The notes below the pieces were generated by a model. It was not told the DNA's origin. It saw only the letters and a program-made list of their open reading frames with translations, and made no database searches. A stretch of DNA of 58,798 nucleotides from an uncultured Pelagibacteraceae bacterium. Its GTDB lineage: Bacteria > Pseudomonadota > Alphaproteobacteria > Pelagibacterales > Pelagibacteraceae. Both the position numbers and the translations under genes were made by a program. Where the stretch lies: positions 1 through 58,798 of the forward strand of contig CACKBK010000005.1 in assembly GCA_902598425.1 (NCBI GenBank). The letters run 5' to 3'. This document shows, piece by piece, positions 1-58,798 of the stretch (position 1 is the stretch's first letter; each line of letters starts with the position of its first letter).

Positions 1-11
1 AAAATTTTTTA

Positions 12-1874
12 TTAGTCTGTTTCTAATTGATCTAAAAGTACAGTAGAATACTTATTGCTACTTTTTAATTTATTATAGGCAACTTTAGTATTTCTACAAA
101 ATAATTGCATAGTTGAATCATTTCCTAACTCTGCAAGCTCTGTATTAGAATATGATGTACTAAAAAAACCTTGTTTAGTAAATTTAATTTTTTTACTTTT
201 TAAAATATTGCTTACTAATGGTGAAGCCACGGCAAAATTTACATTTTCAGGAACATAACCAGATTCTTTTGCCATTAGTAATTTATTTAATCCAGCTGAT
301 GCAATTCCTATCAATTCACCATTTACATTTAAAACAGGACCACCACTATTTCCCGGTTGAAGAGCAGCATCTATTTGAATTTGACCAATGTTGTTGTTTA
401 TCCCACTTAATGAACTAACTATACCTCTTGTTATTTTAACACTGTCACTTAATTTTCCAGCAAGAGGGTATCCAACAGCTATAACGTCTTCACCTAATTT
501 AGCTCCATCTTCATTTATTTTAATATAATTCTTAGATCTATAATCTGTTTTTAAAACTGCAACATCATTAGTTATGTCAGTCGCAATTACTTTAAACAAA
601 GTTTCTTCACCATTAATAACTGCAACAGTTTGCTTGCAAATTTCTATTACATGATTATTTGTCAAAGCATAACCTTGATTATTTATATAAAATCCACTTC
701 CACTTCCTATTGTAATTAATGAGCTATCTACTTCTGAAGATACTTTAGTTTTGGGTTTTTTTGCTTGAGCAGTCTTAGGTGGTTCTTCAACTGGTTTAAT
801 ATCCTCTAATTCTTTTGATGCATAAAGCCTTTTTGGTTTAAACATTATTGCACTGTAAATTTTTTTGTCCCCATTATTTACTGTTGCGTTTCTATTTTTC
901 CAATCAAAATCTACAAAAAAATTATTCTTTGTGTCTTCACGAGGTTTCATAATTTTAAAAGTCATTCTACTAGATGAATAAGGCTGCCAATGAATATAAT
1001 ATAATTTCTTTGAGTAAGCGTCAGATGCTTCATCAATCATACTAGAAGTTGTAACTCTTAAATTTCCATCATAAAAACCGTCCTCGTTTCTATCGTTAAG
1101 GAAGAATTTAAATTCATTTCCAATTTCTAAACCTTTGTTTATTAATGTTGCAGCTAAATCAATTGCTTTCTGCTTTTGATCTGCAATTCTTTTTTCCTCT
1201 TTTATTTTCTTTTTTTTATCTGCTCTTGCGGTTTTAATACTATAATCCTTATATGATACGTAAGCAGCGCCAGATACATTTTGATTTTTTCCATCGAAAT
1301 TGCCTGGAATCCTCTCGTTAAACACAAATTTTCTCGATCCAAATCCTGATCTGCAATAGTGATCTTCTAAATATATCCCCTTATCATAAATTTCAAATCC
1401 ACCACAAAATTTAATATTAAGAATGTTGTTATTAACATTTTTATTAAGATATTTTTTATACTGTTTATATTTTTTTTTTAAAAATTTATCTCTTATTTTG
1501 TCTTCTGTTTTTTCAGGCTTCTTAGTTGCATCAGAAATGAGATAATCAATAAATTTTTTCTTTGCATCGTCCAAATTTTTAGCACATATATATCTAATAT
1601 AATTTCTATCTTCTCCGATATATTTTCGCAACGGCACATAATCTGACAAAATATGGAATGTATCTTTTGATCTAGAAGAACAGTATTCAGTTGCGAGATA
1701 TGGATTCAATAAAAAATCTTTATTGTATCCCCAATTAGCCCAATTTTCATTGTTGGTATAAATCCAAATTTCATCCTCGTTTATACTTTCTACTTGTTCA
1801 AGCGCATTTGCTTTAAAGTTATTATTGATACTTAATATTATTAATAAAATTACGACCCAAAAAAGTCTTTTCAT
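12..1874 (-). CDS. Secreted trypsin-like serine protease (S1C/Deg-type) with long N-terminal region
   Basis: This is a 620-aa secreted serine endopeptidase. Residues 1-24 form a signal peptide ending in ANA. The C-terminal third is a trypsin-fold domain of the HtrA/Deg type: His408 in TNNHVIE, Asp437 in NDVAVLK and Ser510 in PGNSGGP make a complete catalytic triad. No PDZ domain follows, unlike DegP. Residues 25 to about 370 match nothing I recognise; they are rich in Lys, Asn and Tyr, hold several cysteines and include a charged helical stretch near 220-245. A periplasmic or surface quality-control role is likely but the substrate is unknown. The start is fixed by the signal peptide, and a TATAAT lies 6 bases before the ATG. 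tRNA-Glu is the nearest upstream gene. Confidence 0.85.
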   Translation of the reverse strand: MKRLFWVVILLIILSINNNFKANALEQVESINEDEIWIYTNNENWANWGYNKDFLLNPYLATEYCSSRSKDTFHILSDYVPLRKYIGEDRNYIRYICAKNLDDAKKKFIDYLISDATKKPEKTEDKIRDKFLKKKYKQYKKYLNKNVNNNILNIKFCGGFEIYDKGIYLEDHYCRSGFGSRKFVFNERIPGNFDGKNQNVSGAAYVSYKDYSIKTARADKKKKIKEEKRIADQKQKAIDLAATLINKGLEIGNEFKFFLNDRNEDGFYDGNLRVTTSSMIDEASDAYSKKLYYIHWQPYSSSRMTFKIMKPREDTKNNFFVDFDWKNRNATVNNGDKKIYSAIMFKPKRLYASKELEDIKPVEEPPKTAQAKKPKTKVSSEVDSSLITIGSGSGFYINNQGYALTNNHVIEICKQTVAVINGEETLFKVIATDITNDVAVLKTDYRSKNYIKINEDGAKLGEDVIAVGYPLAGKLSDSVKITRGIVSSLSGINNNIGQIQIDAALQPGNSGGPVLNVNGELIGIASAGLNKLLMAKESGYVPENVNFAVASPLVSNILKSKKIKFTKQGFFSTSYSNTELAELGNDSTMQLFCRNTKVAYNKLKSSNKYSTVLLDQLETD

Positions 1875-1880
1875 TATTTT

Positions 1881-1886
1881 ATTATA
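1881..1886 (-). promoter_or_regulatory. -10 box placed for a leaderless protease transcript
   Basis: On the minus strand TATAAT is followed by exactly 6 bases and then the ATG of the protease gene at 1874. At that spacing a sigma-70 transcript would begin at or next to the A of the start codon. No good -35 hexamer is visible, because the region 17 bases upstream is the GC-rich inverted repeat at 1892-1908. Confidence 0.45.
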
Positions 1887-1891
1887 TCATT

Positions 1892-1908
1892 GCGCCCACA
1901 GGGCGCCC
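1892..1908. repeat. GC-rich inverted repeat upstream of the protease promoter
   Basis: GCGCCC-ACA-GGGCGC is a perfect 6-bp stem with a 3-base spacer, and GGGCGCCC (1901-1908) is itself an 8-bp palindrome. It is strikingly GC-rich in an AT-rich setting. No T-run follows on either strand, so it is not a standard intrinsic terminator. It sits just upstream of the -10 box and could be an operator or an RNA hairpin after tRNA-Glu. Confidence 0.5.
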
Positions 1909-1943
1909 ATAGAGAATTTTTAAGCATTATTATTTAAATAAGT

Positions 1944-1961
1944 GTTGCTGTATCTAGCAAC
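1944..1961 (-). terminator. Weak hairpin just after tRNA-Glu
   Basis: GTTGCT and AGCAAC form a 6-bp stem with a 6-base loop, starting 4 bases past the encoded CCA of tRNA-Glu. The following bases on the minus strand (ACTTATTTAAAT) are AT-rich but not a T-run. It may end the tRNA transcript or serve as a processing signal. Confidence 0.3.
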
Positions 1962-1964
1962 TAG

Positions 1965-2039
1965 TGGCGGTCCCTAGGGGAATCGAACCCCTCTTTCATG
2001 GATGAAAACCATGTGTCCTAACCGATAGACGAAGGGACC
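1965..2039 (-). tRNA. tRNA-Glu (anticodon TTC)
   Basis: A full cloverleaf can be drawn: acceptor GGTCCCT/AGGGACC, anticodon stem CATGG/CCATG around the loop TTTTCAT with anticodon TTC, a T-arm with GGTTCGATTCC, discriminator G and encoded CCA. It lies 35 bases downstream of glpX on the same strand, so it may be partly co-transcribed with it. Confidence 0.95.
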
Positions 2040-2074
2040 AAACTCCGATCTTTTATTGTATAAAGATATCTTAA

Positions 2075-3022
2075 TCAAGTTTTTATAGTGTCCTCTTGTA
2101 CTAATATTTTATTTAAATTTGAGCTTTTATGAGTAATTAAAGTTTCTGTAATATACTTATTTCCTTTTATTTTTACCCCATTTACAAGATCACCCGATGT
2201 TATACCAGTTGCACAAAATATCGAGTCTCCTTTAATAATATCTTCTATCTCATATTTTTTACTAAAATCTGTAATACCCATAGTTTTAGCTCTATTGATG
2301 CTTTCTTTAGTATCAAATAAAAACTTACCCTGAAAATAACATCCAAGTGAGTCTAGCGCTGCAGCGGCTAGAACACCTTCGGGACCGCCGCCAATACCCA
2401 AAAATATATCGACTTTGTATTTTTTGTTAGACACAAGTAATGCACCTGAGACATCACCATCACTTATAAGTTTTATTTTAACTTTTAGTTCTTTTAATTT
2501 ATCAATTATTTTTTTATGTCTTGGCCTATCTAAAATACATGCTGTCAATTGTTTTATGTCTTTATTTAAGAATTCAGCTAAATTTTTAATATTTTTTTCC
2601 GTATCAAAGTCGATATCTACAATTCCTTTTTGGTTTGTATTTATAGCAATTTTATTCATATATGTTTCAGGTGCATGAAACAAGTTATTAACTTTTGAAA
2701 CAGCAATTACAGATAATGCACCAGGCAAATTATTAGCAGCAAAATTTGTGCCTTCAAGTGGATCAACGGCTATATCTAAGTCTGGACCTTTGCCATTTCC
2801 TAATTTTTCACCTATATATAACATTGGTGCTTCATCTAATTCACCCTCACCAATCACTATTGTACCTCTCATGCTAATTTTATTTAGTTCGCTTCTCATA
2901 TTATCTACAGCTGCCTTATCTGCGGCTTTTTTATCTTTTTTACCCAAATAAGGAATTGTTGAAATTGCTGCTCTTGAGGTAATTTTTGCAAATAGATTTA
3001 TATATTTTTCGTCTAAACTCAT
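2075..3022 (-). CDS. glpX: Fructose-1,6-bisphosphatase class II
   Basis: This 315-aa cytoplasmic enzyme removes the 1-phosphate of fructose 1,6-bisphosphate in gluconeogenesis. Class II (GlpX) hallmarks are present: GEGELDEAPML at 58-68, the metal and phosphate motif DPLEGT at 87-92, and GGGPEGVLAAAA near 210-220. Length is typical for the family. Its ATG overlaps the end of the upstream transporter gene by 4 bases, so the two are translated together. In some bacteria GlpX also acts on sedoheptulose bisphosphate; the sequence does not decide this. Confidence 0.95.
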   Translation of the reverse strand: MSLDEKYINLFAKITSRAAISTIPYLGKKDKKAADKAAVDNMRSELNKISMRGTIVIGEGELDEAPMLYIGEKLGNGKGPDLDIAVDPLEGTNFAANNLPGALSVIAVSKVNNLFHAPETYMNKIAINTNQKGIVDIDFDTEKNIKNLAEFLNKDIKQLTACILDRPRHKKIIDKLKELKVKIKLISDGDVSGALLVSNKKYKVDIFLGIGGGPEGVLAAAALDSLGCYFQGKFLFDTKESINRAKTMGITDFSKKYEIEDIIKGDSIFCATGITSGDLVNGVKIKGNKYITETLITHKSSNLNKILVQEDTIKT

Positions 3023-4014
3023 TGAGCTTGTGTTTCAATTTTATTTTGAGCTTTTAATTTAGCCTCAAACTCACTGAGTCTTTTCCAAACAGAAATTAAT
3101 TCTACTATAATTGGCCAACTTCTAACTAAATATTGTAATGATGTTTCAACACGTCCAAAGGCTCTTATAATTTGTTGAACAAATCCTAATGTAATAGCAC
3201 CTGTTACAATTGTAGGAGCTAAAGCCAAATATGGAACAATTACCATACCTTGAAGATAGCTCCATTTTACAGCATTAAAATATAAATAATGAAAGTACAT
3301 TTTATAATGTATTTTTCTTACACCTCCATAAAGATCTGTTATTCTTTGTGGTTTCGCATTCTCTTTAAAGTCTTCACCTAAAACTAATTCTTTTCTATAT
3401 GCAGCCTCCTCTTTTTGAATATCGTATTCAATTCCAGGAAGTTTGATACCTACTGATGCTAAAAGCACTGTCCCTCCTAGCGCTGATATAATTGCAACCC
3501 AAACTAAAGCATGTTCAACTTCGCCAATCCATGGGAGTACTGTTATACTTTTTGAAAGCTCCCACAATATTGGAGTAAAAGCTATCAAGGTCATTAAGCT
3601 ACGCAACAATTCAGCACCTAAACCCTCCATTATTCTTGCAAATTTTAAAGTATCTTCTTGAACTCGTTGGGAAGCTCCCTCTATTGAGGATGCTTTATCC
3701 CAGGCATCATGATAAAAATCTGCCATTGCAGTTCTCCATCTAAAAGTCCAATGGCTAGTAAAATAATCACTGAAAATTACAACCAAAATATAGACTGCAG
3801 CAATTTTTGCAAATGTGAATAAATAAGCAATAAACTCTTTTTCTGAAACAGCACCTGGTTCAGCTAAAGCCTTTTGTAAAGTATCATAAAATTCACCAAA
3901 CCACTCATTAATTCTGACGTCCAATGAAACCTGATACCAAGTTGCAAATAAAATGAGGAGTGTTCCTCCTATACTCCAAGTAAACCACCTTTTATCTGTA
4001 AAAAATTTGAACAT
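3019..4014 (-). CDS. SbmA/BacA-like inner-membrane transporter
   Basis: This 331-aa integral membrane protein resembles the SbmA/BacA family, which imports antimicrobial peptides and related bulky solutes in a proton-dependent way and supports very-long-chain lipid modification in rhizobia. Supporting stretches are HWTFRWRTAMADFYHDAW, PGIEYDIQKEEAAYRKELVLGED and RWSYLQG-like sequence followed by the FGRVETSLQYLVRSWP block. It is shorter than E. coli SbmA (about 400 aa) and seems to lack the first membrane segments, as short SbmA-like members do. It overlaps glpX by 4 bases and the NDUFS4-like gene by 1. The substrate cannot be told from sequence. Confidence 0.8.
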   Translation of the reverse strand: MFKFFTDKRWFTWSIGGTLLILFATWYQVSLDVRINEWFGEFYDTLQKALAEPGAVSEKEFIAYLFTFAKIAAVYILVVIFSDYFTSHWTFRWRTAMADFYHDAWDKASSIEGASQRVQEDTLKFARIMEGLGAELLRSLMTLIAFTPILWELSKSITVLPWIGEVEHALVWVAIISALGGTVLLASVGIKLPGIEYDIQKEEAAYRKELVLGEDFKENAKPQRITDLYGGVRKIHYKMYFHYLYFNAVKWSYLQGMVIVPYLALAPTIVTGAITLGFVQQIIRAFGRVETSLQYLVRSWPIIVELISVWKRLSEFEAKLKAQNKIETQAQ

Positions 4015-4295
4015 TATTTAATAAAATTATCTGAGTAAGATTTTTTGTTAACCTTTTTTATTTTTGGTTCAATTACTTCATAATCTAATTTATTTTTCTT
4101 TGCATATTTAATGGCATTTTCTTTATTGGTAAATTCTAACTTAACTTCAGAAAGTGTATGGGTTGAACTTTCCCATCCCATTAATGGATTTACTCCACTT
4201 TTTTTTGATATAAATTCTAATATCCAACTTTTAGTTTTTCCTAACCCAGATTGCATGGACGTTTTAGCTGGTTTATAAATTTTTACTTTATTCAT
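4014..4295 (-). CDS. NDUFS4-like complex I accessory subunit
   Basis: This 93-aa protein matches the ETC complex I conserved region (NDUFS4 family): PLMGWESSTHTLSEVKLEFTNKENAIKYAKK is the core of that domain. In alphaproteobacteria and mitochondria this peripheral subunit binds the NADH dehydrogenase arm of respiratory complex I. There is no signal peptide or membrane segment, which fits the cytoplasmic arm. The nuo operon is not in the window. The ATG lies only 7 bases past the CCA end of tRNA-Pro, so its message probably arises from the tRNA transcript. Confidence 0.85.
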   Translation of the reverse strand: MNKVKIYKPAKTSMQSGLGKTKSWILEFISKKSGVNPLMGWESSTHTLSEVKLEFTNKENAIKYAKKNKLDYEVIEPKIKKVNKKSYSDNFIK

Positions 4296-4302
4296 AATTT
4301 AA

Positions 4303-4379
<77 letters not shown>

Positions 4380-4462
4380 AGATGAATACTAATATAGTAG
4401 ATAATGTGAATTTCAAAGGATAAATAATAGCAAATTTGAAGAATTTTAAATAAAATCTGCTA

Positions 4463-4468
4463 TATAAA
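4463..4468 (+). promoter_or_regulatory. -10-like box close to the zinc-ribbon gene start
   Basis: TATAAA is followed by 5 bases and then the ATG at 4474. The spacing suits a transcript with no leader or a 1-2 base leader. No Shine-Dalgarno sequence is present. Confidence 0.35.
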
Positions 4469-4473
4469 TAAGT

Positions 4474-4902
4474 ATGATAATTACATGTCCTTGTGAAAAG
4501 AAACAATTTGAAATTGACGACAAATTAATACCGGAAAAAGGAAAATTATTACAGTGTGGTTCATGTGATCGTAAATGGTTTTTCAAAAAGACTATTGAAG
4601 TAAAAAAAAAAATTGAAAGAATATCTACAAAAACAAAAACTAACAAAATACCCAAAGAAACCGAAGATATTATAATTGAAGCAGAGAAAAATAATTCAAA
4701 AGTAGAAAATTTAAAAAAAATTAACTTACCAATTTTAAATTTACTTTTAATTACATTGATTAGTTTTGCTGCATTAATAATATTTTTAGATACCTTTAAA
4801 ATTCAAATAAATAATTTTGTTCCTGGTTTTGAATTTTTGCTTGAAAATTTCTATGAAACTCTTAAAGATTTCTATTTATTTACAATAGATTTAATAAAGT
4901 AA
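4474..4902 (+). CDS. MJ0042-type zinc-ribbon single-span membrane protein
   Basis: This 142-aa protein begins with a small zinc-ribbon: Cys5 and Cys7 (CPC) pair with Cys28 and Cys31 (CGSC), the pattern of MJ0042-type zinc-finger domains common at the N-terminus of alphaproteobacterial membrane proteins. A charged Lys/Glu linker follows (about 40-85), then one membrane segment near 86-107. The zinc-ribbon would be cytoplasmic. The cellular role is not known. Its stop codon overlaps the nhaA start by 1 base, so the two genes form a small operon. Confidence 0.7.
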   Translation: MIITCPCEKKQFEIDDKLIPEKGKLLQCGSCDRKWFFKKTIEVKKKIERISTKTKTNKIPKETEDIIIEAEKNNSKVENLKKINLPILNLLLITLISFAALIIFLDTFKIQINNFVPGFEFLLENFYETLKDFYLFTIDLIK

Positions 4903-6074
4903 TGATAAATTATATCTCAAAACCATTCAAATGGTTCTTTAAACTAGAAGCAGCTAGCGGGCTAGTTTTATTATTCAGCGCAATATTTGCTTTAATTATC
5001 AGTAACTCTTCATATGCTGATTTGTATTTTTCAACTTTAGAAAAATATTTATTTATTGGATTTAATGAAATTGGTTTGAAGCTAAGTATATTGCATTGGA
5101 TTAATGATGCTTTAATGGCCATCTTTTTCTTTTTTGTTACACTTGAAATTAAAAGAGAATTTTTACAAGGCGAGCTTTCTAATTTTAAACAAGCATTGTT
5201 ACCAATAATTGCTGCAATCGGGGGAATGGTTGTACCTGCCCTATTTTACGTTATTATAAATTTTGGAGACCCGGAAACTTTGAACGGTTGGGCAATTCCA
5301 TCTGCAACTGATATCGCTTTCTCTTTAGGAGTTTTGTCATTACTTGGAAAAAGAGTACCTATATCCCTTAAAGTTTTTTTAACTGCTCTAGCTATTATTG
5401 ATGACTTAGGTGCTATTTTAATAATTGCTATATTTTATTCTGGTGATCTAAATATTGTTTATCTATCTTTAATGTCTATTGCTTTTATTTTATTATTATT
5501 AATTAATAAATTTAACATAAAGAAATTTTTACCATACCTAATAGTTGGTTTAGCGCTATGGGACTTTACTCACAATTCTGGAATTCATGCAACAATAGCG
5601 GGCGTACTTTTAGCAATGACAATTCCACATAGAAAAAAAGAAAAAGATTTTTCTTTACTTTTAAAAATTGAACACGCAATAAGTCCCTATGTTGCTTTTG
5701 GTATAATGCCGTTATTTGCATTTGCTAATGCAGGTGTCTCATTAGAAGGCTTATCTTTTTCATCGTTGATGGATAAGGTACCCTTAGGAATTGTTTTAGG
5801 TTTATTTGTCGGTAAACAATTAGGAGTATTTGTTTTTTCATATGTTTCAATAAAATTAAAAATTGCTCAAATGCCAAACAATTCAAACTGGTTTAATTTT
5901 TATGGTGTTGGTATTTTAACAGGAATAGGTTTCACCATGAGTTTATTCGTTGGTAATTTAGCTTTTGTTGAAAATATGCAATACATGGACGGTGTTAAAA
6001 TTGGAGTTTTAACTGGGTCACTATTATCCACTTTAGCTGGATACTTTCTGATATTACTTACACCAAATAAATAA
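4902..6074 (+). CDS. nhaA: Na+/H+ antiporter NhaA
   Basis: This 390-aa, roughly 12-span inner-membrane protein exchanges sodium for protons in pH and salt homeostasis. The hallmark ion-binding pair Asp167-Asp168 in LAIIDDLGAILI aligns with Asp163/164 of E. coli NhaA. GFTMSLFVGNLAF near the C-terminus and IPSATDIAFSLGVL before the Asp pair are also family blocks. Length matches the family. It is translationally coupled to the zinc-ribbon gene and followed 9 bases later by the glutathione peroxidase gene. Confidence 0.97.
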   Translation: MINYISKPFKWFFKLEAASGLVLLFSAIFALIISNSSYADLYFSTLEKYLFIGFNEIGLKLSILHWINDALMAIFFFFVTLEIKREFLQGELSNFKQALLPIIAAIGGMVVPALFYVIINFGDPETLNGWAIPSATDIAFSLGVLSLLGKRVPISLKVFLTALAIIDDLGAILIIAIFYSGDLNIVYLSLMSIAFILLLLINKFNIKKFLPYLIVGLALWDFTHNSGIHATIAGVLLAMTIPHRKKEKDFSLLLKIEHAISPYVAFGIMPLFAFANAGVSLEGLSFSSLMDKVPLGIVLGLFVGKQLGVFVFSYVSIKLKIAQMPNNSNWFNFYGVGILTGIGFTMSLFVGNLAFVENMQYMDGVKIGVLTGSLLSTLAGYFLILLTPNK

Positions 6075-6083
6075 TATAATTGT

Positions 6084-6629
6084 ATGAAATTAAAAATTTT
6101 TACTATTTTAATTATATTTATGTTTTTCAGTAAGAAAGGCTTCTCAGAAAACTACGATAAAGTATTATATGATTTTAAAATCGAAAGTATAACTGGAGAA
6201 GTAATTGATTTAAATGAATTTCAAAATAAAGTCGTACTTATAACAAATACAGCAAGTTATTGTGGTTTTACTAAACAGTATTCTGATTTACAAAAATTGT
6301 GGCAAAAATATAAAGAAGAAGGTCTTATTGTTTTAGGCGTACCCTCAAATAGCTTTAATCAAGAGAAAAGCAATGAAAAAGATGTTAAAGATTTTTGTGA
6401 GGTAAACTTTAATATTAATTTTCCTATGACGAAAATAACTGAAGTTAAGGGTGAAGATGCACACGAAATCTTTAAATGGGCAAAAAAAAATTATGGAAAA
6501 TCTGCTGTACCAAAATGGAATTTTCATAAAATTTTAATAAATAAAAAAGGAAAAATAGAGGATACGTTTGCATCCTTTACTAACCCTATGTCAAATAAGG
6601 TTACTTCAAAAATAGAGAGTTTATTATAA
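6084..6629 (+). CDS. Exported glutathione peroxidase-family protein
   Basis: This 181-aa thiol peroxidase has a signal peptide (about 1-21). The peroxidatic residue is Cys60 in NTASYCGFT, a cysteine rather than selenocysteine. The Gln of the usual catalytic tetrad is seen in PSNSFNQ and the Trp in KWNFHKILI. It probably reduces lipid or hydrogen peroxides in the periplasm, using thioredoxin-like donors as most Cys-type members do. It is the last gene of the nhaA run and overlaps the convergent MBL gene by 6 bases. Confidence 0.88.
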   Translation: MKLKIFTILIIFMFFSKKGFSENYDKVLYDFKIESITGEVIDLNEFQNKVVLITNTASYCGFTKQYSDLQKLWQKYKEEGLIVLGVPSNSFNQEKSNEKDVKDFCEVNFNINFPMTKITEVKGEDAHEIFKWAKKNYGKSAVPKWNFHKILINKKGKIEDTFASFTNPMSNKVTSKIESLL

Positions 6630-7394
6630 ATTTAAACACATCCCATCATATGCTGGTGTAACATTTTTATTAAGTTTCTTTTTAAGTTGTTTATAATCTA
6701 AATCTGAATGCAAATTTGTTAAAACTGCTTTTTTTGGTGAGAATTTTTTTATAAACTCCAAAGATTGATCAAGGTTTAAATGAGATGGATGGTTTCTATA
6801 CCACAAACAATCAATAATTAAATATTTTAGATTTTTGAAATATTTATAATCTTTCTTATAAATTTTACTAACATCACTTATATATGCTAATTTTTTATTA
6901 ATTATATAACATATACTATTAACATTTCCGTGTTCTACTTTAATGGGTCTTATACTTATCTTTTCGCTAGAATAATTCATTTTAAAAACTTTTTTAACTC
7001 TATTTAATTTTAAAATTGATGGATATTCTTTAGAACTGGATTTAAAACAATAAGAAAAATTTTTAAGAAGATATTTTCTTGTAGCATCATCAGCATAGAC
7101 ATCAATTGGTTTTTTGTTCTTTATAAAAAATACACGCAGATCATTTATACCGTGTGTTTGGTCAGCGTGCATATGAGAATAGAATACTTTATCAATAGAT
7201 TTAATTTTATTATTAATTAATTGGGTCCTAAGATCTGGAGAAGAATCAAATAGAATATTTATGTTTTTACTTAAAACTATCGCAGAACATCTTGTTCTAT
7301 AGTTTTTTTTATTTTTAGGATCACAATTTCCATAAAAGCCATCTGCACGTGGTACACCCATTGAACTACCACAACCTAAAATAATAAATTTCAT
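6624..7394 (-). CDS. MBL-fold metallo-hydrolase (PhnP/RNase Z-like)
   Basis: This 256-aa cytoplasmic protein has the metallo-beta-lactamase fold seen in PhnP-like phosphodiesterases: FIILGCGSSMGVPR at the N-terminus, the metal motif at 74-81, later conserved histidines (VEHGNVNS, LTNLHSDLD) and FDSSPDLR. The metal motif reads HMHADQTH, with Gln79 where most family members have the final His of HxHxDH. Phosphodiester or cyclic-phosphate hydrolysis is plausible; the substrate is unknown. It lies 2 bases after tatD at the end of the metG run. Confidence 0.8.
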   Translation of the reverse strand: MKFIILGCGSSMGVPRADGFYGNCDPKNKKNYRTRCSAIVLSKNINILFDSSPDLRTQLINNKIKSIDKVFYSHMHADQTHGINDLRVFFIKNKKPIDVYADDATRKYLLKNFSYCFKSSSKEYPSILKLNRVKKVFKMNYSSEKISIRPIKVEHGNVNSICYIINKKLAYISDVSKIYKKDYKYFKNLKYLIIDCLWYRNHPSHLNLDQSLEFIKKFSPKKAVLTNLHSDLDYKQLKKKLNKNVTPAYDGMCLNL

Positions 7395-7396
7395 TT

Positions 7397-8158
7397 TTAA
7401 TTAAAAAATAAATTATTAAAATTCTCAGTTGTCACTTTTATTAAATCTGAAGTTTTCATATTCTTTAATTGAGCTAGTTTTTCAGCGGTAAATTTAATAA
7501 AAGATGGCTCATTTTTTTTACCCCTATTAGGAACGGGTGATAAAAAAGGACTATCCGTTTCAATTAATAATTTTTCATTGGGAATTTTACAAAAAGTTTC
7601 TTGTAATTCTAATGAATTTTTGAATGTAATTATTCCACTAGCAGAAAAATAGGCTTTTAATGGCATTAATTGCTCCGCAAATGCTGATGATCCTGTGAAA
7701 CAATGCATTAAAATTTTAAGATCTTTATTATAGTTCTTTTTCAAAATTTCATAAGTTTCATTTTCTGCACTTCTTGAGTGCACAATAATAGGAATTTTTA
7801 GAGAGGAAGCAGCCTCGATATGATTTTGAAAACTCTCAATTTGTATATCTTTGTCACTATTATTATAATAAAAGTCTAATCCAGTTTCACCTACTCCAAT
7901 AATTTTATTATTAGATTTTACATTATTAATTATATCCTCTTTTTTAATAAAATTGTTTTTTGTTTCATGTGGATGAATACCAAATGTTCCAAATATAATT
8001 TCATCTCTTTTAACAATGTCTAAAATGTTGGAATAACCTTTAATATTAGTACAAATGGTTAAAATTTTTTCAATTCCAACGTCCTTAGATCTACTTAAGA
8101 CTTTGTCTAAATTTGAAAACAGGGGTTCATGATCTAGATGACAGTGTGAATCAATCAT
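7397..8158 (-). CDS. tatD: TatD-family metal-dependent hydrolase
   Basis: This 253-aa TIM-barrel protein belongs to the TatD DNase family. Visible metal ligands are MIDSHCHLDHE at the start, GVGETGLDFYY, IPIIVHSRSAENE, LMHCFTGS and LIETDSPFLSP. The family has 3'-5' exonuclease and AP-endonuclease activity on damaged DNA in E. coli. It overlaps metG by 8 bases; metG-tatD-MBL is a common alphaproteobacterial order. Confidence 0.93.
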   Translation of the reverse strand: MIDSHCHLDHEPLFSNLDKVLSRSKDVGIEKILTICTNIKGYSNILDIVKRDEIIFGTFGIHPHETKNNFIKKEDIINNVKSNNKIIGVGETGLDFYYNNSDKDIQIESFQNHIEAASSLKIPIIVHSRSAENETYEILKKNYNKDLKILMHCFTGSSAFAEQLMPLKAYFSASGIITFKNSLELQETFCKIPNEKLLIETDSPFLSPVPNRGKKNEPSFIKFTAEKLAQLKNMKTSDLIKVTTENFNNLFFN

Positions 8159-9689
8159 TTTTATTAATTTTTTTAAATAATATATCTAATTTTGAAATTT
8201 TCACCTTTTCTTTTAAGAATTTGTTATCAGTAATCGAAGAAAAATTAATCTGTTTTTCATTAATAGAGAAAATACTTAAAACTTTCAAAGTTGTTTGGGG
8301 CATCACAGGGTATAATAAAATCGAAATCTTTCTAATTAATTCTAACGAAACATAAACAATAGTATTCAATCTTTTTGTATCAGATTTTTTAGTCCATGGC
8401 GCTTGATCATTAAAATACTTATTAGCATTAAATAATTGTCCTACAACAAAATCTATATAGTAGTTAATATTTTGATTATCAATTTTATCAATAATATTAT
8501 CAATATTAGAACTAAAGTTATTTAATATATTTAAATCATCATTATTAAATTTGTCAGTACTAGGTATTTCTAAGCCAATATTCTTTTCACAAAAAGCAAT
8601 TACTCTTTGACACAAATTTCCGTAGTTATTTGCTAGATCACTATTTATACAATTTTCTAATTTTTCTTTTGATATACTGCCATCATTTCCAAAAGAAACT
8701 TCTTTTAACAAATAATATCTAAGAGCATCAAGTCCATAAACTTTAATTATTTCAATTGGGTCAAGTATATTACCTTTTGATTTTGACATTTTTTCTTCCC
8801 CAGACAATATCCACCCATGACCATAAACTCTTAATGGAGGTTTAATTCCTGCAGCTAATAAAAATGCTGGCCAATAAACTGCGTGAAATCGTAATATATC
8901 TTTTCCTATTAGATGAATGGTAGCAGGCCAAAAGTTTTTGAATAAATTATTTTTTTCATCGGGATAATTCAATGCGCTTAAGTAATTGGTCAGAGCATCT
9001 AACCAAACATATATAACATGATCTTTATTTGATGGAACCTTAATACCCCATGAAAATGATTTTCGACTAATAGATAAATCTTTTAATCCGCTTTTAACAA
9101 AACTTATAACCTCATTTTTTCTTGTTTCCGGCAATATAAATTTTGGATTATCTGAATAAAACTTCAATAATTTATCTTGCCATTTTGATAGCTTAAAAAA
9201 AAAGGACTCCTCCTCTACCCACTCAACAGGTGAACCAGAACTTTTACATATTTTTTTACCATCGACTGTATCGATTTCATCATCGTTATAAAAAGCTTCA
9301 TCTGATACAGAATACCAACCAGCATATTTTGAAAGATATATTTCACCCTTTTTTTCAAGAATGTTCCAAAGGTTTTCAACAGATACGAAATGTCTTTTTT
9401 CGGTTGTTCTTATAAAATCATCATTAGATAAGTTTAATATGGATGATAGATCCTTGAAGGTTTTGCTAATTTCATCACAAAATTTTAGAGGATCTTTATT
9501 TGCTTTTTCAGCAGCTCTTTGTATCTTTTGACCATGTTCATCAGTACCTGTTAAAAAAAAAACGTTATACCCTTGAATTCTTTTAATTCTTGCAAAAAAA
9601 TCAGCAACTATACTTGAGTACGCATGTCCCATATGAGGTTTTGCCGACGGATAATATATCGGTGTCGTGATATAAAAATTTTTACTCAT
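8151..9689 (-). CDS. metG: Methionyl-tRNA synthetase
   Basis: This 512-aa class I synthetase charges tRNA-Met. The HIGH-type motif is PHMGHAYSS and the KMSKS loop is EKMSKSKGN. The knuckle region (about 120-170) lacks the Cys4 zinc cluster of the long E. coli type, so it belongs to the short zinc-free form common in alphaproteobacteria and has no C-terminal tRNA-binding extension. The anticodon-binding helical domain fills the C-terminal third. It overlaps holB by 8 bases and tatD by 8. Confidence 0.97.
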   Translation of the reverse strand: MSKNFYITTPIYYPSAKPHMGHAYSSIVADFFARIKRIQGYNVFFLTGTDEHGQKIQRAAEKANKDPLKFCDEISKTFKDLSSILNLSNDDFIRTTEKRHFVSVENLWNILEKKGEIYLSKYAGWYSVSDEAFYNDDEIDTVDGKKICKSSGSPVEWVEEESFFFKLSKWQDKLLKFYSDNPKFILPETRKNEVISFVKSGLKDLSISRKSFSWGIKVPSNKDHVIYVWLDALTNYLSALNYPDEKNNLFKNFWPATIHLIGKDILRFHAVYWPAFLLAAGIKPPLRVYGHGWILSGEEKMSKSKGNILDPIEIIKVYGLDALRYYLLKEVSFGNDGSISKEKLENCINSDLANNYGNLCQRVIAFCEKNIGLEIPSTDKFNNDDLNILNNFSSNIDNIIDKIDNQNINYYIDFVVGQLFNANKYFNDQAPWTKKSDTKRLNTIVYVSLELIRKISILLYPVMPQTTLKVLSIFSINEKQINFSSITDNKFLKEKVKISKLDILFKKINKND

Positions 9690-10614
9690 TTATTAATGCA
9701 TTTTTAAATTCAAAAAATAAACTTTCAATATCAAGATTATATTTGATCGTGTTATTCATTTTTAAAATAAAATATTTATATAAATCATAAATTTTATTAT
9801 CCTTTGATAAATAAAAAGTTTCAAATAGCAAAAGCTGGATAAGTCTATAAATAAAAATATTTAATTCGGAGTCCTTTTTATATAGTTTTTTTGATATAAT
9901 ATAATTAAGTAGTTCTTTAACTGTATAACTTTTTATATTAATTTCATATTTTTTAGCAAAATTATTTAAAAATACCAAATCCCCAATTGAGTTATACATT
10001 TTTAGATAAGTATTATTTATATTTGAAAAATCCTCTTTACCCATAATTTTCTCTGTTATTTCTATTATTGATTTATTTGTAAAATTTATTTTAAAATTGA
10101 TTGATCTAGATTTAATTGTTTCTAAAATTCTATATGAGTTATCGTGTATTAAAATAAAATATAAATTTTCTGGTGGTTCTTCTAAAAGTTTTAAAAGTGA
10201 ATTAGAAGCACTTTTAGTAAGAAGTTCAATATTATCAATTAAAATAAATCTTTTATTTTGATTAAATGAGCTTTTTTGTGAATAATTTATAATATTTCTT
10301 ATTTGATCAATTTCTATGTTTTTTTTATTAATTTTAAGATTTATCAAACTAAAGTTAGGATGTGTAGAATTATTCATCAGCTTAAAAGACTTATTATTAA
10401 TATTTATTTGTTTTGACTTAAAAGAATAACTATGGTCTTCATTTTTAGATAAAACATAGTTTATAAAATGTACTGCAAAAGTATATTTTCCAATACCATT
10501 TGCCCCACTCAACAAAATTTTATTTGGTAATAAATTATTATTTAATAGATTGTCAAATTCTAAGAATAAATTGTCATATCCATAAAGTTTATAGGTGCTA
10601 AGTATACTAGTCAT
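9682..10614 (-). CDS. holB: DNA polymerase III delta-prime subunit
   Basis: This 310-aa AAA+ protein is the delta-prime clamp-loader subunit. The P-loop-like GANGIGKYT lies at 37-45, sensor-type LLKLLEEPPENLYFILI follows, and KSRSINFKI corresponds to the arginine-finger SRC region with the Cys replaced. The usual zinc-binding cysteines of delta-prime are absent. Its place between tmk and metG is the standard alphaproteobacterial order and supports the call despite weak sequence conservation. Confidence 0.85.
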   Translation of the reverse strand: MTSILSTYKLYGYDNLFLEFDNLLNNNLLPNKILLSGANGIGKYTFAVHFINYVLSKNEDHSYSFKSKQININNKSFKLMNNSTHPNFSLINLKINKKNIEIDQIRNIINYSQKSSFNQNKRFILIDNIELLTKSASNSLLKLLEEPPENLYFILIHDNSYRILETIKSRSINFKINFTNKSIIEITEKIMGKEDFSNINNTYLKMYNSIGDLVFLNNFAKKYEINIKSYTVKELLNYIISKKLYKKDSELNIFIYRLIQLLLFETFYLSKDNKIYDLYKYFILKMNNTIKYNLDIESLFFEFKNALINE

Positions 10615-11229
10615 TTAATTTATTAAATCCAAAATTTTATTAATAATTATTTTTTTATTCACATTTATTGGTAAATTTGAGTCTATGATCATATAGTTTT
10701 TTCTTTTAGAAAATATTTTAAAGTATCCTTTTTGAACCTTGCTATAAAATGTGCTATTGAATTTATCATACCTATTTAATCTTTTTCGTTTTTTTAATCT
10801 TAATTTTAAGTTTTTTGTACTTACAGTATTTAAAAAACTAAAACTTGCTTTAAAGTCTTTTAAAATATACGAATTTAACAAATTTATAATTTTAAGATTT
10901 AAACCCATACCAAAATGCTGATATGCAATTGTTGAGTCAGTAAATCTATCAATTAAAATAATTTTTTTTTTAAAGTTTTTTTTAAGAATACTATTATAAT
11001 TTTCATTTCTTGCAGACAAATAAAGAAATAGGTCAGTTAAATTATTAAAATTAATATTTTTATGTAGTATAAAATCTCTTATTTTTTCTGAATTTTTTGA
11101 TCCACCTGGTTCTCTAATGACAACATGCTTTATTTTTTTTCTTTTTAAAAATTTCGATACGTTATTTAAATGATAACTTTTTCCTGATCCCTCAATGCCT
11201 TCAAAAACAATGACGGGTTTTTTAGACAT
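10615..11229 (-). CDS. tmk: Thymidylate kinase
   Basis: This 204-aa P-loop kinase converts dTMP to dTDP. The Walker A motif GIEGSGKS is at 11-18, the substrate motif IDRFTDST lies mid-protein, and REPGG (about 40-44) is the base-binding loop. Lid residues are RLKKRKRLNRYDK. It abuts holB and overlaps dacA by 8 bases. Confidence 0.95.
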   Translation of the reverse strand: MSKKPVIVFEGIEGSGKSYHLNNVSKFLKRKKIKHVVIREPGGSKNSEKIRDFILHKNINFNNLTDLFLYLSARNENYNSILKKNFKKKIILIDRFTDSTIAYQHFGMGLNLKIINLLNSYILKDFKASFSFLNTVSTKNLKLRLKKRKRLNRYDKFNSTFYSKVQKGYFKIFSKRKNYMIIDSNLPINVNKKIIINKILDLIN

Positions 11230-12379
11230 CGCCCCATATTAAATAATTAATTGATTTTATAATACGTGAAAATAGGTTTACTTTTTTAACATCATTTAAC
11301 GCATATACTGGATAAGTGTTTATCAATTCATTGTTAAATAATACTTTTAGCTTACCTAACTCTTGGTCTTTTGTAATAGGCGCTTCTATTGGACCGTCAT
11401 ATTCAATAAATGCTTTTATTTTTTTTTTTCTTGCTTTTTTAATAGTCGTGAAAATATTTTCTTTTGTATATACACCCACTTTGTTTGTTTTACCTAACCA
11501 TACATCTACTTCGGTTAATGCAGTGTCCTTAGTAGAAATCTTAATAAGATCAAAGTTTGTAATGCCCCAAGTCAAAAGTTTAATTGATTGTCTAGATCTA
11601 TCATTCTTTGTATTAAAACCACTAGCAACTGCAATTAGACGTCTTTCATTTTTTTGAATAGACGAGGCAAGTGAATATTTTTCTACAGCTAAATAACCAG
11701 TTTTTATTCCATCAGCTCCTATATTTTTATATAAAAGTGGATTTCTATTACCTTGGGTAATTGGATCTCCTCCAGTTCTATCCCACGTAAATTCTTTTTC
11801 TTTAAAATATTCGTAATATTCAGGATAATTTTTAATTAAGTAGTTAGACATAATTAAAATATCTTTTACAGTTGAATAATTATAAGGATCATTTATTCCA
11901 GAAGAATTTGAAAAATTAGTATTTTCCATACCTATTTCTTTTGCTTTTTCCGTCATTAGAATAGCAAATTGTTCTTCGGTTCCTGCTATGCCTTCGGCTA
12001 AGGCAATACATGCATCATTGCCAGATGCAACAATAATACCTTTAAGCAGATCCTCAACGGACACATCGTCTCCTACCATTATAAACATAGATGAATATCC
12101 TGCAGTTGATAGTTTCCAAGCTTTTTCAGAGACAGTAAAAGTATCATCTAAACTTAGTTCACCATTTTTCAAAAGTTCGAATGCAATAATAGAGGTCATT
12201 ATCTTTGTCATAGATGCTGGATAAATTTCTCTATCAGGCTCTTTTTCAAATAAAATTTCACCACTACTAAAATCTTGAAGTATTGCGGTTCTTGCTTTGA
12301 TATCTAAGGCGTTTGAATGACTTTTTAAAAAAAGAATACAAATAAATATAAAGAAAATTTTATAAAGTTGTTTAATCAT
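11222..12379 (-). CDS. dacA: D-alanyl-D-alanine carboxypeptidase (PBP5/6-like)
   Basis: This 385-aa low-molecular-weight penicillin-binding protein trims the terminal D-Ala from peptidoglycan stems. All three serine-transferase motifs are present: Ser56-Met-Thr-Lys59, SGN at 119-121 and KTG at 226-228. A signal peptide covers about 1-24. The C-terminal PBP5-type domain (about 270-360) is followed by a hydrophobic tail that may anchor it in the membrane. It sits with rlpA-like and mltB in a cell-wall cluster and overlaps both neighbours by 8 bases. Confidence 0.94.
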   Translation of the reverse strand: MIKQLYKIFFIFICILFLKSHSNALDIKARTAILQDFSSGEILFEKEPDREIYPASMTKIMTSIIAFELLKNGELSLDDTFTVSEKAWKLSTAGYSSMFIMVGDDVSVEDLLKGIIVASGNDACIALAEGIAGTEEQFAILMTEKAKEIGMENTNFSNSSGINDPYNYSTVKDILIMSNYLIKNYPEYYEYFKEKEFTWDRTGGDPITQGNRNPLLYKNIGADGIKTGYLAVEKYSLASSIQKNERRLIAVASGFNTKNDRSRQSIKLLTWGITNFDLIKISTKDTALTEVDVWLGKTNKVGVYTKENIFTTIKKARKKKIKAFIEYDGPIEAPITKDQELGKLKVLFNNELINTYPVYALNDVKKVNLFSRIIKSINYLIWGDV

Positions 12380-13127
12380 ATTTTATTAATTCTATATTTT
12401 CAAATCCAAGTGTTTCTATACTATTATAAGCTTTTTGTAATGCCTTTAAACTTAAATAAGGACCAGTAAAAACTCTAAATTTATTTTCATTAATTTTATT
12501 AATGTCTGTTTTCTTTATATTCAACTCAGATTTGATTCTTTTAACCATTTGCTTAGCTGTATCTAAATAATAAAAATCAGCTATTTTTATGACATACTTA
12601 AATTCACTATTTATTTTATTTTTAATTTTCTTTTCATCAGTAATATTTAGATCGTTAACACTAATGGTATCTACAGGCGCTTTATCAGCAACCTTTTTTT
12701 CTTCCTCAAATGTTTTTGCTTTTTTTGCAATAAAAGAAGTATTATCCCTTATTTCCTCAATAACAATATACGGCTCATTTATATCAATTTCGAGCTCTTT
12801 GGAAATTCTAATTGAAACAACAGAATTATTAAAACTTGGATAATTTGCTTTTTTTCCAACTTTTGCAATGATAGTTTTACTATTAAAAGGGTTAGTTATT
12901 TTTACAGAGGTCCCTTTTCTGAGATTTCTTTGAAATATAATAAGATCTCTTTCATTCATTTTTTTTGAAATAATCTTATCATTGTATAATTTATCATTAT
13001 AAATTAAAGCAAATCCATTGTTTGAAAACTTTTCAAGAATTGGGTCTACATTTACAGTTTTATAATTATTCGATGCACATGACGTAATTAAAACTATTAA
13101 CAATATTAAAAAAAAATTATATTTCAT
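12372..13127 (-). CDS. RlpA-like lipoprotein with SPOR domain
   Basis: This 251-aa predicted lipoprotein has a lipobox LITSC with Cys17. Residues about 30-130 resemble a degenerate RlpA double-psi beta-barrel (ALIYNDKL at the start, KGTSVKITNPFNSKTIIAKV in the middle). The C-terminal 75 residues form a SPOR domain that binds denuded glycan at the septum. RlpA proteins are septal lytic transglycosylases or structural proteins; whether this copy keeps activity is unclear because the barrel is poorly conserved. It overlaps mltB by 11 bases. Confidence 0.8.
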   Translation of the reverse strand: MKYNFFLILLIVLITSCASNNYKTVNVDPILEKFSNNGFALIYNDKLYNDKIISKKMNERDLIIFQRNLRKGTSVKITNPFNSKTIIAKVGKKANYPSFNNSVVSIRISKELEIDINEPYIVIEEIRDNTSFIAKKAKTFEEEKKVADKAPVDTISVNDLNITDEKKIKNKINSEFKYVIKIADFYYLDTAKQMVKRIKSELNIKKTDINKINENKFRVFTGPYLSLKALQKAYNSIETLGFENIELIKYD

Positions 13128-14118
13128 TGATAAATTTATTTTTTAAAGTGCATACAGCAAGGGCAAATCTCAAAGATCTATTCCATTTAAGTATTTTCTC
13201 GTAATTATCAAAAACTATGTATGCAGGATTAAGTTTATTTGGATTTTCAACAATTTCGAAGTCTGGTGTTATTATACCTACTATTTGGTTATCATCATAA
13301 TTTAAATTAGCATTTAATATATATTTTTTAAAAAACTTAAGTTTTTTTTTATTTTTAATTTTTCTTGCTGAGCTATTTAAATACTTTTCAGGAATATTTT
13401 CTTTAAGATTTACTGGAATAAAACACGGTTCCTTTTTTTTCCACCCAATTCTATTGAGATAATTAGCAGCTGATGCAAAAGCATCTTCATTTTTTTTTAA
13501 CTCGATCAAGTTGTTATTATTAAAATCTATAGCATACCTATCAATAGTTGATGGCATAAATTGAAAAAAACCAAATGCACCTGCCCAAGACCCAAATAAA
13601 ATTTTATGATCTATGATATCTTTGTCTACTAAATCAAGCACAGTAATAAGTTCATTTGTAAAAAATTCACTTCTTCTTTTATCAAAACTTAATGTTGCTA
13701 AAGAAGATATTATATCCATTTTTCCAACATAGGTCCCGTAGTTGGTTTCAATACCCATAAGTGCCAATAATAATTCTTTTTCAACTCCAAAAGCTGCTTC
13801 CACTTTGTCAATAAGTTTTTGATTATTTTTATAAATTTTCATTCCAGAAATAACTTTTTTTTTGTTAGATCTTTTTGAAATATATGTTTTTGTATCCTCA
13901 TAAAATTCAGGTTGAAAACGATCATACTCGATTACTTTTGGCAAAAATTTGACATCTTTCATTACTAGATCAAAAGTTTTTTCTGAAATTCCTTTTTTTA
14001 ATGAGTATGTTTTAAAATTCTGAAGCCACTCATTAAAATTGTGTTTTTCAGCGCTTGCAAAAGAAATATTTATTAAAATACAAATAATTATTAATTTAAT
14101 TATTTTCATATAGATCAT
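13117..14118 (-). CDS. mltB: Lytic murein transglycosylase B-like protein
   Basis: This 333-aa exported protein cuts the MurNAc-GlcNAc bond of peptidoglycan. A signal peptide ends near ASA (residue 23). The catalytic Glu124 is in ALMGIETNYG, and GAFGFFQFMPST plus AANYLNRIGW are further family blocks. No lipobox is seen, so it may be a soluble periplasmic form. A second ATG three codons in (14109) would shorten the overlap with rarD from 23 to 14 bases and is an equally good start. Confidence 0.92.
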   Translation of the reverse strand: MIYMKIIKLIIICILINISFASAEKHNFNEWLQNFKTYSLKKGISEKTFDLVMKDVKFLPKVIEYDRFQPEFYEDTKTYISKRSNKKKVISGMKIYKNNQKLIDKVEAAFGVEKELLLALMGIETNYGTYVGKMDIISSLATLSFDKRRSEFFTNELITVLDLVDKDIIDHKILFGSWAGAFGFFQFMPSTIDRYAIDFNNNNLIELKKNEDAFASAANYLNRIGWKKKEPCFIPVNLKENIPEKYLNSSARKIKNKKKLKFFKKYILNANLNYDDNQIVGIITPDFEIVENPNKLNPAYIVFDNYEKILKWNRSLRFALAVCTLKNKFINEI

Positions 14119-14980
14119 TCAAATAAATAAATACAGCAATCCAAATCAAAATAAAACTAATTAACTTCTGTGAATTTAATAGCTCATTATATAGATAATA
14201 ACCTAATAAAAATTGGAGTGTAGGAGTTATATAGAACACCATACCCGTAGGTCCAAGGCCACAAAGTTCAACTCCTCTAACATAAAGATATAGTGGTATC
14301 ACAGTCATAGGTCCAGCTAGCATAAAGATAAACATCAATTTAGGATCTGATATATCGAAATCATTCAAATTATTTTGAACTATAAAATAAAATGCTATCA
14401 AAATTACTGGTAAGATAAATAAACTCTCCACAAGAAGACCGATGTCAGTATCTACTTTAACTTTTTTTCTTAATAAATTATAAAAGCTCCAGCTTAGAGC
14501 AACAATTAAGCCAACCCATGGTATAGATTGATAATCTGAAAATATTAAAAAAATAATTGAAACTATTACTATAATGACTGAGAGCTTGCCTTTATAACTC
14601 AATTCCTCTTTAAAAAAAAAATATCCTAAAAATACGCTTATAATTGGCATAATAAAATAACCAAAACTAGCATCTATCACTCTATCTGTGCTAACCGCGT
14701 AGATCCAAACTGCCCAATTAGTAAAAATTAAAATTCCAGAAAAAAAAAGTAAAGTTAGTTTTTTTTTGTTATTGAATACATCAATTATTTTTCTAAATTT
14801 ATAAAGTAAAAGCGAAGTGAGAACTAACATTACAGTAGTCCAAAAACTTCTATGTATGACAACTTCAATGTGTCCTGCAAAGGCTATATATTTAAAATAA
14901 ATAACACCAATTACTCCCCACCAGAACGATCCTGCGGCCGTAAGTAAAATACCTTTATTAAAATTATTATTTTTTGACAC
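14096..14980 (-). CDS. rarD: RarD-type EamA-family transporter
   Basis: This 294-aa membrane protein has about 10 hydrophobic spans in two EamA-like repeats. Family blocks include GSFWWGVIGVIYFKY near the start and TPTLQFLLGYY near the end. RarD members are drug/metabolite exporters of poorly known substrate. The start codon is GTG; no upstream in-frame ATG exists. The gene heads the minus-strand cell-wall run and lies next to the island at tRNA-Ser. Confidence 0.88.
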   Translation of the reverse strand: MSKNNNFNKGILLTAAGSFWWGVIGVIYFKYIAFAGHIEVVIHRSFWTTVMLVLTSLLLYKFRKIIDVFNNKKKLTLLFFSGILIFTNWAVWIYAVSTDRVIDASFGYFIMPIISVFLGYFFFKEELSYKGKLSVIIVIVSIIFLIFSDYQSIPWVGLIVALSWSFYNLLRKKVKVDTDIGLLVESLFILPVILIAFYFIVQNNLNDFDISDPKLMFIFMLAGPMTVIPLYLYVRGVELCGLGPTGMVFYITPTLQFLLGYYLYNELLNSQKLISFILIWIAVFIYLNDLYENN

Positions 14981-15047
14981 AATAACAAATGAAATAAACT
15001 ATTTTATTCTTGAAATATATATTAATAATCGTAAAACACTTGCATAC

Positions 15048-15086
15048 GGAGAGATGGCTGAGCGGTTGAAAGCACCGGTCTTGAAA
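15048..15086 (+). pseudogene. 5' half of tRNA-Ser (attachment-site remnant)
   Basis: These 39 bases are identical to bases 1-39 of the intact tRNA-Ser gene at 18181 and stop inside the anticodon loop (after TTGAAA). Two further bases upstream also match. No 3' half follows. The bases before it (AAAACACTTGCATAC) resemble those before the intact gene (AAAACCTTGCTAAC), so promoter-side sequence is duplicated too. I read this as the left attachment site of the island. Confidence 0.85.
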
Positions 15087-15202
15087 TACTAAGGATCCCC
15101 TACTCACCTTACGACGATTCACATACTTATTAAGCCATTACTTACTTTTTCAATTTTAGCTTATACGAAAAACGCATCATTATTGGTTTGCCTAAGCTAA
15201 GA

Positions 15203-15223
15203 AACTAGAAACTAACTAGAAAC
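15203..15223. repeat. Left copy of 21-base direct repeat flanking the R-M genes
   Basis: This is a near-complete tandem pair of the 11-mer AACTAGAAACT, lying 9 bases beyond the stop of the specificity gene. The same 21 bases recur at 18084-18104 upstream of the methylase gene. Such short tandem repeats near an att site resemble arm-type recombinase binding sites. Confidence 0.85.
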
Positions 15224-15232
15224 TAATATTAA

Positions 15233-16213
15233 TTAAATTTCCTTAGATAGATTCATTATTGATTTATCTAATTCAATATTAAAAATTTCTAAAGTTTTAG
15301 AACTTATAGAACTTAAGTTGGGAATTTTTAATGAAGGTAGTGTTTTATTAGCCTGCCTGTTATAATTAAATCTATAGCTATTCATCTTAATAAAGTAACA
15401 ATAGGTTAATAATTCAAAATTTGTCATTTTTATTTTAGGATATAGAATATATAAATCTCTTCCTGAATAGAATTCTTCATCTTGTAGAAATGTTTCACCT
15501 ACAGAGCCACCAGCAGCTATTGTAAGAACGGGTGGTTTAATAGTTTCTATATTTGAAAGTTTTTTAACTTTTCCAGAAATACCATTATTATTATTTGTTC
15601 TCGAAACAAAGTTTATCCCATCTTTAGACTCTTCTAATTTATTAAACTCCAAATTTGTTCCATAGACAACATCAAATAAACTATCCAATCTTACATTGAT
15701 TATTTTTGTTTCATTTGGATAAATTTTACTATTTGAATTTTTTATATTTTTTAATAAGTCTTTTTTATTAGAAATAAATGATGGTTGCTTTACCCAATTT
15801 GGGATATCTTGAGGGTCAGGCAAAAGCAAATCTCCAAAAGTTCTGTCTGCCTGTCTATTGTAGTTAAATCTAAATTTATTCTCTCTTATGCAATAACAGT
15901 AATATATTTTTTCTAAATTTGTTAAATTAGAATATTTTTCTTTCGGATACAAAATAGCTATTTGATGTGCAATATAAAAATCTTCGGTTTGTAAAAAAGC
16001 ATGAAGAACTGTTCCTTTTAATGGGACAGTTATTGCTCCACTATTATAGATTTTATAACCTTCTCTTTTTTCTACTTTGCCAACAATACCGTTATTTTTT
16101 TCTCCTGAACTAATAAAGTTTATTCCATTAATATTTTCTTTGAATTCATTATAAATAGTTGTTTTGGGTTTAATTATTTCAAAAATTTCTGATAATTTTA
16201 ATTTTTCACTCAT
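15233..16213 (-). CDS. Specificity (S/B) subunit of the R-M system
   Basis: This 326-aa protein is a DNA-recognition subunit of the HsdS kind. It is an internal duplication: RFNYNRQA occurs at 115-122 and again at 281-288, each closing a half with INFxS...GxxGKV...FY...ILYP. Each half is one target-recognition domain followed by a helical spacer, so a bipartite target site is expected. It is shorter than typical type I HsdS (about 400 aa) and close to the specificity subunit of BcgI-type enzymes. It overlaps the methylase-nuclease gene by 8 bases. The NYNRQA blocks are well kept, so it does not look decayed. Confidence 0.87.
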   Translation of the reverse strand: MSEKLKLSEIFEIIKPKTTIYNEFKENINGINFISSGEKNNGIVGKVEKREGYKIYNSGAITVPLKGTVLHAFLQTEDFYIAHQIAILYPKEKYSNLTNLEKIYYCYCIRENKFRFNYNRQADRTFGDLLLPDPQDIPNWVKQPSFISNKKDLLKNIKNSNSKIYPNETKIINVRLDSLFDVVYGTNLEFNKLEESKDGINFVSRTNNNNGISGKVKKLSNIETIKPPVLTIAAGGSVGETFLQDEEFYSGRDLYILYPKIKMTNFELLTYCYFIKMNSYRFNYNRQANKTLPSLKIPNLSSISSKTLEIFNIELDKSIMNLSKEI

Positions 16214-18050
16214 TAATTTTATATTTTATAAATTCTTTTATTACTTGTGAAAATTCTTCTTCATTAATATTTGAATAATCAGTATCCATATAAGGTTCTA
16301 TACACCATTCGTCATTTGCTGTAATTCTCTTGGTTAAGCTACTAAATGTCTTTGTTGAGCCTTTGATAACCTTCCTATTAATGTAAGCGTTAATCCATTT
16401 TTTTTTAATACCGTTCCATTTATTATCAAAATCATTTCTACCTCTATGTCTTTTTATGTAAAAACCATCATCCTTACAATATCCAAACCATGTTTCAAAA
16501 TTATCAGGATGAGGTTTATGTGCTTTAAAAAATGCAAGACAAGTAACTGTACCTACCTTTGTTCCAAAAAGTTGATTTGGAAGTGACATAACTGCTAACA
16601 ATGTATGATTTTTTAATATTTCATTTTTATAATCAGATGGATTTGTAACTCTACCCATTGGTAATATAACTATACCAACGCCTTCAGGTTCTAAAATTTC
16701 AAGCATATTAAGTACATACGATAATTCATGAAGATCTTCATCTTTTTGAGAAAATGGCGGATTAATTAAACCATATTTTGGTTTATGACTTTTAAGTGAT
16801 TTTTTTATATTTGTATCGAAGCTATCTCCTTGATAAAGATTTGATTTTCCATCTCCTCTCAAGATCATATTTCCGACAGATAGGGTAAACATGTCAGGCA
16901 TATCCTCACATCCGATAAGATTTTGAGATAAAATTTTTCTTAATTCTACTTTTGAATTAGCTTTTTTCTTCATCTCCTGCATGGCAGCAATTAAGAAACC
17001 TCCTGTGCCACAACAGGTATCAATAACTTTGGTTGAATGATCTAAATTAAGAATTTCAGCACAAAATTCAGTTATATGTTTTGGGGTTAAAACTATTCCG
17101 AAGGACTGTTGATCACCACCACTGTATTTTAAAAATTCATTATAAAATTGACCGATCAAATCATAATTTTTTAATACTTGTATATAAGGAAAAACATTAT
17201 CTTTTATTAAGTTAATTAGTTGATAAAAAACACCTCCACTAAATTTTTTACTAGGTCTTATAAAGGCAGGATTATCTCTGATTGATAAAAAAGAATTAAG
17301 TATTATTTCTTTTTTTTTAACATTAGGAATATTTGCATTTTCAATTTCTTTCTTGAGAGATGCAAACCAAAATTTAGGAATTTTTTTGAAATTTAATTTT
17401 CTGTAATTATGTCTAAAATTTTCATTTTTAAGAGCAATCAATATACCACAAATAGAAAGTGGTTTTTGTTGTTCAGACAATTTTCCATAATCTCTTAAAA
17501 ATTCATGTAAACTCCTTGAAAAGGATAATATATCTACTAATTTTAATTTTGCTTCATCTTCATCATAACCAGCAATATCTACTAGTTCATCGAATGGTAA
17601 AAAGTTTTGAATTATTTTATTTAAAGAATTTTTAAGTGGTTGAATAGATTTACCTTTTTTTTGAACAAAGGATGATATTAATAGATTTTTTTTAGTAGTA
17701 CCAGTAACAGCAAAAGAAATTACATTAAAAGCTTTCGAAAGAAATTTAGAATAGTGAATTAATCCATCTACATTATAATCTTTGGGCTTATCTAAAGTTT
17801 TACTTTCATGAAACTTTAAGTTTGGTTTACATTCAATTATTATTAAAAATTGTGGAAATGCTTTACTTGTAATAATAAACTCAGGATAGCCTTTCCCCTT
17901 TTTTCCACTTTTGCTCGCCCCTTGTAATAATTTCTTAATATTTGTGAAGTCTGATGTTTGTTCTTCAACTTTTATAATACTATCCTTTTCAAAATAGTTA
18001 TTTTGAAGAAGTAAATCTCTTACAATTTTTTCAGTTTTTCGTTCAGACAT
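16206..18050 (-). CDS. Restriction-modification fusion subunit (nuclease + N6-adenine methylase), BcgI-like
   Basis: This 614-aa protein joins two activities. The N-terminal part has a PD-(D/E)xK-like pattern, Pro56-Glu57 and then Glu73-Cys-Lys75 (PEFII...IIIECKP), as in HsdR N-terminal nuclease domains. The central and C-terminal parts are a type I-like gamma N6-adenine methylase: motif I DTCCGTGGF at 344-352 and motif IV NPPF at 430-433. With the S subunit next door and no separate hsdR, the layout is that of BcgI-type (IIB) systems. An orphan methylase with a dead nuclease domain is the main alternative. It is transcribed opposite to tRNA-Ser. Confidence 0.85.
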   Translation of the reverse strand: MSERKTEKIVRDLLLQNNYFEKDSIIKVEEQTSDFTNIKKLLQGASKSGKKGKGYPEFIITSKAFPQFLIIIECKPNLKFHESKTLDKPKDYNVDGLIHYSKFLSKAFNVISFAVTGTTKKNLLISSFVQKKGKSIQPLKNSLNKIIQNFLPFDELVDIAGYDEDEAKLKLVDILSFSRSLHEFLRDYGKLSEQQKPLSICGILIALKNENFRHNYRKLNFKKIPKFWFASLKKEIENANIPNVKKKEIILNSFLSIRDNPAFIRPSKKFSGGVFYQLINLIKDNVFPYIQVLKNYDLIGQFYNEFLKYSGGDQQSFGIVLTPKHITEFCAEILNLDHSTKVIDTCCGTGGFLIAAMQEMKKKANSKVELRKILSQNLIGCEDMPDMFTLSVGNMILRGDGKSNLYQGDSFDTNIKKSLKSHKPKYGLINPPFSQKDEDLHELSYVLNMLEILEPEGVGIVILPMGRVTNPSDYKNEILKNHTLLAVMSLPNQLFGTKVGTVTCLAFFKAHKPHPDNFETWFGYCKDDGFYIKRHRGRNDFDNKWNGIKKKWINAYINRKVIKGSTKTFSSLTKRITANDEWCIEPYMDTDYSNINEEEFSQVIKEFIKYKINE

Positions 18051-18083
18051 ATAAAGTTATTATTATATAGGATTCTATAGGAC

Positions 18084-18104
18084 AACTAGAAACTAACTAG
18101 AAAC
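18084..18104. repeat. Right copy of 21-base direct repeat, in the methylase upstream region
   Basis: It is identical to 15203-15223 and again built of two AACTAGAAACT-like units. It starts 33 bases upstream of the methylase ATG, so it could also serve as an operator for the R-M genes. Together the two copies bracket the R-M module exactly. Confidence 0.85.
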
Positions 18105-18180
18105 AAAATTAATATTTCTTTAAAAAATAACACTGTTTTTTAGTTGAATTTAAATATTTTACTTATAAAACCTTGCTAAC

Positions 18181-18270
18181 GGAGAGATGGCTGAGCGGTT
18201 GAAAGCACCGGTCTTGAAAACCGGCAAAGGGGCAACTCTTTCCTGGGTTCGAATCCCAGTCTCTCCGCCA
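18181..18270 (+). tRNA. tRNA-Ser (anticodon TGA)
   Basis: The complete 90-base class II tRNA has acceptor GGAGAGA/TCTCTCC, anticodon stem CCGGT/ACCGG around CTTGAAA (anticodon TGA), a long variable arm, T-arm GGTTCGAATCC, discriminator G and encoded CCA. Its first 39 bases are repeated at 15048. Its upstream region belongs to the island, so its promoter may be island-borne. The last base abuts the stop of sdhE on the other strand. Confidence 0.97.
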
Positions 18271-18534
18271 TTACATTTTAAATTCTTGAAAATTTTTTAT
18301 TAAATTAAGCATTTTAGGATTATTTATTTTATCTTCAGATTCTTTTTTTTTAATAGACATCAATAATTGATCATCCATATTTACAAATTCATTTAAAACC
18401 TCTAAATCATTTTCATCGAGTTTATCAATTATACTTCTTACAAAACCTTGCATTAGTTTATCCATTTCTTTTGTTCCACGATAAGACGCACGGTATAAAA
18501 TTTTATTTTTAAACAGTTCCCTATTAAATGACAT
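18271..18534 (-). CDS. sdhE: Succinate dehydrogenase assembly factor SdhE
   Basis: This 87-aa protein promotes FAD attachment to the flavoprotein of succinate dehydrogenase. The family RG motif is seen in RASYRGTKEMD (Arg19-Gly20), followed by the helical bundle and FVNMDDQLL. The length matches SdhE/SDHAF2. Its place beside recG on the opposite strand is the usual alphaproteobacterial setting. Only 17 bases separate its ATG from that of recG. Confidence 0.88.
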   Translation of the reverse strand: MSFNRELFKNKILYRASYRGTKEMDKLMQGFVRSIIDKLDENDLEVLNEFVNMDDQLLMSIKKKESEDKINNPKMLNLIKNFQEFKM

Positions 18535-18539
18535 AGTTA

Positions 18540-18545
18540 TATAAT
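18540..18545 (+). promoter_or_regulatory. -10 box placed for a leaderless recG transcript
   Basis: TATAAT ends 6 bases before the recG ATG at 18552. With only 17 bases between the divergent recG and sdhE starts, any promoter must use this element or lie in the opposing gene. No good -35 is seen. Confidence 0.45.
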
Positions 18546-18551
18546 TTATAT

Positions 18552-20591
18552 ATGGCTAATATTGATTACTTATTATCAGATGTAAATAACATAAATGGCA
18601 TAGGTTCCAAAACAGCAAAATTACTAAGAAGAAAGAATATAACAACAATTTTTGATTTACTTTGGAATTTACCAAGGGATTTTGTAGATAGGACCAAAAC
18701 ATATAAAATCAGTGAATTAGAGATTGGTAAGGTTCAAACTTTTAATGTAATAGTAAAAAAATATAACTTTCCACGAATTAGAAATTTACCAAACAAGGTA
18801 TTGTGCGAAGATGAAACAGGCAAACTTGATTGTATTTTTTTTAATAGCTACGAAGGATACATTAGAAAAATTCTACCATTAAATCAAAAAGTAACTATTA
18901 ATGGTAAAGTAAATTTTTATAATAAAAAATACCAAGTTGTAAATCCAACAAATATATCGTCTGATGAAAACTCAATAAAAAAAGTTCAATCTACATATAG
19001 TTTAACTGATGGATTAAATGAAAAAAAATATCAAAAAATTATTCAAAACGTTCTTGAAAAATTACCAAATCTTGATGAATGGCTGAGTAAAGATGTTTTA
19101 AAAAAATTTAATAACATTTCTTGGAAAGAATCTATTTTAAAACTTCACGATCCTAAAAATTTTAATGCTAAAGGTGATTTTTTAAATAGGTTAATATTCG
19201 ATGAAATATTATCAAACTTTCTAATTAGTTGTAATATTAGACGAAAAATTAAAAAAATAAAAAAAAATAAAAAGAAATTTAGTAATGATCCATATAATTC
19301 TATTTTAAAAAAAATTAACTTTAATCTCACAAGTGATCAACAAAAGGCAATAGAGGAAATTAATAAAGATCTTAAGTCAGATAGAAAAATGTTTAGACTT
19401 TTGCAAGGCGATGTGGGAAGTGGAAAAACAATAGTTTCATTAATTGCTAGCTTGAATGTTATATACAGTAAATTTCAAGTAGCCTTTATGGCACCAACAG
19501 AAATTTTAGCTAAACAACATTATAATTTAGCAAAAAAATTATTTAGTGATAACATTGAAATTAATCTATTGACCGGCAAAACTGAAAATAAAGAACGCAA
19601 AGCTATATTAAAAAATTTATTAAATGGCAAAGTAGATTTATTAATTGGAACCCATTCGCTTTTTCAAGAAAAAATAAATTATAAAAAATTAGGCTTAATA
19701 ATTATCGATGAACAACATAAATTTGGTGTAAATCAGCGAAAAAAACTCTCAGATAAAGCAGGAAAAAATTGTGATGTATTAGTTATGTCTGCAACACCAA
19801 TACCTCGTACAATGATAATGACAATTTATGGTGATATGGATACATCAATTATAAGATCCAAGCCTAAAAATAGAAAAGAAATAAAAACTTATAGTAAGAA
19901 TGATAAAAATATAAATGATGTTATAAATTTTGTTAATAAACAAATTCACTTAGGAAATCAAATATTTTGGGTTTGTCCATTAATTGAGGAGTCTAAGAAA
20001 ATTGATCATCAGTCATCAATTAAGAGATATGAAAGTCTAAAAAAAATTTTTAGAAATAATGTTGGTTTACTTCATGGATCATTAGAAAAAAATGAAAAAG
20101 ATCGTATTTTATTAGATTTTCTAAATAAAAAAATTAATCTTATAGTTTCAACTACTGTAATTGAAGTAGGTATCGATTTTCCTAATGCTAATGTAATCGT
20201 AATTGAAAATGCTAATAAATTTGGTTTATCCCAACTTCACCAATTACGTGGAAGAGTCGGTCGTGGTGATAAGGAATCGTATTGTATATTGATGTTTAAA
20301 ACTAATTTAAGTGAAAATGCAAAAAAAAGAATAAAAATTTTAAAATCTAGTAATGATGGTTTTAAAATATCTGAAGAAGATATGAAATTGAGAGGTTATG
20401 GTGATCTTCTAGGTTTTAAACAAAGTGGTTTAAAAAATTTCAGATTAGCTGATCCTATTCAAAATCAAGATTTATTTTTTCTAGCAGAGAAAGAAATTAA
20501 AAAAATTGAAGATCGGAATGAAAGCTTAGATAAATATTTTCAATTGTTAAAACTTTATGATCGTGCGGACATATTAAATGATATAGTTTAA
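18552..20591 (+). CDS. recG: ATP-dependent DNA helicase RecG
   Basis: This 679-aa helicase remodels stalled forks and Holliday junctions. An N-terminal wedge/OB domain (about 1-200) precedes the motor. Walker A is GDVGSGKT at 286-293, the Walker B variant is DEQH at 386-389, and motif VI with the RecG/Mfd family run is LHQLRGRVGRG. The C-terminal block MKLRGYGDLLGFKQSG is also typical. Length is normal. Its stop codon abuts that of the convergent DUF502 gene with no gap. Confidence 0.97.
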   Translation: MANIDYLLSDVNNINGIGSKTAKLLRRKNITTIFDLLWNLPRDFVDRTKTYKISELEIGKVQTFNVIVKKYNFPRIRNLPNKVLCEDETGKLDCIFFNSYEGYIRKILPLNQKVTINGKVNFYNKKYQVVNPTNISSDENSIKKVQSTYSLTDGLNEKKYQKIIQNVLEKLPNLDEWLSKDVLKKFNNISWKESILKLHDPKNFNAKGDFLNRLIFDEILSNFLISCNIRRKIKKIKKNKKKFSNDPYNSILKKINFNLTSDQQKAIEEINKDLKSDRKMFRLLQGDVGSGKTIVSLIASLNVIYSKFQVAFMAPTEILAKQHYNLAKKLFSDNIEINLLTGKTENKERKAILKNLLNGKVDLLIGTHSLFQEKINYKKLGLIIIDEQHKFGVNQRKKLSDKAGKNCDVLVMSATPIPRTMIMTIYGDMDTSIIRSKPKNRKEIKTYSKNDKNINDVINFVNKQIHLGNQIFWVCPLIEESKKIDHQSSIKRYESLKKIFRNNVGLLHGSLEKNEKDRILLDFLNKKINLIVSTTVIEVGIDFPNANVIVIENANKFGLSQLHQLRGRVGRGDKESYCILMFKTNLSENAKKRIKILKSSNDGFKISEEDMKLRGYGDLLGFKQSGLKNFRLADPIQNQDLFFLAEKEIKKIEDRNESLDKYFQLLKLYDRADILNDIV

Positions 20592-21209
20592 TTATTTTGG
20601 TGCAGATGTTCCTGCAGAAACTATAAATTTAGACGCTTCCTCAAACGTCATATCTAAATAAACTACATCTTTTTCAGGAAACATTAATAAAAATCCACTA
20701 GTAGGATTTGGGGTTGTTGGTAAAAAAACATTTATTAAATCTTGTTCAGTTTTTTTTGAAATTTCTGTTTTATTTTTTTTTGTTGCAAAACCTACAGCCC
20801 ATGTTCCTTTTCTTGGATATTCAACTAAAACTACACTTTTTTTATTATCATCTTTACTTGTAAAACTTTCGGTCATTTGGGTTATTGCTGAATATATTGT
20901 TCTTAAAATTGGAATTCTTTTTAATAAATCATTAATTATTTGAAGAATCTTTTTTCCAATGAAAGAGAAAGATAGCCCACCAACAATTGTGATAAATAAA
21001 ACTGATAATAAAATTTCTAAACCAGGTATTGAAAAAGGCAAATAATTATTTGGATTAATCTCAGAAGGTATTATTTTTGAGGATATTTGAATTAAAAATT
21101 TTGTTAAATAAAGGGTAATTCCTATTGGTATAAGAACAACTACACCAGTTATAAAGTAATTTCTTAATGTAGAACTTAATTTTTTTCTTTTTTTTTTTAA
21201 ATCAGACAT
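20592..21209 (-). CDS. DUF502 family membrane protein
   Basis: This 205-aa protein has two membrane segments (about 17-38 and 60-85) and the DUF502 core: TGVVVLIPIGITLYL, then RIPILRTIYSAITQM, then VLVEYPRKGTWAVGFAT and VFLPTTPNPTSGFLLMFPEKDV. The family is widespread and of unknown function in bacteria. It stands beside recG in many alphaproteobacteria. Confidence 0.88.
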   Translation of the reverse strand: MSDLKKKRKKLSSTLRNYFITGVVVLIPIGITLYLTKFLIQISSKIIPSEINPNNYLPFSIPGLEILLSVLFITIVGGLSFSFIGKKILQIINDLLKRIPILRTIYSAITQMTESFTSKDDNKKSVVLVEYPRKGTWAVGFATKKNKTEISKKTEQDLINVFLPTTPNPTSGFLLMFPEKDVVYLDMTFEEASKFIVSAGTSAPK

Positions 21210-21215
21210 AAAATA

Positions 21216-21290
21216 TTAATAACTCGAGTAAATTACAAAACTAATAGCTAATACAAATAAAAATGCTAAAATTTTATTGTTTAAGTTCAT
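21216..21290 (-). CDS. Possible 24-residue hydrophobic peptide upstream of the DUF502 gene
   Basis: An ATG-to-TAA frame encodes MNLNNKIL followed by a hydrophobic run (AFLFVLAISFVIY) and SSY. It ends 6 bases before the DUF502 start on the same strand. It has a positive N-terminus and one possible membrane segment, as many small membrane proteins do. No Shine-Dalgarno sequence is seen. It may be chance. Confidence 0.25.
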   Translation of the reverse strand: MNLNNKILAFLFVLAISFVIYSSY

Positions 21291-21327
21291 GAATCTTATA
21301 TTTATATTATTATAATAAATAATTTAA

Positions 21328-22155
21328 ATGAATAGAAGAAAATTTATACAATACTTGGGTTGTGGTTGTGGTGGATTGCTGTTGAATTCATGTGCATCTG
21401 TGCCCATCACAGACAGAAAACAACTTAGAATCATACCAGAGTCTAAATTAAATGCTCAAGCATCCCAAATATACGAAAAGATAAAAGAAAAGGAAAAACT
21501 TGTTACAAAAGGAAATGATTTAAAAATGATTAAAGATATTGGTAAAAAGATGGAGGATTCTATTGGTGAATATTTCTATCAATCAAATTTAAAAGATCCA
21601 ACTGTAAATTTTCAATGGGAATATATTTTAATTGATAATAAAAAAATTAAAAATGCTTGGTGTATGCCAGGAGGAAAAATTGCTGTGTATACTGGAATAC
21701 TAGATGTTACTAAAAATAAGAATGGTCTTGCTGCAATAATGGGTCACGAAATAGCTCATGCAGTAGCAAAACACTCTGTTGAGCGAGCTAGTAGAGGTGT
21801 AATCTTAAACACAACAATACAAATTACTGATATTTTAACAGGTGGTAAGGTGAGCCAGGTAAATAGAACAACAGGAATGGATACTGTTGGATTGTTAGCA
21901 CAATTAGGAATAATGAATCCATTTAGTAGAAAACAAGAAAGTGAAGCTGACTACTTAGGCTTAATTTTTTCATCATTATCTGGATACGATATAAGAGAAA
22001 CAACAAAAATTTGGGATAGAATGAAAGAAGCTAATAAAGGCAAAGCACCACCAGAATTTATGAGCACTCATCCTTCTGCAGATAATAGAATAAAAAAAAT
22101 AAACGAATGGATAAATGACGTAACTATAAATTATCCACCAATAAGCACATCTTAA
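21328..22155 (+). CDS. M48-family metallopeptidase, exported
   Basis: This 275-aa zinc peptidase has the HExxH motif at 140-144 in GHEIAHAVAKH and the third ligand in ESEADYLGL. The N-terminus RRKFIQ resembles a twin-arginine signal and is followed by LLLNSC, a lipobox-like site, so it may be a Tat-exported lipoprotein. Family relatives (LoiP/YcaL/BepA types) degrade misassembled outer-membrane proteins. It overlaps the convergent glycosyltransferase gene by a shared TTAA. Confidence 0.9.
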   Translation: MNRRKFIQYLGCGCGGLLLNSCASVPITDRKQLRIIPESKLNAQASQIYEKIKEKEKLVTKGNDLKMIKDIGKKMEDSIGEYFYQSNLKDPTVNFQWEYILIDNKKIKNAWCMPGGKIAVYTGILDVTKNKNGLAAIMGHEIAHAVAKHSVERASRGVILNTTIQITDILTGGKVSQVNRTTGMDTVGLLAQLGIMNPFSRKQESEADYLGLIFSSLSGYDIRETTKIWDRMKEANKGKAPPEFMSTHPSADNRIKKINEWINDVTINYPPISTS

Positions 22156-23000
22156 ATTTTATTATCTAATATTTCTTTAGTAAATAAAGATTGTGGAAAT
22201 TTTTTAATAGTATCCAAACCTTTCATTCCTAATTCTTTTCTTTCTTTATCGTTTTCTATTAGGTAAATAATTTTTTCACATATTTGCTCATATTCACATG
22301 CACAAATTGAGTCAAGGTATTTATTATTTGATTTTGTATCGCTACCTACTTCACTTACAATTGTGATACCATTTGTAAGTAAATAAAAAACTCTTATAAT
22401 TTCAAAAATTTTTGAGTCATACATATGCATATTTAAAACTATTTTTGAATTAGCTATGAGCTTATCTCTTTCTTTTTCGTATACACCAAAAACAGTTTTT
22501 ACTTTTATTTTATTTTCAATTAATTTATCGATAATATATTTTCTCCTAGGATTTATTGATCCATAAAATAAAACATCTATATCTTTATCTGTTGATGGTT
22601 TAATTCTATTAAGCTCTTTTTGATAGCCTATATTAAAAAGTTTTCCTTCAATATTATTTTTTTTAAATAAAAATTCTAAATTGTAATTACTATAGTCCCA
22701 AAATGTAATCTTTTTTGAAGATAAGCTTATTATTCTCTTTTTCCAATTATCATTTATTGACTCTATTTGCTCAGTATTAAAAATTATTGTATTTAAAGGG
22801 ATCGAGTCTAAAAGATTATCATTTAAAAGATGAGCACCAATTAATATATTTATATTTGAAGGATCTGGGTCAAAGAAGTTAAATGAAATTTGAGCATTTA
22901 TATTTAAATCTTTACTAGAAAAGTAGATTAATTCAGCGATTTCTTTAAAAGCTAGGTAGTGTATATAATTTTTAGGTTTAATTACACATACGTTAATCAT
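22152..23000 (-). CDS. Glycosyltransferase-like protein
   Basis: This 282-aa cytoplasmic protein resembles GT-B glycosyltransferases in its second half: DVLFYGSINPRRKYIIDKL, then VFGVYEKERDKLIANSKIVLNMH, then a C-terminal block with FEIIRVFYLLTNGITIVSE. The sugar donor and acceptor are unknown. A longer reading frame to 23066 exists, but its first 22 residues come from tRNA-Lys, so I start at the ATG at 23000. That ATG lies 5 bases after the tRNA, so the message probably begins by tRNA processing. Confidence 0.7.
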   Translation of the reverse strand: MINVCVIKPKNYIHYLAFKEIAELIYFSSKDLNINAQISFNFFDPDPSNINILIGAHLLNDNLLDSIPLNTIIFNTEQIESINDNWKKRIISLSSKKITFWDYSNYNLEFLFKKNNIEGKLFNIGYQKELNRIKPSTDKDIDVLFYGSINPRRKYIIDKLIENKIKVKTVFGVYEKERDKLIANSKIVLNMHMYDSKIFEIIRVFYLLTNGITIVSEVGSDTKSNNKYLDSICACEYEQICEKIIYLIENDKERKELGMKGLDTIKKFPQSLFTKEILDNKI

Positions 23001-23005
23001 ACTTA

Positions 23006-23081
<76 letters not shown>

Positions 23082-23132
23082 AAAGAGGTTTCTTATAAGG
23101 TTTTTTTTAATATAATCAACGAATAAAAAGCA

Positions 23133-24245
23133 TCACAAGATATCTATATATTCATCGTGAAACTTTAAAAATGTTCCTTTTTTAATATTATCTCTTATAG
23201 AGTGCATTAATTCTTGATAAAAGTTAATATTATGAAGAGTTAACAACATTGATGCTAATATTTCATTCGTATTAAATAAATGATTTAAATAATTTTTTGA
23301 ATATTTATTAAGGTTAAATTTGTCACAATTAGCATCTAGAGGCATATTGTCCTTCTGATACTTTGAATTTCTTAAATTTATTCTTCCTTCCCAAGTAAAT
23401 GCTAGTCCTGTTCTACCTGATCGAGAGGGCATGACACAATCAAACATATCTATACCTCGTTTTACAGCACCCAAAATATCTGCTGGTGTTCCAACACCCA
23501 TTAAATATCGTGGTTTATCAGCAGGCATAAATTTTGTAATGCCATCTAAAACATTAAACATTTCCGTTTGAGTTTCTCCTACTGCTAATCCTCCTACAGC
23601 ATATCCATCAAAATCTATTTTTACTAATTGTTCTAATGACTCTTTTCTTAAATCGTTAAATAATCCTCCTTGAATTATTCCAAATAATGCTTTGTGTGGA
23701 TTCAAACCAAAAGCTTTTTTTGATCTTTGTGCCCAATAAGTTGATAGAGAAAGCGACTTCTTAATAATATTTTTATCTACAGTTTTTTTAGGACATTCAT
23801 CTAATACCATTAAAATATCGGAGTTTAGTCCTTTTTGAATTTTAATACTCTCTTCGGGACTTAGAATAAACTCTTTGCCATCAATGTGCGAATTAAATAT
23901 TGCTCCTTTTTCGCGATCAATCTTTGTTAATTTAGATAATGACATTACTTGAAAACCACCAGAGTCTGTTAATATTGGATAAGGCCAATTCATGAATTTA
24001 TGTAAACCTCCAGCACTAACCACTCTATCAACTCCTGGTCTTATCATTAAATGATATGTGTTACCTAAAATTACATCAGAACCAGTTTCTTTTATGTCAT
24101 CCATAAAAGTTGCCTTAACAGTAGCTTGGGTTCCTACGGGCATAAACGCCGGTGTTCTAATGTTGCCCCTATGAGTACTTATTATACCTGTTCGTGCTAA
24201 ATGATCATTGCTTTCAACATTAAAAGTAAATTTTTTTAATGTCAT
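23133..24245 (-). CDS. tgt: Queuine/preQ1 tRNA-guanine transglycosylase with an eroded zinc site
   Basis: This 370-aa enzyme swaps the wobble guanine of GUN-anticodon tRNAs for preQ1. Active-site blocks are ILTDSGGFQVMSL, GGLAVGE, MGVGTP and FDCVMPSRSGRTGLAFT. The C-terminal zinc site is altered. Cys307 and His338 match the first and last ligands (Cys302 and His333 in E. coli), but Lys309 and Leu312 replace the second and third cysteines at the same spacing. The fold around it (NKYSKNYLNHLF) is kept, so the protein is probably active without zinc. It precedes a cyclophilin gene. Confidence 0.94.
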   Translation of the reverse strand: MTLKKFTFNVESNDHLARTGIISTHRGNIRTPAFMPVGTQATVKATFMDDIKETGSDVILGNTYHLMIRPGVDRVVSAGGLHKFMNWPYPILTDSGGFQVMSLSKLTKIDREKGAIFNSHIDGKEFILSPEESIKIQKGLNSDILMVLDECPKKTVDKNIIKKSLSLSTYWAQRSKKAFGLNPHKALFGIIQGGLFNDLRKESLEQLVKIDFDGYAVGGLAVGETQTEMFNVLDGITKFMPADKPRYLMGVGTPADILGAVKRGIDMFDCVMPSRSGRTGLAFTWEGRINLRNSKYQKDNMPLDANCDKFNLNKYSKNYLNHLFNTNEILASMLLTLHNINFYQELMHSIRDNIKKGTFLKFHDEYIDIL

Positions 24246-24253
24246 TCAACATA

Positions 24254-24808
24254 CTATTTAGATTTAAAACTTAATATTTTGTCTGGATCACTAACAGACC
24301 CGTTAGGTCCATCACCTCTTTTAATTTTTTCAACAAATTCCATACCTTTAATGACTTTGCCAAATACAGTATAACTTCTATCTAAATGAGATGCTTCCTC
24401 AAAACAAATAAAAAATTGACTATTTGCACTATCTGGATTTGATGATCTTGCCATCGAAACTGTACCTTTTACATGAGGCATGTTATTAAACTCAGCTTTT
24501 AGATCGGGTAAATCTGAACCACCCATGCCTGCTCTACTCAAATCAAAATCTTTACTTGAGGAATTTCCAAACTTAACATCACCTGTCTGTGCCATAAAAC
24601 CATCAATAACTCTGTGAAAGACAACGTTATCATAAAGTCCATCATTTGCTAATTTTTGTATTCTTTCAACATGTTTTGGTGCTACATCAGGAAATAATTG
24701 AATTTCAACATCTCCATCTTTTAATTTAAGTATCATAATATTCTCCTTTGATTGGGTTATGTTTGTTATTAATAAGAAAAAAAAGATTAAAATATAAAAT
24801 TTATTCAT
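24254..24808 (-). CDS. Periplasmic cyclophilin-type peptidyl-prolyl isomerase
   Basis: This 184-aa protein catalyses proline cis-trans isomerisation. A signal peptide (about 1-20) puts it in the periplasm. Cyclophilin blocks are VVFHRVIDGFMAQTGD, GTVSMARSSNPDSANSQFFI and YTVFGKVIKGMEFV. It overlaps coaD by 8 bases and lies 8 bases before tgt. Confidence 0.94.
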   Translation of the reverse strand: MNKFYILIFFFLLITNITQSKENIMILKLKDGDVEIQLFPDVAPKHVERIQKLANDGLYDNVVFHRVIDGFMAQTGDVKFGNSSSKDFDLSRAGMGGSDLPDLKAEFNNMPHVKGTVSMARSSNPDSANSQFFICFEEASHLDRSYTVFGKVIKGMEFVEKIKRGDGPNGSVSDPDKILSFKSK

Positions 24809-25292
24809 ACTTTTGTTTTAAAGCCTTTATTACACTCTTTGAAGTAAATTTATTTATTGATCCACCTAATTCGATAATCTCTTTTACGAATTTTGATGAA
24901 ATAATTTGATTTTCTACATCAGACATTAAAAACATAGTTTCCACGTTAGTATTTAATTTTCTGTTCATTCCAGCAAGTTGAAATTCATATTCAAAATCAG
25001 AAACAGCTCTAAGCCCCCTTAGAATTATATTAGCTTTCATTTTTTTACATAAAGCTGTAGTTAAACAATTAAATGAAATTATCTTAATTTTACTTTGACT
25101 CATTTTTAAATCAGTAAAAAGAGATTTTCTGACCAAAGAAACCCTTTCCTCAGAGTTAAACAAGTAATTTTTATTACTGTTTTCCGAAATTGCCACTATT
25201 AATCTGTCTCCAATTTTTAGGGCTTTTTTAATTAAATCAATATGTCCAAAAGTAATTGGATCAAAAGTTCCTGGGTATAAAATAGTTTTCAT
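24801..25292 (-). CDS. coaD: Phosphopantetheine adenylyltransferase
   Basis: This 163-aa enzyme makes dephospho-CoA from 4'-phosphopantetheine and ATP. The nucleotidyltransferase motif is TFDPITFGHIDLI, and RGLRAVSDFEYEFQLAGMN and the C-terminal SSKFVKEI block are diagnostic. Length is normal. It overlaps the gyrA end by 1 base. Confidence 0.97.
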   Translation of the reverse strand: MKTILYPGTFDPITFGHIDLIKKALKIGDRLIVAISENSNKNYLFNSEERVSLVRKSLFTDLKMSQSKIKIISFNCLTTALCKKMKANIILRGLRAVSDFEYEFQLAGMNRKLNTNVETMFLMSDVENQIISSKFVKEIIELGGSINKFTSKSVIKALKQKYE

Positions 25293-27871
25293 TATATTAA
25301 ATTATCATCAATTTTAATTGCCGATACTACTTTTTCATCCCCTGTTAACTTTATTATTCTCACACCTTGGGTATTTCTACCAGCAACTCTAATTTCTTTC
25401 ACGGCTACTCTGATAACTCTTCCTTTATTAGTTGATATTAAAATTTCATCACCTTCATTTACAGAAAAAGATGAGGAGACATTTCCATTTCGCTTAGAAT
25501 TCACAATGCCGATTATTCCCTTTCCTCCTCTATTTGTAACTCTAAAATCATGGTCTAATGTTCTTTTGCCGTATCCATTTTCTGTGATGGATAAAATAAA
25601 TTTTTCTTTTGCTTTAGTTTCTAAAGCTTCATCTTTGCTTTTCTTTTTTGAGTTTTTCTCCTCATTATGTTGAATTATAGATAAAGAAACTACTTCATCG
25701 TTTTCAGCTAGATTCAATCCTCTAATACCTTTTGAAGACCTTCCTTTAAAAACCCTAAGTTTTTTTGACTCAAATCTAATGCATTTTCCAAACTTGGTAC
25801 TTAAAATAATGTCTTGATCATTTTTGCAAATCTTTACACCTATAATTCTGTCGTTATTATCTAATTTCATTGCAATTTTACCAGAGGCATTTATAGATGA
25901 AAAATCATCCAAACTATTTTTTCTTATTTTGCCCTTGCTTGTTGCAAAAACTATATGCATATCACCTATTTTTTCTTTTTCTTCAGGAAAAGGCATTATT
26001 GAACTTATAGATTGGTGATTTTTAAGAGGTAATATATTAAACAATGATTTACCTTTAGATGCAGATGTGCCCTCAGGTATTTTCCATGCTTTGATTTTGT
26101 ATACTAGACCTTCAGTAGAGAAAAATAAAACTGATGTGTGTGTATTTACAGATAGAGTTTGTACAACAGAATCTTCTTGTCGTGTTTTTATACCTGCTTT
26201 TCCCTTCCCGCCTCTTTTTTGTTGTTTAACCGAACTTAATGATCCTCTTTTTATGTAGCCTTGTAAAGTCACTGTTATCAAAACAGATTCTTTCTGAATT
26301 GTTTCTTCAATATCATAATTCAAGACAGCATCTATAATTTTAGTTCTTCTTGGAACTGAAAATTTTTCTTTAATAGCCTTAAGCTCACTACTTATTACAT
26401 TCATTAATTCTTTTTTTGAGTTAATTATTTTTTTAAATTGAGCTATAAGATCTGAAAGTTTTTTTATTTCTACTTCTATCTCATTGATACCTAAAGCTGT
26501 AAGTTTTTGTAATCTTAATTCTAATATAGAATTGATTTGTATATCAGTAAGACTATATGAACTTTTTGAATTTTTTCCTTCAATCATTTTTATAAATTTC
26601 ATTGATTTATTAATTTTCCATTTTATTTTCGATAATTCTTTTTTTGCATCATCAGGTGTTTTTGATGATCTGATTACTTTTATAACTTTATCTAAATTTT
26701 CAACTGAAACTGATAACCCAATTAAAACATGTGCTCTATCTTCTGCTTTTTTTAAATCATGTTTTGTTTTTTTAATGACGACATCTTCTCTAAATTTTAA
26801 AAAATGATCTATAAAATCTTTGAGGTTACATGTTTTGGGTTTTTGATCTACAATAGCTAGAGTATTAAATCCAAACGAGCTTTCTATTGAAGTATACTTA
26901 TACAATTGTCTTTTAACAGTTTCTGGCTCAACACCTCTTCTTAAGTCAATTGCAACTCTAACACCTTCTCTATTTGACTCGTCACGAATATCGCTAATAC
27001 CCTCAATCTTTTTTTCTCTGACAAGTTCTACAATTCTTTCATTGAGTGATGATTTGTTAACCTGATAAGGTATTGATGTTATAACAATTCTTTCTTTTCC
27101 ATTAGTTCTTTGCTCTATTTTAATTTCTCCCCTAATTTTAAATGAGCCTCTTCCATTTTTATAACCTTCTTTAATTATATTTTTTCCTATTATTGTTCCA
27201 CCAGTTGGAAAATCTGGCCCAGGAATATGTTTCATTAATTCGTTTATTTTTATATCTCTGTTATTAATGAAAGCTAAAGTACCATCTATCACTTCTCCAA
27301 GATTGTGAGGAGGAATACTTGTTGCCATACCAACAGCTATACCACCAGCACCATTTACTAATAAATTTGGATATTGCGCAGGCAAAACAACAGGCTCTTT
27401 TTCGGTTTCATCGTAGTTGCTCTTAAAATTTACAGTTTCTTTATCAATATCGTCGATTAAAAACTGTGAAATTTTTGCAAGTTTTGTCTCTGTATATCTC
27501 ATGGCTGCTGGAGGGTCTCCATCAATAGATCCAAAATTTCCCTGACCATCTATAAGAGGAAGGCTCATTGAAAATTCTTGTACCATTCTTACCAAAGCAT
27601 CGTAAACAGCTTGATCACCATGAGGATGATATTTACCTATTACATCACCAACAATTCTTGCTGATTTTCTAAATTGTTTTGACCAATCGAAACCTCCTTT
27701 ATGCATAGCATATATAATTCTTCTATGAACAGGTTTGAGACCGTCCCTAACATCAGGAAGAGCTCGACTTACAATTACACTCATTGCATATGATAGATAA
27801 GATGAGCTCATCTCATCATACATAGCTATGGGTTTTATATTATTGTTTTTAATTTTTTCAATTTCTGGCAT
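25292..27871 (-). CDS. gyrA: DNA gyrase subunit A
   Basis: This 859-aa protein is the DNA-cleaving subunit of gyrase. The catalytic tyrosine is Tyr126 in AMRYTETK; the QRDR-like helix [17 protein letters not shown] precedes it, with Gln and Asp near the Ser83/Asp87 area. The C-terminal six-bladed pinwheel includes the GyrA box QQKRGGKGK. An acidic C-terminal tail is absent. A Lys/Glu-rich insert near 720-740 separates two blades. Confidence 0.98.
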
Positions 27872-27876
27872 AAAAA

Positions 27877-28326
27877 CTAAAATGGAATTTCATCATCCAA
27901 ATCGTTTTGAGATGCTTGAGACGTATTTTCAATTGATTGATTGTTATCTTGATTTGATGATATTGAACTATTACCACTACCTAACATTGTGAGTGATGAG
28001 TTATATCCTTGGATAACTACTTCAGTAGAATATTTATCCTGACCAGTACTTTCATCTTTCCATTTTCTAGTTGAAATCTGGCCCTCTACATAAATTTGAG
28101 CACCCTTTTTTAGATACTGCTTAACAACATTTACTAAACCTTCATTAAATACAACTATACGGTGCCACTCCGTTTTTTCTTTTTTTTCACCAGTATTTTT
28201 ATCTTTCCAGGATTGACTAGTAGCTAAACTAAGCCTAGCAACACTTTTCCCATTTACCATTTCTTTTATTTCAGGATCTGCGCCTAAACGACCAATTAAT
28301 AATACTTTATTTAAACTTCCAGCCAT
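27877..28326 (-). CDS. ssb: Single-stranded DNA-binding protein
   Basis: This 149-aa OB-fold protein coats single-stranded DNA in replication and repair. The N-terminal core has [24 protein letters not shown] and [15 protein letters not shown]; a Ser/Asn/Gln-rich linker leads to the acidic tip DDEIPF that binds partner proteins. It is transcribed divergently from uvrA, with a perfect inverted repeat between them, and lies 5 bases before gyrA. Confidence 0.97.
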
Positions 28327-28338
28327 AATATTTTAAAG

Positions 28339-28369
28339 ATGATATAAATATAATTAGTATTTATATCAT
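28339..28369. promoter_or_regulatory. Perfect 12-bp inverted repeat between ssb and uvrA
   Basis: ATGATATAAATA and TATTTATATCAT are exact reverse complements separated by 7 bases. The repeat begins 13 bases before the ssb ATG and ends 46 before the uvrA ATG, so it covers the likely divergent promoters. It is not the alphaproteobacterial LexA site GTTC-N7-GTTC. It may be an operator for an unidentified regulator. Confidence 0.6.
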
Positions 28370-28415
28370 AAAACAACTTGAATATTAATTTTATTTATTT
28401 AAAGCAACAAAAATT

Positions 28416-31292
28416 ATGCTCAAAAACATAGTTATTAAAGGTGCAAAAGAACATAATTTAAAAAATGTATCTTTGACCATTCCTAAAGAAAAATTTGTGG
28501 TAATTACAGGACTTTCTGGGTCAGGTAAATCCTCATTAGCCTTTGATACAATCTATGCTGAAGGTCAAAGAAGATATGTGGAAAGTCTATCAGCTTACGC
28601 ACGTCAATTTTTAGACAAGATGAAAAAACCAAATGTTGATTTAATTGAAGGGCTAAGTCCAGCAATTTCAATTGAGCAAAAGAATACTTCCAAAAATCCT
28701 AGATCTACTGTTGCCACAGTTACAGAAATTTATGACTATATGAGAGTACTCTATGCACGAGTTGGTATACCCTACTCACCCTTTACTGGAAAAAAAATTG
28801 AATCACAAACTATTACTCAAATGGTTGATAAAATTAAAGAGGTACCCAAAAAATCAACTATTTATGTTTTTGCACCAGTAGTAAGAGGTCGTAAGGGTGA
28901 ATACAAAAAAGATATACAGGGTTTTAAAAGACGTGGTTTTAGAAAGATTAAAGTTGATGGTCAGCTTTACGAAATTGATAAAGTTCCTGAATTAAATAAA
29001 AAAGTAAAACACGATATTTACGTTTTGGTAGACCGTATAGTTTTGAATAGTGATTTAGGTAATAGATTAGCCGAGTCACTTGAGACAGCTTTAAATCTTT
29101 CAAATGGTTTAGTTTTTGTTGAACATGAAAACGAAACATTGCCTGCAAAATATAGAAAAACCGAGAAGATAATATTTTCATCAAAATTTGCATGCCCTGA
29201 AAGTGGTTTTACTATTGAAGAGATTGAACCAAGATTATTTTCTTTCAACAGTCCTTATGGTGCTTGTGAAGAGTGTGAAGGTATAGGTATTAAATTGAAT
29301 GTGGATCCAAATCTAGTTGTACCTAATGTAAAAAAAACCATAGCTGATGGTGCTATAGAACCATGGGCTAAATCTTCAAGCTTATATTATGCACAAACAT
29401 TGTCATCTTTAGCAAAACATTATGATTTTTCTCTTAATGATAAATGGGAAAAACTTCCCAAAAAAATAAAAGATATAATTTTGTATGGATCTGATGAAGA
29501 GGAAATAAAATTTAGCTATGATGATGGATATGAGAAATATTCACATAAAAAAACATTTGAGGGTGTGATTAATAATCTTGAACGTAGATATTTGGAAACC
29601 GATAGTGATTGGAAAAGAGAGGAAATATCACAATATCAATCCGATACAAAGTGTGAAGTATGTAAAGGATATAGACTAAAAGAGGAAGCCTTATGTGTAA
29701 AAATTAATAGTCTCCACATAAGTCAGGTTACTGAAAAGTCAATAACAGAGGCCCAAATTTGGTTTAAAGATCTAGAAAATAATTTGAGCAAAAGAGATCT
29801 GAAAATTGCAGAACATATACTAAAAGAAATCAATGAAAGATTAAATTTTTTATTAAACGTTGGTCTTGACTATTTAACCTTATCAAGAGAGTCTGGAACT
29901 TTGTCAGGTGGTGAAGCACAAAGAATTAGATTAGCCTCACAAATAGGATCAGGTTTAACAGGTGTCTTATATGTTTTAGATGAACCGTCTATTGGCTTAC
30001 ACCAAAAAGATAATGTTAAGTTAATAAACGCTTTAAAAAGATTAAGAGATTTAGGTAATACTGTAATCGTCGTTGAACATGATACAGAGACAATGGAAAA
30101 TGCTGATCACATTATAGACTTGGGACCAGAGGCAGGAAATAGAGGTGGTGAAGTAATAGCGCAAGGTTCATTTTCTGATATTACTAAAAATGAAACTAGT
30201 ATAACTGGTAAATACCTCTCAAATAAAAAATATATTCCAATACCAAAAAATAGAAAGTTAGCAAAAAATGGAAGATTTTTACAATTAGGCGGTGCTACAG
30301 GTAATAATTTAAAAAATGTAAATTTAAAAATTCCATTTGGATGTTTTACTTGTGTTACTGGTGTATCTGGTAGTGGAAAATCAACTTTAATCTTACAAAC
30401 ACTTTATAACGCCTTAAATTTAAGTTTAAATAATAACAAATCAAGAAAGATACCAATGCCTTTTAAAACTTTTAAAGGGATAGAGTTGGTAGATAAAATA
30501 ATAAATATTGATCAATCCCCAATCGGAAGAACTCCAAGATCGAATCCCGCAACATACACAGGAGCATTTGGTCCTATAAGAGATTGGTTCACAAGTTTAC
30601 CAGAGTCTAAAAGCAGAGGTTATAAACCAGGAAGATTTTCTTTTAACGTTAGAGGCGGAAGATGTGAAGCATGCGAAGGTGATGGAGTTATAACATATGA
30701 AATGCATTTTTTACCTGACGTATATATAACTTGTGATGAATGTAAAGGAAGTCGTTACAACAGGGAAACTCTAGAAATAAAATTTAAAGATAAAAGTATA
30801 GCAGATGTTCTTAATATGACAGTTGATGAAGGATGTGAGTACTTTGAAAATATTCCAAATATAAGATCAAAACTTTTAACTTTGAAAAAAGTTGGATTGG
30901 GATATATAAAAATTGGCCAACAAGCTACAACCTTATCTGGTGGAGAAGCACAAAGGATTAAATTAGCTAAAGAACTTTCCAGAAGATCTACAGGAAGAAC
31001 TATCTATATATTGGATGAACCTACAACAGGACTCCATCAACATGATATCAAAAAACTTTTAGAAATATTGCATACTTTTGTTGCTACAGGAAATACTGTT
31101 GTGGTTATTGAACATAACCTAGATGTAATTAAGACCGCTGACCACATTATTGATATGGGCCCAGATGGGGGTGTTAAAGGTGGAAATATTATCGCAGAGG
31201 GAAAACCTGAGGAAATAATTAAAATTAAAGCTAGTTATACTGGTCAATTTTTAAAGGAAATGCTTGAAAATAAAATCAAAAAAATTGCCTAA
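28416..31292 (+). CDS. uvrA: Excinuclease ABC subunit A
   Basis: This 958-aa ATPase finds bulky DNA lesions and loads UvrB. It carries two ABC modules: Walker [10 protein letters not shown] at 32-40 and GVSGSGKST in the second half, each with a signature LSGGEAQRI. The C-terminal zinc module is CEACEGDGV...CDECKGSRY. The first zinc module reads CPESGFTI, with Ser in place of the second Cys, a variant I recall in other alphaproteobacteria. It is divergent from ssb. Confidence 0.98.
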
Positions 31293-31322
31293 AGACAAAT
31301 AAAAATATAATATTATATCTTT

Positions 31323-31925
31323 ATGAATAAAATTTTATCATCGTTACCAAAAACAATTCACACTTCAATAGCAATATCAATTTTACTTTTTTTAGGACTT
31401 TTTTTTAATAACGAGGGTTTTGATTTTGATAGGATTTTTTGGAGTTGGTTATTAAGATATATCCACGTAGTAGTAGCAATAATGTGGATTGGATTATTGT
31501 GGTACTTTAATTTTGTTCAAATTCCCAACATGCCAAACATTCCAGATGAGCAGAAACCAGCAATAGGTAAAGTAATAGCTCCTGCTGCACTTTTTTATTT
31601 TAGATGGGCTGCTTTTGCTACTATCGTATCTGGTCTTATACTTGCATGGCTTAATGGTTATGTGCATGATGCATTAATATTAGGCATAGGATCTGGTGGC
31701 GGCAAAAATACTGCTATTGGAATAGGAATGTGGCTTGGTTTGATAATGGCTTACAACGTTTGGTTCGTAATTTGGCCTAACCAAAAAAGAGCTCTTGGTA
31801 TTGTAGAGAGTGATCCTGAAACGAAAGCAAAATCTGCAAAAACAGCTATGCTATTTTCAAGGACTAATACGCTTCTTTCCTTGCCAATGTTATTATCAAT
31901 GGTAGCTGCTCAAAACCTATATTAA
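31323..31925 (+). CDS. PuuD-like (urate oxidase N-terminal domain) membrane protein
   Basis: This 200-aa membrane protein has about 5 spans and matches the membrane domain of PuuD-type urate hydroxylases: SWLLRYIHVVVAIMWIGLLWYFNFVQIP, then FRWAAFATIVSGL, then MAYNVWFVIWPNQKRAL. The C-terminal cytochrome c domain of full PuuD is missing, so urate oxidation is not assured; many marine bacteria carry this stand-alone domain. Conserved histidines suggest haem binding. It shares a TTAA overlap with secF. Confidence 0.78.
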   Translation: MNKILSSLPKTIHTSIAISILLFLGLFFNNEGFDFDRIFWSWLLRYIHVVVAIMWIGLLWYFNFVQIPNMPNIPDEQKPAIGKVIAPAALFYFRWAAFATIVSGLILAWLNGYVHDALILGIGSGGGKNTAIGIGMWLGLIMAYNVWFVIWPNQKRALGIVESDPETKAKSAKTAMLFSRTNTLLSLPMLLSMVAAQNLY

Positions 31926-32812
31926 TTCTCCTCTTTAACAATAGTTTTATAGTTAACTTTTAAGTTTACTAAAATTGGATTCGCTATAAAAATTGACGAA
32001 TAGGTACCAAGAATAACACCAAGTATCATAGCAAAAGAAAATCCTTTTAAAATCTCACCTCCAAATAAAAATATTGATAGTAATGCCAATAGAGTTGTTA
32101 CTGATGTAATTATAGTTCTAGATAAAGTTTCATTGATAGAAAGATTTGTTAAATCAAAAATTTTTAAATCAATATGCTTTTTCAAATTTTCTCTAACCCT
32201 ATCGAAAATTACAACTGTATCGTTCATTGAGTATCCAACGATAGTTAAAATTGCAGCGACAATAGAAAGGTTTACCTCTAGACCTATTAATGAGAATATA
32301 CCCATAGTTATAAGAACGTCATGGAATAAAGCTAGGATTGCACCAATACTGAATTGCCATTCAAAACGTATCCAAATGTAAAATAACATTGCTCCAAGCG
32401 ATACAGCTATTGCTATTAAGCCTCCTTTCAACAATTCTGCACTTACTTTTGGACCTACATTTTCTACTCGCCTAATTTCGTATCCTGATCCAATTGATGC
32501 ATTTAAATCCTTTTTAATATTTTGAATTAAATCTTTCTCAGGACCTTTTTTTTCAAATTTAATTAAGAAATCATAATCCTCACCAAAATTTTTAATTGCT
32601 ACATCCCCTAAATTCATTTTTGAAAAAGAACTTCTTAAACTTGAAATATTAATTTGTTTATCAATAGCTCTGAGTTCAATTAAAGTTCCTCCTTTAAAAT
32701 CTATACCAAAATTTAGACCTTTAAATATAAGTAATAAAATTGAAATAATAGCCAGTCCACTAGAGATAAGTGTAAATAATTTATAATATTTATTAAATTG
32801 AATATTTTTCAT
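31922..32812 (-). CDS. secF: Protein translocase subunit SecF
   Basis: This 296-aa six-span membrane protein works with SecD and YajC to drive the late steps of Sec export by proton flow. Family blocks are GIDFKGGTLIEL near the start, VGYSMNDTVVIFDRVREN mid-protein and SRTIITSVTTLLA. It lies 3 bases after secD. Confidence 0.97.
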   Translation of the reverse strand: MKNIQFNKYYKLFTLISSGLAIISILLLIFKGLNFGIDFKGGTLIELRAIDKQINISSLRSSFSKMNLGDVAIKNFGEDYDFLIKFEKKGPEKDLIQNIKKDLNASIGSGYEIRRVENVGPKVSAELLKGGLIAIAVSLGAMLFYIWIRFEWQFSIGAILALFHDVLITMGIFSLIGLEVNLSIVAAILTIVGYSMNDTVVIFDRVRENLKKHIDLKIFDLTNLSINETLSRTIITSVTTLLALLSIFLFGGEILKGFSFAMILGVILGTYSSIFIANPILVNLKVNYKTIVKEEN

Positions 32813-32815
32813 AAA

Positions 32816-34375
32816 TTATATTTTTATTTCCTTATCTTTATTTCGAACTATGTAAAGTGATGTTAATAATCTTGCTATGAAATAAACTGAGAATAAGGTT
32901 GTTAGTATTCCAACCCCCAAAGTTATAGAAAAACCTTTTATTGGTCCTGAGCCGAGAAAAAATAGTATTATTGCAGCAATAAATGTAGTTATGTTAGCAT
33001 CTAAAATAGCTGTTCTAGATTTTGTATAGCCTGAGTCAAATGCAATAAGTTGATTTTTTTCATGTGCTTTTTCCTCTTTTATCCTCTCAAAAATTAAGAC
33101 ATTAGCATCAACAGCCATACCCACTGTTAAAATAATACCCGCAATACCAGGAAGAGTTAAAGTAGCCTCAAATAATGTGAGTATACCGACCAAAAAAAAT
33201 AAATTGAAAATTAGTGCAGTATTAGCAATCAATCCAAAAATCTTATATTTAAATATCATAAAAGCTATTACTAATGAGAAACCTATAATTAAAGCTAAAA
33301 CCCCAGCCTTGATAGAATCCTTTCCTAGACCAGGTCCAACAGTTCTCTCCTCAATTATATTCATAGGAGCTGGCAATGCACCAGATCTTAGTAGTAAGGC
33401 AAGGTCAGTTGCTGATTGAAAAGTAAAACCGCCAGTTATTTGTCCAGAGCCATCAACAATAGCCTCTTGGATTACTGGAGCACTTATTATTTTATCATCT
33501 AAAATTATAGCAAATCTTTTCCCAACACCTGAAATTGTAGCTTTACCAAATCTTTTTGCACCCACCCTATCTAAACTAAATGTCACAACAGTTTCATTGG
33601 TCTGAGAGTCGACTCTTGGTTGGGCATCAAGCAAATTTTCACCACTTAAAATAATTCTTTTATTTATATATACCGGAGACTCAGATCCATCTTCAAATTC
33701 CATTAAATCTGTACCAAATTCTGCCTCAGTAGATTTTGAAACAAACCTAAAGGTTAAGTTTGCTGTTTTACCAAGAAGATTTTTAATACGCATTGGATCA
33801 TCGAGTCCAGGCAACTCAACAAGAATCCTATCATTGCCTCTTTTTAAAATATTTGGTTCATTTGTACCAACTTCATCAATTCTTCTTCTGACTATTTCAA
33901 TAGCTTGATCTAAAGAAGAGTTTTTGAGTTCTATAATTCCATATTTTGATAATGTTATTGTAAAAATATTATTTTGATTTTCTAAATCAAATTGATGTGA
34001 TTTATATTTTTCGTAAAAAGGATTTACTGGATCTTCTTTATCAACGAAAATATCCTTAATTAATTCAACATTTGTTTCATCGGTTTCAAATCTTATAGAA
34101 TTTTGATTATAAATTTTAAGATTAAAAATATTTATATTTTTATCTTTAAAATATGTTTTTAAAAAAGTTATTTTATTTTGAAGCTCTTTTGTAATAACTG
34201 GTTTATTATCTATTTCTAATAAGAGATAAGAACCTCCTTGAAGATCAAGACCCAAATTTATTTTTTTGTTAAAGAAACTATCGTCTAATTTAGTAAAGTT
34301 TGATAAAGTGAAAAAAAGAAAAAATAATGAAGCTATTAGTATAGTAAAAATTCTTAATTTTGAAAAATAAAGCAC
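32816..34375 (-). CDS. secD: Protein translocase subunit SecD
   Basis: This 519-aa six-span protein has the large periplasmic P1 domain between spans 1 and 2. Family blocks are LGLDLQGGSYLLLEID, VRRRIDEVGTNEP, LPGLDDP and GMAVDANVLIFERIKEE. It follows yajC by 17 bases and precedes secF by 3, the standard yajC-secD-secF order. Confidence 0.97.
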   Translation of the reverse strand: MLYFSKLRIFTILIASLFFLFFTLSNFTKLDDSFFNKKINLGLDLQGGSYLLLEIDNKPVITKELQNKITFLKTYFKDKNINIFNLKIYNQNSIRFETDETNVELIKDIFVDKEDPVNPFYEKYKSHQFDLENQNNIFTITLSKYGIIELKNSSLDQAIEIVRRRIDEVGTNEPNILKRGNDRILVELPGLDDPMRIKNLLGKTANLTFRFVSKSTEAEFGTDLMEFEDGSESPVYINKRIILSGENLLDAQPRVDSQTNETVVTFSLDRVGAKRFGKATISGVGKRFAIILDDKIISAPVIQEAIVDGSGQITGGFTFQSATDLALLLRSGALPAPMNIIEERTVGPGLGKDSIKAGVLALIIGFSLVIAFMIFKYKIFGLIANTALIFNLFFLVGILTLFEATLTLPGIAGIILTVGMAVDANVLIFERIKEEKAHEKNQLIAFDSGYTKSRTAILDANITTFIAAIILFFLGSGPIKGFSITLGVGILTTLFSVYFIARLLTSLYIVRNKDKEIKI

Positions 34376-34392
34376 TTTTTAACAATTTACTA

Positions 34393-34683
34393 TTATTTTT
34401 TTGTTTCTTGATTGGCAGTAACTAAGCTTTGAATTCCAGTAGATTTAATTATCTCAACTTTAACGTTATCAGCGATCTCCACTTCAACTTTTTCAGCATC
34501 AATAATTCTATCAATTGTTCCTACGATCCCACCGACGGTAATAACTTTGTCTCCTCTTTTTAAATTTTCAACCATAATTTTATGTTCTTTTACTTTTTTT
34601 TGTTGTGGTCTTATTAAGAAAAAATAAAAAATAACAAATATTAGTATTAGTGGTATAAATTGACCTATTCCAGAATTTGACAT
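34393..34683 (-). CDS. yajC: Preprotein translocase subunit YajC
   Basis: This 96-aa single-span protein has the family signature FYFLIRPQQKKVKEHK right after the membrane helix and GDKVITVGGIVGTI in the cytoplasmic part. It is an accessory of SecDF. It is the first gene of the secretion trio. Confidence 0.95.
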   Translation of the reverse strand: MSNSGIGQFIPLILIFVIFYFFLIRPQQKKVKEHKIMVENLKRGDKVITVGGIVGTIDRIIDAEKVEVEIADNVKVEIIKSTGIQSLVTANQETKK

Positions 34684-34735
34684 TATTACTCCTAAGTTAC
34701 TGATTTTTTATACCAAAAGATTTACTAAAACAACT

Positions 34736-35995
34736 CTAATTGTTATCAATCTTTTCTAAATTATTCATATATGGCTTAAGAACTTCCGGTATTATGATTG
34801 ATCCATCTGCTTGCTGGTAATTTTCTATTAAAGCTATTAACGTTCTTCCAACTGCTAGTCCGCTTCCATTTAGAGTGCCAACAAAATTTGTTTCTTTTTT
34901 TGAATTTTTATATCTTGCTTTCATTCTTCTAGCTTGAAATGAACCACATGAAGAACAGCTTGAGATTTCTCGATATTTTTTTTCAGACGGTATCCATACT
35001 TCAATATCATAAGTTTTTTCTGCACTAAAACCCATGTCACCAGTACATAATAAAACTTTTCTGTAAGGCAATTTTAATTGATCTAAAATATCTGTCGCAC
35101 AATTAGTCATTCTTTCTAGCTCTTCTATACAATGAATAGGCTCTACAATACTTACTAACTCAACTTTGTAAAATTGGTGTTGTCTAATCATTCCTTTTGT
35201 ATCCTTACCATAGCTTCCCGCTTCTTTACGAAAGCATGGGGTTGAAGCAACAAATCGAAGCGGTAAATCTTTTATATCTAAAATTTGATCCTTAACCATA
35301 TTTGTTAAAATAACTTCTGCTGTAGGTATAAGAAATTTACGATCATTTTTATCTTCTAACATTAGTTCAAACTGGTCATTTTCAAATTTTGGCAATTGAC
35401 CAGTGCCATACATAGTATTTTCATTAGCAATCAAGGGTGGCGATATCTCCAAGTAATTATTTTTATTTACATGTGTATCTATCATAAAGTTTGATAAGGC
35501 CCTCTCTAACATGGCTAGCTTTTTTGTAACAAAAACAAATCTAGAACCGGAAGTTTTGGATGCTAGATCAAAATCAAGCATTTTTAGATTATCTCCAAGA
35601 TCAATATGTGACTTTGGTTTAAAATCAAAATTCTTAATTTCTCCTGACTTTTCAATTTCTAGATTTGAATTTTCATCTTTTCCCTCAGGCACATCATCTA
35701 AAGGTATATTTGGTATCGAAGATAAAATTTCATCTAATTTAAATTTAACTTGAGATTGGTCAGAGCTAATTTTTTCTATTTTTTTTGATATTTCTTTTGA
35801 TTTTTCAAATAAATTTTGATCTTTTTTTTTGGAAATATCTTTTTTTTCTTTTTCTAGTAATTCTTTATTTTGAATTAAAGTCCTATTTTGTTTATCTAAT
35901 TCACTGATATTATTTGTCTCTACTTTAACATTTCTCTTAGATATTAACTTTTTAAAATTATCAAGATTGTCTCTAATATCTTTAATGTTATGCAT
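34736..35995 (-). CDS. serS: Seryl-tRNA synthetase
   Basis: This 419-aa class II synthetase charges tRNA-Ser. The N-terminal coiled-coil arm (about 25-105) is rich in Lys, Glu and Asn. Class II motif 2 is FRKEAGSYGKDTKGMIRQHQF and motif 3 is NGSGLAVGRTLIALIEN. Length is normal. It overlaps tatC by 8 bases. Confidence 0.97.
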   Translation of the reverse strand: MHNIKDIRDNLDNFKKLISKRNVKVETNNISELDKQNRTLIQNKELLEKEKKDISKKKDQNLFEKSKEISKKIEKISSDQSQVKFKLDEILSSIPNIPLDDVPEGKDENSNLEIEKSGEIKNFDFKPKSHIDLGDNLKMLDFDLASKTSGSRFVFVTKKLAMLERALSNFMIDTHVNKNNYLEISPPLIANENTMYGTGQLPKFENDQFELMLEDKNDRKFLIPTAEVILTNMVKDQILDIKDLPLRFVASTPCFRKEAGSYGKDTKGMIRQHQFYKVELVSIVEPIHCIEELERMTNCATDILDQLKLPYRKVLLCTGDMGFSAEKTYDIEVWIPSEKKYREISSCSSCGSFQARRMKARYKNSKKETNFVGTLNGSGLAVGRTLIALIENYQQADGSIIIPEVLKPYMNNLEKIDNN

Positions 35996-36758
35996 GCTCT
36001 TTTTCTTTAATTTTTTTCTCTATCATACTTACAGAAAAAATAGATAATTCATACAAAATTAAAAGAGGTATAGCTAAACCTATTTGTGTTATTGGATCTG
36101 GCGGTGTTAATATTGCTGCAGCTGCAAAAATCATTACTACAACATACTTTCGTCTTTGTTTCAAAAATAACGAATCAATTAAACCAATTCTAGCGAGTAG
36201 ACTTAAGACAACCGGTAATTGGAAACTTAAGCCAAAAGCAAATATTAATTTCATAATTAAGGACAAATACTCATTTACTTTTGCTTCTAATTGAATTGGT
36301 AGATTTGTAATTGTGCCACTACTTTCAAAGGAAATAAAAAATTTAATTGCGAGAGGCATTATTAAATAATAAACCAACATTCCACCTAAAAGGAATAAAA
36401 TTGGTGTCACGATTAAGTAAGGCATAATTGCAGTCTTTTCATTCTTATACAATGCAGGAGCGATAAATAACCAAATCTGAATTAATATAAAAGGAAATGT
36501 TATAAAAAAAGAAGTAAAAAAAGATACTTTTAAATAAGTTAAGAATGTTTCTTGTAAAGCTGTAAAAATTAATCTTCTTTGAACTCCATCATCTTGAACA
36601 GCTGATGAATAAGGCTCTACTAGGAAACCATAAATATACTCAGAAAAAAAATAACAAATAATAAAAAAAATAAATAGAAATATTAAACAATTAATTAATC
36701 TTTTTCTTAATTCTGCTAAATGGCTAAAAAATCCCATTTTTTCTTCACTTGGTGTCAT
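35988..36758 (-). CDS. tatC: Twin-arginine translocase subunit TatC
   Basis: This 256-aa six-span protein recognises twin-arginine signals together with TatB. Family blocks are FFSHLAELRKRLI at the start, SFFITFPFILIQIWLFIAPAL and the later AAAAILTPPDPITQ. It overlaps tatB by 14 bases and serS by 8. Confidence 0.97.
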   Translation of the reverse strand: MTPSEEKMGFFSHLAELRKRLINCLIFLFIFFIICYFFSEYIYGFLVEPYSSAVQDDGVQRRLIFTALQETFLTYLKVSFFTSFFITFPFILIQIWLFIAPALYKNEKTAIMPYLIVTPILFLLGGMLVYYLIMPLAIKFFISFESSGTITNLPIQLEAKVNEYLSLIMKLIFAFGLSFQLPVVLSLLARIGLIDSLFLKQRRKYVVVMIFAAAAILTPPDPITQIGLAIPLLILYELSIFSVSMIEKKIKEKEHA

Positions 36759-36978
36759 TTAAATCTTTTTCTTTGTTGTTATCACTTTTATTTTCGTCAT
36801 TTATAATTTCATTTTCACCCAGTGTTGAAACTTCATTTTGAACGTTAGCAACATATCTTTTAGCCGAACCTATCCATGATCCAATTTTTTTTAACATTAT
36901 AGGAAAATCTTTTGGACCAACTACAATAATAGCAATTGAAACTATAATTAATATTTCAAACCAGCCAATTTGTGGCAT
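36745..36978 (-). CDS. tatB: Twin-arginine translocase subunit TatB
   Basis: This 77-aa protein has one N-terminal membrane helix (IGWFEILIIVSIAIIVVGPKDFP) and an amphipathic helix. The Pro-containing VGPKDFP hinge and the position between tatA and tatC separate it from TatA. The acidic tail is shorter than in E. coli TatB. Confidence 0.92.
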   Translation of the reverse strand: MPQIGWFEILIIVSIAIIVVGPKDFPIMLKKIGSWIGSAKRYVANVQNEVSTLGENEIINDENKSDNNKEKDLNDTK

Positions 36979-36983
36979 TTGAT

Positions 36984-37181
36984 CTACTCTTTTTTATCTG
37001 TGTCTTGATTATTTTCGGATATGTTTTTTGGTGCACTATCTTCACCATCATTAGCCATTCCCTTTTTAAAACTCTTTATACCCTTTGCGACATCACCCAT
37101 TAGGCTAGATATTTTTCCTCTTCCAAATAGAAGAACAACTAATATTACTACGATTGCTATTTGCCAAAAACCTATACTCAT
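36984..37181 (-). CDS. tatA: Twin-arginine translocase subunit TatA
   Basis: This 65-aa pore-forming subunit has a single membrane helix and the hinge [24 protein letters not shown] typical of TatA/E. It is the first gene of tatABC. A TATAAA box lies 6 bases before its ATG, which suggests a leaderless transcript. Confidence 0.94.
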
Positions 37182-37187
37182 GGTTTA

Positions 37188-37193
37188 TTTATA
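37188..37193 (-). promoter_or_regulatory. -10-like box placed for a leaderless tatA transcript
   Basis: On the minus strand TATAAA is followed by 6 bases and the tatA ATG at 37181. This is the same geometry as at 1881 and 18540. No Shine-Dalgarno sequence is present. Confidence 0.35.
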
Positions 37194-37224
37194 TATCTTT
37201 TATTAAATTTTTAAAAGTATCTTT

Positions 37225-37917
37225 TTATTCACTTTCTTTATCTTTTAAAGTACTAGACAACATTTCATCGATATTGGAATAAATATTCTCTTTTTTTTCC
37301 TCTTGTTTTTCCTGATAAAATTTTCCTGTTCCAAAAACAGATGCATCTATTGCGCTTGAGTCAATTAAGCCTGCAGAACCTAATTCATCAACTGTAGGTA
37401 AATCTGTGAGTTTTTGAAGGTTAAAATGACTTAAAAAATCGTCTGTGGTCCCATATTGGATAGGTTTCCCAAGAACATCTTTTCTACCTTGTGGTTTTAC
37501 CCAATTCAGTTCCATTAATATGTCTAATGTATTAGTTCCAAAAGCAACACCTCTGATTTCCTCTATTTCAGCTCTGGTCACTGGCTGGTGATAAACTATA
37601 ATTGCTAAGGTCTCTATAGCAGCTTTAGACAATTTTTTTTCGACAGTTTTTTGTTGTGACATTAGGTTAGATAAATTTTGTGCTGTTCTGAAAGACCATT
37701 TGTTTGAAATGCAGACTAAATTAATACCTCTAACAGAATAAAATTTTTGTAATTTTTCAAGGGTTTTTTTTACATTAATATTTTTTGAGACTTTGACTTC
37801 AATAGACTCTATTTCTAAGGGTTCAGCAGCTGCAAACAAGATTGCTTCAACTTCGCGCTCACCGCTACTTAAACTTGAAGGGAATTTAACTATATTATCT
37901 TCTTTATTTTTTTTCAT
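37225..37917 (-). CDS. scpB: Segregation and condensation protein B
   Basis: This 230-aa protein is the winged-helix kite subunit of the SMC-ScpAB condensin. Blocks are EREVEAILFAAAEPL, AAIETLAIIVYHQPVTRAEIEEIRGV and LGKPIQYGTTDDFLSHF. An acidic and Gln-rich C-terminal tail extends past the domain. It abuts scpA. Confidence 0.95.
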   Translation of the reverse strand: MKKNKEDNIVKFPSSLSSGEREVEAILFAAAEPLEIESIEVKVSKNINVKKTLEKLQKFYSVRGINLVCISNKWSFRTAQNLSNLMSQQKTVEKKLSKAAIETLAIIVYHQPVTRAEIEEIRGVAFGTNTLDILMELNWVKPQGRKDVLGKPIQYGTTDDFLSHFNLQKLTDLPTVDELGSAGLIDSSAIDASVFGTGKFYQEKQEEKKENIYSNIDEMLSSTLKDKESE

Positions 37918-38655
37918 TTAGTTTTCTTTAATCAAAATTTTATCAAATAATTTTTCTTGTTTTAATGATATATTTCCCTCTTTTGCTAATTCCAAAGATC
38001 CAGCAAAAATACCTGCTTGTCCTGTTCTTCTCAAATTATTTTTTTTATTAAAATTTTTAGGAATTAAATCCTCAAGATTTTTCCAATTTTTAAGTTTACC
38101 AAAATATTTTTTGATTTCATTAATCCCATCCTCTGTTGTAAAGACTGGTAATCTTGGAATATTAATTCTTTGAAAATCTTTAGTCATTATTATGTTTGCA
38201 TAGGTCTTTAAAAGCTCAAAAAGAGAAACATTGTATTCTGAACTATATATTGATTTAATTTGCCCTTTTACACCTCTCATGAATATATCTTTACCTAGTC
38301 TTTTTCTTTTTAGCATTTGATCTGAAAGTAAACGAATTAATTCAAGTTTTTTTAATTGTAATTTTAATTTTTCAGCAACTTCTAATGCTTTAAACTCTTC
38401 CTCATCTGTTTCTGGTAACAAAAGTTTAGATTTTAAATAGGCTAGCCAAGTTGCCATCAAAAGATATTCCGAAGCTAATTCCAAATTAAGATCCAAGGAT
38501 TTAGTTATAAATTCATGAAATTGATCAGCTAACTTTGTAATTGAAATATTTTCTAGATTAACTTTTTGTGATTTTGCTAAATCTAAAAGCGTATCTAGTG
38601 GACCACTAAAAGTACTTAGATTTACATTAAATTGTAATTTTTCATCTTCTTTCAT
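37918..38655 (-). CDS. scpA: Segregation and condensation protein A
   Basis: This 245-aa kleisin subunit bridges the SMC heads. The N-terminal FSGPLDTLLDLAKSQKVNLENISI and YLLMATWLAYLKSKLLLP are family blocks; the C-terminal winged helix binds the SMC cap. It overlaps nagZ by 4 bases. The nagZ-scpA-scpB order is standard in alphaproteobacteria. Confidence 0.95.
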   Translation of the reverse strand: MKEDEKLQFNVNLSTFSGPLDTLLDLAKSQKVNLENISITKLADQFHEFITKSLDLNLELASEYLLMATWLAYLKSKLLLPETDEEEFKALEVAEKLKLQLKKLELIRLLSDQMLKRKRLGKDIFMRGVKGQIKSIYSSEYNVSLFELLKTYANIIMTKDFQRINIPRLPVFTTEDGINEIKKYFGKLKNWKNLEDLIPKNFNKKNNLRRTGQAGIFAGSLELAKEGNISLKQEKLFDKILIKEN

Positions 38656-39608
38656 TTAATGTTTACTAGCTTATAAAATTCTAAAGTTTTTTTCAGCAAA
38701 AAATTATCTAATTTTGGTGAATTTTCAGCTACAACTTTCATTTCAGACATCCTGGCGTTGCAATGTAAAACTAGATTACAACCTGCTTGAAATGCTTTTT
38801 GGGTATTAATTAATGTTGAAAATTTTAGAGACTTCATAGAAATATCGTCTGAAATTATCAAATTTTTAAAATTTATATCATTTCTTATAATATTAATTAA
38901 TTTCTTAGAATGTGTAACCGTATATGTAGGATCAATTTTACTAAATATTATATGTGCGGTCATAGCAAAAATAGATTTTTTATTTTTAAATACTTTGAAA
39001 TCATTCTTTTTTAAATAATTCAAATTTTTATATATATAAGGAGTTCGTATATGACTATCAGACTTTGCTAAACCATGTCCGGGTATATGCTTTATCACAG
39101 TACCAATTTTATTATAATGAAATTTCTCTATTACTAAGTCACCAATTTTGTTAACAATTTTTATATTGTTAGAGAATGCTCTGTCTCCTATTATTTTTGT
39201 GGTATTTTTAACTTTTAAATCCAAAACTGGACTCGTATTCAAATTTATACCAATTTCCCTTAATAAATAAGAAATTTGATTAATATAAATATCTAAATAA
39301 TAATTTAAATTTTTTGGATCTTTTTTATACATATTTCCAAAAAAATTGCCTGGGAATGCTGTTGATAAGATTATGTTATTTAATCGAGCAACACGACCCC
39401 CTTCTTGATCAACTAATATTGGAAAATTTTTATCTTTATAAATTTTTCTAATACTATTCGTAAGTCTTTTTGTTTGTTCAATAGTTTTTATATTTCTTGT
39501 GAATAAGATTACACCCCAGGGCTTATATTTTTTAATAAACGAAATTTCTTTTCTGTTTAATTTTATTCCTTTAATCCCAATAATAAAACTTCTACGACTT
39601 TTAATCAT
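38652..39608 (-). CDS. nagZ: Beta-N-acetylhexosaminidase (GH3, NagZ-like)
   Basis: This 318-aa cytoplasmic GH3 enzyme removes GlcNAc from peptidoglycan fragments in wall recycling. Blocks are PILVDQEGGRVARL, VIKHIPGHGLAKSDSH with the His of the catalytic loop, and ISDDISMKSL with the nucleophile Asp. Length suits bacterial NagZ. It overlaps both scpA and the upstream small gene. Confidence 0.94.
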   Translation of the reverse strand: MIKSRRSFIIGIKGIKLNRKEISFIKKYKPWGVILFTRNIKTIEQTKRLTNSIRKIYKDKNFPILVDQEGGRVARLNNIILSTAFPGNFFGNMYKKDPKNLNYYLDIYINQISYLLREIGINLNTSPVLDLKVKNTTKIIGDRAFSNNIKIVNKIGDLVIEKFHYNKIGTVIKHIPGHGLAKSDSHIRTPYIYKNLNYLKKNDFKVFKNKKSIFAMTAHIIFSKIDPTYTVTHSKKLINIIRNDINFKNLIISDDISMKSLKFSTLINTQKAFQAGCNLVLHCNARMSEMKVVAENSPKLDNFLLKKTLEFYKLVNIK

Positions 39609-39858
39609 TTTCGATTAATTTCCAAAATTGGTATTTCTTTTTGGAATTATTTGTATTGTTATTATACTCAATAATATTATCCGTATCGCTTTTAATTAAT
39701 TCTAATTTTTCAGAGTACTCATTTACGATGGTTTCATGATTATTATAAGATCTGTAGACATCTTTTTTAAATTCATCGGATAAATAAAATTTAATTGTTA
39801 AAAAAAAGAATAGAACTATAACAAAAAAGTATAATAAAATTTTAATTTCTTTTAACAT
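39601..39858 (-). CDS. Small single-span membrane protein between argS and nagZ
   Basis: This 85-aa protein has one membrane helix near residues 8-26 and a polar, Asn/Lys-rich rest. I recognise no domain. In many alphaproteobacteria this slot between argS and nagZ holds a longer SPOR-domain membrane protein, so this may be a reduced relative that has lost the SPOR part. It overlaps argS by 1 base and nagZ by 8, so it is clearly within the operon. Confidence 0.6.
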   Translation of the reverse strand: MLKEIKILLYFFVIVLFFFLTIKFYLSDEFKKDVYRSYNNHETIVNEYSEKLELIKSDTDNIIEYNNNTNNSKKKYQFWKLIEND

Positions 39859-41585
39859 TACATTTTTTCTGGAGTTTCCACACCTACAATTTGCATTCCA
39901 GACTTGATAACATTTGAGATTGATTTTAAAAATACAATTTTATCCTCACTAATTTTTTTTTCATTGTTAATAAATCTTTTGTTAATATCATCTTTTCCTA
40001 AATTCCAATACGAGTGAAACTCTGATGCTAGTTCGTACAGATAAGTTGGGATTCTATGAGGTTCAAGTTTATTGGTAGCAATTTCTATTACAAGTGGCCA
40101 CTGAGATAATTTTTGAATAATTTTTATTTCTTCATTTGAATAGTTAAAATCATAATTTTTTATACTAATTTCATCATTAATATTTTTATTAATGTGTCTA
40201 AAAACAGATGAGATTCTTGCGTAACTATACTGAACATAATACAATGGATTATCTTTTGACTTTTCTTTAACCTTGTCAAAGTCAAAATCTAATTCTACAT
40301 CACTTGTTCTGCTAAGCATTATAAATCTTGTAGCATCCTTTCCTACTTCCTTAATTAAATCGTCTACAGTTATATAATCACCTTTCCTTTTTGACATTTT
40401 AAATGGTTTGCCCTCTTTAATGAGTTTTACGAGTTGACTTACTTTGCAAACTAATTTGTTTTTTTCACCTGATAAAGCCTCTACAGAAGAAGTAATTCTT
40501 TTAATGTAACCTGCATGATCTGCACCTAATATATTTATAAGAACATCGAATTTCCTCTCAAGTTTGTTATTATGATAGGCAACATCACTTGCAAAATATG
40601 TCCAGCTACCATCTGACTTTTGTAGTGCTCTATCTTTATCATCGCCAAAATCACTTGACTTAAAAAGTAGCTGTTCTCTTTCAACCCAATCCTCTTTTTT
40701 TTCGTTCATGGGAGCTTTTATTTTTCCAGTAAAAATATATTTTTTTTCCTTTAGTTTATTTACAACTTTTTGAACCTCATTATTTTCAACAATTTTAGTT
40801 TCGCTTTGAAAATTATCATGCTCTATTCCAAGACTTTTTAAATTGTCTTTAATTAGTAAGAGCGACTCTGATACTGAAAGCAAAGTAAGTTGTTTTGCAA
40901 TACTGTCAAAATTTTCAAATTTAATTTTTGGATTATTTTTAATTATATTTTTTGATATCTGAATTATATATTCACCGGGATATAAATCTTCATCATTTGG
41001 AAATTTTTCTTTAAAAATTATTTCTCTACATCTATGAAATACAGATTTAGTAAAATTTATAATTTGATTTCCGTAGTCGTTTACATAATATTCTTTAAAA
41101 ACTTTATGTTTATTGAACTTTAATATATTGCTTACAACATCGCCTAAGATAGCCCCACGGCAGTGACCTACATGAAGAGGGCCAGTTGGGTTTGCTGAAA
41201 CAAACTCTATTATAAAATTTTTCTTTTCAGAGTTTTTATTAAGACCGAATTCATTTGGTTTTTTAACGATAGTTTCTAATAACTTGTTCCAGAGAGTTGG
41301 TTTTAATGTAATATTCAAAAAACCTGGTTTTACAATCTCAACATCCGCAACATCAGCGTCCTCAAGAATTTTTTTTTTGATAATTTCCCCTATCTCGATT
41401 GGAGTTTTTTTATTAGGTTTAGATAAAACCATGGCAACATTTGTTGAAATATCAGATTTGAAATTTGCAGGAGTAGTATCTACCGTTATCGAACTTAATT
41501 TATCGGGTATTTTTAATAAATCTTTGTCATTAAGATCATTAATAATTATTTTAATTTTTTTTAAATAAATTTCAAAAATATTCAT
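39858..41585 (-). CDS. argS: Arginyl-tRNA synthetase
   Basis: This 575-aa class I synthetase charges tRNA-Arg. The HIGH motif is NPTGPLHVGHCRGA and the KMSKS-like loop is FKMSKRKGD. The N-terminal Arg-specific domain (about 1-100) and the DALR-type anticodon domain at the C-terminus (YVQYSYARISSVFRH) are both present. It overlaps dgt by 4 bases. Confidence 0.97.
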   Translation of the reverse strand: MNIFEIYLKKIKIIINDLNDKDLLKIPDKLSSITVDTTPANFKSDISTNVAMVLSKPNKKTPIEIGEIIKKKILEDADVADVEIVKPGFLNITLKPTLWNKLLETIVKKPNEFGLNKNSEKKNFIIEFVSANPTGPLHVGHCRGAILGDVVSNILKFNKHKVFKEYYVNDYGNQIINFTKSVFHRCREIIFKEKFPNDEDLYPGEYIIQISKNIIKNNPKIKFENFDSIAKQLTLLSVSESLLLIKDNLKSLGIEHDNFQSETKIVENNEVQKVVNKLKEKKYIFTGKIKAPMNEKKEDWVEREQLLFKSSDFGDDKDRALQKSDGSWTYFASDVAYHNNKLERKFDVLINILGADHAGYIKRITSSVEALSGEKNKLVCKVSQLVKLIKEGKPFKMSKRKGDYITVDDLIKEVGKDATRFIMLSRTSDVELDFDFDKVKEKSKDNPLYYVQYSYARISSVFRHINKNINDEISIKNYDFNYSNEEIKIIQKLSQWPLVIEIATNKLEPHRIPTYLYELASEFHSYWNLGKDDINKRFINNEKKISEDKIVFLKSISNVIKSGMQIVGVETPEKM

Positions 41586-42697
41586 TTTATTTTATTGTAT
41601 AAATTGATTGCATATCTATCTGTCATACCTGAAATATAATCTGCAATAGCTCTATCTTTATCAAATTTTAACTGTTCTTTACTTAAATATTTTTTGGGTT
41701 TTTTGCTTAAAATAGTAAATAATTTTTTAATTATTTTTTTTCCATTATTATTTTTAGTTAATACTGAATCATTATTATACATTTTGATTCTTAAAAATTT
41801 TCTTATTTCATCCAATATATTTTGAAATTTCAAAGAAAAATTAATTAAAATGTCATTGTGATGATATATGTTTTGTAAGTTTTTAATTTTATTTTGTTTA
41901 ATGTTTATAATTGAATTTTTAATTAGATCATTAACCATTAAATTAATTGAGTCTCTTACCATTTGATAAATAATTACTTCTTTTGATATGTTTCTTATAT
42001 TTTTATATGGTTTGTAAATTTCCTTAAAAAAATTCAATGAGAGTAAGTCGTTCAAATTAAAAAGTTTAGCTTTTAACCCATCTTGAATGTCATGGTTATT
42101 GTATGCAATATCATCTGATATGGCAGCTATTTGTGCTTCCAATGACGGATAAATATTAAAATTAATCTTATTTTTAAGATTTCTAATACCTATAAGTTTG
42201 TCAATTTTTTTTTTATCAAATATTGGGCCATTATGTTTAAGCAAACCGTCAAGAGTTTCTATAGTAAGATTTAAACCTTTAAATTTTAAATATTTATTTT
42301 CAATAAACATAACAATTCTTAATGTTTGTAAATTATGATCGAAACCTCCCCGGTCATACATGCTTTCATTTAATGCTTCTTCCCCTGCATGACCAAAGGG
42401 TGTATGTCCTAAATCATGAGCCAAACTTAAAGTTTCTGCGAGCTCCTCATTTAAATTTAAAAATCTTGTAATTGTTCTGGCTATTTGTGCAACCTCTATA
42501 GAGTGAGTAATTCTTGTTCTATAATGGTCTCCCTCAGTATTAACAAATACTTGCGTTTTATGTTTTAGTCTTCTGAAGGATGCACTATGGATAATTCTAT
42601 CCCTATCTCTTTGAAATGGGGTTCTAAATCTATTCTGTGGTTCAGAATAAAGCCTGCCTTTGCTTTTAAATAAACCTAATTTATTGAAATTTTTCAT
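41582..42697 (-). CDS. dgt: Deoxyguanosinetriphosphate triphosphohydrolase-like protein
   Basis: This 371-aa HD-domain enzyme hydrolyses dNTPs to nucleoside and triphosphate. Metal-binding blocks are RDRDRIIHSASFRRLKHKTQV, THSIEVAQIART and LAHDLGHTPFGHAGEEAL. It is the shorter type found in alphaproteobacteria. It is divergent from erpA, 50 bases apart, and heads the argS-nagZ-scp run. Confidence 0.93.
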   Translation of the reverse strand: MKNFNKLGLFKSKGRLYSEPQNRFRTPFQRDRDRIIHSASFRRLKHKTQVFVNTEGDHYRTRITHSIEVAQIARTITRFLNLNEELAETLSLAHDLGHTPFGHAGEEALNESMYDRGGFDHNLQTLRIVMFIENKYLKFKGLNLTIETLDGLLKHNGPIFDKKKIDKLIGIRNLKNKINFNIYPSLEAQIAAISDDIAYNNHDIQDGLKAKLFNLNDLLSLNFFKEIYKPYKNIRNISKEVIIYQMVRDSINLMVNDLIKNSIINIKQNKIKNLQNIYHHNDILINFSLKFQNILDEIRKFLRIKMYNNDSVLTKNNNGKKIIKKLFTILSKKPKKYLSKEQLKFDKDRAIADYISGMTDRYAINLYNKIK

Positions 42698-42737
42698 ACT
42701 TTAAAAATAATAAAATATTATTATATTAGTATTATCA

Positions 42738-42747
42738 GTGTTAACAC
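42738..42747. promoter_or_regulatory. 10-bp palindrome directly before the erpA start codon
   Basis: GTGTTAACAC is a perfect palindrome that ends at the base before the ATG of erpA. No Shine-Dalgarno sequence is present. It could be an operator over the start of transcription or chance. Confidence 0.3.
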
Positions 42748-43065
42748 ATGAATAAAGAAATTAAATTTACAGATAAAGCGATAAAACAAATAAATCATTT
42801 GTTGTTACAGAAAGATAAAGGATCCTTTTTCAGAATCGCAATCAAAGGTGGAGGTTGTTCAGGCTTTCAGTATGATTTTTCTTTTGACAAAACACAAGAA
42901 GAGGACGATGTAAGATTTGATAATATTTTAATTGATAAGCAATCAGCAGAACTTCTAAAAGGTTCAGAGGTTGATTTTGTGAAAGAGCTTATTGGTGAGT
43001 CTTTTAAAATTAAAAATCCACAAAGTAAATCCTCTTGTGGTTGTGGTGTTTCCTTTTCACTTTAA
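42748..43065 (+). CDS. erpA: Iron-sulfur cluster insertion protein (ErpA/IscA type)
   Basis: This 105-aa A-type carrier passes Fe-S clusters to target proteins. The three cluster cysteines are in GGGCSGFQY and SCGCGVSF. The length and N-terminal KFTDKAIKQI fit the HesB/IscA family; ErpA is the usual name next to dgt and xth in alphaproteobacteria. Its stop codon overlaps the xth ATG by 1 base. Confidence 0.92.
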   Translation: MNKEIKFTDKAIKQINHLLLQKDKGSFFRIAIKGGGCSGFQYDFSFDKTQEEDDVRFDNILIDKQSAELLKGSEVDFVKELIGESFKIKNPQSKSSCGCGVSFSL

Positions 43066-43841
43066 TGATTATAAGTTCTTGGAACGTAAATTCTGTAAGG
43101 GCCAGAATTGAAAATATAAAAGAATATTTAAAAAAATTTTCCCCAGATATTGTAATGATGCAGGAAATAAAAACACAAAATGAAACCTATCCTTACGACG
43201 ATTTTTCCTCACTGAAATATGAGAATTATGTTTTTGGACAAAAAAGTTACAATGGGGTTGCTATAGTTTCTAAGAAAAAACTAGAAAATATTAAAAATGA
43301 TCCATTTAAAGATAAAAACAAGCAGTCAAGAATTATAACAGCTGATATTAAGTTTAAAAAAAAAAATATAACTTTAATAAATATTTACACACCAAATGGA
43401 AATCCTGTAGATACAGAAAAATATACCTATAAGCTTTATTGGCTTGAAAGCTTAATTAAAAAATTAAAAAGTATGTCTAAATCAAATGAAAATATAATTA
43501 TTGGCGGAGACTTTAATATTATTCCGGCTGCAGAAGATGTTCATAATCCTAAAAGTTATGAAAATGATGCTCTATTTAGATTAGAAATTAGAAAAAAACT
43601 AAGGGAACTCATAAACCTAGGATTCCATGATGCCTATAGATTTATACATCCAGACAAAGAAGGTTATACATTTTGGGACTATACGAGCGGTGCTTGGCAA
43701 AAAAATAATGGAATGAGAATTGATCATTTTTTAGTTTCAAACTCACTTATTAATCTAGTTAAGGATGTAAAAATAAATAAATATCCTCGAGGTAGATTAA
43801 AACCATCTGATCATACTCCAATTGAAATTGAACTAGCTTAA
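43065..43841 (+). CDS. xth: Exodeoxyribonuclease III
   Basis: This 258-aa enzyme cleaves at abasic sites and removes 3' blocks. EEP-family blocks are SWNVNSVRARI at the start, DIVMMQEIKTQ, GGDFNIIP, MRIDHFLVS and PSDHTPIEIE. A longer frame begins at 43035 inside erpA, but MIISSWNVNS at 43065 matches the family N-terminus and overlaps erpA by one base, so I use it. The 3' end overlaps the convergent Ldh gene by 9 bases. Confidence 0.96.
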   Translation: MIISSWNVNSVRARIENIKEYLKKFSPDIVMMQEIKTQNETYPYDDFSSLKYENYVFGQKSYNGVAIVSKKKLENIKNDPFKDKNKQSRIITADIKFKKKNITLINIYTPNGNPVDTEKYTYKLYWLESLIKKLKSMSKSNENIIIGGDFNIIPAAEDVHNPKSYENDALFRLEIRKKLRELINLGFHDAYRFIHPDKEGYTFWDYTSGAWQKNNGMRIDHFLVSNSLINLVKDVKINKYPRGRLKPSDHTPIEIELA

Positions 43842-44831
43842 AGATTTAATTTTATTTACTAGTTCCTGATTAATATTTCTTGGACCTTTATCTAATCTAT
43901 TTTTATGTCGCCTTTCACCAGGAAGTCTAACGCCATCAAAAGATTTCATTTTGTTAAAAAATTCTTCTGAGTGTTTTTGCCAGTCTGTTCCTGCTGTTTT
44001 ATCTGGAGATATTGCTAGTATAAATTCTCCTCCACTGGGCGGACCACCATCATTATTATCTTTAGCCGCTGTTTCAAAACTAAAGTTGTCTCCTACTAAT
44101 GCACCAGCCATTAGCTCTACCATCATTGCTATCGCTGAACCTTTATAACCACCAAAAGGAAGTAGTACACCACCATCAGCTATTGCTCCTGGATCAGTTG
44201 TGTCTTTTCCATCTTTAGTTAAACCCGTTCCCGATGGAACTTTATGCCCTTCTCTTTTTGCAACTTGTACTTCACCCATTGCCATTGATGCGGTTGCCAT
44301 ATCATAAACCACTGGTGTTTTTCCAGGTCTTGGCCAGGCAAATGAAATTGGATTAGTTCCAAACAATGGTTTAGTAGCGCCAGCAGGAGCTACTGCGGGT
44401 TTGTAAGATGTGCATGCAAACGCAACCAAACCATCCTCTGCTAATTTTTCTGTCTCAGGCCACATAGCTGCCATATGATGTGAATTATTTATTGCAAGTA
44501 CTGCCACTCCATTTTCTTTTGCAGCTTTTGCTAATTTAGGTAATCCTTTATTTAAAACTACAGGGGCTAAACAATTATTCCCTTGAACTTTTATTACTGA
44601 TGCTGAAATTTTTTTTATTTCAGGTTTTCCTTTGCCATTAATTTTTCCACTTTTTAAACCACTCACATATGCAGGCAACCTAAACAAACCATGAGATAAA
44701 GATCCATCTCTTTCAGCATTTCTTATTAAATCAGAGAGAATAGATGCTGTTTCATCATCACAGCCATTAGCTAGTAAAGTCTTTTTAGCTAAAACAAAAA
44801 TTTCATCCAATGTAAGGGAAATTGTACTCAT
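43833..44831 (-). CDS. Ldh-family NAD(P)H oxidoreductase
   Basis: This 332-aa protein belongs to the malate/L-lactate/sulfolactate dehydrogenase family (Ldh_2 fold). Blocks are DGSLSHGLFRLPAYVSGL, AINNSHHMAAMWPETE, PLFGTNPISFAWPRPG and FGGYKGSAIAMMVELM. The PLFGTNPISFAWPRPG run resembles delta-1-piperideine-2-carboxylate reductases (DpkA), so an imino-acid substrate is possible. It stands apart from its neighbours in strand and function. Confidence 0.85.
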   Translation of the reverse strand: MSTISLTLDEIFVLAKKTLLANGCDDETASILSDLIRNAERDGSLSHGLFRLPAYVSGLKSGKINGKGKPEIKKISASVIKVQGNNCLAPVVLNKGLPKLAKAAKENGVAVLAINNSHHMAAMWPETEKLAEDGLVAFACTSYKPAVAPAGATKPLFGTNPISFAWPRPGKTPVVYDMATASMAMGEVQVAKREGHKVPSGTGLTKDGKDTTDPGAIADGGVLLPFGGYKGSAIAMMVELMAGALVGDNFSFETAAKDNNDGGPPSGGEFILAISPDKTAGTDWQKHSEEFFNKMKSFDGVRLPGERRHKNRLDKGPRNINQELVNKIKSLS

Positions 44832-44869
44832 CCCATTATTAGATATTATTTATAACTAAAGATCAATTT

Positions 44870-45112
44870 TTATTCTAAATCATTAACGTCATTTTCACTT
44901 ATTTCATCTATAGGTTTATGGATTTTCCAGTTTTGAGTAGATCCATCTATTGATCTAGCAGTTACTACTGTTTCGGTCGGAGGACAATCAGGTTCATGAC
45001 AATTTAATTCTGCAATGCTTAAAATTGTACTTTCTGGTATTTCATATTTATTTATAAAATAATTTTTTAAATTCTGAATTGTTTCTAAATTTGGTTTTTT
45101 TTTATTAAACAT
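44870..45112 (-). CDS. 80-aa protein with Cys-His-Glu...Cys-Pro-Pro motif, last gene of the zinc operon
   Basis: I do not recognise a named family. The protein has no membrane segment. Its centre holds Cys38-His39-Glu40 and Cys43-Pro-Pro (LNCHEPDCPPTETVV), a likely metal-binding motif, and an NWKIHKPI block follows. It lies 3 bases after the WD40 gene and ends the run that starts with znuA, so it is probably made under zinc limitation. A zinc chaperone or sensor partner is possible; this is inference from context. Confidence 0.65.
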   Translation of the reverse strand: MFNKKKPNLETIQNLKNYFINKYEIPESTILSIAELNCHEPDCPPTETVVTARSIDGSTQNWKIHKPIDEISENDVNDLE

Positions 45113-45115
45113 TTT

Positions 45116-46150
45116 TTATTGATCCCAAATTGAAGTCCATAAAGTATTTCCATTCATGTCACCAATAAATATACTTGATTTATCATCAGTCATTGCGATT
45201 GCACTAACTTCAGAACCTGTGAAACTTCTAATTATTATAGTGTTATTTTCATTTTCAATTTGAGATAAAAAAACAGAACCATCACTCAAACCAGCAAAAA
45301 TTGCTTTTTCATCAGGAAATGGTTCTATAAATGTAACTTGTTTATTTCCTATATAAGGAAGACAAATAGGTTTACGTCCCATTGGTCCTTCACCGTCAAA
45401 GGGCCAACATATTGCATCTATCGCTCCTGATGTTGCCAAGTAACTTGTATCACTAATGAATGCAAAACTTTTAACTTTCGAGCCATATCCTGACATAGCA
45501 AAATCAAGCTTATCTTTTAAACGCCAGCAACGAAGTACATTTTCTTGCATAGACGTTACCAAGTATTTACCATCTGGGCTAAAACTCACTTTGTTGTGAG
45601 AACCTTTCCAATCTAATTTTGTTGATTTCCATTTATTACTGTAATCCTTTTTCCAAATTGTAACACCCCCATATCTAGATACAGCCAACCGTCTTCCTTT
45701 AGCATCAAATGCTAAACCTCCAATCGTACTATCATGATTTAAAGATTTTGGTTCTTTTTTATTTTTATCCCAATAATAAACTACCTTACCTGAAGAACAG
45801 ACTAGGTTTCCATTATATGCTGCAACATGATCCACCCATCGTGAACCAAAGTTTGTAATTTCATTTATTTCTCCATTAAGTGAAATTTTTAAAAAATAAC
45901 CATCATCACCACCGGTTAAAATATTATTACCATCCCTTGACATGCAAAGTATAACACCCTTATGAGCCTTTAAAGTTTTGTGTTTTTCTCGAGAACTGAA
46001 AATTCTCACAGTACCATCACCAAAACCAGCAGCTATATTATTACCAATTGAAACCGCGCAGGTTACTGGAACTCCAATTTCTAACTGAATTCCTCTTTGT
46101 TCAAATTTAGTTTTATCTAGCTCTGGAAATTGATTTAAATCAGTTGTCAT
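45116..46150 (-). CDS. WD40-repeat protein in the zinc operon
   Basis: This 344-aa protein is built of WD40-like blades throughout: repeats such as IAAGFGDGTVRIFSS, ILTGGDDGYFLKIS, VSFSPDGKYLVTSMQENVLRCW and IFAGLSDGSVFLSQI recur about every 40 residues, giving roughly seven blades. No signal peptide is seen, so it is cytoplasmic. It overlaps the COG0523 GTPase gene by 4 bases, which suggests that the two work together, perhaps as a scaffold for zinc transfer. Confidence 0.82.
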   Translation of the reverse strand: MTTDLNQFPELDKTKFEQRGIQLEIGVPVTCAVSIGNNIAAGFGDGTVRIFSSREKHKTLKAHKGVILCMSRDGNNILTGGDDGYFLKISLNGEINEITNFGSRWVDHVAAYNGNLVCSSGKVVYYWDKNKKEPKSLNHDSTIGGLAFDAKGRRLAVSRYGGVTIWKKDYSNKWKSTKLDWKGSHNKVSFSPDGKYLVTSMQENVLRCWRLKDKLDFAMSGYGSKVKSFAFISDTSYLATSGAIDAICWPFDGEGPMGRKPICLPYIGNKQVTFIEPFPDEKAIFAGLSDGSVFLSQIENENNTIIIRSFTGSEVSAIAMTDDKSSIFIGDMNGNTLWTSIWDQ

Positions 46151-47121
46151 TCTGATTTACAGGCTTCAAATCCCTCTTTTAAATTCATTGTATCTAAGTT
46201 ACGTCCAATAAACACTAGTCTAGAACTACGTTTTTTATTTTCGGGCCATTTTCCCATAGGAGAAGCATCCATCAACATATGAACACCTTGAAATACATAT
46301 CGATCATTTTCATCTTTAAAATTAAGTATTCCCTTTGTTCTCATAATATCTTGACCTTTTGTCTGTAAAAGTTTTCCAAACCAGTTTTGAAATTTTTCCA
46401 TATCAAGAGGTGTATCAGATACAAATGATAAACTTGTAACATCATCATCATGTTCATGGTCATGATCTGACTCAAGAAAATCTGGTTCTACCTCTAAAAT
46501 ACGTTTTAAACTAAAAGCATCAAGATTAAGAATTTCCTTAAGTGGTGTTCCACATTTTGTAGTTTTAATAATTTTAGCAAAAGGATTAATTTTACGAATT
46601 CTTTTTGTCACTACCTCTATATTCTCATCTTTCACAAGATCTATTTTATTTAGTAATATTACATCACCAAAAGCAATTTGTTCCTCAGCTTCGTGATGGT
46701 CTTCAATTTGTGAGCTTAAATGAACTGCGTCTGCAACTGTAACAATTGCATCTAGCTTTGTTTTATTTGCTACATCTTGATCTACAAAGAAGGTTTGAGC
46801 CACAGGAGCTGGATCTGCTAAACCAGTTGTTTCAACTATAATTGCATCAAGTTTATCAGCTCGCTTCATTAACCCACTAAGTATTCTAATTAGGTCACCT
46901 CTGACTGTGCAGCATATACAGCCATTGTTCATTTCAAAAACTTCCTCGTCAGCATCCACTACAAGGTCATTATCAATACCTTGTTCACCAAATTCATTTA
47001 CAATAACGGCGTACTTCTTGCCGTGCTGTTCTGTAAGAATTCTATTAAGAAGTGTAGTTTTTCCAGCACCAAGAAAACCTGTTAATACAGTGACGGGAAC
47101 CTGTCTGTTGGTTTCTTCCAT
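46147..47121 (-). CDS. COG0523 (CobW/ZNG-type) GTPase, putative zinc metallochaperone
   Basis: This 324-aa G3E P-loop GTPase has Walker A GFLGAGKT at 15-22, the metal motif GCICC at 67-71, NKIDLV for guanine, and a His/Asp patch (SDHDHEHDDD) near 218-228. The C-terminal CobW_C domain is present. COG0523 members next to znu and zur genes hand zinc to client proteins when zinc is scarce. It follows znuA by 8 bases. Confidence 0.9.
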   Translation of the reverse strand: MEETNRQVPVTVLTGFLGAGKTTLLNRILTEQHGKKYAVIVNEFGEQGIDNDLVVDADEEVFEMNNGCICCTVRGDLIRILSGLMKRADKLDAIIVETTGLADPAPVAQTFFVDQDVANKTKLDAIVTVADAVHLSSQIEDHHEAEEQIAFGDVILLNKIDLVKDENIEVVTKRIRKINPFAKIIKTTKCGTPLKEILNLDAFSLKRILEVEPDFLESDHDHEHDDDVTSLSFVSDTPLDMEKFQNWFGKLLQTKGQDIMRTKGILNFKDENDRYVFQGVHMLMDASPMGKWPENKKRSSRLVFIGRNLDTMNLKEGFEACKSE

Positions 47122-47129
47122 TAATTAAA

Positions 47130-48230
47130 TTAACATCCTTTAAAAGATTTTGACATATTGCTAATTAAGTCAAAATATAAATCTTTACCAGGATCAAGAG
47201 TAGCTCCTAATGGATCAATAACCCCTGTTGCAATATTTGTATCTTTTGCAACAGCTTTAATAATATCAGGATTAAATTGAGGCTCTGAGAATACACAGCT
47301 TACTTTATCGTGTTCAATTACTTCTCTAATCTCAGCTAGTTGTTCAGCACCAGGCATTACATCTGTATTAACAGTAAATGCTCCAAGAATATTAACGCCA
47401 AATCTCTTTTCAAAATATTGGTATGCATCATGAAAAACTATGGATTTGAAATCTTTGTTTAATTCAGATTTTACTTTTTTTGTTAGGTTGTCTAAGTCTT
47501 TGTGAGCTTTCTTGAGATTTTTTTTATACTTTGCTTCATTTTCTTTATCATTTTCAATTAAATGCTCAGCCATCTCACTTAAAATTATTTTCGCATTCAT
47601 TGGATCTAACCAAATATGTGGATCAAATTCACCGTGCGCGTGTCCTTCATGACCGTGATCATCGTGGCCATCTTCTTTATGATCATCGTCGTGACCATGG
47701 TCATCGTGATCATCTTCTTTTTTAGCATGATCATCATGGTCATCGTGATCATCTTCTTTTTTAGCATGATCATCGTGGTCATCGTGATCATCTTCTTTTT
47801 TAGCATGATCATCGTGGTCATCGTGATCATCCTTTTTATGTCCATGATCGTCGTGACTGTCAAAAATATTTCTTTCCCTAAATTTTAATTTGGTTAAACC
47901 TTTTATTTCCATTAATTCAATTTTATCAGCTTTTTTTGCAATTGTTTTTAATGGTTTTTCTAAAAAACTTTCAATATCCTCGCCTACCCAAAATATAATG
48001 TCAGCATTTTGAATCATTTTAGCGTGCGATGGCTTTAGTGCAAATCCATGTGGAGAAGCATAACCATCAACGATTAAATCTGGTTTTCCAACCCCATCCA
48101 TTAGATAGCTTGCAAGTGAATGTATTGGTTTTATTGTTGCTACTACTTTAATATCAGCATTTACTGGTACAAAAATAGTTAAGAATGATAGTATTGTTAA
48201 GATAAATGGAAGTTTTTTGATATTTTTCAT
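47130..48230 (-). CDS. znuA: Zinc ABC transporter substrate-binding protein ZnuA
   Basis: This 366-aa periplasmic protein captures zinc for ZnuBC. A signal peptide covers about 1-25. Cluster A-I solute-binding blocks are ATIKPIHSLASYLMDG, FDPHIWLDPMNAK, VFHDAYQYFEKRFG and VFSEPQFNP. A long His/Asp/Glu/Lys loop lies at about 122-205 and includes three 13-residue tandem repeats (see 47699). The loop is the expected zinc-collecting element of ZnuA. It is the first gene of the minus-strand zinc operon, with Zur-box-like sites just upstream. Confidence 0.95.
   Translation of the reverse strand: MKNIKKLPFILTILSFLTIFVPVNADIKVVATIKPIHSLASYLMDGVGKPDLIVDGYASPHGFALKPSHAKMIQNADIIFWVGEDIESFLEKPLKTIAKKADKIELMEIKGLTKLKFRERNIFDSHDDHGHKKDDHDDHDDHAKKEDDHDDHDDHAKKEDDHDDHDDHAKKEDDHDDHGHDDDHKEDGHDDHGHEGHAHGEFDPHIWLDPMNAKIILSEMAEHLIENDKENEAKYKKNLKKAHKDLDNLTKKVKSELNKDFKSIVFHDAYQYFEKRFGVNILGAFTVNTDVMPGAEQLAEIREVIEHDKVSCVFSEPQFNPDIIKAVAKDTNIATGVIDPLGATLDPGKDLYFDLISNMSKSFKGC
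47699..47815. repeat. Three tandem 39-base repeats in znuA
   Basis: Units start at 47699, 47738 and 47777, with a partial fourth at 47816. They differ by only one base in places. Each encodes 13 residues of the type HDDHDDHAKKEDD. The unit length is a multiple of 3, so copy-number change would keep the frame. Confidence 0.92.
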
Positions 48231-48247
48231 ATATGGTATAATTTAAT

Positions 48248-48262
48248 TGTTATAATATAACA
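48248..48262. promoter_or_regulatory. Zur box 1 between znuA and znuC
   Basis: TGTTATAATATAACA is a perfect palindrome around a central A and equals the core of the known Zur consensus (GTTATAATATAAC). It includes a plus-strand TATAAT, so Zur binding would block RNA polymerase. It lies 18 bases upstream of znuA and 39 upstream of znuC. Confidence 0.88.
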
Positions 48263-48265
48263 CTA

Positions 48266-48280
48266 TGTAATAATATAACA
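48266..48280. promoter_or_regulatory. Zur box 2 between znuA and znuC
   Basis: TGTAATAATATAACA has one mismatch to the perfect palindrome of box 1. The centres of the two boxes are 18 bp apart, within two helical turns, which suits paired Zur dimers controlling both operons. Confidence 0.78.
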
Positions 48281-48300
48281 TTTTAAAGTCAAGCAATAAA

Positions 48301-49047
48301 ATGAGTTTAAATAATAATATACTAATAAAGTTAAATAATGCTGGGTACCGTCATAAAAATAAATGGCTTGTTCGGGATGTGTCTTTAATCATTGAAAAAG
48401 GCAAAATTGTAACTCTCATTGGACCAAATGGTTCAGGCAAAAGCACCATTGCAAAAATTGCCCTAGGTATACATAAAAAAATTGATGGCGAGGTTGAAAA
48501 ATATACTGATAAAATTGGCTATGTTCCTCAAAAAATATCAATCGATTGGACATTGCCTCTAAGAGTTCATGATTTTATGTTGCTAACGGAAAACATTGAG
48601 GATGAGGCAGTAAATGAGGCTTTATCATCAACTGGTGTGATAAATCTTAAAGATAAAAATTTAGGTAATTTATCAGGAGGTGAATTTCAAAGAGTTTTAT
48701 TAGCAAGAGCTATTTCAAAAAAACCAGAATTATTAGTTCTTGATGAACCCGTTCAAGGAGTAGATTTTACTGGAGAGATTGCTTTATACGAATTAATTAA
48801 AAAAATCTCTGATGAATTAAATTGTGGTATTTTATTAGTCTCACACGATCTTCATACTGTAATGAGCGCTACTGACCACGTAGTTTGTTTAAATGGCCAT
48901 GTATGTTGTTCAGGATCACCTATAGATGTTGCAAAAAATAATGAATATAAAGCTTTATTTGGAGAAAAAGCAGCTCAAATACTTACAAGATATGAACATA
49001 ATCATGATCATGTTCATACTATTGATGGAGATATAAAAAAAAATTAA
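48301..49047 (+). CDS. znuC: Zinc ABC transporter ATP-binding protein ZnuC
   Basis: This 248-aa ATPase powers zinc import. Walker A is GPNGSGKST at 41-49, the signature is LSGGEFQRVLLARA and Walker B is LLVLDEPVQGVD. The C-terminus ends in a His-rich tail (YEHNHDHVHTIDG). It is divergent from znuA across the Zur boxes and lies 1 base before znuB. Confidence 0.95.
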   Translation: MSLNNNILIKLNNAGYRHKNKWLVRDVSLIIEKGKIVTLIGPNGSGKSTIAKIALGIHKKIDGEVEKYTDKIGYVPQKISIDWTLPLRVHDFMLLTENIEDEAVNEALSSTGVINLKDKNLGNLSGGEFQRVLLARAISKKPELLVLDEPVQGVDFTGEIALYELIKKISDELNCGILLVSHDLHTVMSATDHVVCLNGHVCCSGSPIDVAKNNEYKALFGEKAAQILTRYEHNHDHVHTIDGDIKKN

Positions 49048-49048
49048 C

Positions 49049-49852
49049 ATGCTTGATGATTTTTTTATAAGAGCATTGGTTGCAGGAATTGGTATTGCTT
49101 TTGTTGCTGGTCCTCTTGGTTGTTTTGTTGTTTGGAGAAGATTATCTTATTTTGGAGACACACTTGCCCACTCTGCGTTGCTGGGTGTAACAATTGCTTA
49201 TTCATTAGAATTTAATATTGCTGTTTCAATATTTTTAATTTCGTCAGTAATTGCATTAATTTTAATACAACTACAAAAAAAAACTAATTTACCAAGTGAT
49301 GCATTGTTAGGTCTTTTGGCTCACTCATCTCTAGCAGTTGGGTTGGTTGTGATTGGGTTTTTAACATTCATTAGATTTGATATAATGGGACTATTGTTCG
49401 GAGATATTTTGGCTGTTAGCAAAAAAGATTTAGTGACTATATGGGTTGGAGGAAGCTTAATTTTACTGGTTTTAAGATTAATCTGGAGGCCATTATTTGC
49501 TTCAACTGTAAATTATGAATTAGCAGAAGCAGAAGGTCTCAAACCTGATAGAGCAAAAGCAGTGTTTACAATCTTATTAGCAGCAATAATTGCCATTTCA
49601 ATTAAATTAGTTGGAGTATTGTTGATAACAGGAATGTTAATTATACCAACTGCTATGGCCAGAAACCTTTCAGATAATCCTCAAAAGATGGTTTTTTTTT
49701 CAATTATTGGTGGCTTGTTGTCAGTAGTGATAGGTCTATTTTCATCTTTAGAATTCAACACTCCATCGGGTCCATCAATAATTACTGCTGCATTAGCGCT
49801 GTTTATAATCTCATTACTAAAAATAAAACAAACGATTAAATTGAAAAACTAA
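49049..49852 (+). CDS. znuB: Zinc ABC transporter permease ZnuB
   Basis: This 267-aa membrane protein has about 8 spans and the ABC-3 permease pattern: GPLGCFVVWRRLSYFGDTLAHSALLG near the start and LVGVLLITGMLIIPTAMAR later. It forms the inner-membrane channel of ZnuABC. It follows znuC directly. Confidence 0.95.
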   Translation: MLDDFFIRALVAGIGIAFVAGPLGCFVVWRRLSYFGDTLAHSALLGVTIAYSLEFNIAVSIFLISSVIALILIQLQKKTNLPSDALLGLLAHSSLAVGLVVIGFLTFIRFDIMGLLFGDILAVSKKDLVTIWVGGSLILLVLRLIWRPLFASTVNYELAEAEGLKPDRAKAVFTILLAAIIAISIKLVGVLLITGMLIIPTAMARNLSDNPQKMVFFSIIGGLLSVVIGLFSSLEFNTPSGPSIITAALALFIISLLKIKQTIKLKN

Positions 49853-49867
49853 TGAGGAATCAGTAAA

Positions 49868-50275
49868 ATGAATAAAATGCGCAAAGAACATAATCTTACA
49901 AAAAATCAGAAAATTATTTTTGATTTAATTGATAAATCACCTCAGCCACTTAAGGCCTACTCAATACTCTATAATGTTCAAAAAAAAGGTATTAAAGCTC
50001 CTCTGCAAGTTTATCGAGCATTAGATAAGTTAGTCGAAATAGGTAAAATTCATAAAATTGAAAGTAGAAATGCCTTTATTGCATGTCATAACTCAAGTTG
50101 TCAGGTGGCTAAAGCTACTGCATTTTCAATCTGCGAGATTTGTGAGAAAGTAACAGAAATAAGTAGCGCAGGTCTTTCCAAATACTTAGCAAACTTCAAA
50201 GACAAAGATGGTATGAAATACAGTAAATATAATCTTGAGTTTTTTGGTTTGTGCAAAAAATGCACACTTAAATAA
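49868..50275 (+). CDS. zur: Zinc uptake regulator Zur (Fur family)
   Basis: This 135-aa Fur-family repressor has an N-terminal winged helix (LTKNQKIIFDLI... YRALDKLVEIGKIHKIESRNAFIAC) and structural zinc pairs Cys89/Cys92 (CEIC) and Cys129/Cys132 (CKKC). Cys73-His74 and Cys78 may be regulatory ligands. With zinc it should bind the boxes at 48248-48280 and shut off both operons. It is the last gene of znuCB-zur. TGAGGA is a weak Shine-Dalgarno site before the ATG. Confidence 0.94.
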   Translation: MNKMRKEHNLTKNQKIIFDLIDKSPQPLKAYSILYNVQKKGIKAPLQVYRALDKLVEIGKIHKIESRNAFIACHNSSCQVAKATAFSICEICEKVTEISSAGLSKYLANFKDKDGMKYSKYNLEFFGLCKKCTLK

Positions 50276-50281
50276 AATCAT

Positions 50282-50324
50282 ATCATTAATGATGTTTTTT
50301 TAATAAAGTTAAATCATTAATGAT
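50282..50324. repeat. Two copies of the palindrome ATCATTAATGAT
   Basis: The perfect 12-bp palindrome ATCATTAATGAT lies at 50282-50293 and 50313-50324, with centres 31 bp apart (about three helical turns). The second copy contains the ATG of the next gene (50320). A T-run follows the first copy, which might help end the zur transcript. An operator for the small membrane gene is the other reading. Confidence 0.6.
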
Positions 50325-50658
50325 ATTTTTTACCTTAAAGATTGTTCTTGCTGCAATTATAATTGCCTTTGCTAGTTGGCTTTCGGGTCAAAATCCAAAA
50401 CTTGCAGGTTTTATTATCGCCTTACCACTTGTATCACTCATAGCTATAGCTTTTTCCTACTATGAGCATAATGATATAGAAAAAACAATTCTTTTTACTA
50501 AGAGCATACTAGTAGCGGTAACTGTGAGTTATTTATTTTTTTTACCCTTCTTTTTTGCGAAATCATTTAATATGAATTTCTTCCTAATTTATGGCACAGG
50601 CTTAGGATTTATAGTTGTTGGTTTTTTTATTCATAAATATATAACTAATTTTCTCTAA
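50320..50658 (+). CDS. Small four-span membrane protein
   Basis: This 112-aa protein is nearly all hydrophobic, with about four spans. SWLSGQNPKLAGFIIALPLVS and a later FTKSILVAVTVSYLFFLPFF recall DUF3147/GlpM-like proteins, but I am not sure of the family. No function can be given. The start codon is inside the second ATCATTAATGAT palindrome and no Shine-Dalgarno site precedes it. Confidence 0.6.
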   Translation: MIFFTLKIVLAAIIIAFASWLSGQNPKLAGFIIALPLVSLIAIAFSYYEHNDIEKTILFTKSILVAVTVSYLFFLPFFFAKSFNMNFFLIYGTGLGFIVVGFFIHKYITNFL

Positions 50659-50661
50659 TAC

Positions 50662-50687
50662 TGTTACACCTTAATAAATTTGTAACA
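50662..50687 (+). promoter_or_regulatory. Inverted repeat upstream of the 73-aa membrane gene
   Basis: TGTTACA and TGTAACA are exact reverse complements 12 bases apart. The overlapping stretch TTGTAACATTGATGTAAT has the 11-base spacing of a Pho box but matches the CTGTCAT consensus in only 9 of 14 positions. Because phoB is the next gene, PhoB control is possible but unproven. Confidence 0.35.
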
Positions 50688-50718
50688 TTGATGTAATAAT
50701 TAATAAAAAGGAGAAAAT

Positions 50719-50940
50719 ATGTTTATAAAAAAATATCTAAAGTGGATCAGTACTTTTTTAGTTTTAGTGGGAATACTCCTTACTAATTTAAATATATATC
50801 CATTAAATATATATTTTCATGGATTAGGAGTTGTTGGATGGACTATCGCTGGATTTATAAGCAAAGATAAAGCGATACTAACTAACTTTGGACTACAAAT
50901 ACCATTGTTCTTAATAGGAGTTTATAAAATTATTATTTAA
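50719..50940 (+). CDS. Small two- or three-span membrane protein next to phoB
   Basis: This 73-aa protein has hydrophobic spans at about 9-27, 32-47 and 54-72 and no other recognisable motif. A strong Shine-Dalgarno sequence (AAGGAG) lies 5 bases before the ATG, unusual in this window and a sign of real translation. It shares a TTAA stop overlap with convergent phoB. Function is unknown. Confidence 0.65.
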   Translation: MFIKKYLKWISTFLVLVGILLTNLNIYPLNIYFHGLGVVGWTIAGFISKDKAILTNFGLQIPLFLIGVYKIII

Positions 50941-51617
50941 ACGAGAGAATAACCTGATGATCTAACTGTTCTTATTAACTCTTTTTTACCCTCAATATTT
51001 ATTGATTGTCTAAGTCTTCGTATGTGAACATCAATAGTTCTACTTTCAACGTTCACATTATTAGGCCAAACTATTTCTAAAATTTGATCTCTTGAATAAA
51101 CTCTTTTGGGGTTTGTTAAAAAAAATTCTAATAATCTGAATTCTGTAGGACCAATTTGAATTTCTTTATCTGCTCTAAAAACTCTTTTTTCTATTTTGTT
51201 TAATTTTAAATCATCAAATATTAATTCATTTGCAACAACTTTAGGATCGGATCTTCTTAGAACAGCTTTTATTCGAGCAGATAATTCATTAAAACTAAAT
51301 GGTTTTGTAATATAATCATCTACACCACTTTCTAGACCTTTAATCTTGTCTTCTTCCTCACCTTTGGCCGTAAGCATAATGATAGGAAGGCTCTTAAAAT
51401 TACTGTCTCTTCTAATATTTTTACAGATGTCTATCCCCGATAAATCCGGTAGCATCCAATCTAATAATAATAAATTAGGTTCAAATTTTTTTAATTCTTT
51501 TAAACCTTCATTTCCGTTTAATGATGAAGAGACAACATAACCCTCTTTTTCTAGATTATGTTGGACTAATTGAACTATTGAAGCTTCATCTTCAATAATA
51601 AAAATTTTCCCTTTCAT
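50937..51617 (-). CDS. phoB: Phosphate regulon response regulator PhoB
   Basis: This 226-aa OmpR-type regulator has a receiver domain with phospho-acceptor Asp53 (LLLLDWMLPD), Thr83 and Lys105 (ITKPFSF), and a winged-helix DNA-binding domain with SRTIDVHIRRLRQSI. It activates genes with Pho boxes when phosphate is low. It is the last gene of the pst-phoU-phoB operon, 4 bases after phoU. Confidence 0.95.
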   Translation of the reverse strand: MKGKIFIIEDEASIVQLVQHNLEKEGYVVSSSLNGNEGLKELKKFEPNLLLLDWMLPDLSGIDICKNIRRDSNFKSLPIIMLTAKGEEEDKIKGLESGVDDYITKPFSFNELSARIKAVLRRSDPKVVANELIFDDLKLNKIEKRVFRADKEIQIGPTEFRLLEFFLTNPKRVYSRDQILEIVWPNNVNVESRTIDVHIRRLRQSINIEGKKELIRTVRSSGYSLV

Positions 51618-51621
51618 CTAA

Positions 51622-52314
51622 TTATTCTTGGATTACTTTACCCTTTGGTCTACTACCTTTTAGATATTCACCTTTTATTAAATAACATACAGTCTCAGCG
51701 ATATTTGTAATATGATCACCAGCTCTTTCTAAATTTTTTGTAGCAAAAATTAAATGAGTAGAAAAATCTAAATTTTTCTTATCTTTAGATAAAAAATCTA
51801 TTACACTTTCCATTGCGATGTACGTTAAGTCGTCAACTTGTTCATCTTTTTTCCAAACTTCTTTGGCTTTATCAAAATTTTTGTTTACATAACTATCAAG
51901 AACATCATTTAATTGTTTCATAACAAGCTCTCCAAGTCTTTTTAAATTTCCTAACAATTCATCAGGTAAATCTAATGGTAAAGGCTTAACTTTTTTTGCA
52001 TTACTCTTTGATAAATCTCCTATTCTTTCTAAATCTTGAGAGATTTTTAATGAACTTATAGTTTCTCTTAAATCAATTGCCATAGGTGCTCTTTTAACTA
52101 ATAAATTCATAATTTGAGTATCTATTTTAGATCTAAATTTATTAATTTCTTCATCGCTTTTAATGATTTTATCAATTGAGTCTTTATCAACTTTGATTAC
52201 TGCATCCATTGCATCACCTAATTGTGATTCAGTTAAGCTGCCCATTTTAATTAACGAGTCTTTAAGGAACTGAAGTTCTTCTTCGTAAGACTTTACCGTG
52301 TGTTCATTGCTCAT
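51622..52314 (-). CDS. phoU: Phosphate regulon modulator PhoU
   Basis: This 230-aa protein is two three-helix bundles. Metal-binding-type motifs are DLERIGDLSKS in the first half and NLERAGDHITNIAE in the second. PhoU links the Pst transporter to PhoR and keeps the regulon off when phosphate is plentiful. It lies 3 bases after pstB. Confidence 0.95.
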   Translation of the reverse strand: MSNEHTVKSYEEELQFLKDSLIKMGSLTESQLGDAMDAVIKVDKDSIDKIIKSDEEINKFRSKIDTQIMNLLVKRAPMAIDLRETISSLKISQDLERIGDLSKSNAKKVKPLPLDLPDELLGNLKRLGELVMKQLNDVLDSYVNKNFDKAKEVWKKDEQVDDLTYIAMESVIDFLSKDKKNLDFSTHLIFATKNLERAGDHITNIAETVCYLIKGEYLKGSRPKGKVIQE

Positions 52315-52317
52315 AAT

Positions 52318-53079
52318 TTATCCAAATCTACCTGTAATATAATCTTGTGTCATTTTATTGTCAGGATTTTTAAAAATTTTCTCAGTTTTTCCAACTTCTA
52401 TTAGCTTTCCTAAGTGAAAAAAGCCTGTTTTTTGAGAAACACGTACTGCTTGAGCCATTGAGTGTGTTACTATTACAATCGTATAAGTTTTTTTTAATTC
52501 ATCAATTAATTCTTCAATTTTTGCGGTAGCAATTGGGTCTAACGCAGAACATGGTTCATCCATTAAAATGACTTCAGGATTAACAGATATAGCTCTCGCT
52601 ATACAAAGTCTTTGTTGCTGTCCTCCAGATAAACTTGTGCCAGGTTCATCAAGTCTATCTTTAACTTCTTCCCATAAAGCAGATTTTTTTAAACTGTTTT
52701 CAACAATTTGATCTAATTCGCTTTTAGTTTCACCTTTTCCATGAATTTTAGGACCATACGAAATATTATCATATATACTTTTTGGAAAAGGATTTGGCTT
52801 TTGAAAAACCATTCCAACTCTTTCTCTCAATGAGACAACGTCTAAATCTTTATCATTAATATTCATACCATCCATTTCAATATTTCCCGTAACTTTACAA
52901 ATATCAATAACGTCATTCATTCTATTAATGCATCTTATAAAAGTTGATTTACCACATCCTGATGGACCAATTAATGCAGTTACCTCTTTTTCATTCAAAT
53001 CTAAATTCACATCAAACAACGCCTGTTTATCACCATAATAAACATTTAAATTTTTTGATTTTATCTTTACGTTACTCAT
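52318..53079 (-). CDS. pstB: Phosphate ABC transporter ATP-binding protein PstB
   Basis: This 253-aa ATPase has Walker [10 protein letters not shown] at 38-46, signature [14 protein letters not shown] and Walker [17 protein letters not shown]. It drives phosphate import by PstSCA. It directly follows pstA. Confidence 0.97.
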
Positions 53080-54342
53080 TTAATTCCATCGTTTTTCGAA
53101 TTTTTGTCTTAAGTATACTGCAATAAAATTCATTACAATTAAAAAGCTTAAAAGCATCATAATAGTTGCTGAAGTTTTTTCAACAAAACCTCTCTCTGCA
53201 GACTCAGACCATAAATATACTTGAACAGGTAATGAAGATGATGGATCAACTGGACTTGATGGGATATCAACTACAAATGCCACCATCCCAATTAAAATAA
53301 GTGGTGCTGTTTCACCTAATGCTTGAGCTAATCCAATTATAGTTCCTGATAAAGTGCCAGGTAGTGCTAACGGCACTACATGATGAAAAACAGATTGAAA
53401 TTTAGATGCACCAACAGCTAGGGCGCCTTCTCTTATTGAAGGTGGAACAGCTTTTAATGAAGCTCTACATGGAATAATAATCCTTGGTAAAGTCATTAGC
53501 GCTAGTGTTATTCCAGCAACTAATGGTGTTGATCTCGGTAATTGGATAGTTGCAAGTAAAATTTGCAGAGCAAGTAAACCGTAAACTATAGATGGTACTG
53601 CTGCTAAATTATTTATATTAATTTCAATAAAATCTGTAATTTTATTTTTTGGAGCGAACTCTTCCAAGTAAATCGACGCTAGAACAGCCACTGGAAAAGC
53701 TAATAACAAACAAATTAAAATACTATAAAATGATCCAACTAAGGCTCCACCTATACCTGCTAGTTCTGGATCTCTAGAGTCACCATTGTTAAAGAAATAA
53801 TTGTTAAAATTTTTACTTATCATTTTATTTTCAACAAAATAATCATAAATAACTAATTGAAAATCGGAAATTCTTCTTCTTTCTTCGGGTAAATCTCTTG
53901 GATAATTACCTTTATGTAATTGATCAATATCATCAGAGGCTGTTAAATCTAATGTAATTGTTTTACCTATTAAGCTATTATCATTTAAAAAAGCTTTTTT
54001 GATCTCAATTTCAGCATCACCACTAAATAGTTTTAATAATTCATCTTCCTCATCTCTATCTTTTGCTGGATAAGCCTTTATTAAATTTTCAATCATTATA
54101 TCGTAAAAATCAGCTCCCATTATTTCTTCTTGGGATGCGCCATTTTGAATTTCTAGTAATTCCTGATCAAAGAAAATTTCAGTGGTAATTACTGTTTTTT
54201 TAAAGGCTGAACTTCCTTTTGAGAAAATGTTTTGAACTAGAATAACAACAAACAACAAAGCAACAAAGATAGATGTTAATCCGTAAAATCTAAATCTTTT
54301 TTCTGCTCGGTGTCTTTTTTTTAATCTTTCTTCTTTAGTCAT
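53080..54342 (-). CDS. pstA: Phosphate ABC transporter permease PstA
   Basis: This 420-aa permease carries a long N-terminal extension (about 1-190, with one membrane span and a periplasmic charged part) before the ABC transporter domain. The EAA-type loop is EGALAVGASKFQSVFHHVVPLALPG. Long PstA proteins with a DUF3333-like N-terminus are usual in alphaproteobacteria. It overlaps pstC by 8 bases. Confidence 0.94.
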   Translation of the reverse strand: MTKEERLKKRHRAEKRFRFYGLTSIFVALLFVVILVQNIFSKGSSAFKKTVITTEIFFDQELLEIQNGASQEEIMGADFYDIMIENLIKAYPAKDRDEEDELLKLFSGDAEIEIKKAFLNDNSLIGKTITLDLTASDDIDQLHKGNYPRDLPEERRRISDFQLVIYDYFVENKMISKNFNNYFFNNGDSRDPELAGIGGALVGSFYSILICLLLAFPVAVLASIYLEEFAPKNKITDFIEININNLAAVPSIVYGLLALQILLATIQLPRSTPLVAGITLALMTLPRIIIPCRASLKAVPPSIREGALAVGASKFQSVFHHVVPLALPGTLSGTIIGLAQALGETAPLILIGMVAFVVDIPSSPVDPSSSLPVQVYLWSESAERGFVEKTSATIMMLLSFLIVMNFIAVYLRQKFEKRWN

Positions 54343-55738
54343 ACTTCTCTCTATATTTTTTAACTGCTCTTTGAGCGATATAATTCAATATTAATGTTGC
54401 TATAAATAATGTAAGTCCTAATGCAAAAGCTGATTGAGTTTTCGGACTATCAAATTCTTGATCACCAACAAGTATCATTACAATTTGAGTTGTGATTGTT
54501 GTAGTAGACTCTAAAGGGTTAATTGTAAGATTTGCAGCAAGGCCAGCAGCCATTACAACTATCATTGTTTCGCCTATTGCTCTTGATATTGCTAATAGAA
54601 CTGACCCTATTATCCCTGGAAGAGCCGCAGGGATTACGACTTGTTTAATTGTTTCTGATTTAGTAGCTCCTACAGCGTATGAACCGTCTCTTAATGATTG
54701 CGGTACAGAATTAATTACATCATCAGATAAAGATGAAACATAAGGAATAATCATAATTCCCATAATTAATCCTGCAGCTAAAGCACTTTCAGATGAAACA
54801 GTTAATCCTAAATTTTCAACTACTTGTCTAAAAAAAGGGCCAACAGTTAATGCAGCAAAGAAACCATAAACTACAGTTGGTATTCCTGCTAAAATTTCAA
54901 TAATTGGTTTTGAAATTCTTCTTACTTTAACTGAAGCATATTCAGCCATGTAAATTCCTGAAAATAGACCAATAGGAACAGCAACCAACATTGCAATAAA
55001 AGCTATGAAAGATGTCCCTGCAATTAATGGAATAAAACCAAATGCATCTTTTAATTCTTCAAATTCAGCTGCGGTTATTGAGGACGCATCTCTAACAAAG
55101 GCTCTTTGAGGACTCCAATTTGTACCAAATAAATAATCAAAAATATTAATGACTGAAAAAAACTTTATACTTTCAAAAAGTAGTGAAAATATTATTCCAA
55201 GAGTAGTTAAAATTGCTATTAAAGAAGATACAAATAATAAACCTTTTAATATAACTTCCACATCATCTCTAGCTTTATTGTTATTCTTTATTTTTTTTAA
55301 AGAGTAAATAACTGAGGCTATAATTATACCAAAAATTAAAACTACTTTTGAATTTGTAAAAAGATTTATAAATTTTGCATACGCAATTGCACTTTCTCTC
55401 AAGATACTGTCTATATCTCCAAAATAAGTACCTAAATGAATAGCTTTAATTTTTTCATATATTAAATTTGCTTCATTTTTATCACTTAAAATTGCACCTT
55501 GATTTGCAGCTGTTTCAATAATTATAGATTTAATTATTACAGGTTCAAATAATGACCAGACCAATAAAAATACTAATGCTGGTATTGAACACCATAAAAC
55601 AAGATAGTATCCATAAAATTTTGGTAGAGCATTCAATTTGATATTATCTTTGATAGAAATGGTTTTAGTTTTTGATTTTCCATAGAAGAACAAAGAGACA
55701 GAAAATATAGTAATTAAAAATATTAGAACGATATTCAT
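54335..55738 (-). CDS. pstC: Phosphate ABC transporter permease PstC
   Basis: This 467-aa permease is also longer than the E. coli protein (about 320 aa), with an extra N-terminal membrane region (about 1-190). The EAA loop is DGSYAVGATKSETIKQVVIPAALPG and IGETMIVVMAAG follows. It starts 66 bases after the intrinsic terminator that follows pstS, so its transcription depends on read-through or its own promoter. Confidence 0.94.
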   Translation of the reverse strand: MNIVLIFLITIFSVSLFFYGKSKTKTISIKDNIKLNALPKFYGYYLVLWCSIPALVFLLVWSLFEPVIIKSIIIETAANQGAILSDKNEANLIYEKIKAIHLGTYFGDIDSILRESAIAYAKFINLFTNSKVVLIFGIIIASVIYSLKKIKNNNKARDDVEVILKGLLFVSSLIAILTTLGIIFSLLFESIKFFSVINIFDYLFGTNWSPQRAFVRDASSITAAEFEELKDAFGFIPLIAGTSFIAFIAMLVAVPIGLFSGIYMAEYASVKVRRISKPIIEILAGIPTVVYGFFAALTVGPFFRQVVENLGLTVSSESALAAGLIMGIMIIPYVSSLSDDVINSVPQSLRDGSYAVGATKSETIKQVVIPAALPGIIGSVLLAISRAIGETMIVVMAAGLAANLTINPLESTTTITTQIVMILVGDQEFDSPKTQSAFALGLTLFIATLILNYIAQRAVKKYREKYD

Positions 55739-55804
55739 TCGCTCTGAGTGATATATTCTTAATGTTACAGAAATATTACAAATTAAATCTAAGATTGAAT
55801 TAAT

Positions 55805-55835
55805 AAAAAAGGCCAGTTATTGCTGGCCTTTTTTT
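55805..55835 (-). terminator. Intrinsic terminator between pstS and pstC
   Basis: GGCCAG and CTGGCC form a 6-bp GC-rich stem, lengthened by flanking A and T runs, with a 6-base loop. On the minus strand it is followed by TTTTTT. It lies 16 bases past the pstS stop. This is the only textbook intrinsic terminator I see in the window. Confidence 0.88.
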
Positions 55836-55850
55836 GGGGATAAATGAAAG

Positions 55851-56879
55851 TTATTTTAAGTTGATTGTATTCAGATCTACTGCAGCACTTCTAGTAACTT
55901 TGTATTTATCAGCAGCTAAAGGAACAAGTCCTATTTCAGCTAAATAGCCTCTGTTACTCATTGCTTTTTTTGAAGTAAATTCTTTAAGAAACTCTTTAAT
56001 TCCTGGAATTACTCCAATGTGAGCCTTTTTTACATAAAAGAACAATGGTCTTGCAATTGGATAAGAATAATCCTGGATACCTTCTAATGATGGCTGAACA
56101 CCATTAACAGATGATGCTTTGATTTTATCCTTATTTGCAACTAAGTAACTATAACCAAAAAAACCAAATGCGTCTGGATTAGAAGAAAGTTTTTGTACAA
56201 TTAAAGTGTCATTTTCACCAGCTTCAACAGCGTATCCATCTTCTCTAATTTTAGCACATTCCTTTTTAGCTTTTTTACCTTCAGCATCATAAAGAGATTT
56301 GGCTGTTTTAGTGCATCCTTTAACCATGACTAATGAATTCCATGCATCTCTAGTACCTGATGTTGGAGGTGCAACCAATATTTCAATCTTTTTATTTGGA
56401 AGACTAATATCTATATCACTCCAATTTTTATATGGATTTTCAACAAGTTTTCCATCAATGTCTACTTTGGATGCTAAAGCTCTCCATAATTGTTCTTTTG
56501 TGAAATCTGCATCTGGAGCATTTACTGAGTGTGCAAATGAAATACCATCATTACCTATTATTATTTCAATTATTTCAGCAACTCCATTTTTCTCGCATAA
56601 AGCTTTTTCTTTTGTTTTAATTGCTCTTGATGCATTTGTTATATCAGGATGATTTGCTCCTACACCTGCGCAGAATAATTTCATTCCTCCGCCAGTTCCT
56701 GTACTTTCAATTACTGGTGTCTTGAATTTTCCACCTTTACCAAACTTTTCAGCTACAACTGTAGCATATGGGTAAACAGTAGAAGAACCTACGATTTTTA
56801 TTTGATCTCTTGCGTAGCTAGTTGTTGTAAAACTAAGTACTAAAAGAAACCCTAATAAAATTTTTACTAATCTATTCAT
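55851..56879 (-). CDS. pstS: Phosphate-binding protein PstS
   Basis: This 342-aa periplasmic protein captures phosphate for PstCAB. A signal peptide ends near SYA (residue 23). Phosphate-binding blocks are VGSSTVYPYA, ESTGTGGGMKLFC, NASRAIK and PPTSGTRDAW. A good Shine-Dalgarno site (AAGGAG) precedes the ATG. A terminator follows the gene. Confidence 0.96.
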   Translation of the reverse strand: MNRLVKILLGFLLVLSFTTTSYARDQIKIVGSSTVYPYATVVAEKFGKGGKFKTPVIESTGTGGGMKLFCAGVGANHPDITNASRAIKTKEKALCEKNGVAEIIEIIIGNDGISFAHSVNAPDADFTKEQLWRALASKVDIDGKLVENPYKNWSDIDISLPNKKIEILVAPPTSGTRDAWNSLVMVKGCTKTAKSLYDAEGKKAKKECAKIREDGYAVEAGENDTLIVQKLSSNPDAFGFFGYSYLVANKDKIKASSVNGVQPSLEGIQDYSYPIARPLFFYVKKAHIGVIPGIKEFLKEFTSKKAMSNRGYLAEIGLVPLAADKYKVTRSAAVDLNTINLK

Positions 56880-56938
56880 ATTTCTCCTTTTTTAGATTCG
56901 TTATGCATCATTAATTAAATCTGAAACTTAAATATTTT

Positions 56939-56956
56939 ATTAAAGGAAAGTTAAAG
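56939..56956 (-). promoter_or_regulatory. Candidate Pho box upstream of pstS
   Basis: On the minus strand CTTTAAC-TTTC-CTTTAAT shows two 7-base half-sites at the 11-base spacing of PhoB sites, 60 bases before the pstS ATG. Matches to CTGTCAT are partial, as expected in an AT-rich genome. The position suits activation at the -35 region. Confidence 0.45.
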
Positions 56957-56987
56957 TTTTATTACAAAGGCTAACTTTTTAGTTGAA

Positions 56988-58145
56988 TTAAATTGAATTA
57001 AATTTCAAATCTATAGTAGTTCCTTGATTTACTTCACTATTAATAATCATTTCACCTCTATGTTGTGAAACAAGATGTTTAACAATAGCTAGTCCTAAGC
57101 CTGTTCCTCCAACACTTCGACTTTTGCTGGGATCAACAGTGAAAAATCTTTCAGTGATTCTATGAATAAATTCCTTGGGAATTCCTATCCCTTGATCTGA
57201 TATAGAGACAATATTTAAATCACCCTCTTTTTTCGTGGCTATTTTAATTTCTTTACCCTTCTCACTATATTTAATTGAATTATCAATTAGGTTAGTAAAA
57301 ATTTCTATTAATTTATCCCGATCACCAATAATTTTGAAATTCTCAGTTTTTTGCAGATTTAAATTGATGTTATTTTTTTTAACAATGTTTTCATAAGTCT
57401 TAATCACGTAGCTAAGCACTTCTATTAAATCTATTTCATGTGTGGGCCTTATGTGTTCTTGCAGCTCAATTTTCGAAAGAGATAACAAATCTCTAATTAA
57501 ATTTTCCATTCTTTCAGATTGAGAGCTCATTACTGGTAATAAATTAGTGACTTCAGAGTTCTTTTTTAAATCAGCATTATTTTCAAATGTCTCAAGTCCT
57601 ATTTTAATAGATTGCAATGGAGTTCTAAGTTCGTGGGAAACATTTGCAACAAAATCCGATTTTAATTGTTGAAATTTGTGAAATTCTGTTAAATCTCTCA
57701 TAAAAAGCAAACAAGATGGTTCATCAAAAAATAAATTATGATTATCTTGGTAAATTGTTACATTCATTCTAAGAACTGAAGGGTTTCTTAGTTCTATTTC
57801 AAGGTCATTAGAATTTTCTCCATTAAAGGCTTTCTCAATTGAACTTAACAAGTCGGGATTTCTTAAAAATCCACTTATATTTTCATTCAATTTTGTTTGA
57901 AATCTTTTACTGGCTGAACTATTACTAAATATTATTTCCTTAGATTTGTTAAGAATTATAATTCCTTCTGGAATGTAATTTAAAAGATTATAAATAGTTT
58001 CTCTATATTTTTTACTTTCATCTTCATCTAAATTTTTATCTTCAATTTTAACTTCAGTATTAATACCTAAGACTCTTTCTTTCTTTAAAAGAAAAAATAA
58101 CAAAATAGTTATTATGATTAACAAGACAAATGTTAGAAGTTCCAT
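56988..58145 (-). CDS. phoR: Phosphate regulon sensor kinase PhoR
   Basis: This 385-aa membrane histidine kinase has one N-terminal membrane segment (about 3-20), a PAS-like domain (about 50-150), the phospho-acceptor His171 in NVSHELRTPL, and an ATPase domain with GGTGLGLAIVKHL. It controls PhoB according to Pst/PhoU state. It stands upstream of pstS while phoB ends the operon, the alphaproteobacterial order. Confidence 0.94.
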   Translation of the reverse strand: MELLTFVLLIIITILLFFLLKKERVLGINTEVKIEDKNLDEDESKKYRETIYNLLNYIPEGIIILNKSKEIIFSNSSASKRFQTKLNENISGFLRNPDLLSSIEKAFNGENSNDLEIELRNPSVLRMNVTIYQDNHNLFFDEPSCLLFMRDLTEFHKFQQLKSDFVANVSHELRTPLQSIKIGLETFENNADLKKNSEVTNLLPVMSSQSERMENLIRDLLSLSKIELQEHIRPTHEIDLIEVLSYVIKTYENIVKKNNINLNLQKTENFKIIGDRDKLIEIFTNLIDNSIKYSEKGKEIKIATKKEGDLNIVSISDQGIGIPKEFIHRITERFFTVDPSKSRSVGGTGLGLAIVKHLVSQHRGEMIINSEVNQGTTIDLKFNSI

Positions 58146-58148
58146 AAA

Positions 58149-58798
58149 CTACTTTACTCTTCCGTATACATCCTGAAATCTAACAATGTCTGTTTCTTTT
58201 AGAATCGAACCTACTTGAGCTTCAATAATTTTTACTGGTTTTTTATATGGGTTTTCTATTCTATGGATTGCACCTAAAGGAATAAAAATTGTTTCATCAG
58301 GTTTCATGGTAAAATATCTTTTATTCAAAGTAATTTTAGGTTTACCATGAGTAACGACCCAGTGTTCAGCTCTGTGATGATGTTTTTGAAGACTTAAAAT
58401 ACCTTTAGATTTCACATATAATTCTTTAATTAAGAATTCTTTCCCTTTAAATAAGTTTGTGTAGCTGCCCCATGGTCTATGAAATACGTTTTTCTTTTTA
58501 AAATATCTATTTTTAATCTTTCCGTACATTTTGCAGATTTCTTTCCAGCTCCCTAGATCTGACCATGGAATATCAAGCTTGATTGCATTGATATTTTTAG
58601 TTTTCTCTAGTATCGCGTAATCAAAAGACTTGGCTGTTGCTTTACTAAATGCTTGTTTATTTAAATAATACACATTATTTTTATATTTTGCTTTTGTTAC
58701 AGCTTTGTTACAGTTTCGAAAAATATTAGGCTGATATTTCTTAAAATTATTAATAATTGAGTCTTTTCTCAAAAAAAACATACCCGAATTCCAATATC
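58149..58798 (-). CDS. Mannose-1-phosphate guanylyltransferase / mannose-6-phosphate isomerase, partial
   Basis: Only the C-terminal part is in the window; the frame stays open to base 58798 (Tyr-Trp-Asn-Ser-Gly before the Met at 58781, the ManC YNSGMF motif). DIPWSDLGSW is the end of the nucleotidyltransferase domain. RPWGSYTNLFKG, LQKHHHRAEHWVVTHG and IPLGAIHRIENP are the cupin isomerase domain. The enzyme makes GDP-mannose for surface sugars. It lies 3 bases upstream of phoR. Confidence 0.88.
   Translation of the reverse strand, partial: YWNSGMFFLRKDSIINNFKKYQPNIFRNCNKAVTKAKYKNNVYYLNKQAFSKATAKSFDYAILEKTKNINAIKLDIPWSDLGSWKEICKMYGKIKNRYFKKKNVFHRPWGSYTNLFKGKEFLIKELYVKSKGILSLQKHHHRAEHWVVTHGKPKITLNKRYFTMKPDETIFIPLGAIHRIENPYKKPVKIIEAQVGSILKETDIVRFQDVYGRVK

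What the first reader, a model, noticed from the sequence alone, without database searches (positions are those of the whole stretch)
15047..18270. Integrase-free island carrying a BcgI-like restriction system in tRNA-Ser(UGA)
A 39-base 5' half of tRNA-Ser, ending in the anticodon loop, marks the left edge; the intact tRNA stands at the right edge. Between them are only a nuclease-methylase fusion and an S subunit. This looks like a tiny cargo-only integrative element that would depend on a recombinase encoded elsewhere. Such streamlined tRNA-targeted cargo elements carrying defence genes would be a noteworthy system for a small-genome marine bacterium.
Basis: partly seen in the sequence, partly recalled or inferred. 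Interest (0 to 1): 0.82.

Follow-up and report, generated by a model that had tools for sequence, protein, structure and literature searches.

The report
Integrase-free cargo islands of SAR11 bacteria
A small DNA island with a restriction system sits in a serine tRNA gene of an ocean SAR11 bacterium; it belongs to a family of islands that carry cargo but no enzyme to move themselves, and seem to be moved by recombinases made by rarer helper elements that recognise a short repeated address at their ends.

Summary
A 41-nt block ending in the anticodon loop of tRNA-Ser(TGA) is duplicated around a BcgI-like restriction-methylase fusion and its S subunit. Two close relatives have the empty site with nearly the same left flank; 87 of 100 genus genomes with a readable locus are empty. 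The same tRNA carries other cargo, with no integrase recognised, in dozens of Pelagibacteraceae genomes. Shared ends: a ~115-nt left end, a right end that resupplies the tRNA promoter region, and at each end a tandem pair of 11-bp repeats. The repeat differs between elements but matches at both ends of one element (33 of 35; shuffles mean 4). One 3.1-kb element is 99.5% identical in two genomes with 76.5% identical flanks, the identity stopping at the tRNA. Rare ~8-10 kb satellites at this tRNA or tRNA-Leu carry tyrosine integrases whose N-terminus folds like arm-type binding domains. For three of four, the repeat address equals that of cargo-type elements at the same tRNA. The window's address equals that of a tRNA-Leu satellite. 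Mobilisation in trans is inferred, not shown.

The parts
15046..15086 (+). left copy of the tRNA-Ser 5' half (39 nt, plus 2 shared upstream nt), ending in the anticodon loop: left attachment junction, with the chromosome's own promoter region upstream
15087..15202 (+). conserved left-end module (ends ...TTGCCTAAGCTAAGA); part of model R1
15203..15226 (+). left arm repeats: tandem pair of 11-bp units, address AACTAGAAAC
15233..16213 (-). specificity (S) subunit, 326 aa, Methylase_S / Specificity_II
16206..18050 (-). restriction nuclease-methylase fusion, 614 aa, REase_MTase_IIG
18068..18083 (.). conserved right-end block (window form TAGGATTCTATAGGAC; family form TAGGATTTTATAGGAY); on the - strand it is promoter-like in front of the cargo gene (inferred)
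18084..18107 (+). right arm repeats: same 11-bp pair as on the left
18108..18178 (+). element-borne replacement promoter region of the tRNA gene
   Evidence: promoter function inferred
18181..18270 (+). intact tRNA-Ser(TGA): 5' half supplied by the element, 3' half by the chromosome; right attachment junction

Best explanation
The island (about 3.13 kb, 15087-18219) is a non-autonomous integrative element. Its ends form an attP: right arm repeats, a spare promoter region and 5' half of tRNA-Ser, the crossover in the anticodon loop (CTTGAAA), the left-end module, and left arm repeats. A tyrosine integrase made elsewhere binds the 11-bp arm repeats with its N-terminal domain and recombines attP with the tRNA gene. 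The element then rebuilds the tRNA and leaves the displaced 5' half as the left scar. The integrase comes from rare ~8-10 kb satellites that insert in the same way and are seldom resident. Cargo (here a BcgI-like restriction system) is passive freight, read from a promoter-like block beside the right arm. Shown: anatomy, empty sites, shared ends with diverse cargo, a near-identical whole element in divergent hosts with edges at the tRNA, helper integrases and their arm repeats. Inferred: catalysis in trans, a circular intermediate, recognition of the 11-bp address by the integrase, and the route between cells.
For: Empty sites in two close relatives and in 87 of 100 genomes. Same half-tRNA, left end and right end around unrelated cargo. 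Left and right arm addresses match in 33 of 35 non-redundant complete elements (34 of 35 within one base; 20,000 shuffles mean 3.95, max 13), or 11 of 12 distinct addresses (mean 1.09, max 6). Fixed distance from the right-end block to the crossover core at each target, in the 30 of 53 places fetched: 149 nt in 14 of 14 tRNA-Leu, 142 in 4 of 4 tRNA-Ser, 113-115 in 10 of 12 at the third target, two unread. A 3,140-nt element is 99.5% identical in two genomes with flanks at 76.5%, with sharp edges at the tRNA. Helper satellites: G326 at the same tRNA, G120, G168 and G202 at tRNA-Leu; phrog_1 integrase E 6.5e-15, PF00589 in 3 of 5 at E<=1 with best 3.2e-10, tyrosine-recombinase fold. The N-terminal model's best matches are three arm-type binding domains, Z 8.3, 7.7 and 7.6, the next at 4.2. 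Helper addresses equal those of cargo-type elements at the same tRNA for 3 of 4 helpers.
Against: No excised or circular form was seen. The window genome (75% complete) has no match to the helper integrases. In the two genomes where a helper lies beside a cargo element (G326, G202) the two addresses differ, so no matched pair was seen in one genome. The window's address was found in a helper of tRNA-Leu (G168), not in one of tRNA-Ser. The G202 helper's address matched no cargo element seen. One of 35 elements (14.7 kb, G326) has unlike addresses at its ends. Two filled sites (L105, L108) lack the left half. Some records are labelled MAG and the AG- names are, as I recall, single-cell amplified genomes, where chimeras occur. 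The Foldseek E values for the arm-binding fold are weak (0.017-0.027).
Confidence: 0.82

Rival explanations
1. The islands are decayed descendants of the satellites: each arrived with its own integrase and lost it in place. The ends are relics and the cargo is stranded.
For: Helpers and cargo elements share targets, arm repeats and partly homologous left ends.
Against: The right-end block TAGGATTTTATAGGAY is common to cargo elements at three targets but absent from the right ends of the four readable helpers. The integrase search reads through stop codons, and the only genomes both in its list of 6 and in the left-end list of 26 are G326 and G168. Near-identical elements in divergent hosts point to movement in the integrase-free state, and the arm pairs stay matched.
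Confidence: 0.1
2. Homologous recombination or transformation swaps whole rarD-sdhE regions, and tRNA duplications are by-products.
For: SAR11 recombines often (general knowledge); host genes flank the site.
Against: In the pair compared, identity begins at the half tRNA on the left and ends just past the tRNA on the right. The arm geometry is fixed at three unrelated targets.
Confidence: 0.03
3. The 11-bp pairs are operators or replication iterons of the cargo, not integrase arm sites; the elements are moved by an unrelated recombinase that reads only the tRNA core.
For: The right pair lies just upstream of the cargo's promoter-like block. Iterons and operators can also be short tandem repeats (general knowledge).
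Against: Pairs sit at both ends, the right one at fixed distance from the crossover, also in satellites that encode an integrase with an arm-binding-like fold. The 251-nt cargo-less element of G132 keeps one pair.
Confidence: 0.05

Closest known systems
Tycheposons of Prochlorococcus and similar marine elements (Hackl et al. 2023: recalled, not read; named in passages of PMC10872708, PMC12416821, PMC11389934)
   Same: Marine streamlined hosts, tRNA targets, a divergent tyrosine recombinase, cargo-bearing forms and satellite-like forms.
   Different: Cargo islands here are mostly 1-7.5 kb (33 of 35; median 2.1 kb; one of 0.25 and one of 14.7 kb) and carry no recognised recombinase. PMC10872708 (passages) gives 4-200 kb and a tyrosine recombinase as marks of tycheposons. 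Relation of the integrases was not tested.
Hitchers that lost their mobility gene: MITEs and CALIN cassette arrays (PMC11389934, passages)
   Same: No mobility gene of their own; moved, or thought to be moved, in trans by a relative's enzyme through conserved ends.
   Different: These carry whole operons, go site-specifically into tRNA genes or an ORF start, and rebuild the target. Their recognition repeats vary between elements in matched pairs.
Cis-mobilisable elements (CIMEs) of integrative conjugative elements (recalled)
   Same: Flanked by att sites, no integrase, mobilised by an element using the same att site.
   Different: CIMEs move by accretion with an adjacent ICE in cis. Here most islands stand without a helper beside them, form a family with its own ends, and the helper is a satellite in which no conjugation gene was recognised.
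PICI/P4-like phage satellites (for the helpers)
   Same: ~8-10 kb, integrase, small HTH-like gene, primase-helicase; no capsid gene recognised (5 of 8 listed G326 proteins searched in PHROGs); N-terminal fold like the arm-binding domain of P4-like integrases.
   Different: Integrase has no match at E<=1e-3 in 50,697 phage records. Packaging by a phage is untested.
ssrA islands of Dehalococcoides (PMC3146451, passages)
   Same: Tandem arrays at one RNA gene with diverse cargo between part-gene repeats.
   Different: Serine recombinase, encoded in 16 of those islands; repeat of the 3' end of the gene.

Membership tests
tRNA-integrated genomic island | intact target gene on one side and partial gene copy on the other, absent from the empty site | tested here: met
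tRNA-integrated genomic island | own integrase gene | tested here: not met
   only two long genes in the island, neither an integrase
non-autonomous (trans-mobilised) element | autonomous relatives with the same ends and a recombinase | tested here: met
   G326 helper at the same tRNA with a related left end; 3 of 4 readable helper addresses equal those of cargo-type elements at the same tRNA
non-autonomous (trans-mobilised) element | movement in trans observed | not testable with these tools
   needs an excision or integration assay
tyrosine integrase with arm-binding domain (helper) | tyrosine-recombinase fold with catalytic R, R and Y | tested here: met
   R365, R498, Y531 invariant in 5 of 5 (catalytic roles assigned by eye); fold Z up to 15.8; phrog_1
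tyrosine integrase with arm-binding domain (helper) | N-terminal arm-type DNA-binding fold | tested here: met
   Z 8.3, 7.7, 7.6 to three arm-binding domains, next 4.2; Foldseek E only 0.017-0.027; model pLDDT 75.9; binding itself not tested
tycheposon | tycheposon-type tyrosine recombinase and hallmark genes | not tested
   no tycheposon sequence was compared
phage satellite (helper) | packaging or induction by a helper phage | not testable with these tools
   no relative of the integrase found in viral contigs
BcgI-like type IIB restriction system (cargo) | nuclease-methylase fusion with a separate S subunit | tested here: met
   (PADLOC names it type IIG; the nuclease motif was read by eye)
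BcgI-like type IIB restriction system (cargo) | cleavage on both sides of a bipartite site | not testable with these tools
   no assay; direct similarity to BcgI was not measured; NCBIfam gave only a sub-threshold MAD2 match

The most novel reading that the evidence does not exclude
SAR11 bacteria share a cassette exchange system. Integrase-free cargo cassettes at three or more chromosomal targets are moved by rarely resident satellite integrases. A variable 11-bp address, the same at both ends of a cassette, decides which helper may move it. Addresses spread between targets by module exchange (the window's address sits on tRNA-Ser cassettes, on cargo-type elements at tRNA-Leu and on a tRNA-Leu helper). 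A cassette may swap its cargo, or its helper, while keeping its ends, as the cargo-free 251-nt element suggests.
Probability: 0.45. Interest if true: 0.88.

Novelty: new variant of a known kind. Interest (0 to 1): 0.78.

Why it matters
SAR11 is among the most abundant bacteria in the sea and is known for small, streamlined genomes (general knowledge). How it gains and loses defence and nutrient genes is largely open. A family of mostly 1-7 kb integrase-free cassettes with a readable address, whose right end is found by one exact pattern in 45 of 300 genus genomes, would be a concrete route. Among the cargo looked at are several kinds of restriction system, a STAND protein family, a caspase-domain protein and a glycosyltransferase-phosphoesterase-lipid kinase set. 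The address also makes helper and cargo pairs predictable from sequence, so the idea can be tested.

Tried and rejected
Viral search: two exact patterns for the half tRNA followed by a non-tRNA base gave 0 viral contigs. The right-end pattern gave 1 viral contig, which ends 9 nt further on, so its repeats cannot be read. The helper integrase found no relative in viral contigs or phages. So no helper phage was identified.

Structured RNA in the left end: the consensus fold of 6 sequences had 0 pairs. It is treated as a DNA site.

The window genome's own PF00589 protein as helper: it lies on another contig in a 325-aa frame, and neither the helper integrase nor its profile matched the genome. 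Not supported, not excluded.

Left ends in other genera: 12 of 297 family-level genomes matched R1. The 7 strong ones are all of the window's genus; other genera gave only E 1e-5 to 6e-4. G488 shows a CCTAAGCTA plus repeat-pair motif, not followed further. Order-level helpers: 1 of 147 at E<=1e-10, the known G202.

Address avoidance in tandem arrays: I considered that stacked elements must differ in address. Read by hand, most neighbours differ (G171, L228, L055, G326, G202) but L269 and L222 share; from the address frequencies I reckon about 0.11 matches per pair by chance, so this is no evidence either way.

Arm statistics: 76 rows. 29 partial rows were left out (an end off the stretch or not recognised by my rule), 10 duplicates by end sequence removed, 37 complete; 2 more copies of the 3,210-nt element were dropped. 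L231, L238 and L248 gave no row. L158/13528 and L175 failed my rule because their two tandem units differ at more than one base; by eye their ends are alike. L244 and L247 failed too. The rule reads only ACT-type pairs (or CT-type pairs with identical units) and compares the best copy with the best copy.

One search used a careless pattern that over-matched; it is not used.

An OCS116 record with a tRNA-Ser half (L248) shows no such left end or repeats by eye and was set aside.

Literature: eight searches listed no paper that, by title and start of abstract, describes these elements. Passages of four papers were seen; the rest only as listings. Only the held open-access library was searched and Hackl et al. 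2023 was not listed there, so I make no wider claim.

Absent matches in the fold searches are not used as evidence. The weak profile matches (G036, G062, G161, G248) were not followed.
Full report
Observation. The window holds an intact tRNA-Ser(TGA) at 18181-18270 and a copy of its first 39 nt at 15048-15086; with two shared upstream bases the identical block is 41 nt. Between them are two minus-strand genes: an S subunit (326 aa) and a nuclease-methylase fusion (614 aa, a full-length match to a REase_MTase_IIG model, E 2.8e-111). The genome is a 915,646-base draft in 38 contigs, 75% complete. I call the host SAR11/Pelagibacteraceae because the elements of relatives lie in records so titled.

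Insertion. In the two closest relatives, G042 and G034, rarD and the tRNA are 68 nt apart, and the sequence upstream of the tRNA is nearly that of the window's left flank, not its right one. So the left half is the chromosome's own 5' half and the right-hand 5' half, with its upstream region, was brought by the element. Of 151 genus genomes searched with SdhE, 100 matched. All 100 loci were read. 87 are empty (rarD to tRNA 63-160 nt), 6 are filled, 6 have no rarD on the stretch read (among them the window's own), and 1 has no tRNA. Four of the 6 filled loci (G080, G089, G124, G132) carry the 39-nt left half. Two (G094, G019) do not, although G094 has the family's right end.

A family with constant ends and variable cargo. 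The four relatives hold unrelated cargo: an MmeI-like enzyme, an Eco57I/PglX-like methylase with a PLD/SNF2 helicase, small ORFs, and nothing at all (a 251-nt element). Their left ends are alike, G080's being the most divergent. A sequence-only model of that end (R1) matched 26 of 399 genus genomes at E<=0.001; G168 and G290 are weak and I do not count them. In 297 family-level genomes 12 matched; the 7 strong ones are all of the same genus. Taken together 29 genomes have a strong match. 27 of them show the tRNA-Ser half before it; G169 is cut by its contig end and G340 has only a degenerate trace. Of the 24 strong loci newly read, rarD lies upstream in 21, not always next to the element; it is not on the stretch in G021, G180 and G169. 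A pattern for the junction found 43 stretches in GTDB genomes, 42 in Pelagibacteraceae or Pelagibacterales records and one in an OCS116 record that I set aside. G171 has three elements in tandem; L228 and L269 have two, and G124 has one behind a remnant. Other cargo includes type III and type I restriction genes, an NB-ARC STAND family, an HNH protein, a caspase-domain protein, a MORN-repeat protein, and a glycosyltransferase, metallophosphoesterase and lipid-kinase set. About 20 of the cargo proteins were searched in Pfam and 10 in PADLOC, besides the window's two, so no enrichment is claimed.

The address. The elements have a tandem pair of 11-bp units near both ends, mostly AAACT followed by six variable bases at tRNA-Ser. 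In the window the unit is AACTAGAAAC plus one base, at 15203-15226 and 18084-18107 and nowhere else in the draft as an exact pattern. Among 35 non-redundant complete elements, the six variable bases are the same at both ends in 33 (best copy against best copy) and within one base in 34. 20,000 shuffles gave a mean of 3.95 and a maximum of 13. With one element per distinct address, 11 of 12 match, against a mean of 1.09 and a maximum of 6. The exception is the 14.7-kb element of G326. Related elements are not fully independent. Rows left out are told under Tried and rejected.

Other targets. The right-end block TAGGATTTTATAGGAYAAC occurs in 45 of 300 genus genomes at 53 places; the control (pattern read backwards) is 0 in all rows. 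Of the 30 places fetched, 14 lie at tRNA-Leu(TAA), 12 at the start of a conserved ORF of about 75 codons, and 4 at tRNA-Ser. The distance to the crossover core is fixed for each target: 149, 113-115 (two unread) and 142 nt.

Movement. The 3,140-nt element in AG-390-A23 and AG-422-C13 is 99.5% identical, while flanking sequence is 76.5% identical over 3,677 nt. Frequent mismatches stop at the start of the half tRNA on the left and resume just after the tRNA on the right. A third copy (G570) is 99.2-99.5% identical to these; its flanks are 93.8 and 77.0% identical to theirs. Five further pairs met the coverage limit: in three the element is more alike than the flanks by 14 to 17 points (89.8 against 74.6, 90.9 against 73.5, 83.6 against 69.0), in one less (90.1 against 93.6), and one, within a single genome, had no flank comparison.

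Helpers. In G326 a second left end at the same tRNA is followed by a 558-aa protein, a 169-aa protein, a HTH-like protein (HTH_17, E 0.012, below cut-off), and further ORFs including a 751-aa protein with primase (AEP) and DUF5906 matches. It ends at the intact tRNA after about 9.1 kb. No capsid gene was recognised; 5 of the 8 listed proteins were searched in PHROGs. The 558-aa protein is a tyrosine integrase (phrog_1, E 6.5e-15; fold Z up to 15.8). It and its relatives occur in 6 of 399 genus genomes. In a 300-genome genus sample, with the same handles as as far as listed, a profile matched 9: 4 full-length, one broken into pieces, 4 weak. G120, G168 and G202 lie at tRNA-Leu(TAA); G158 lies just before a tRNA-Ser(GCT). 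The N-terminal domain, folded alone, has the arm-type binding domains of HPI, P4-like and HAI7 integrases as its best matches (Z 8.3, 7.7, 7.6; next 4.2). Foldseek ranks the same three first, but with E values of only 0.017-0.027.

Matching addresses. G326 helper: TGAGAC, equal to elements of G132 (cargo-free), G341 and L237 at tRNA-Ser. G168 helper: AGAAAC, equal to stacked elements with the cargo-type right end in G010 at tRNA-Leu (1.5 kb or less on either side was read, and G010 had no integrase match), and to the window, L243 and L268 at tRNA-Ser. G120 helper: ACCAGCACA, equal to a cargo element of G202 at tRNA-Leu with five listed ORFs and no integrase. G202 helper: GGTTCCACAC, no match seen. 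G158: not readable. In G326 and G202 the helper and the cargo next to it differ in address.

How it works, step by step. Shown: insertion at the tRNA, shared ends, matched repeats, a near-identical element in divergent hosts, existence of helpers with arm-binding-like integrases and shared addresses. Inferred: the helper integrase recognises the repeats, excises and integrates the cargo element through a circle, and helpers are visitors rather than residents (6 of 399 against 26 of 399 for cargo ends at one target). The route between cells is unknown. The promoter-like block beside the right repeats suggests that cargo expression could be affected by integrase binding; this is speculation.

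Known or new. Non-autonomous elements are known in other forms (MITEs, CALINs: PMC11389934, passages; CIMEs: recalled). Tycheposons are the nearest marine kin by habitat, target and recombinase type (passages of PMC10872708; original paper not read); membership was not tested. I rate the family a new variant of a known kind.

Noticed in passing
G000 contig C12: locus L006:463-603 (-), and 25778-26308 of the contig: The genome's only PF00589 match (325-aa frame) lies within about 1 kb of an IMES-2 RNA (Rfam RF02035, 151.8 bits).
   Followed up: no
L199, L206, L210, L211, L215, L217, L218, L221, L224, L226: Third target: the start of a conserved ~75-codon ORF (KLWKIIQEAGDYL...), whose first codons and upstream region seem to be supplied by the inserted element.
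   Followed up: partly
L161, L171, L242 (AG-390-A23, G570, AG-422-C13): Cargo of glycosyltransferase, calcineurin-like phosphoesterase and lipid kinase, which recalls the lipid remodelling of phosphate-starved SAR11 (function recalled).
   Followed up: partly
L195 (G202), 1419-5075: Six pilin-like genes with near-identical N-termini lie upstream of the tRNA-Leu cargo element and its helper (pilin-like by eye).
   Followed up: no
L079 (G132, AG-909-C05): A cargo-free element of 251 nt: left end, one repeat pair and right end only.
   Followed up: partly
L074 (G145), 4640-5730 of the oriented locus: About 1 kb of extra sequence between the tRNA-Ser and sdhE, on the other side of the tRNA from the elements described.
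   Followed up: no
L176/L183 (G488, other genus of the family): A CCTAAGCTA motif followed by a repeat pair near a contig end, beside a sequence that reads like part of a tRNA: possible family member in another genus.
   Followed up: no
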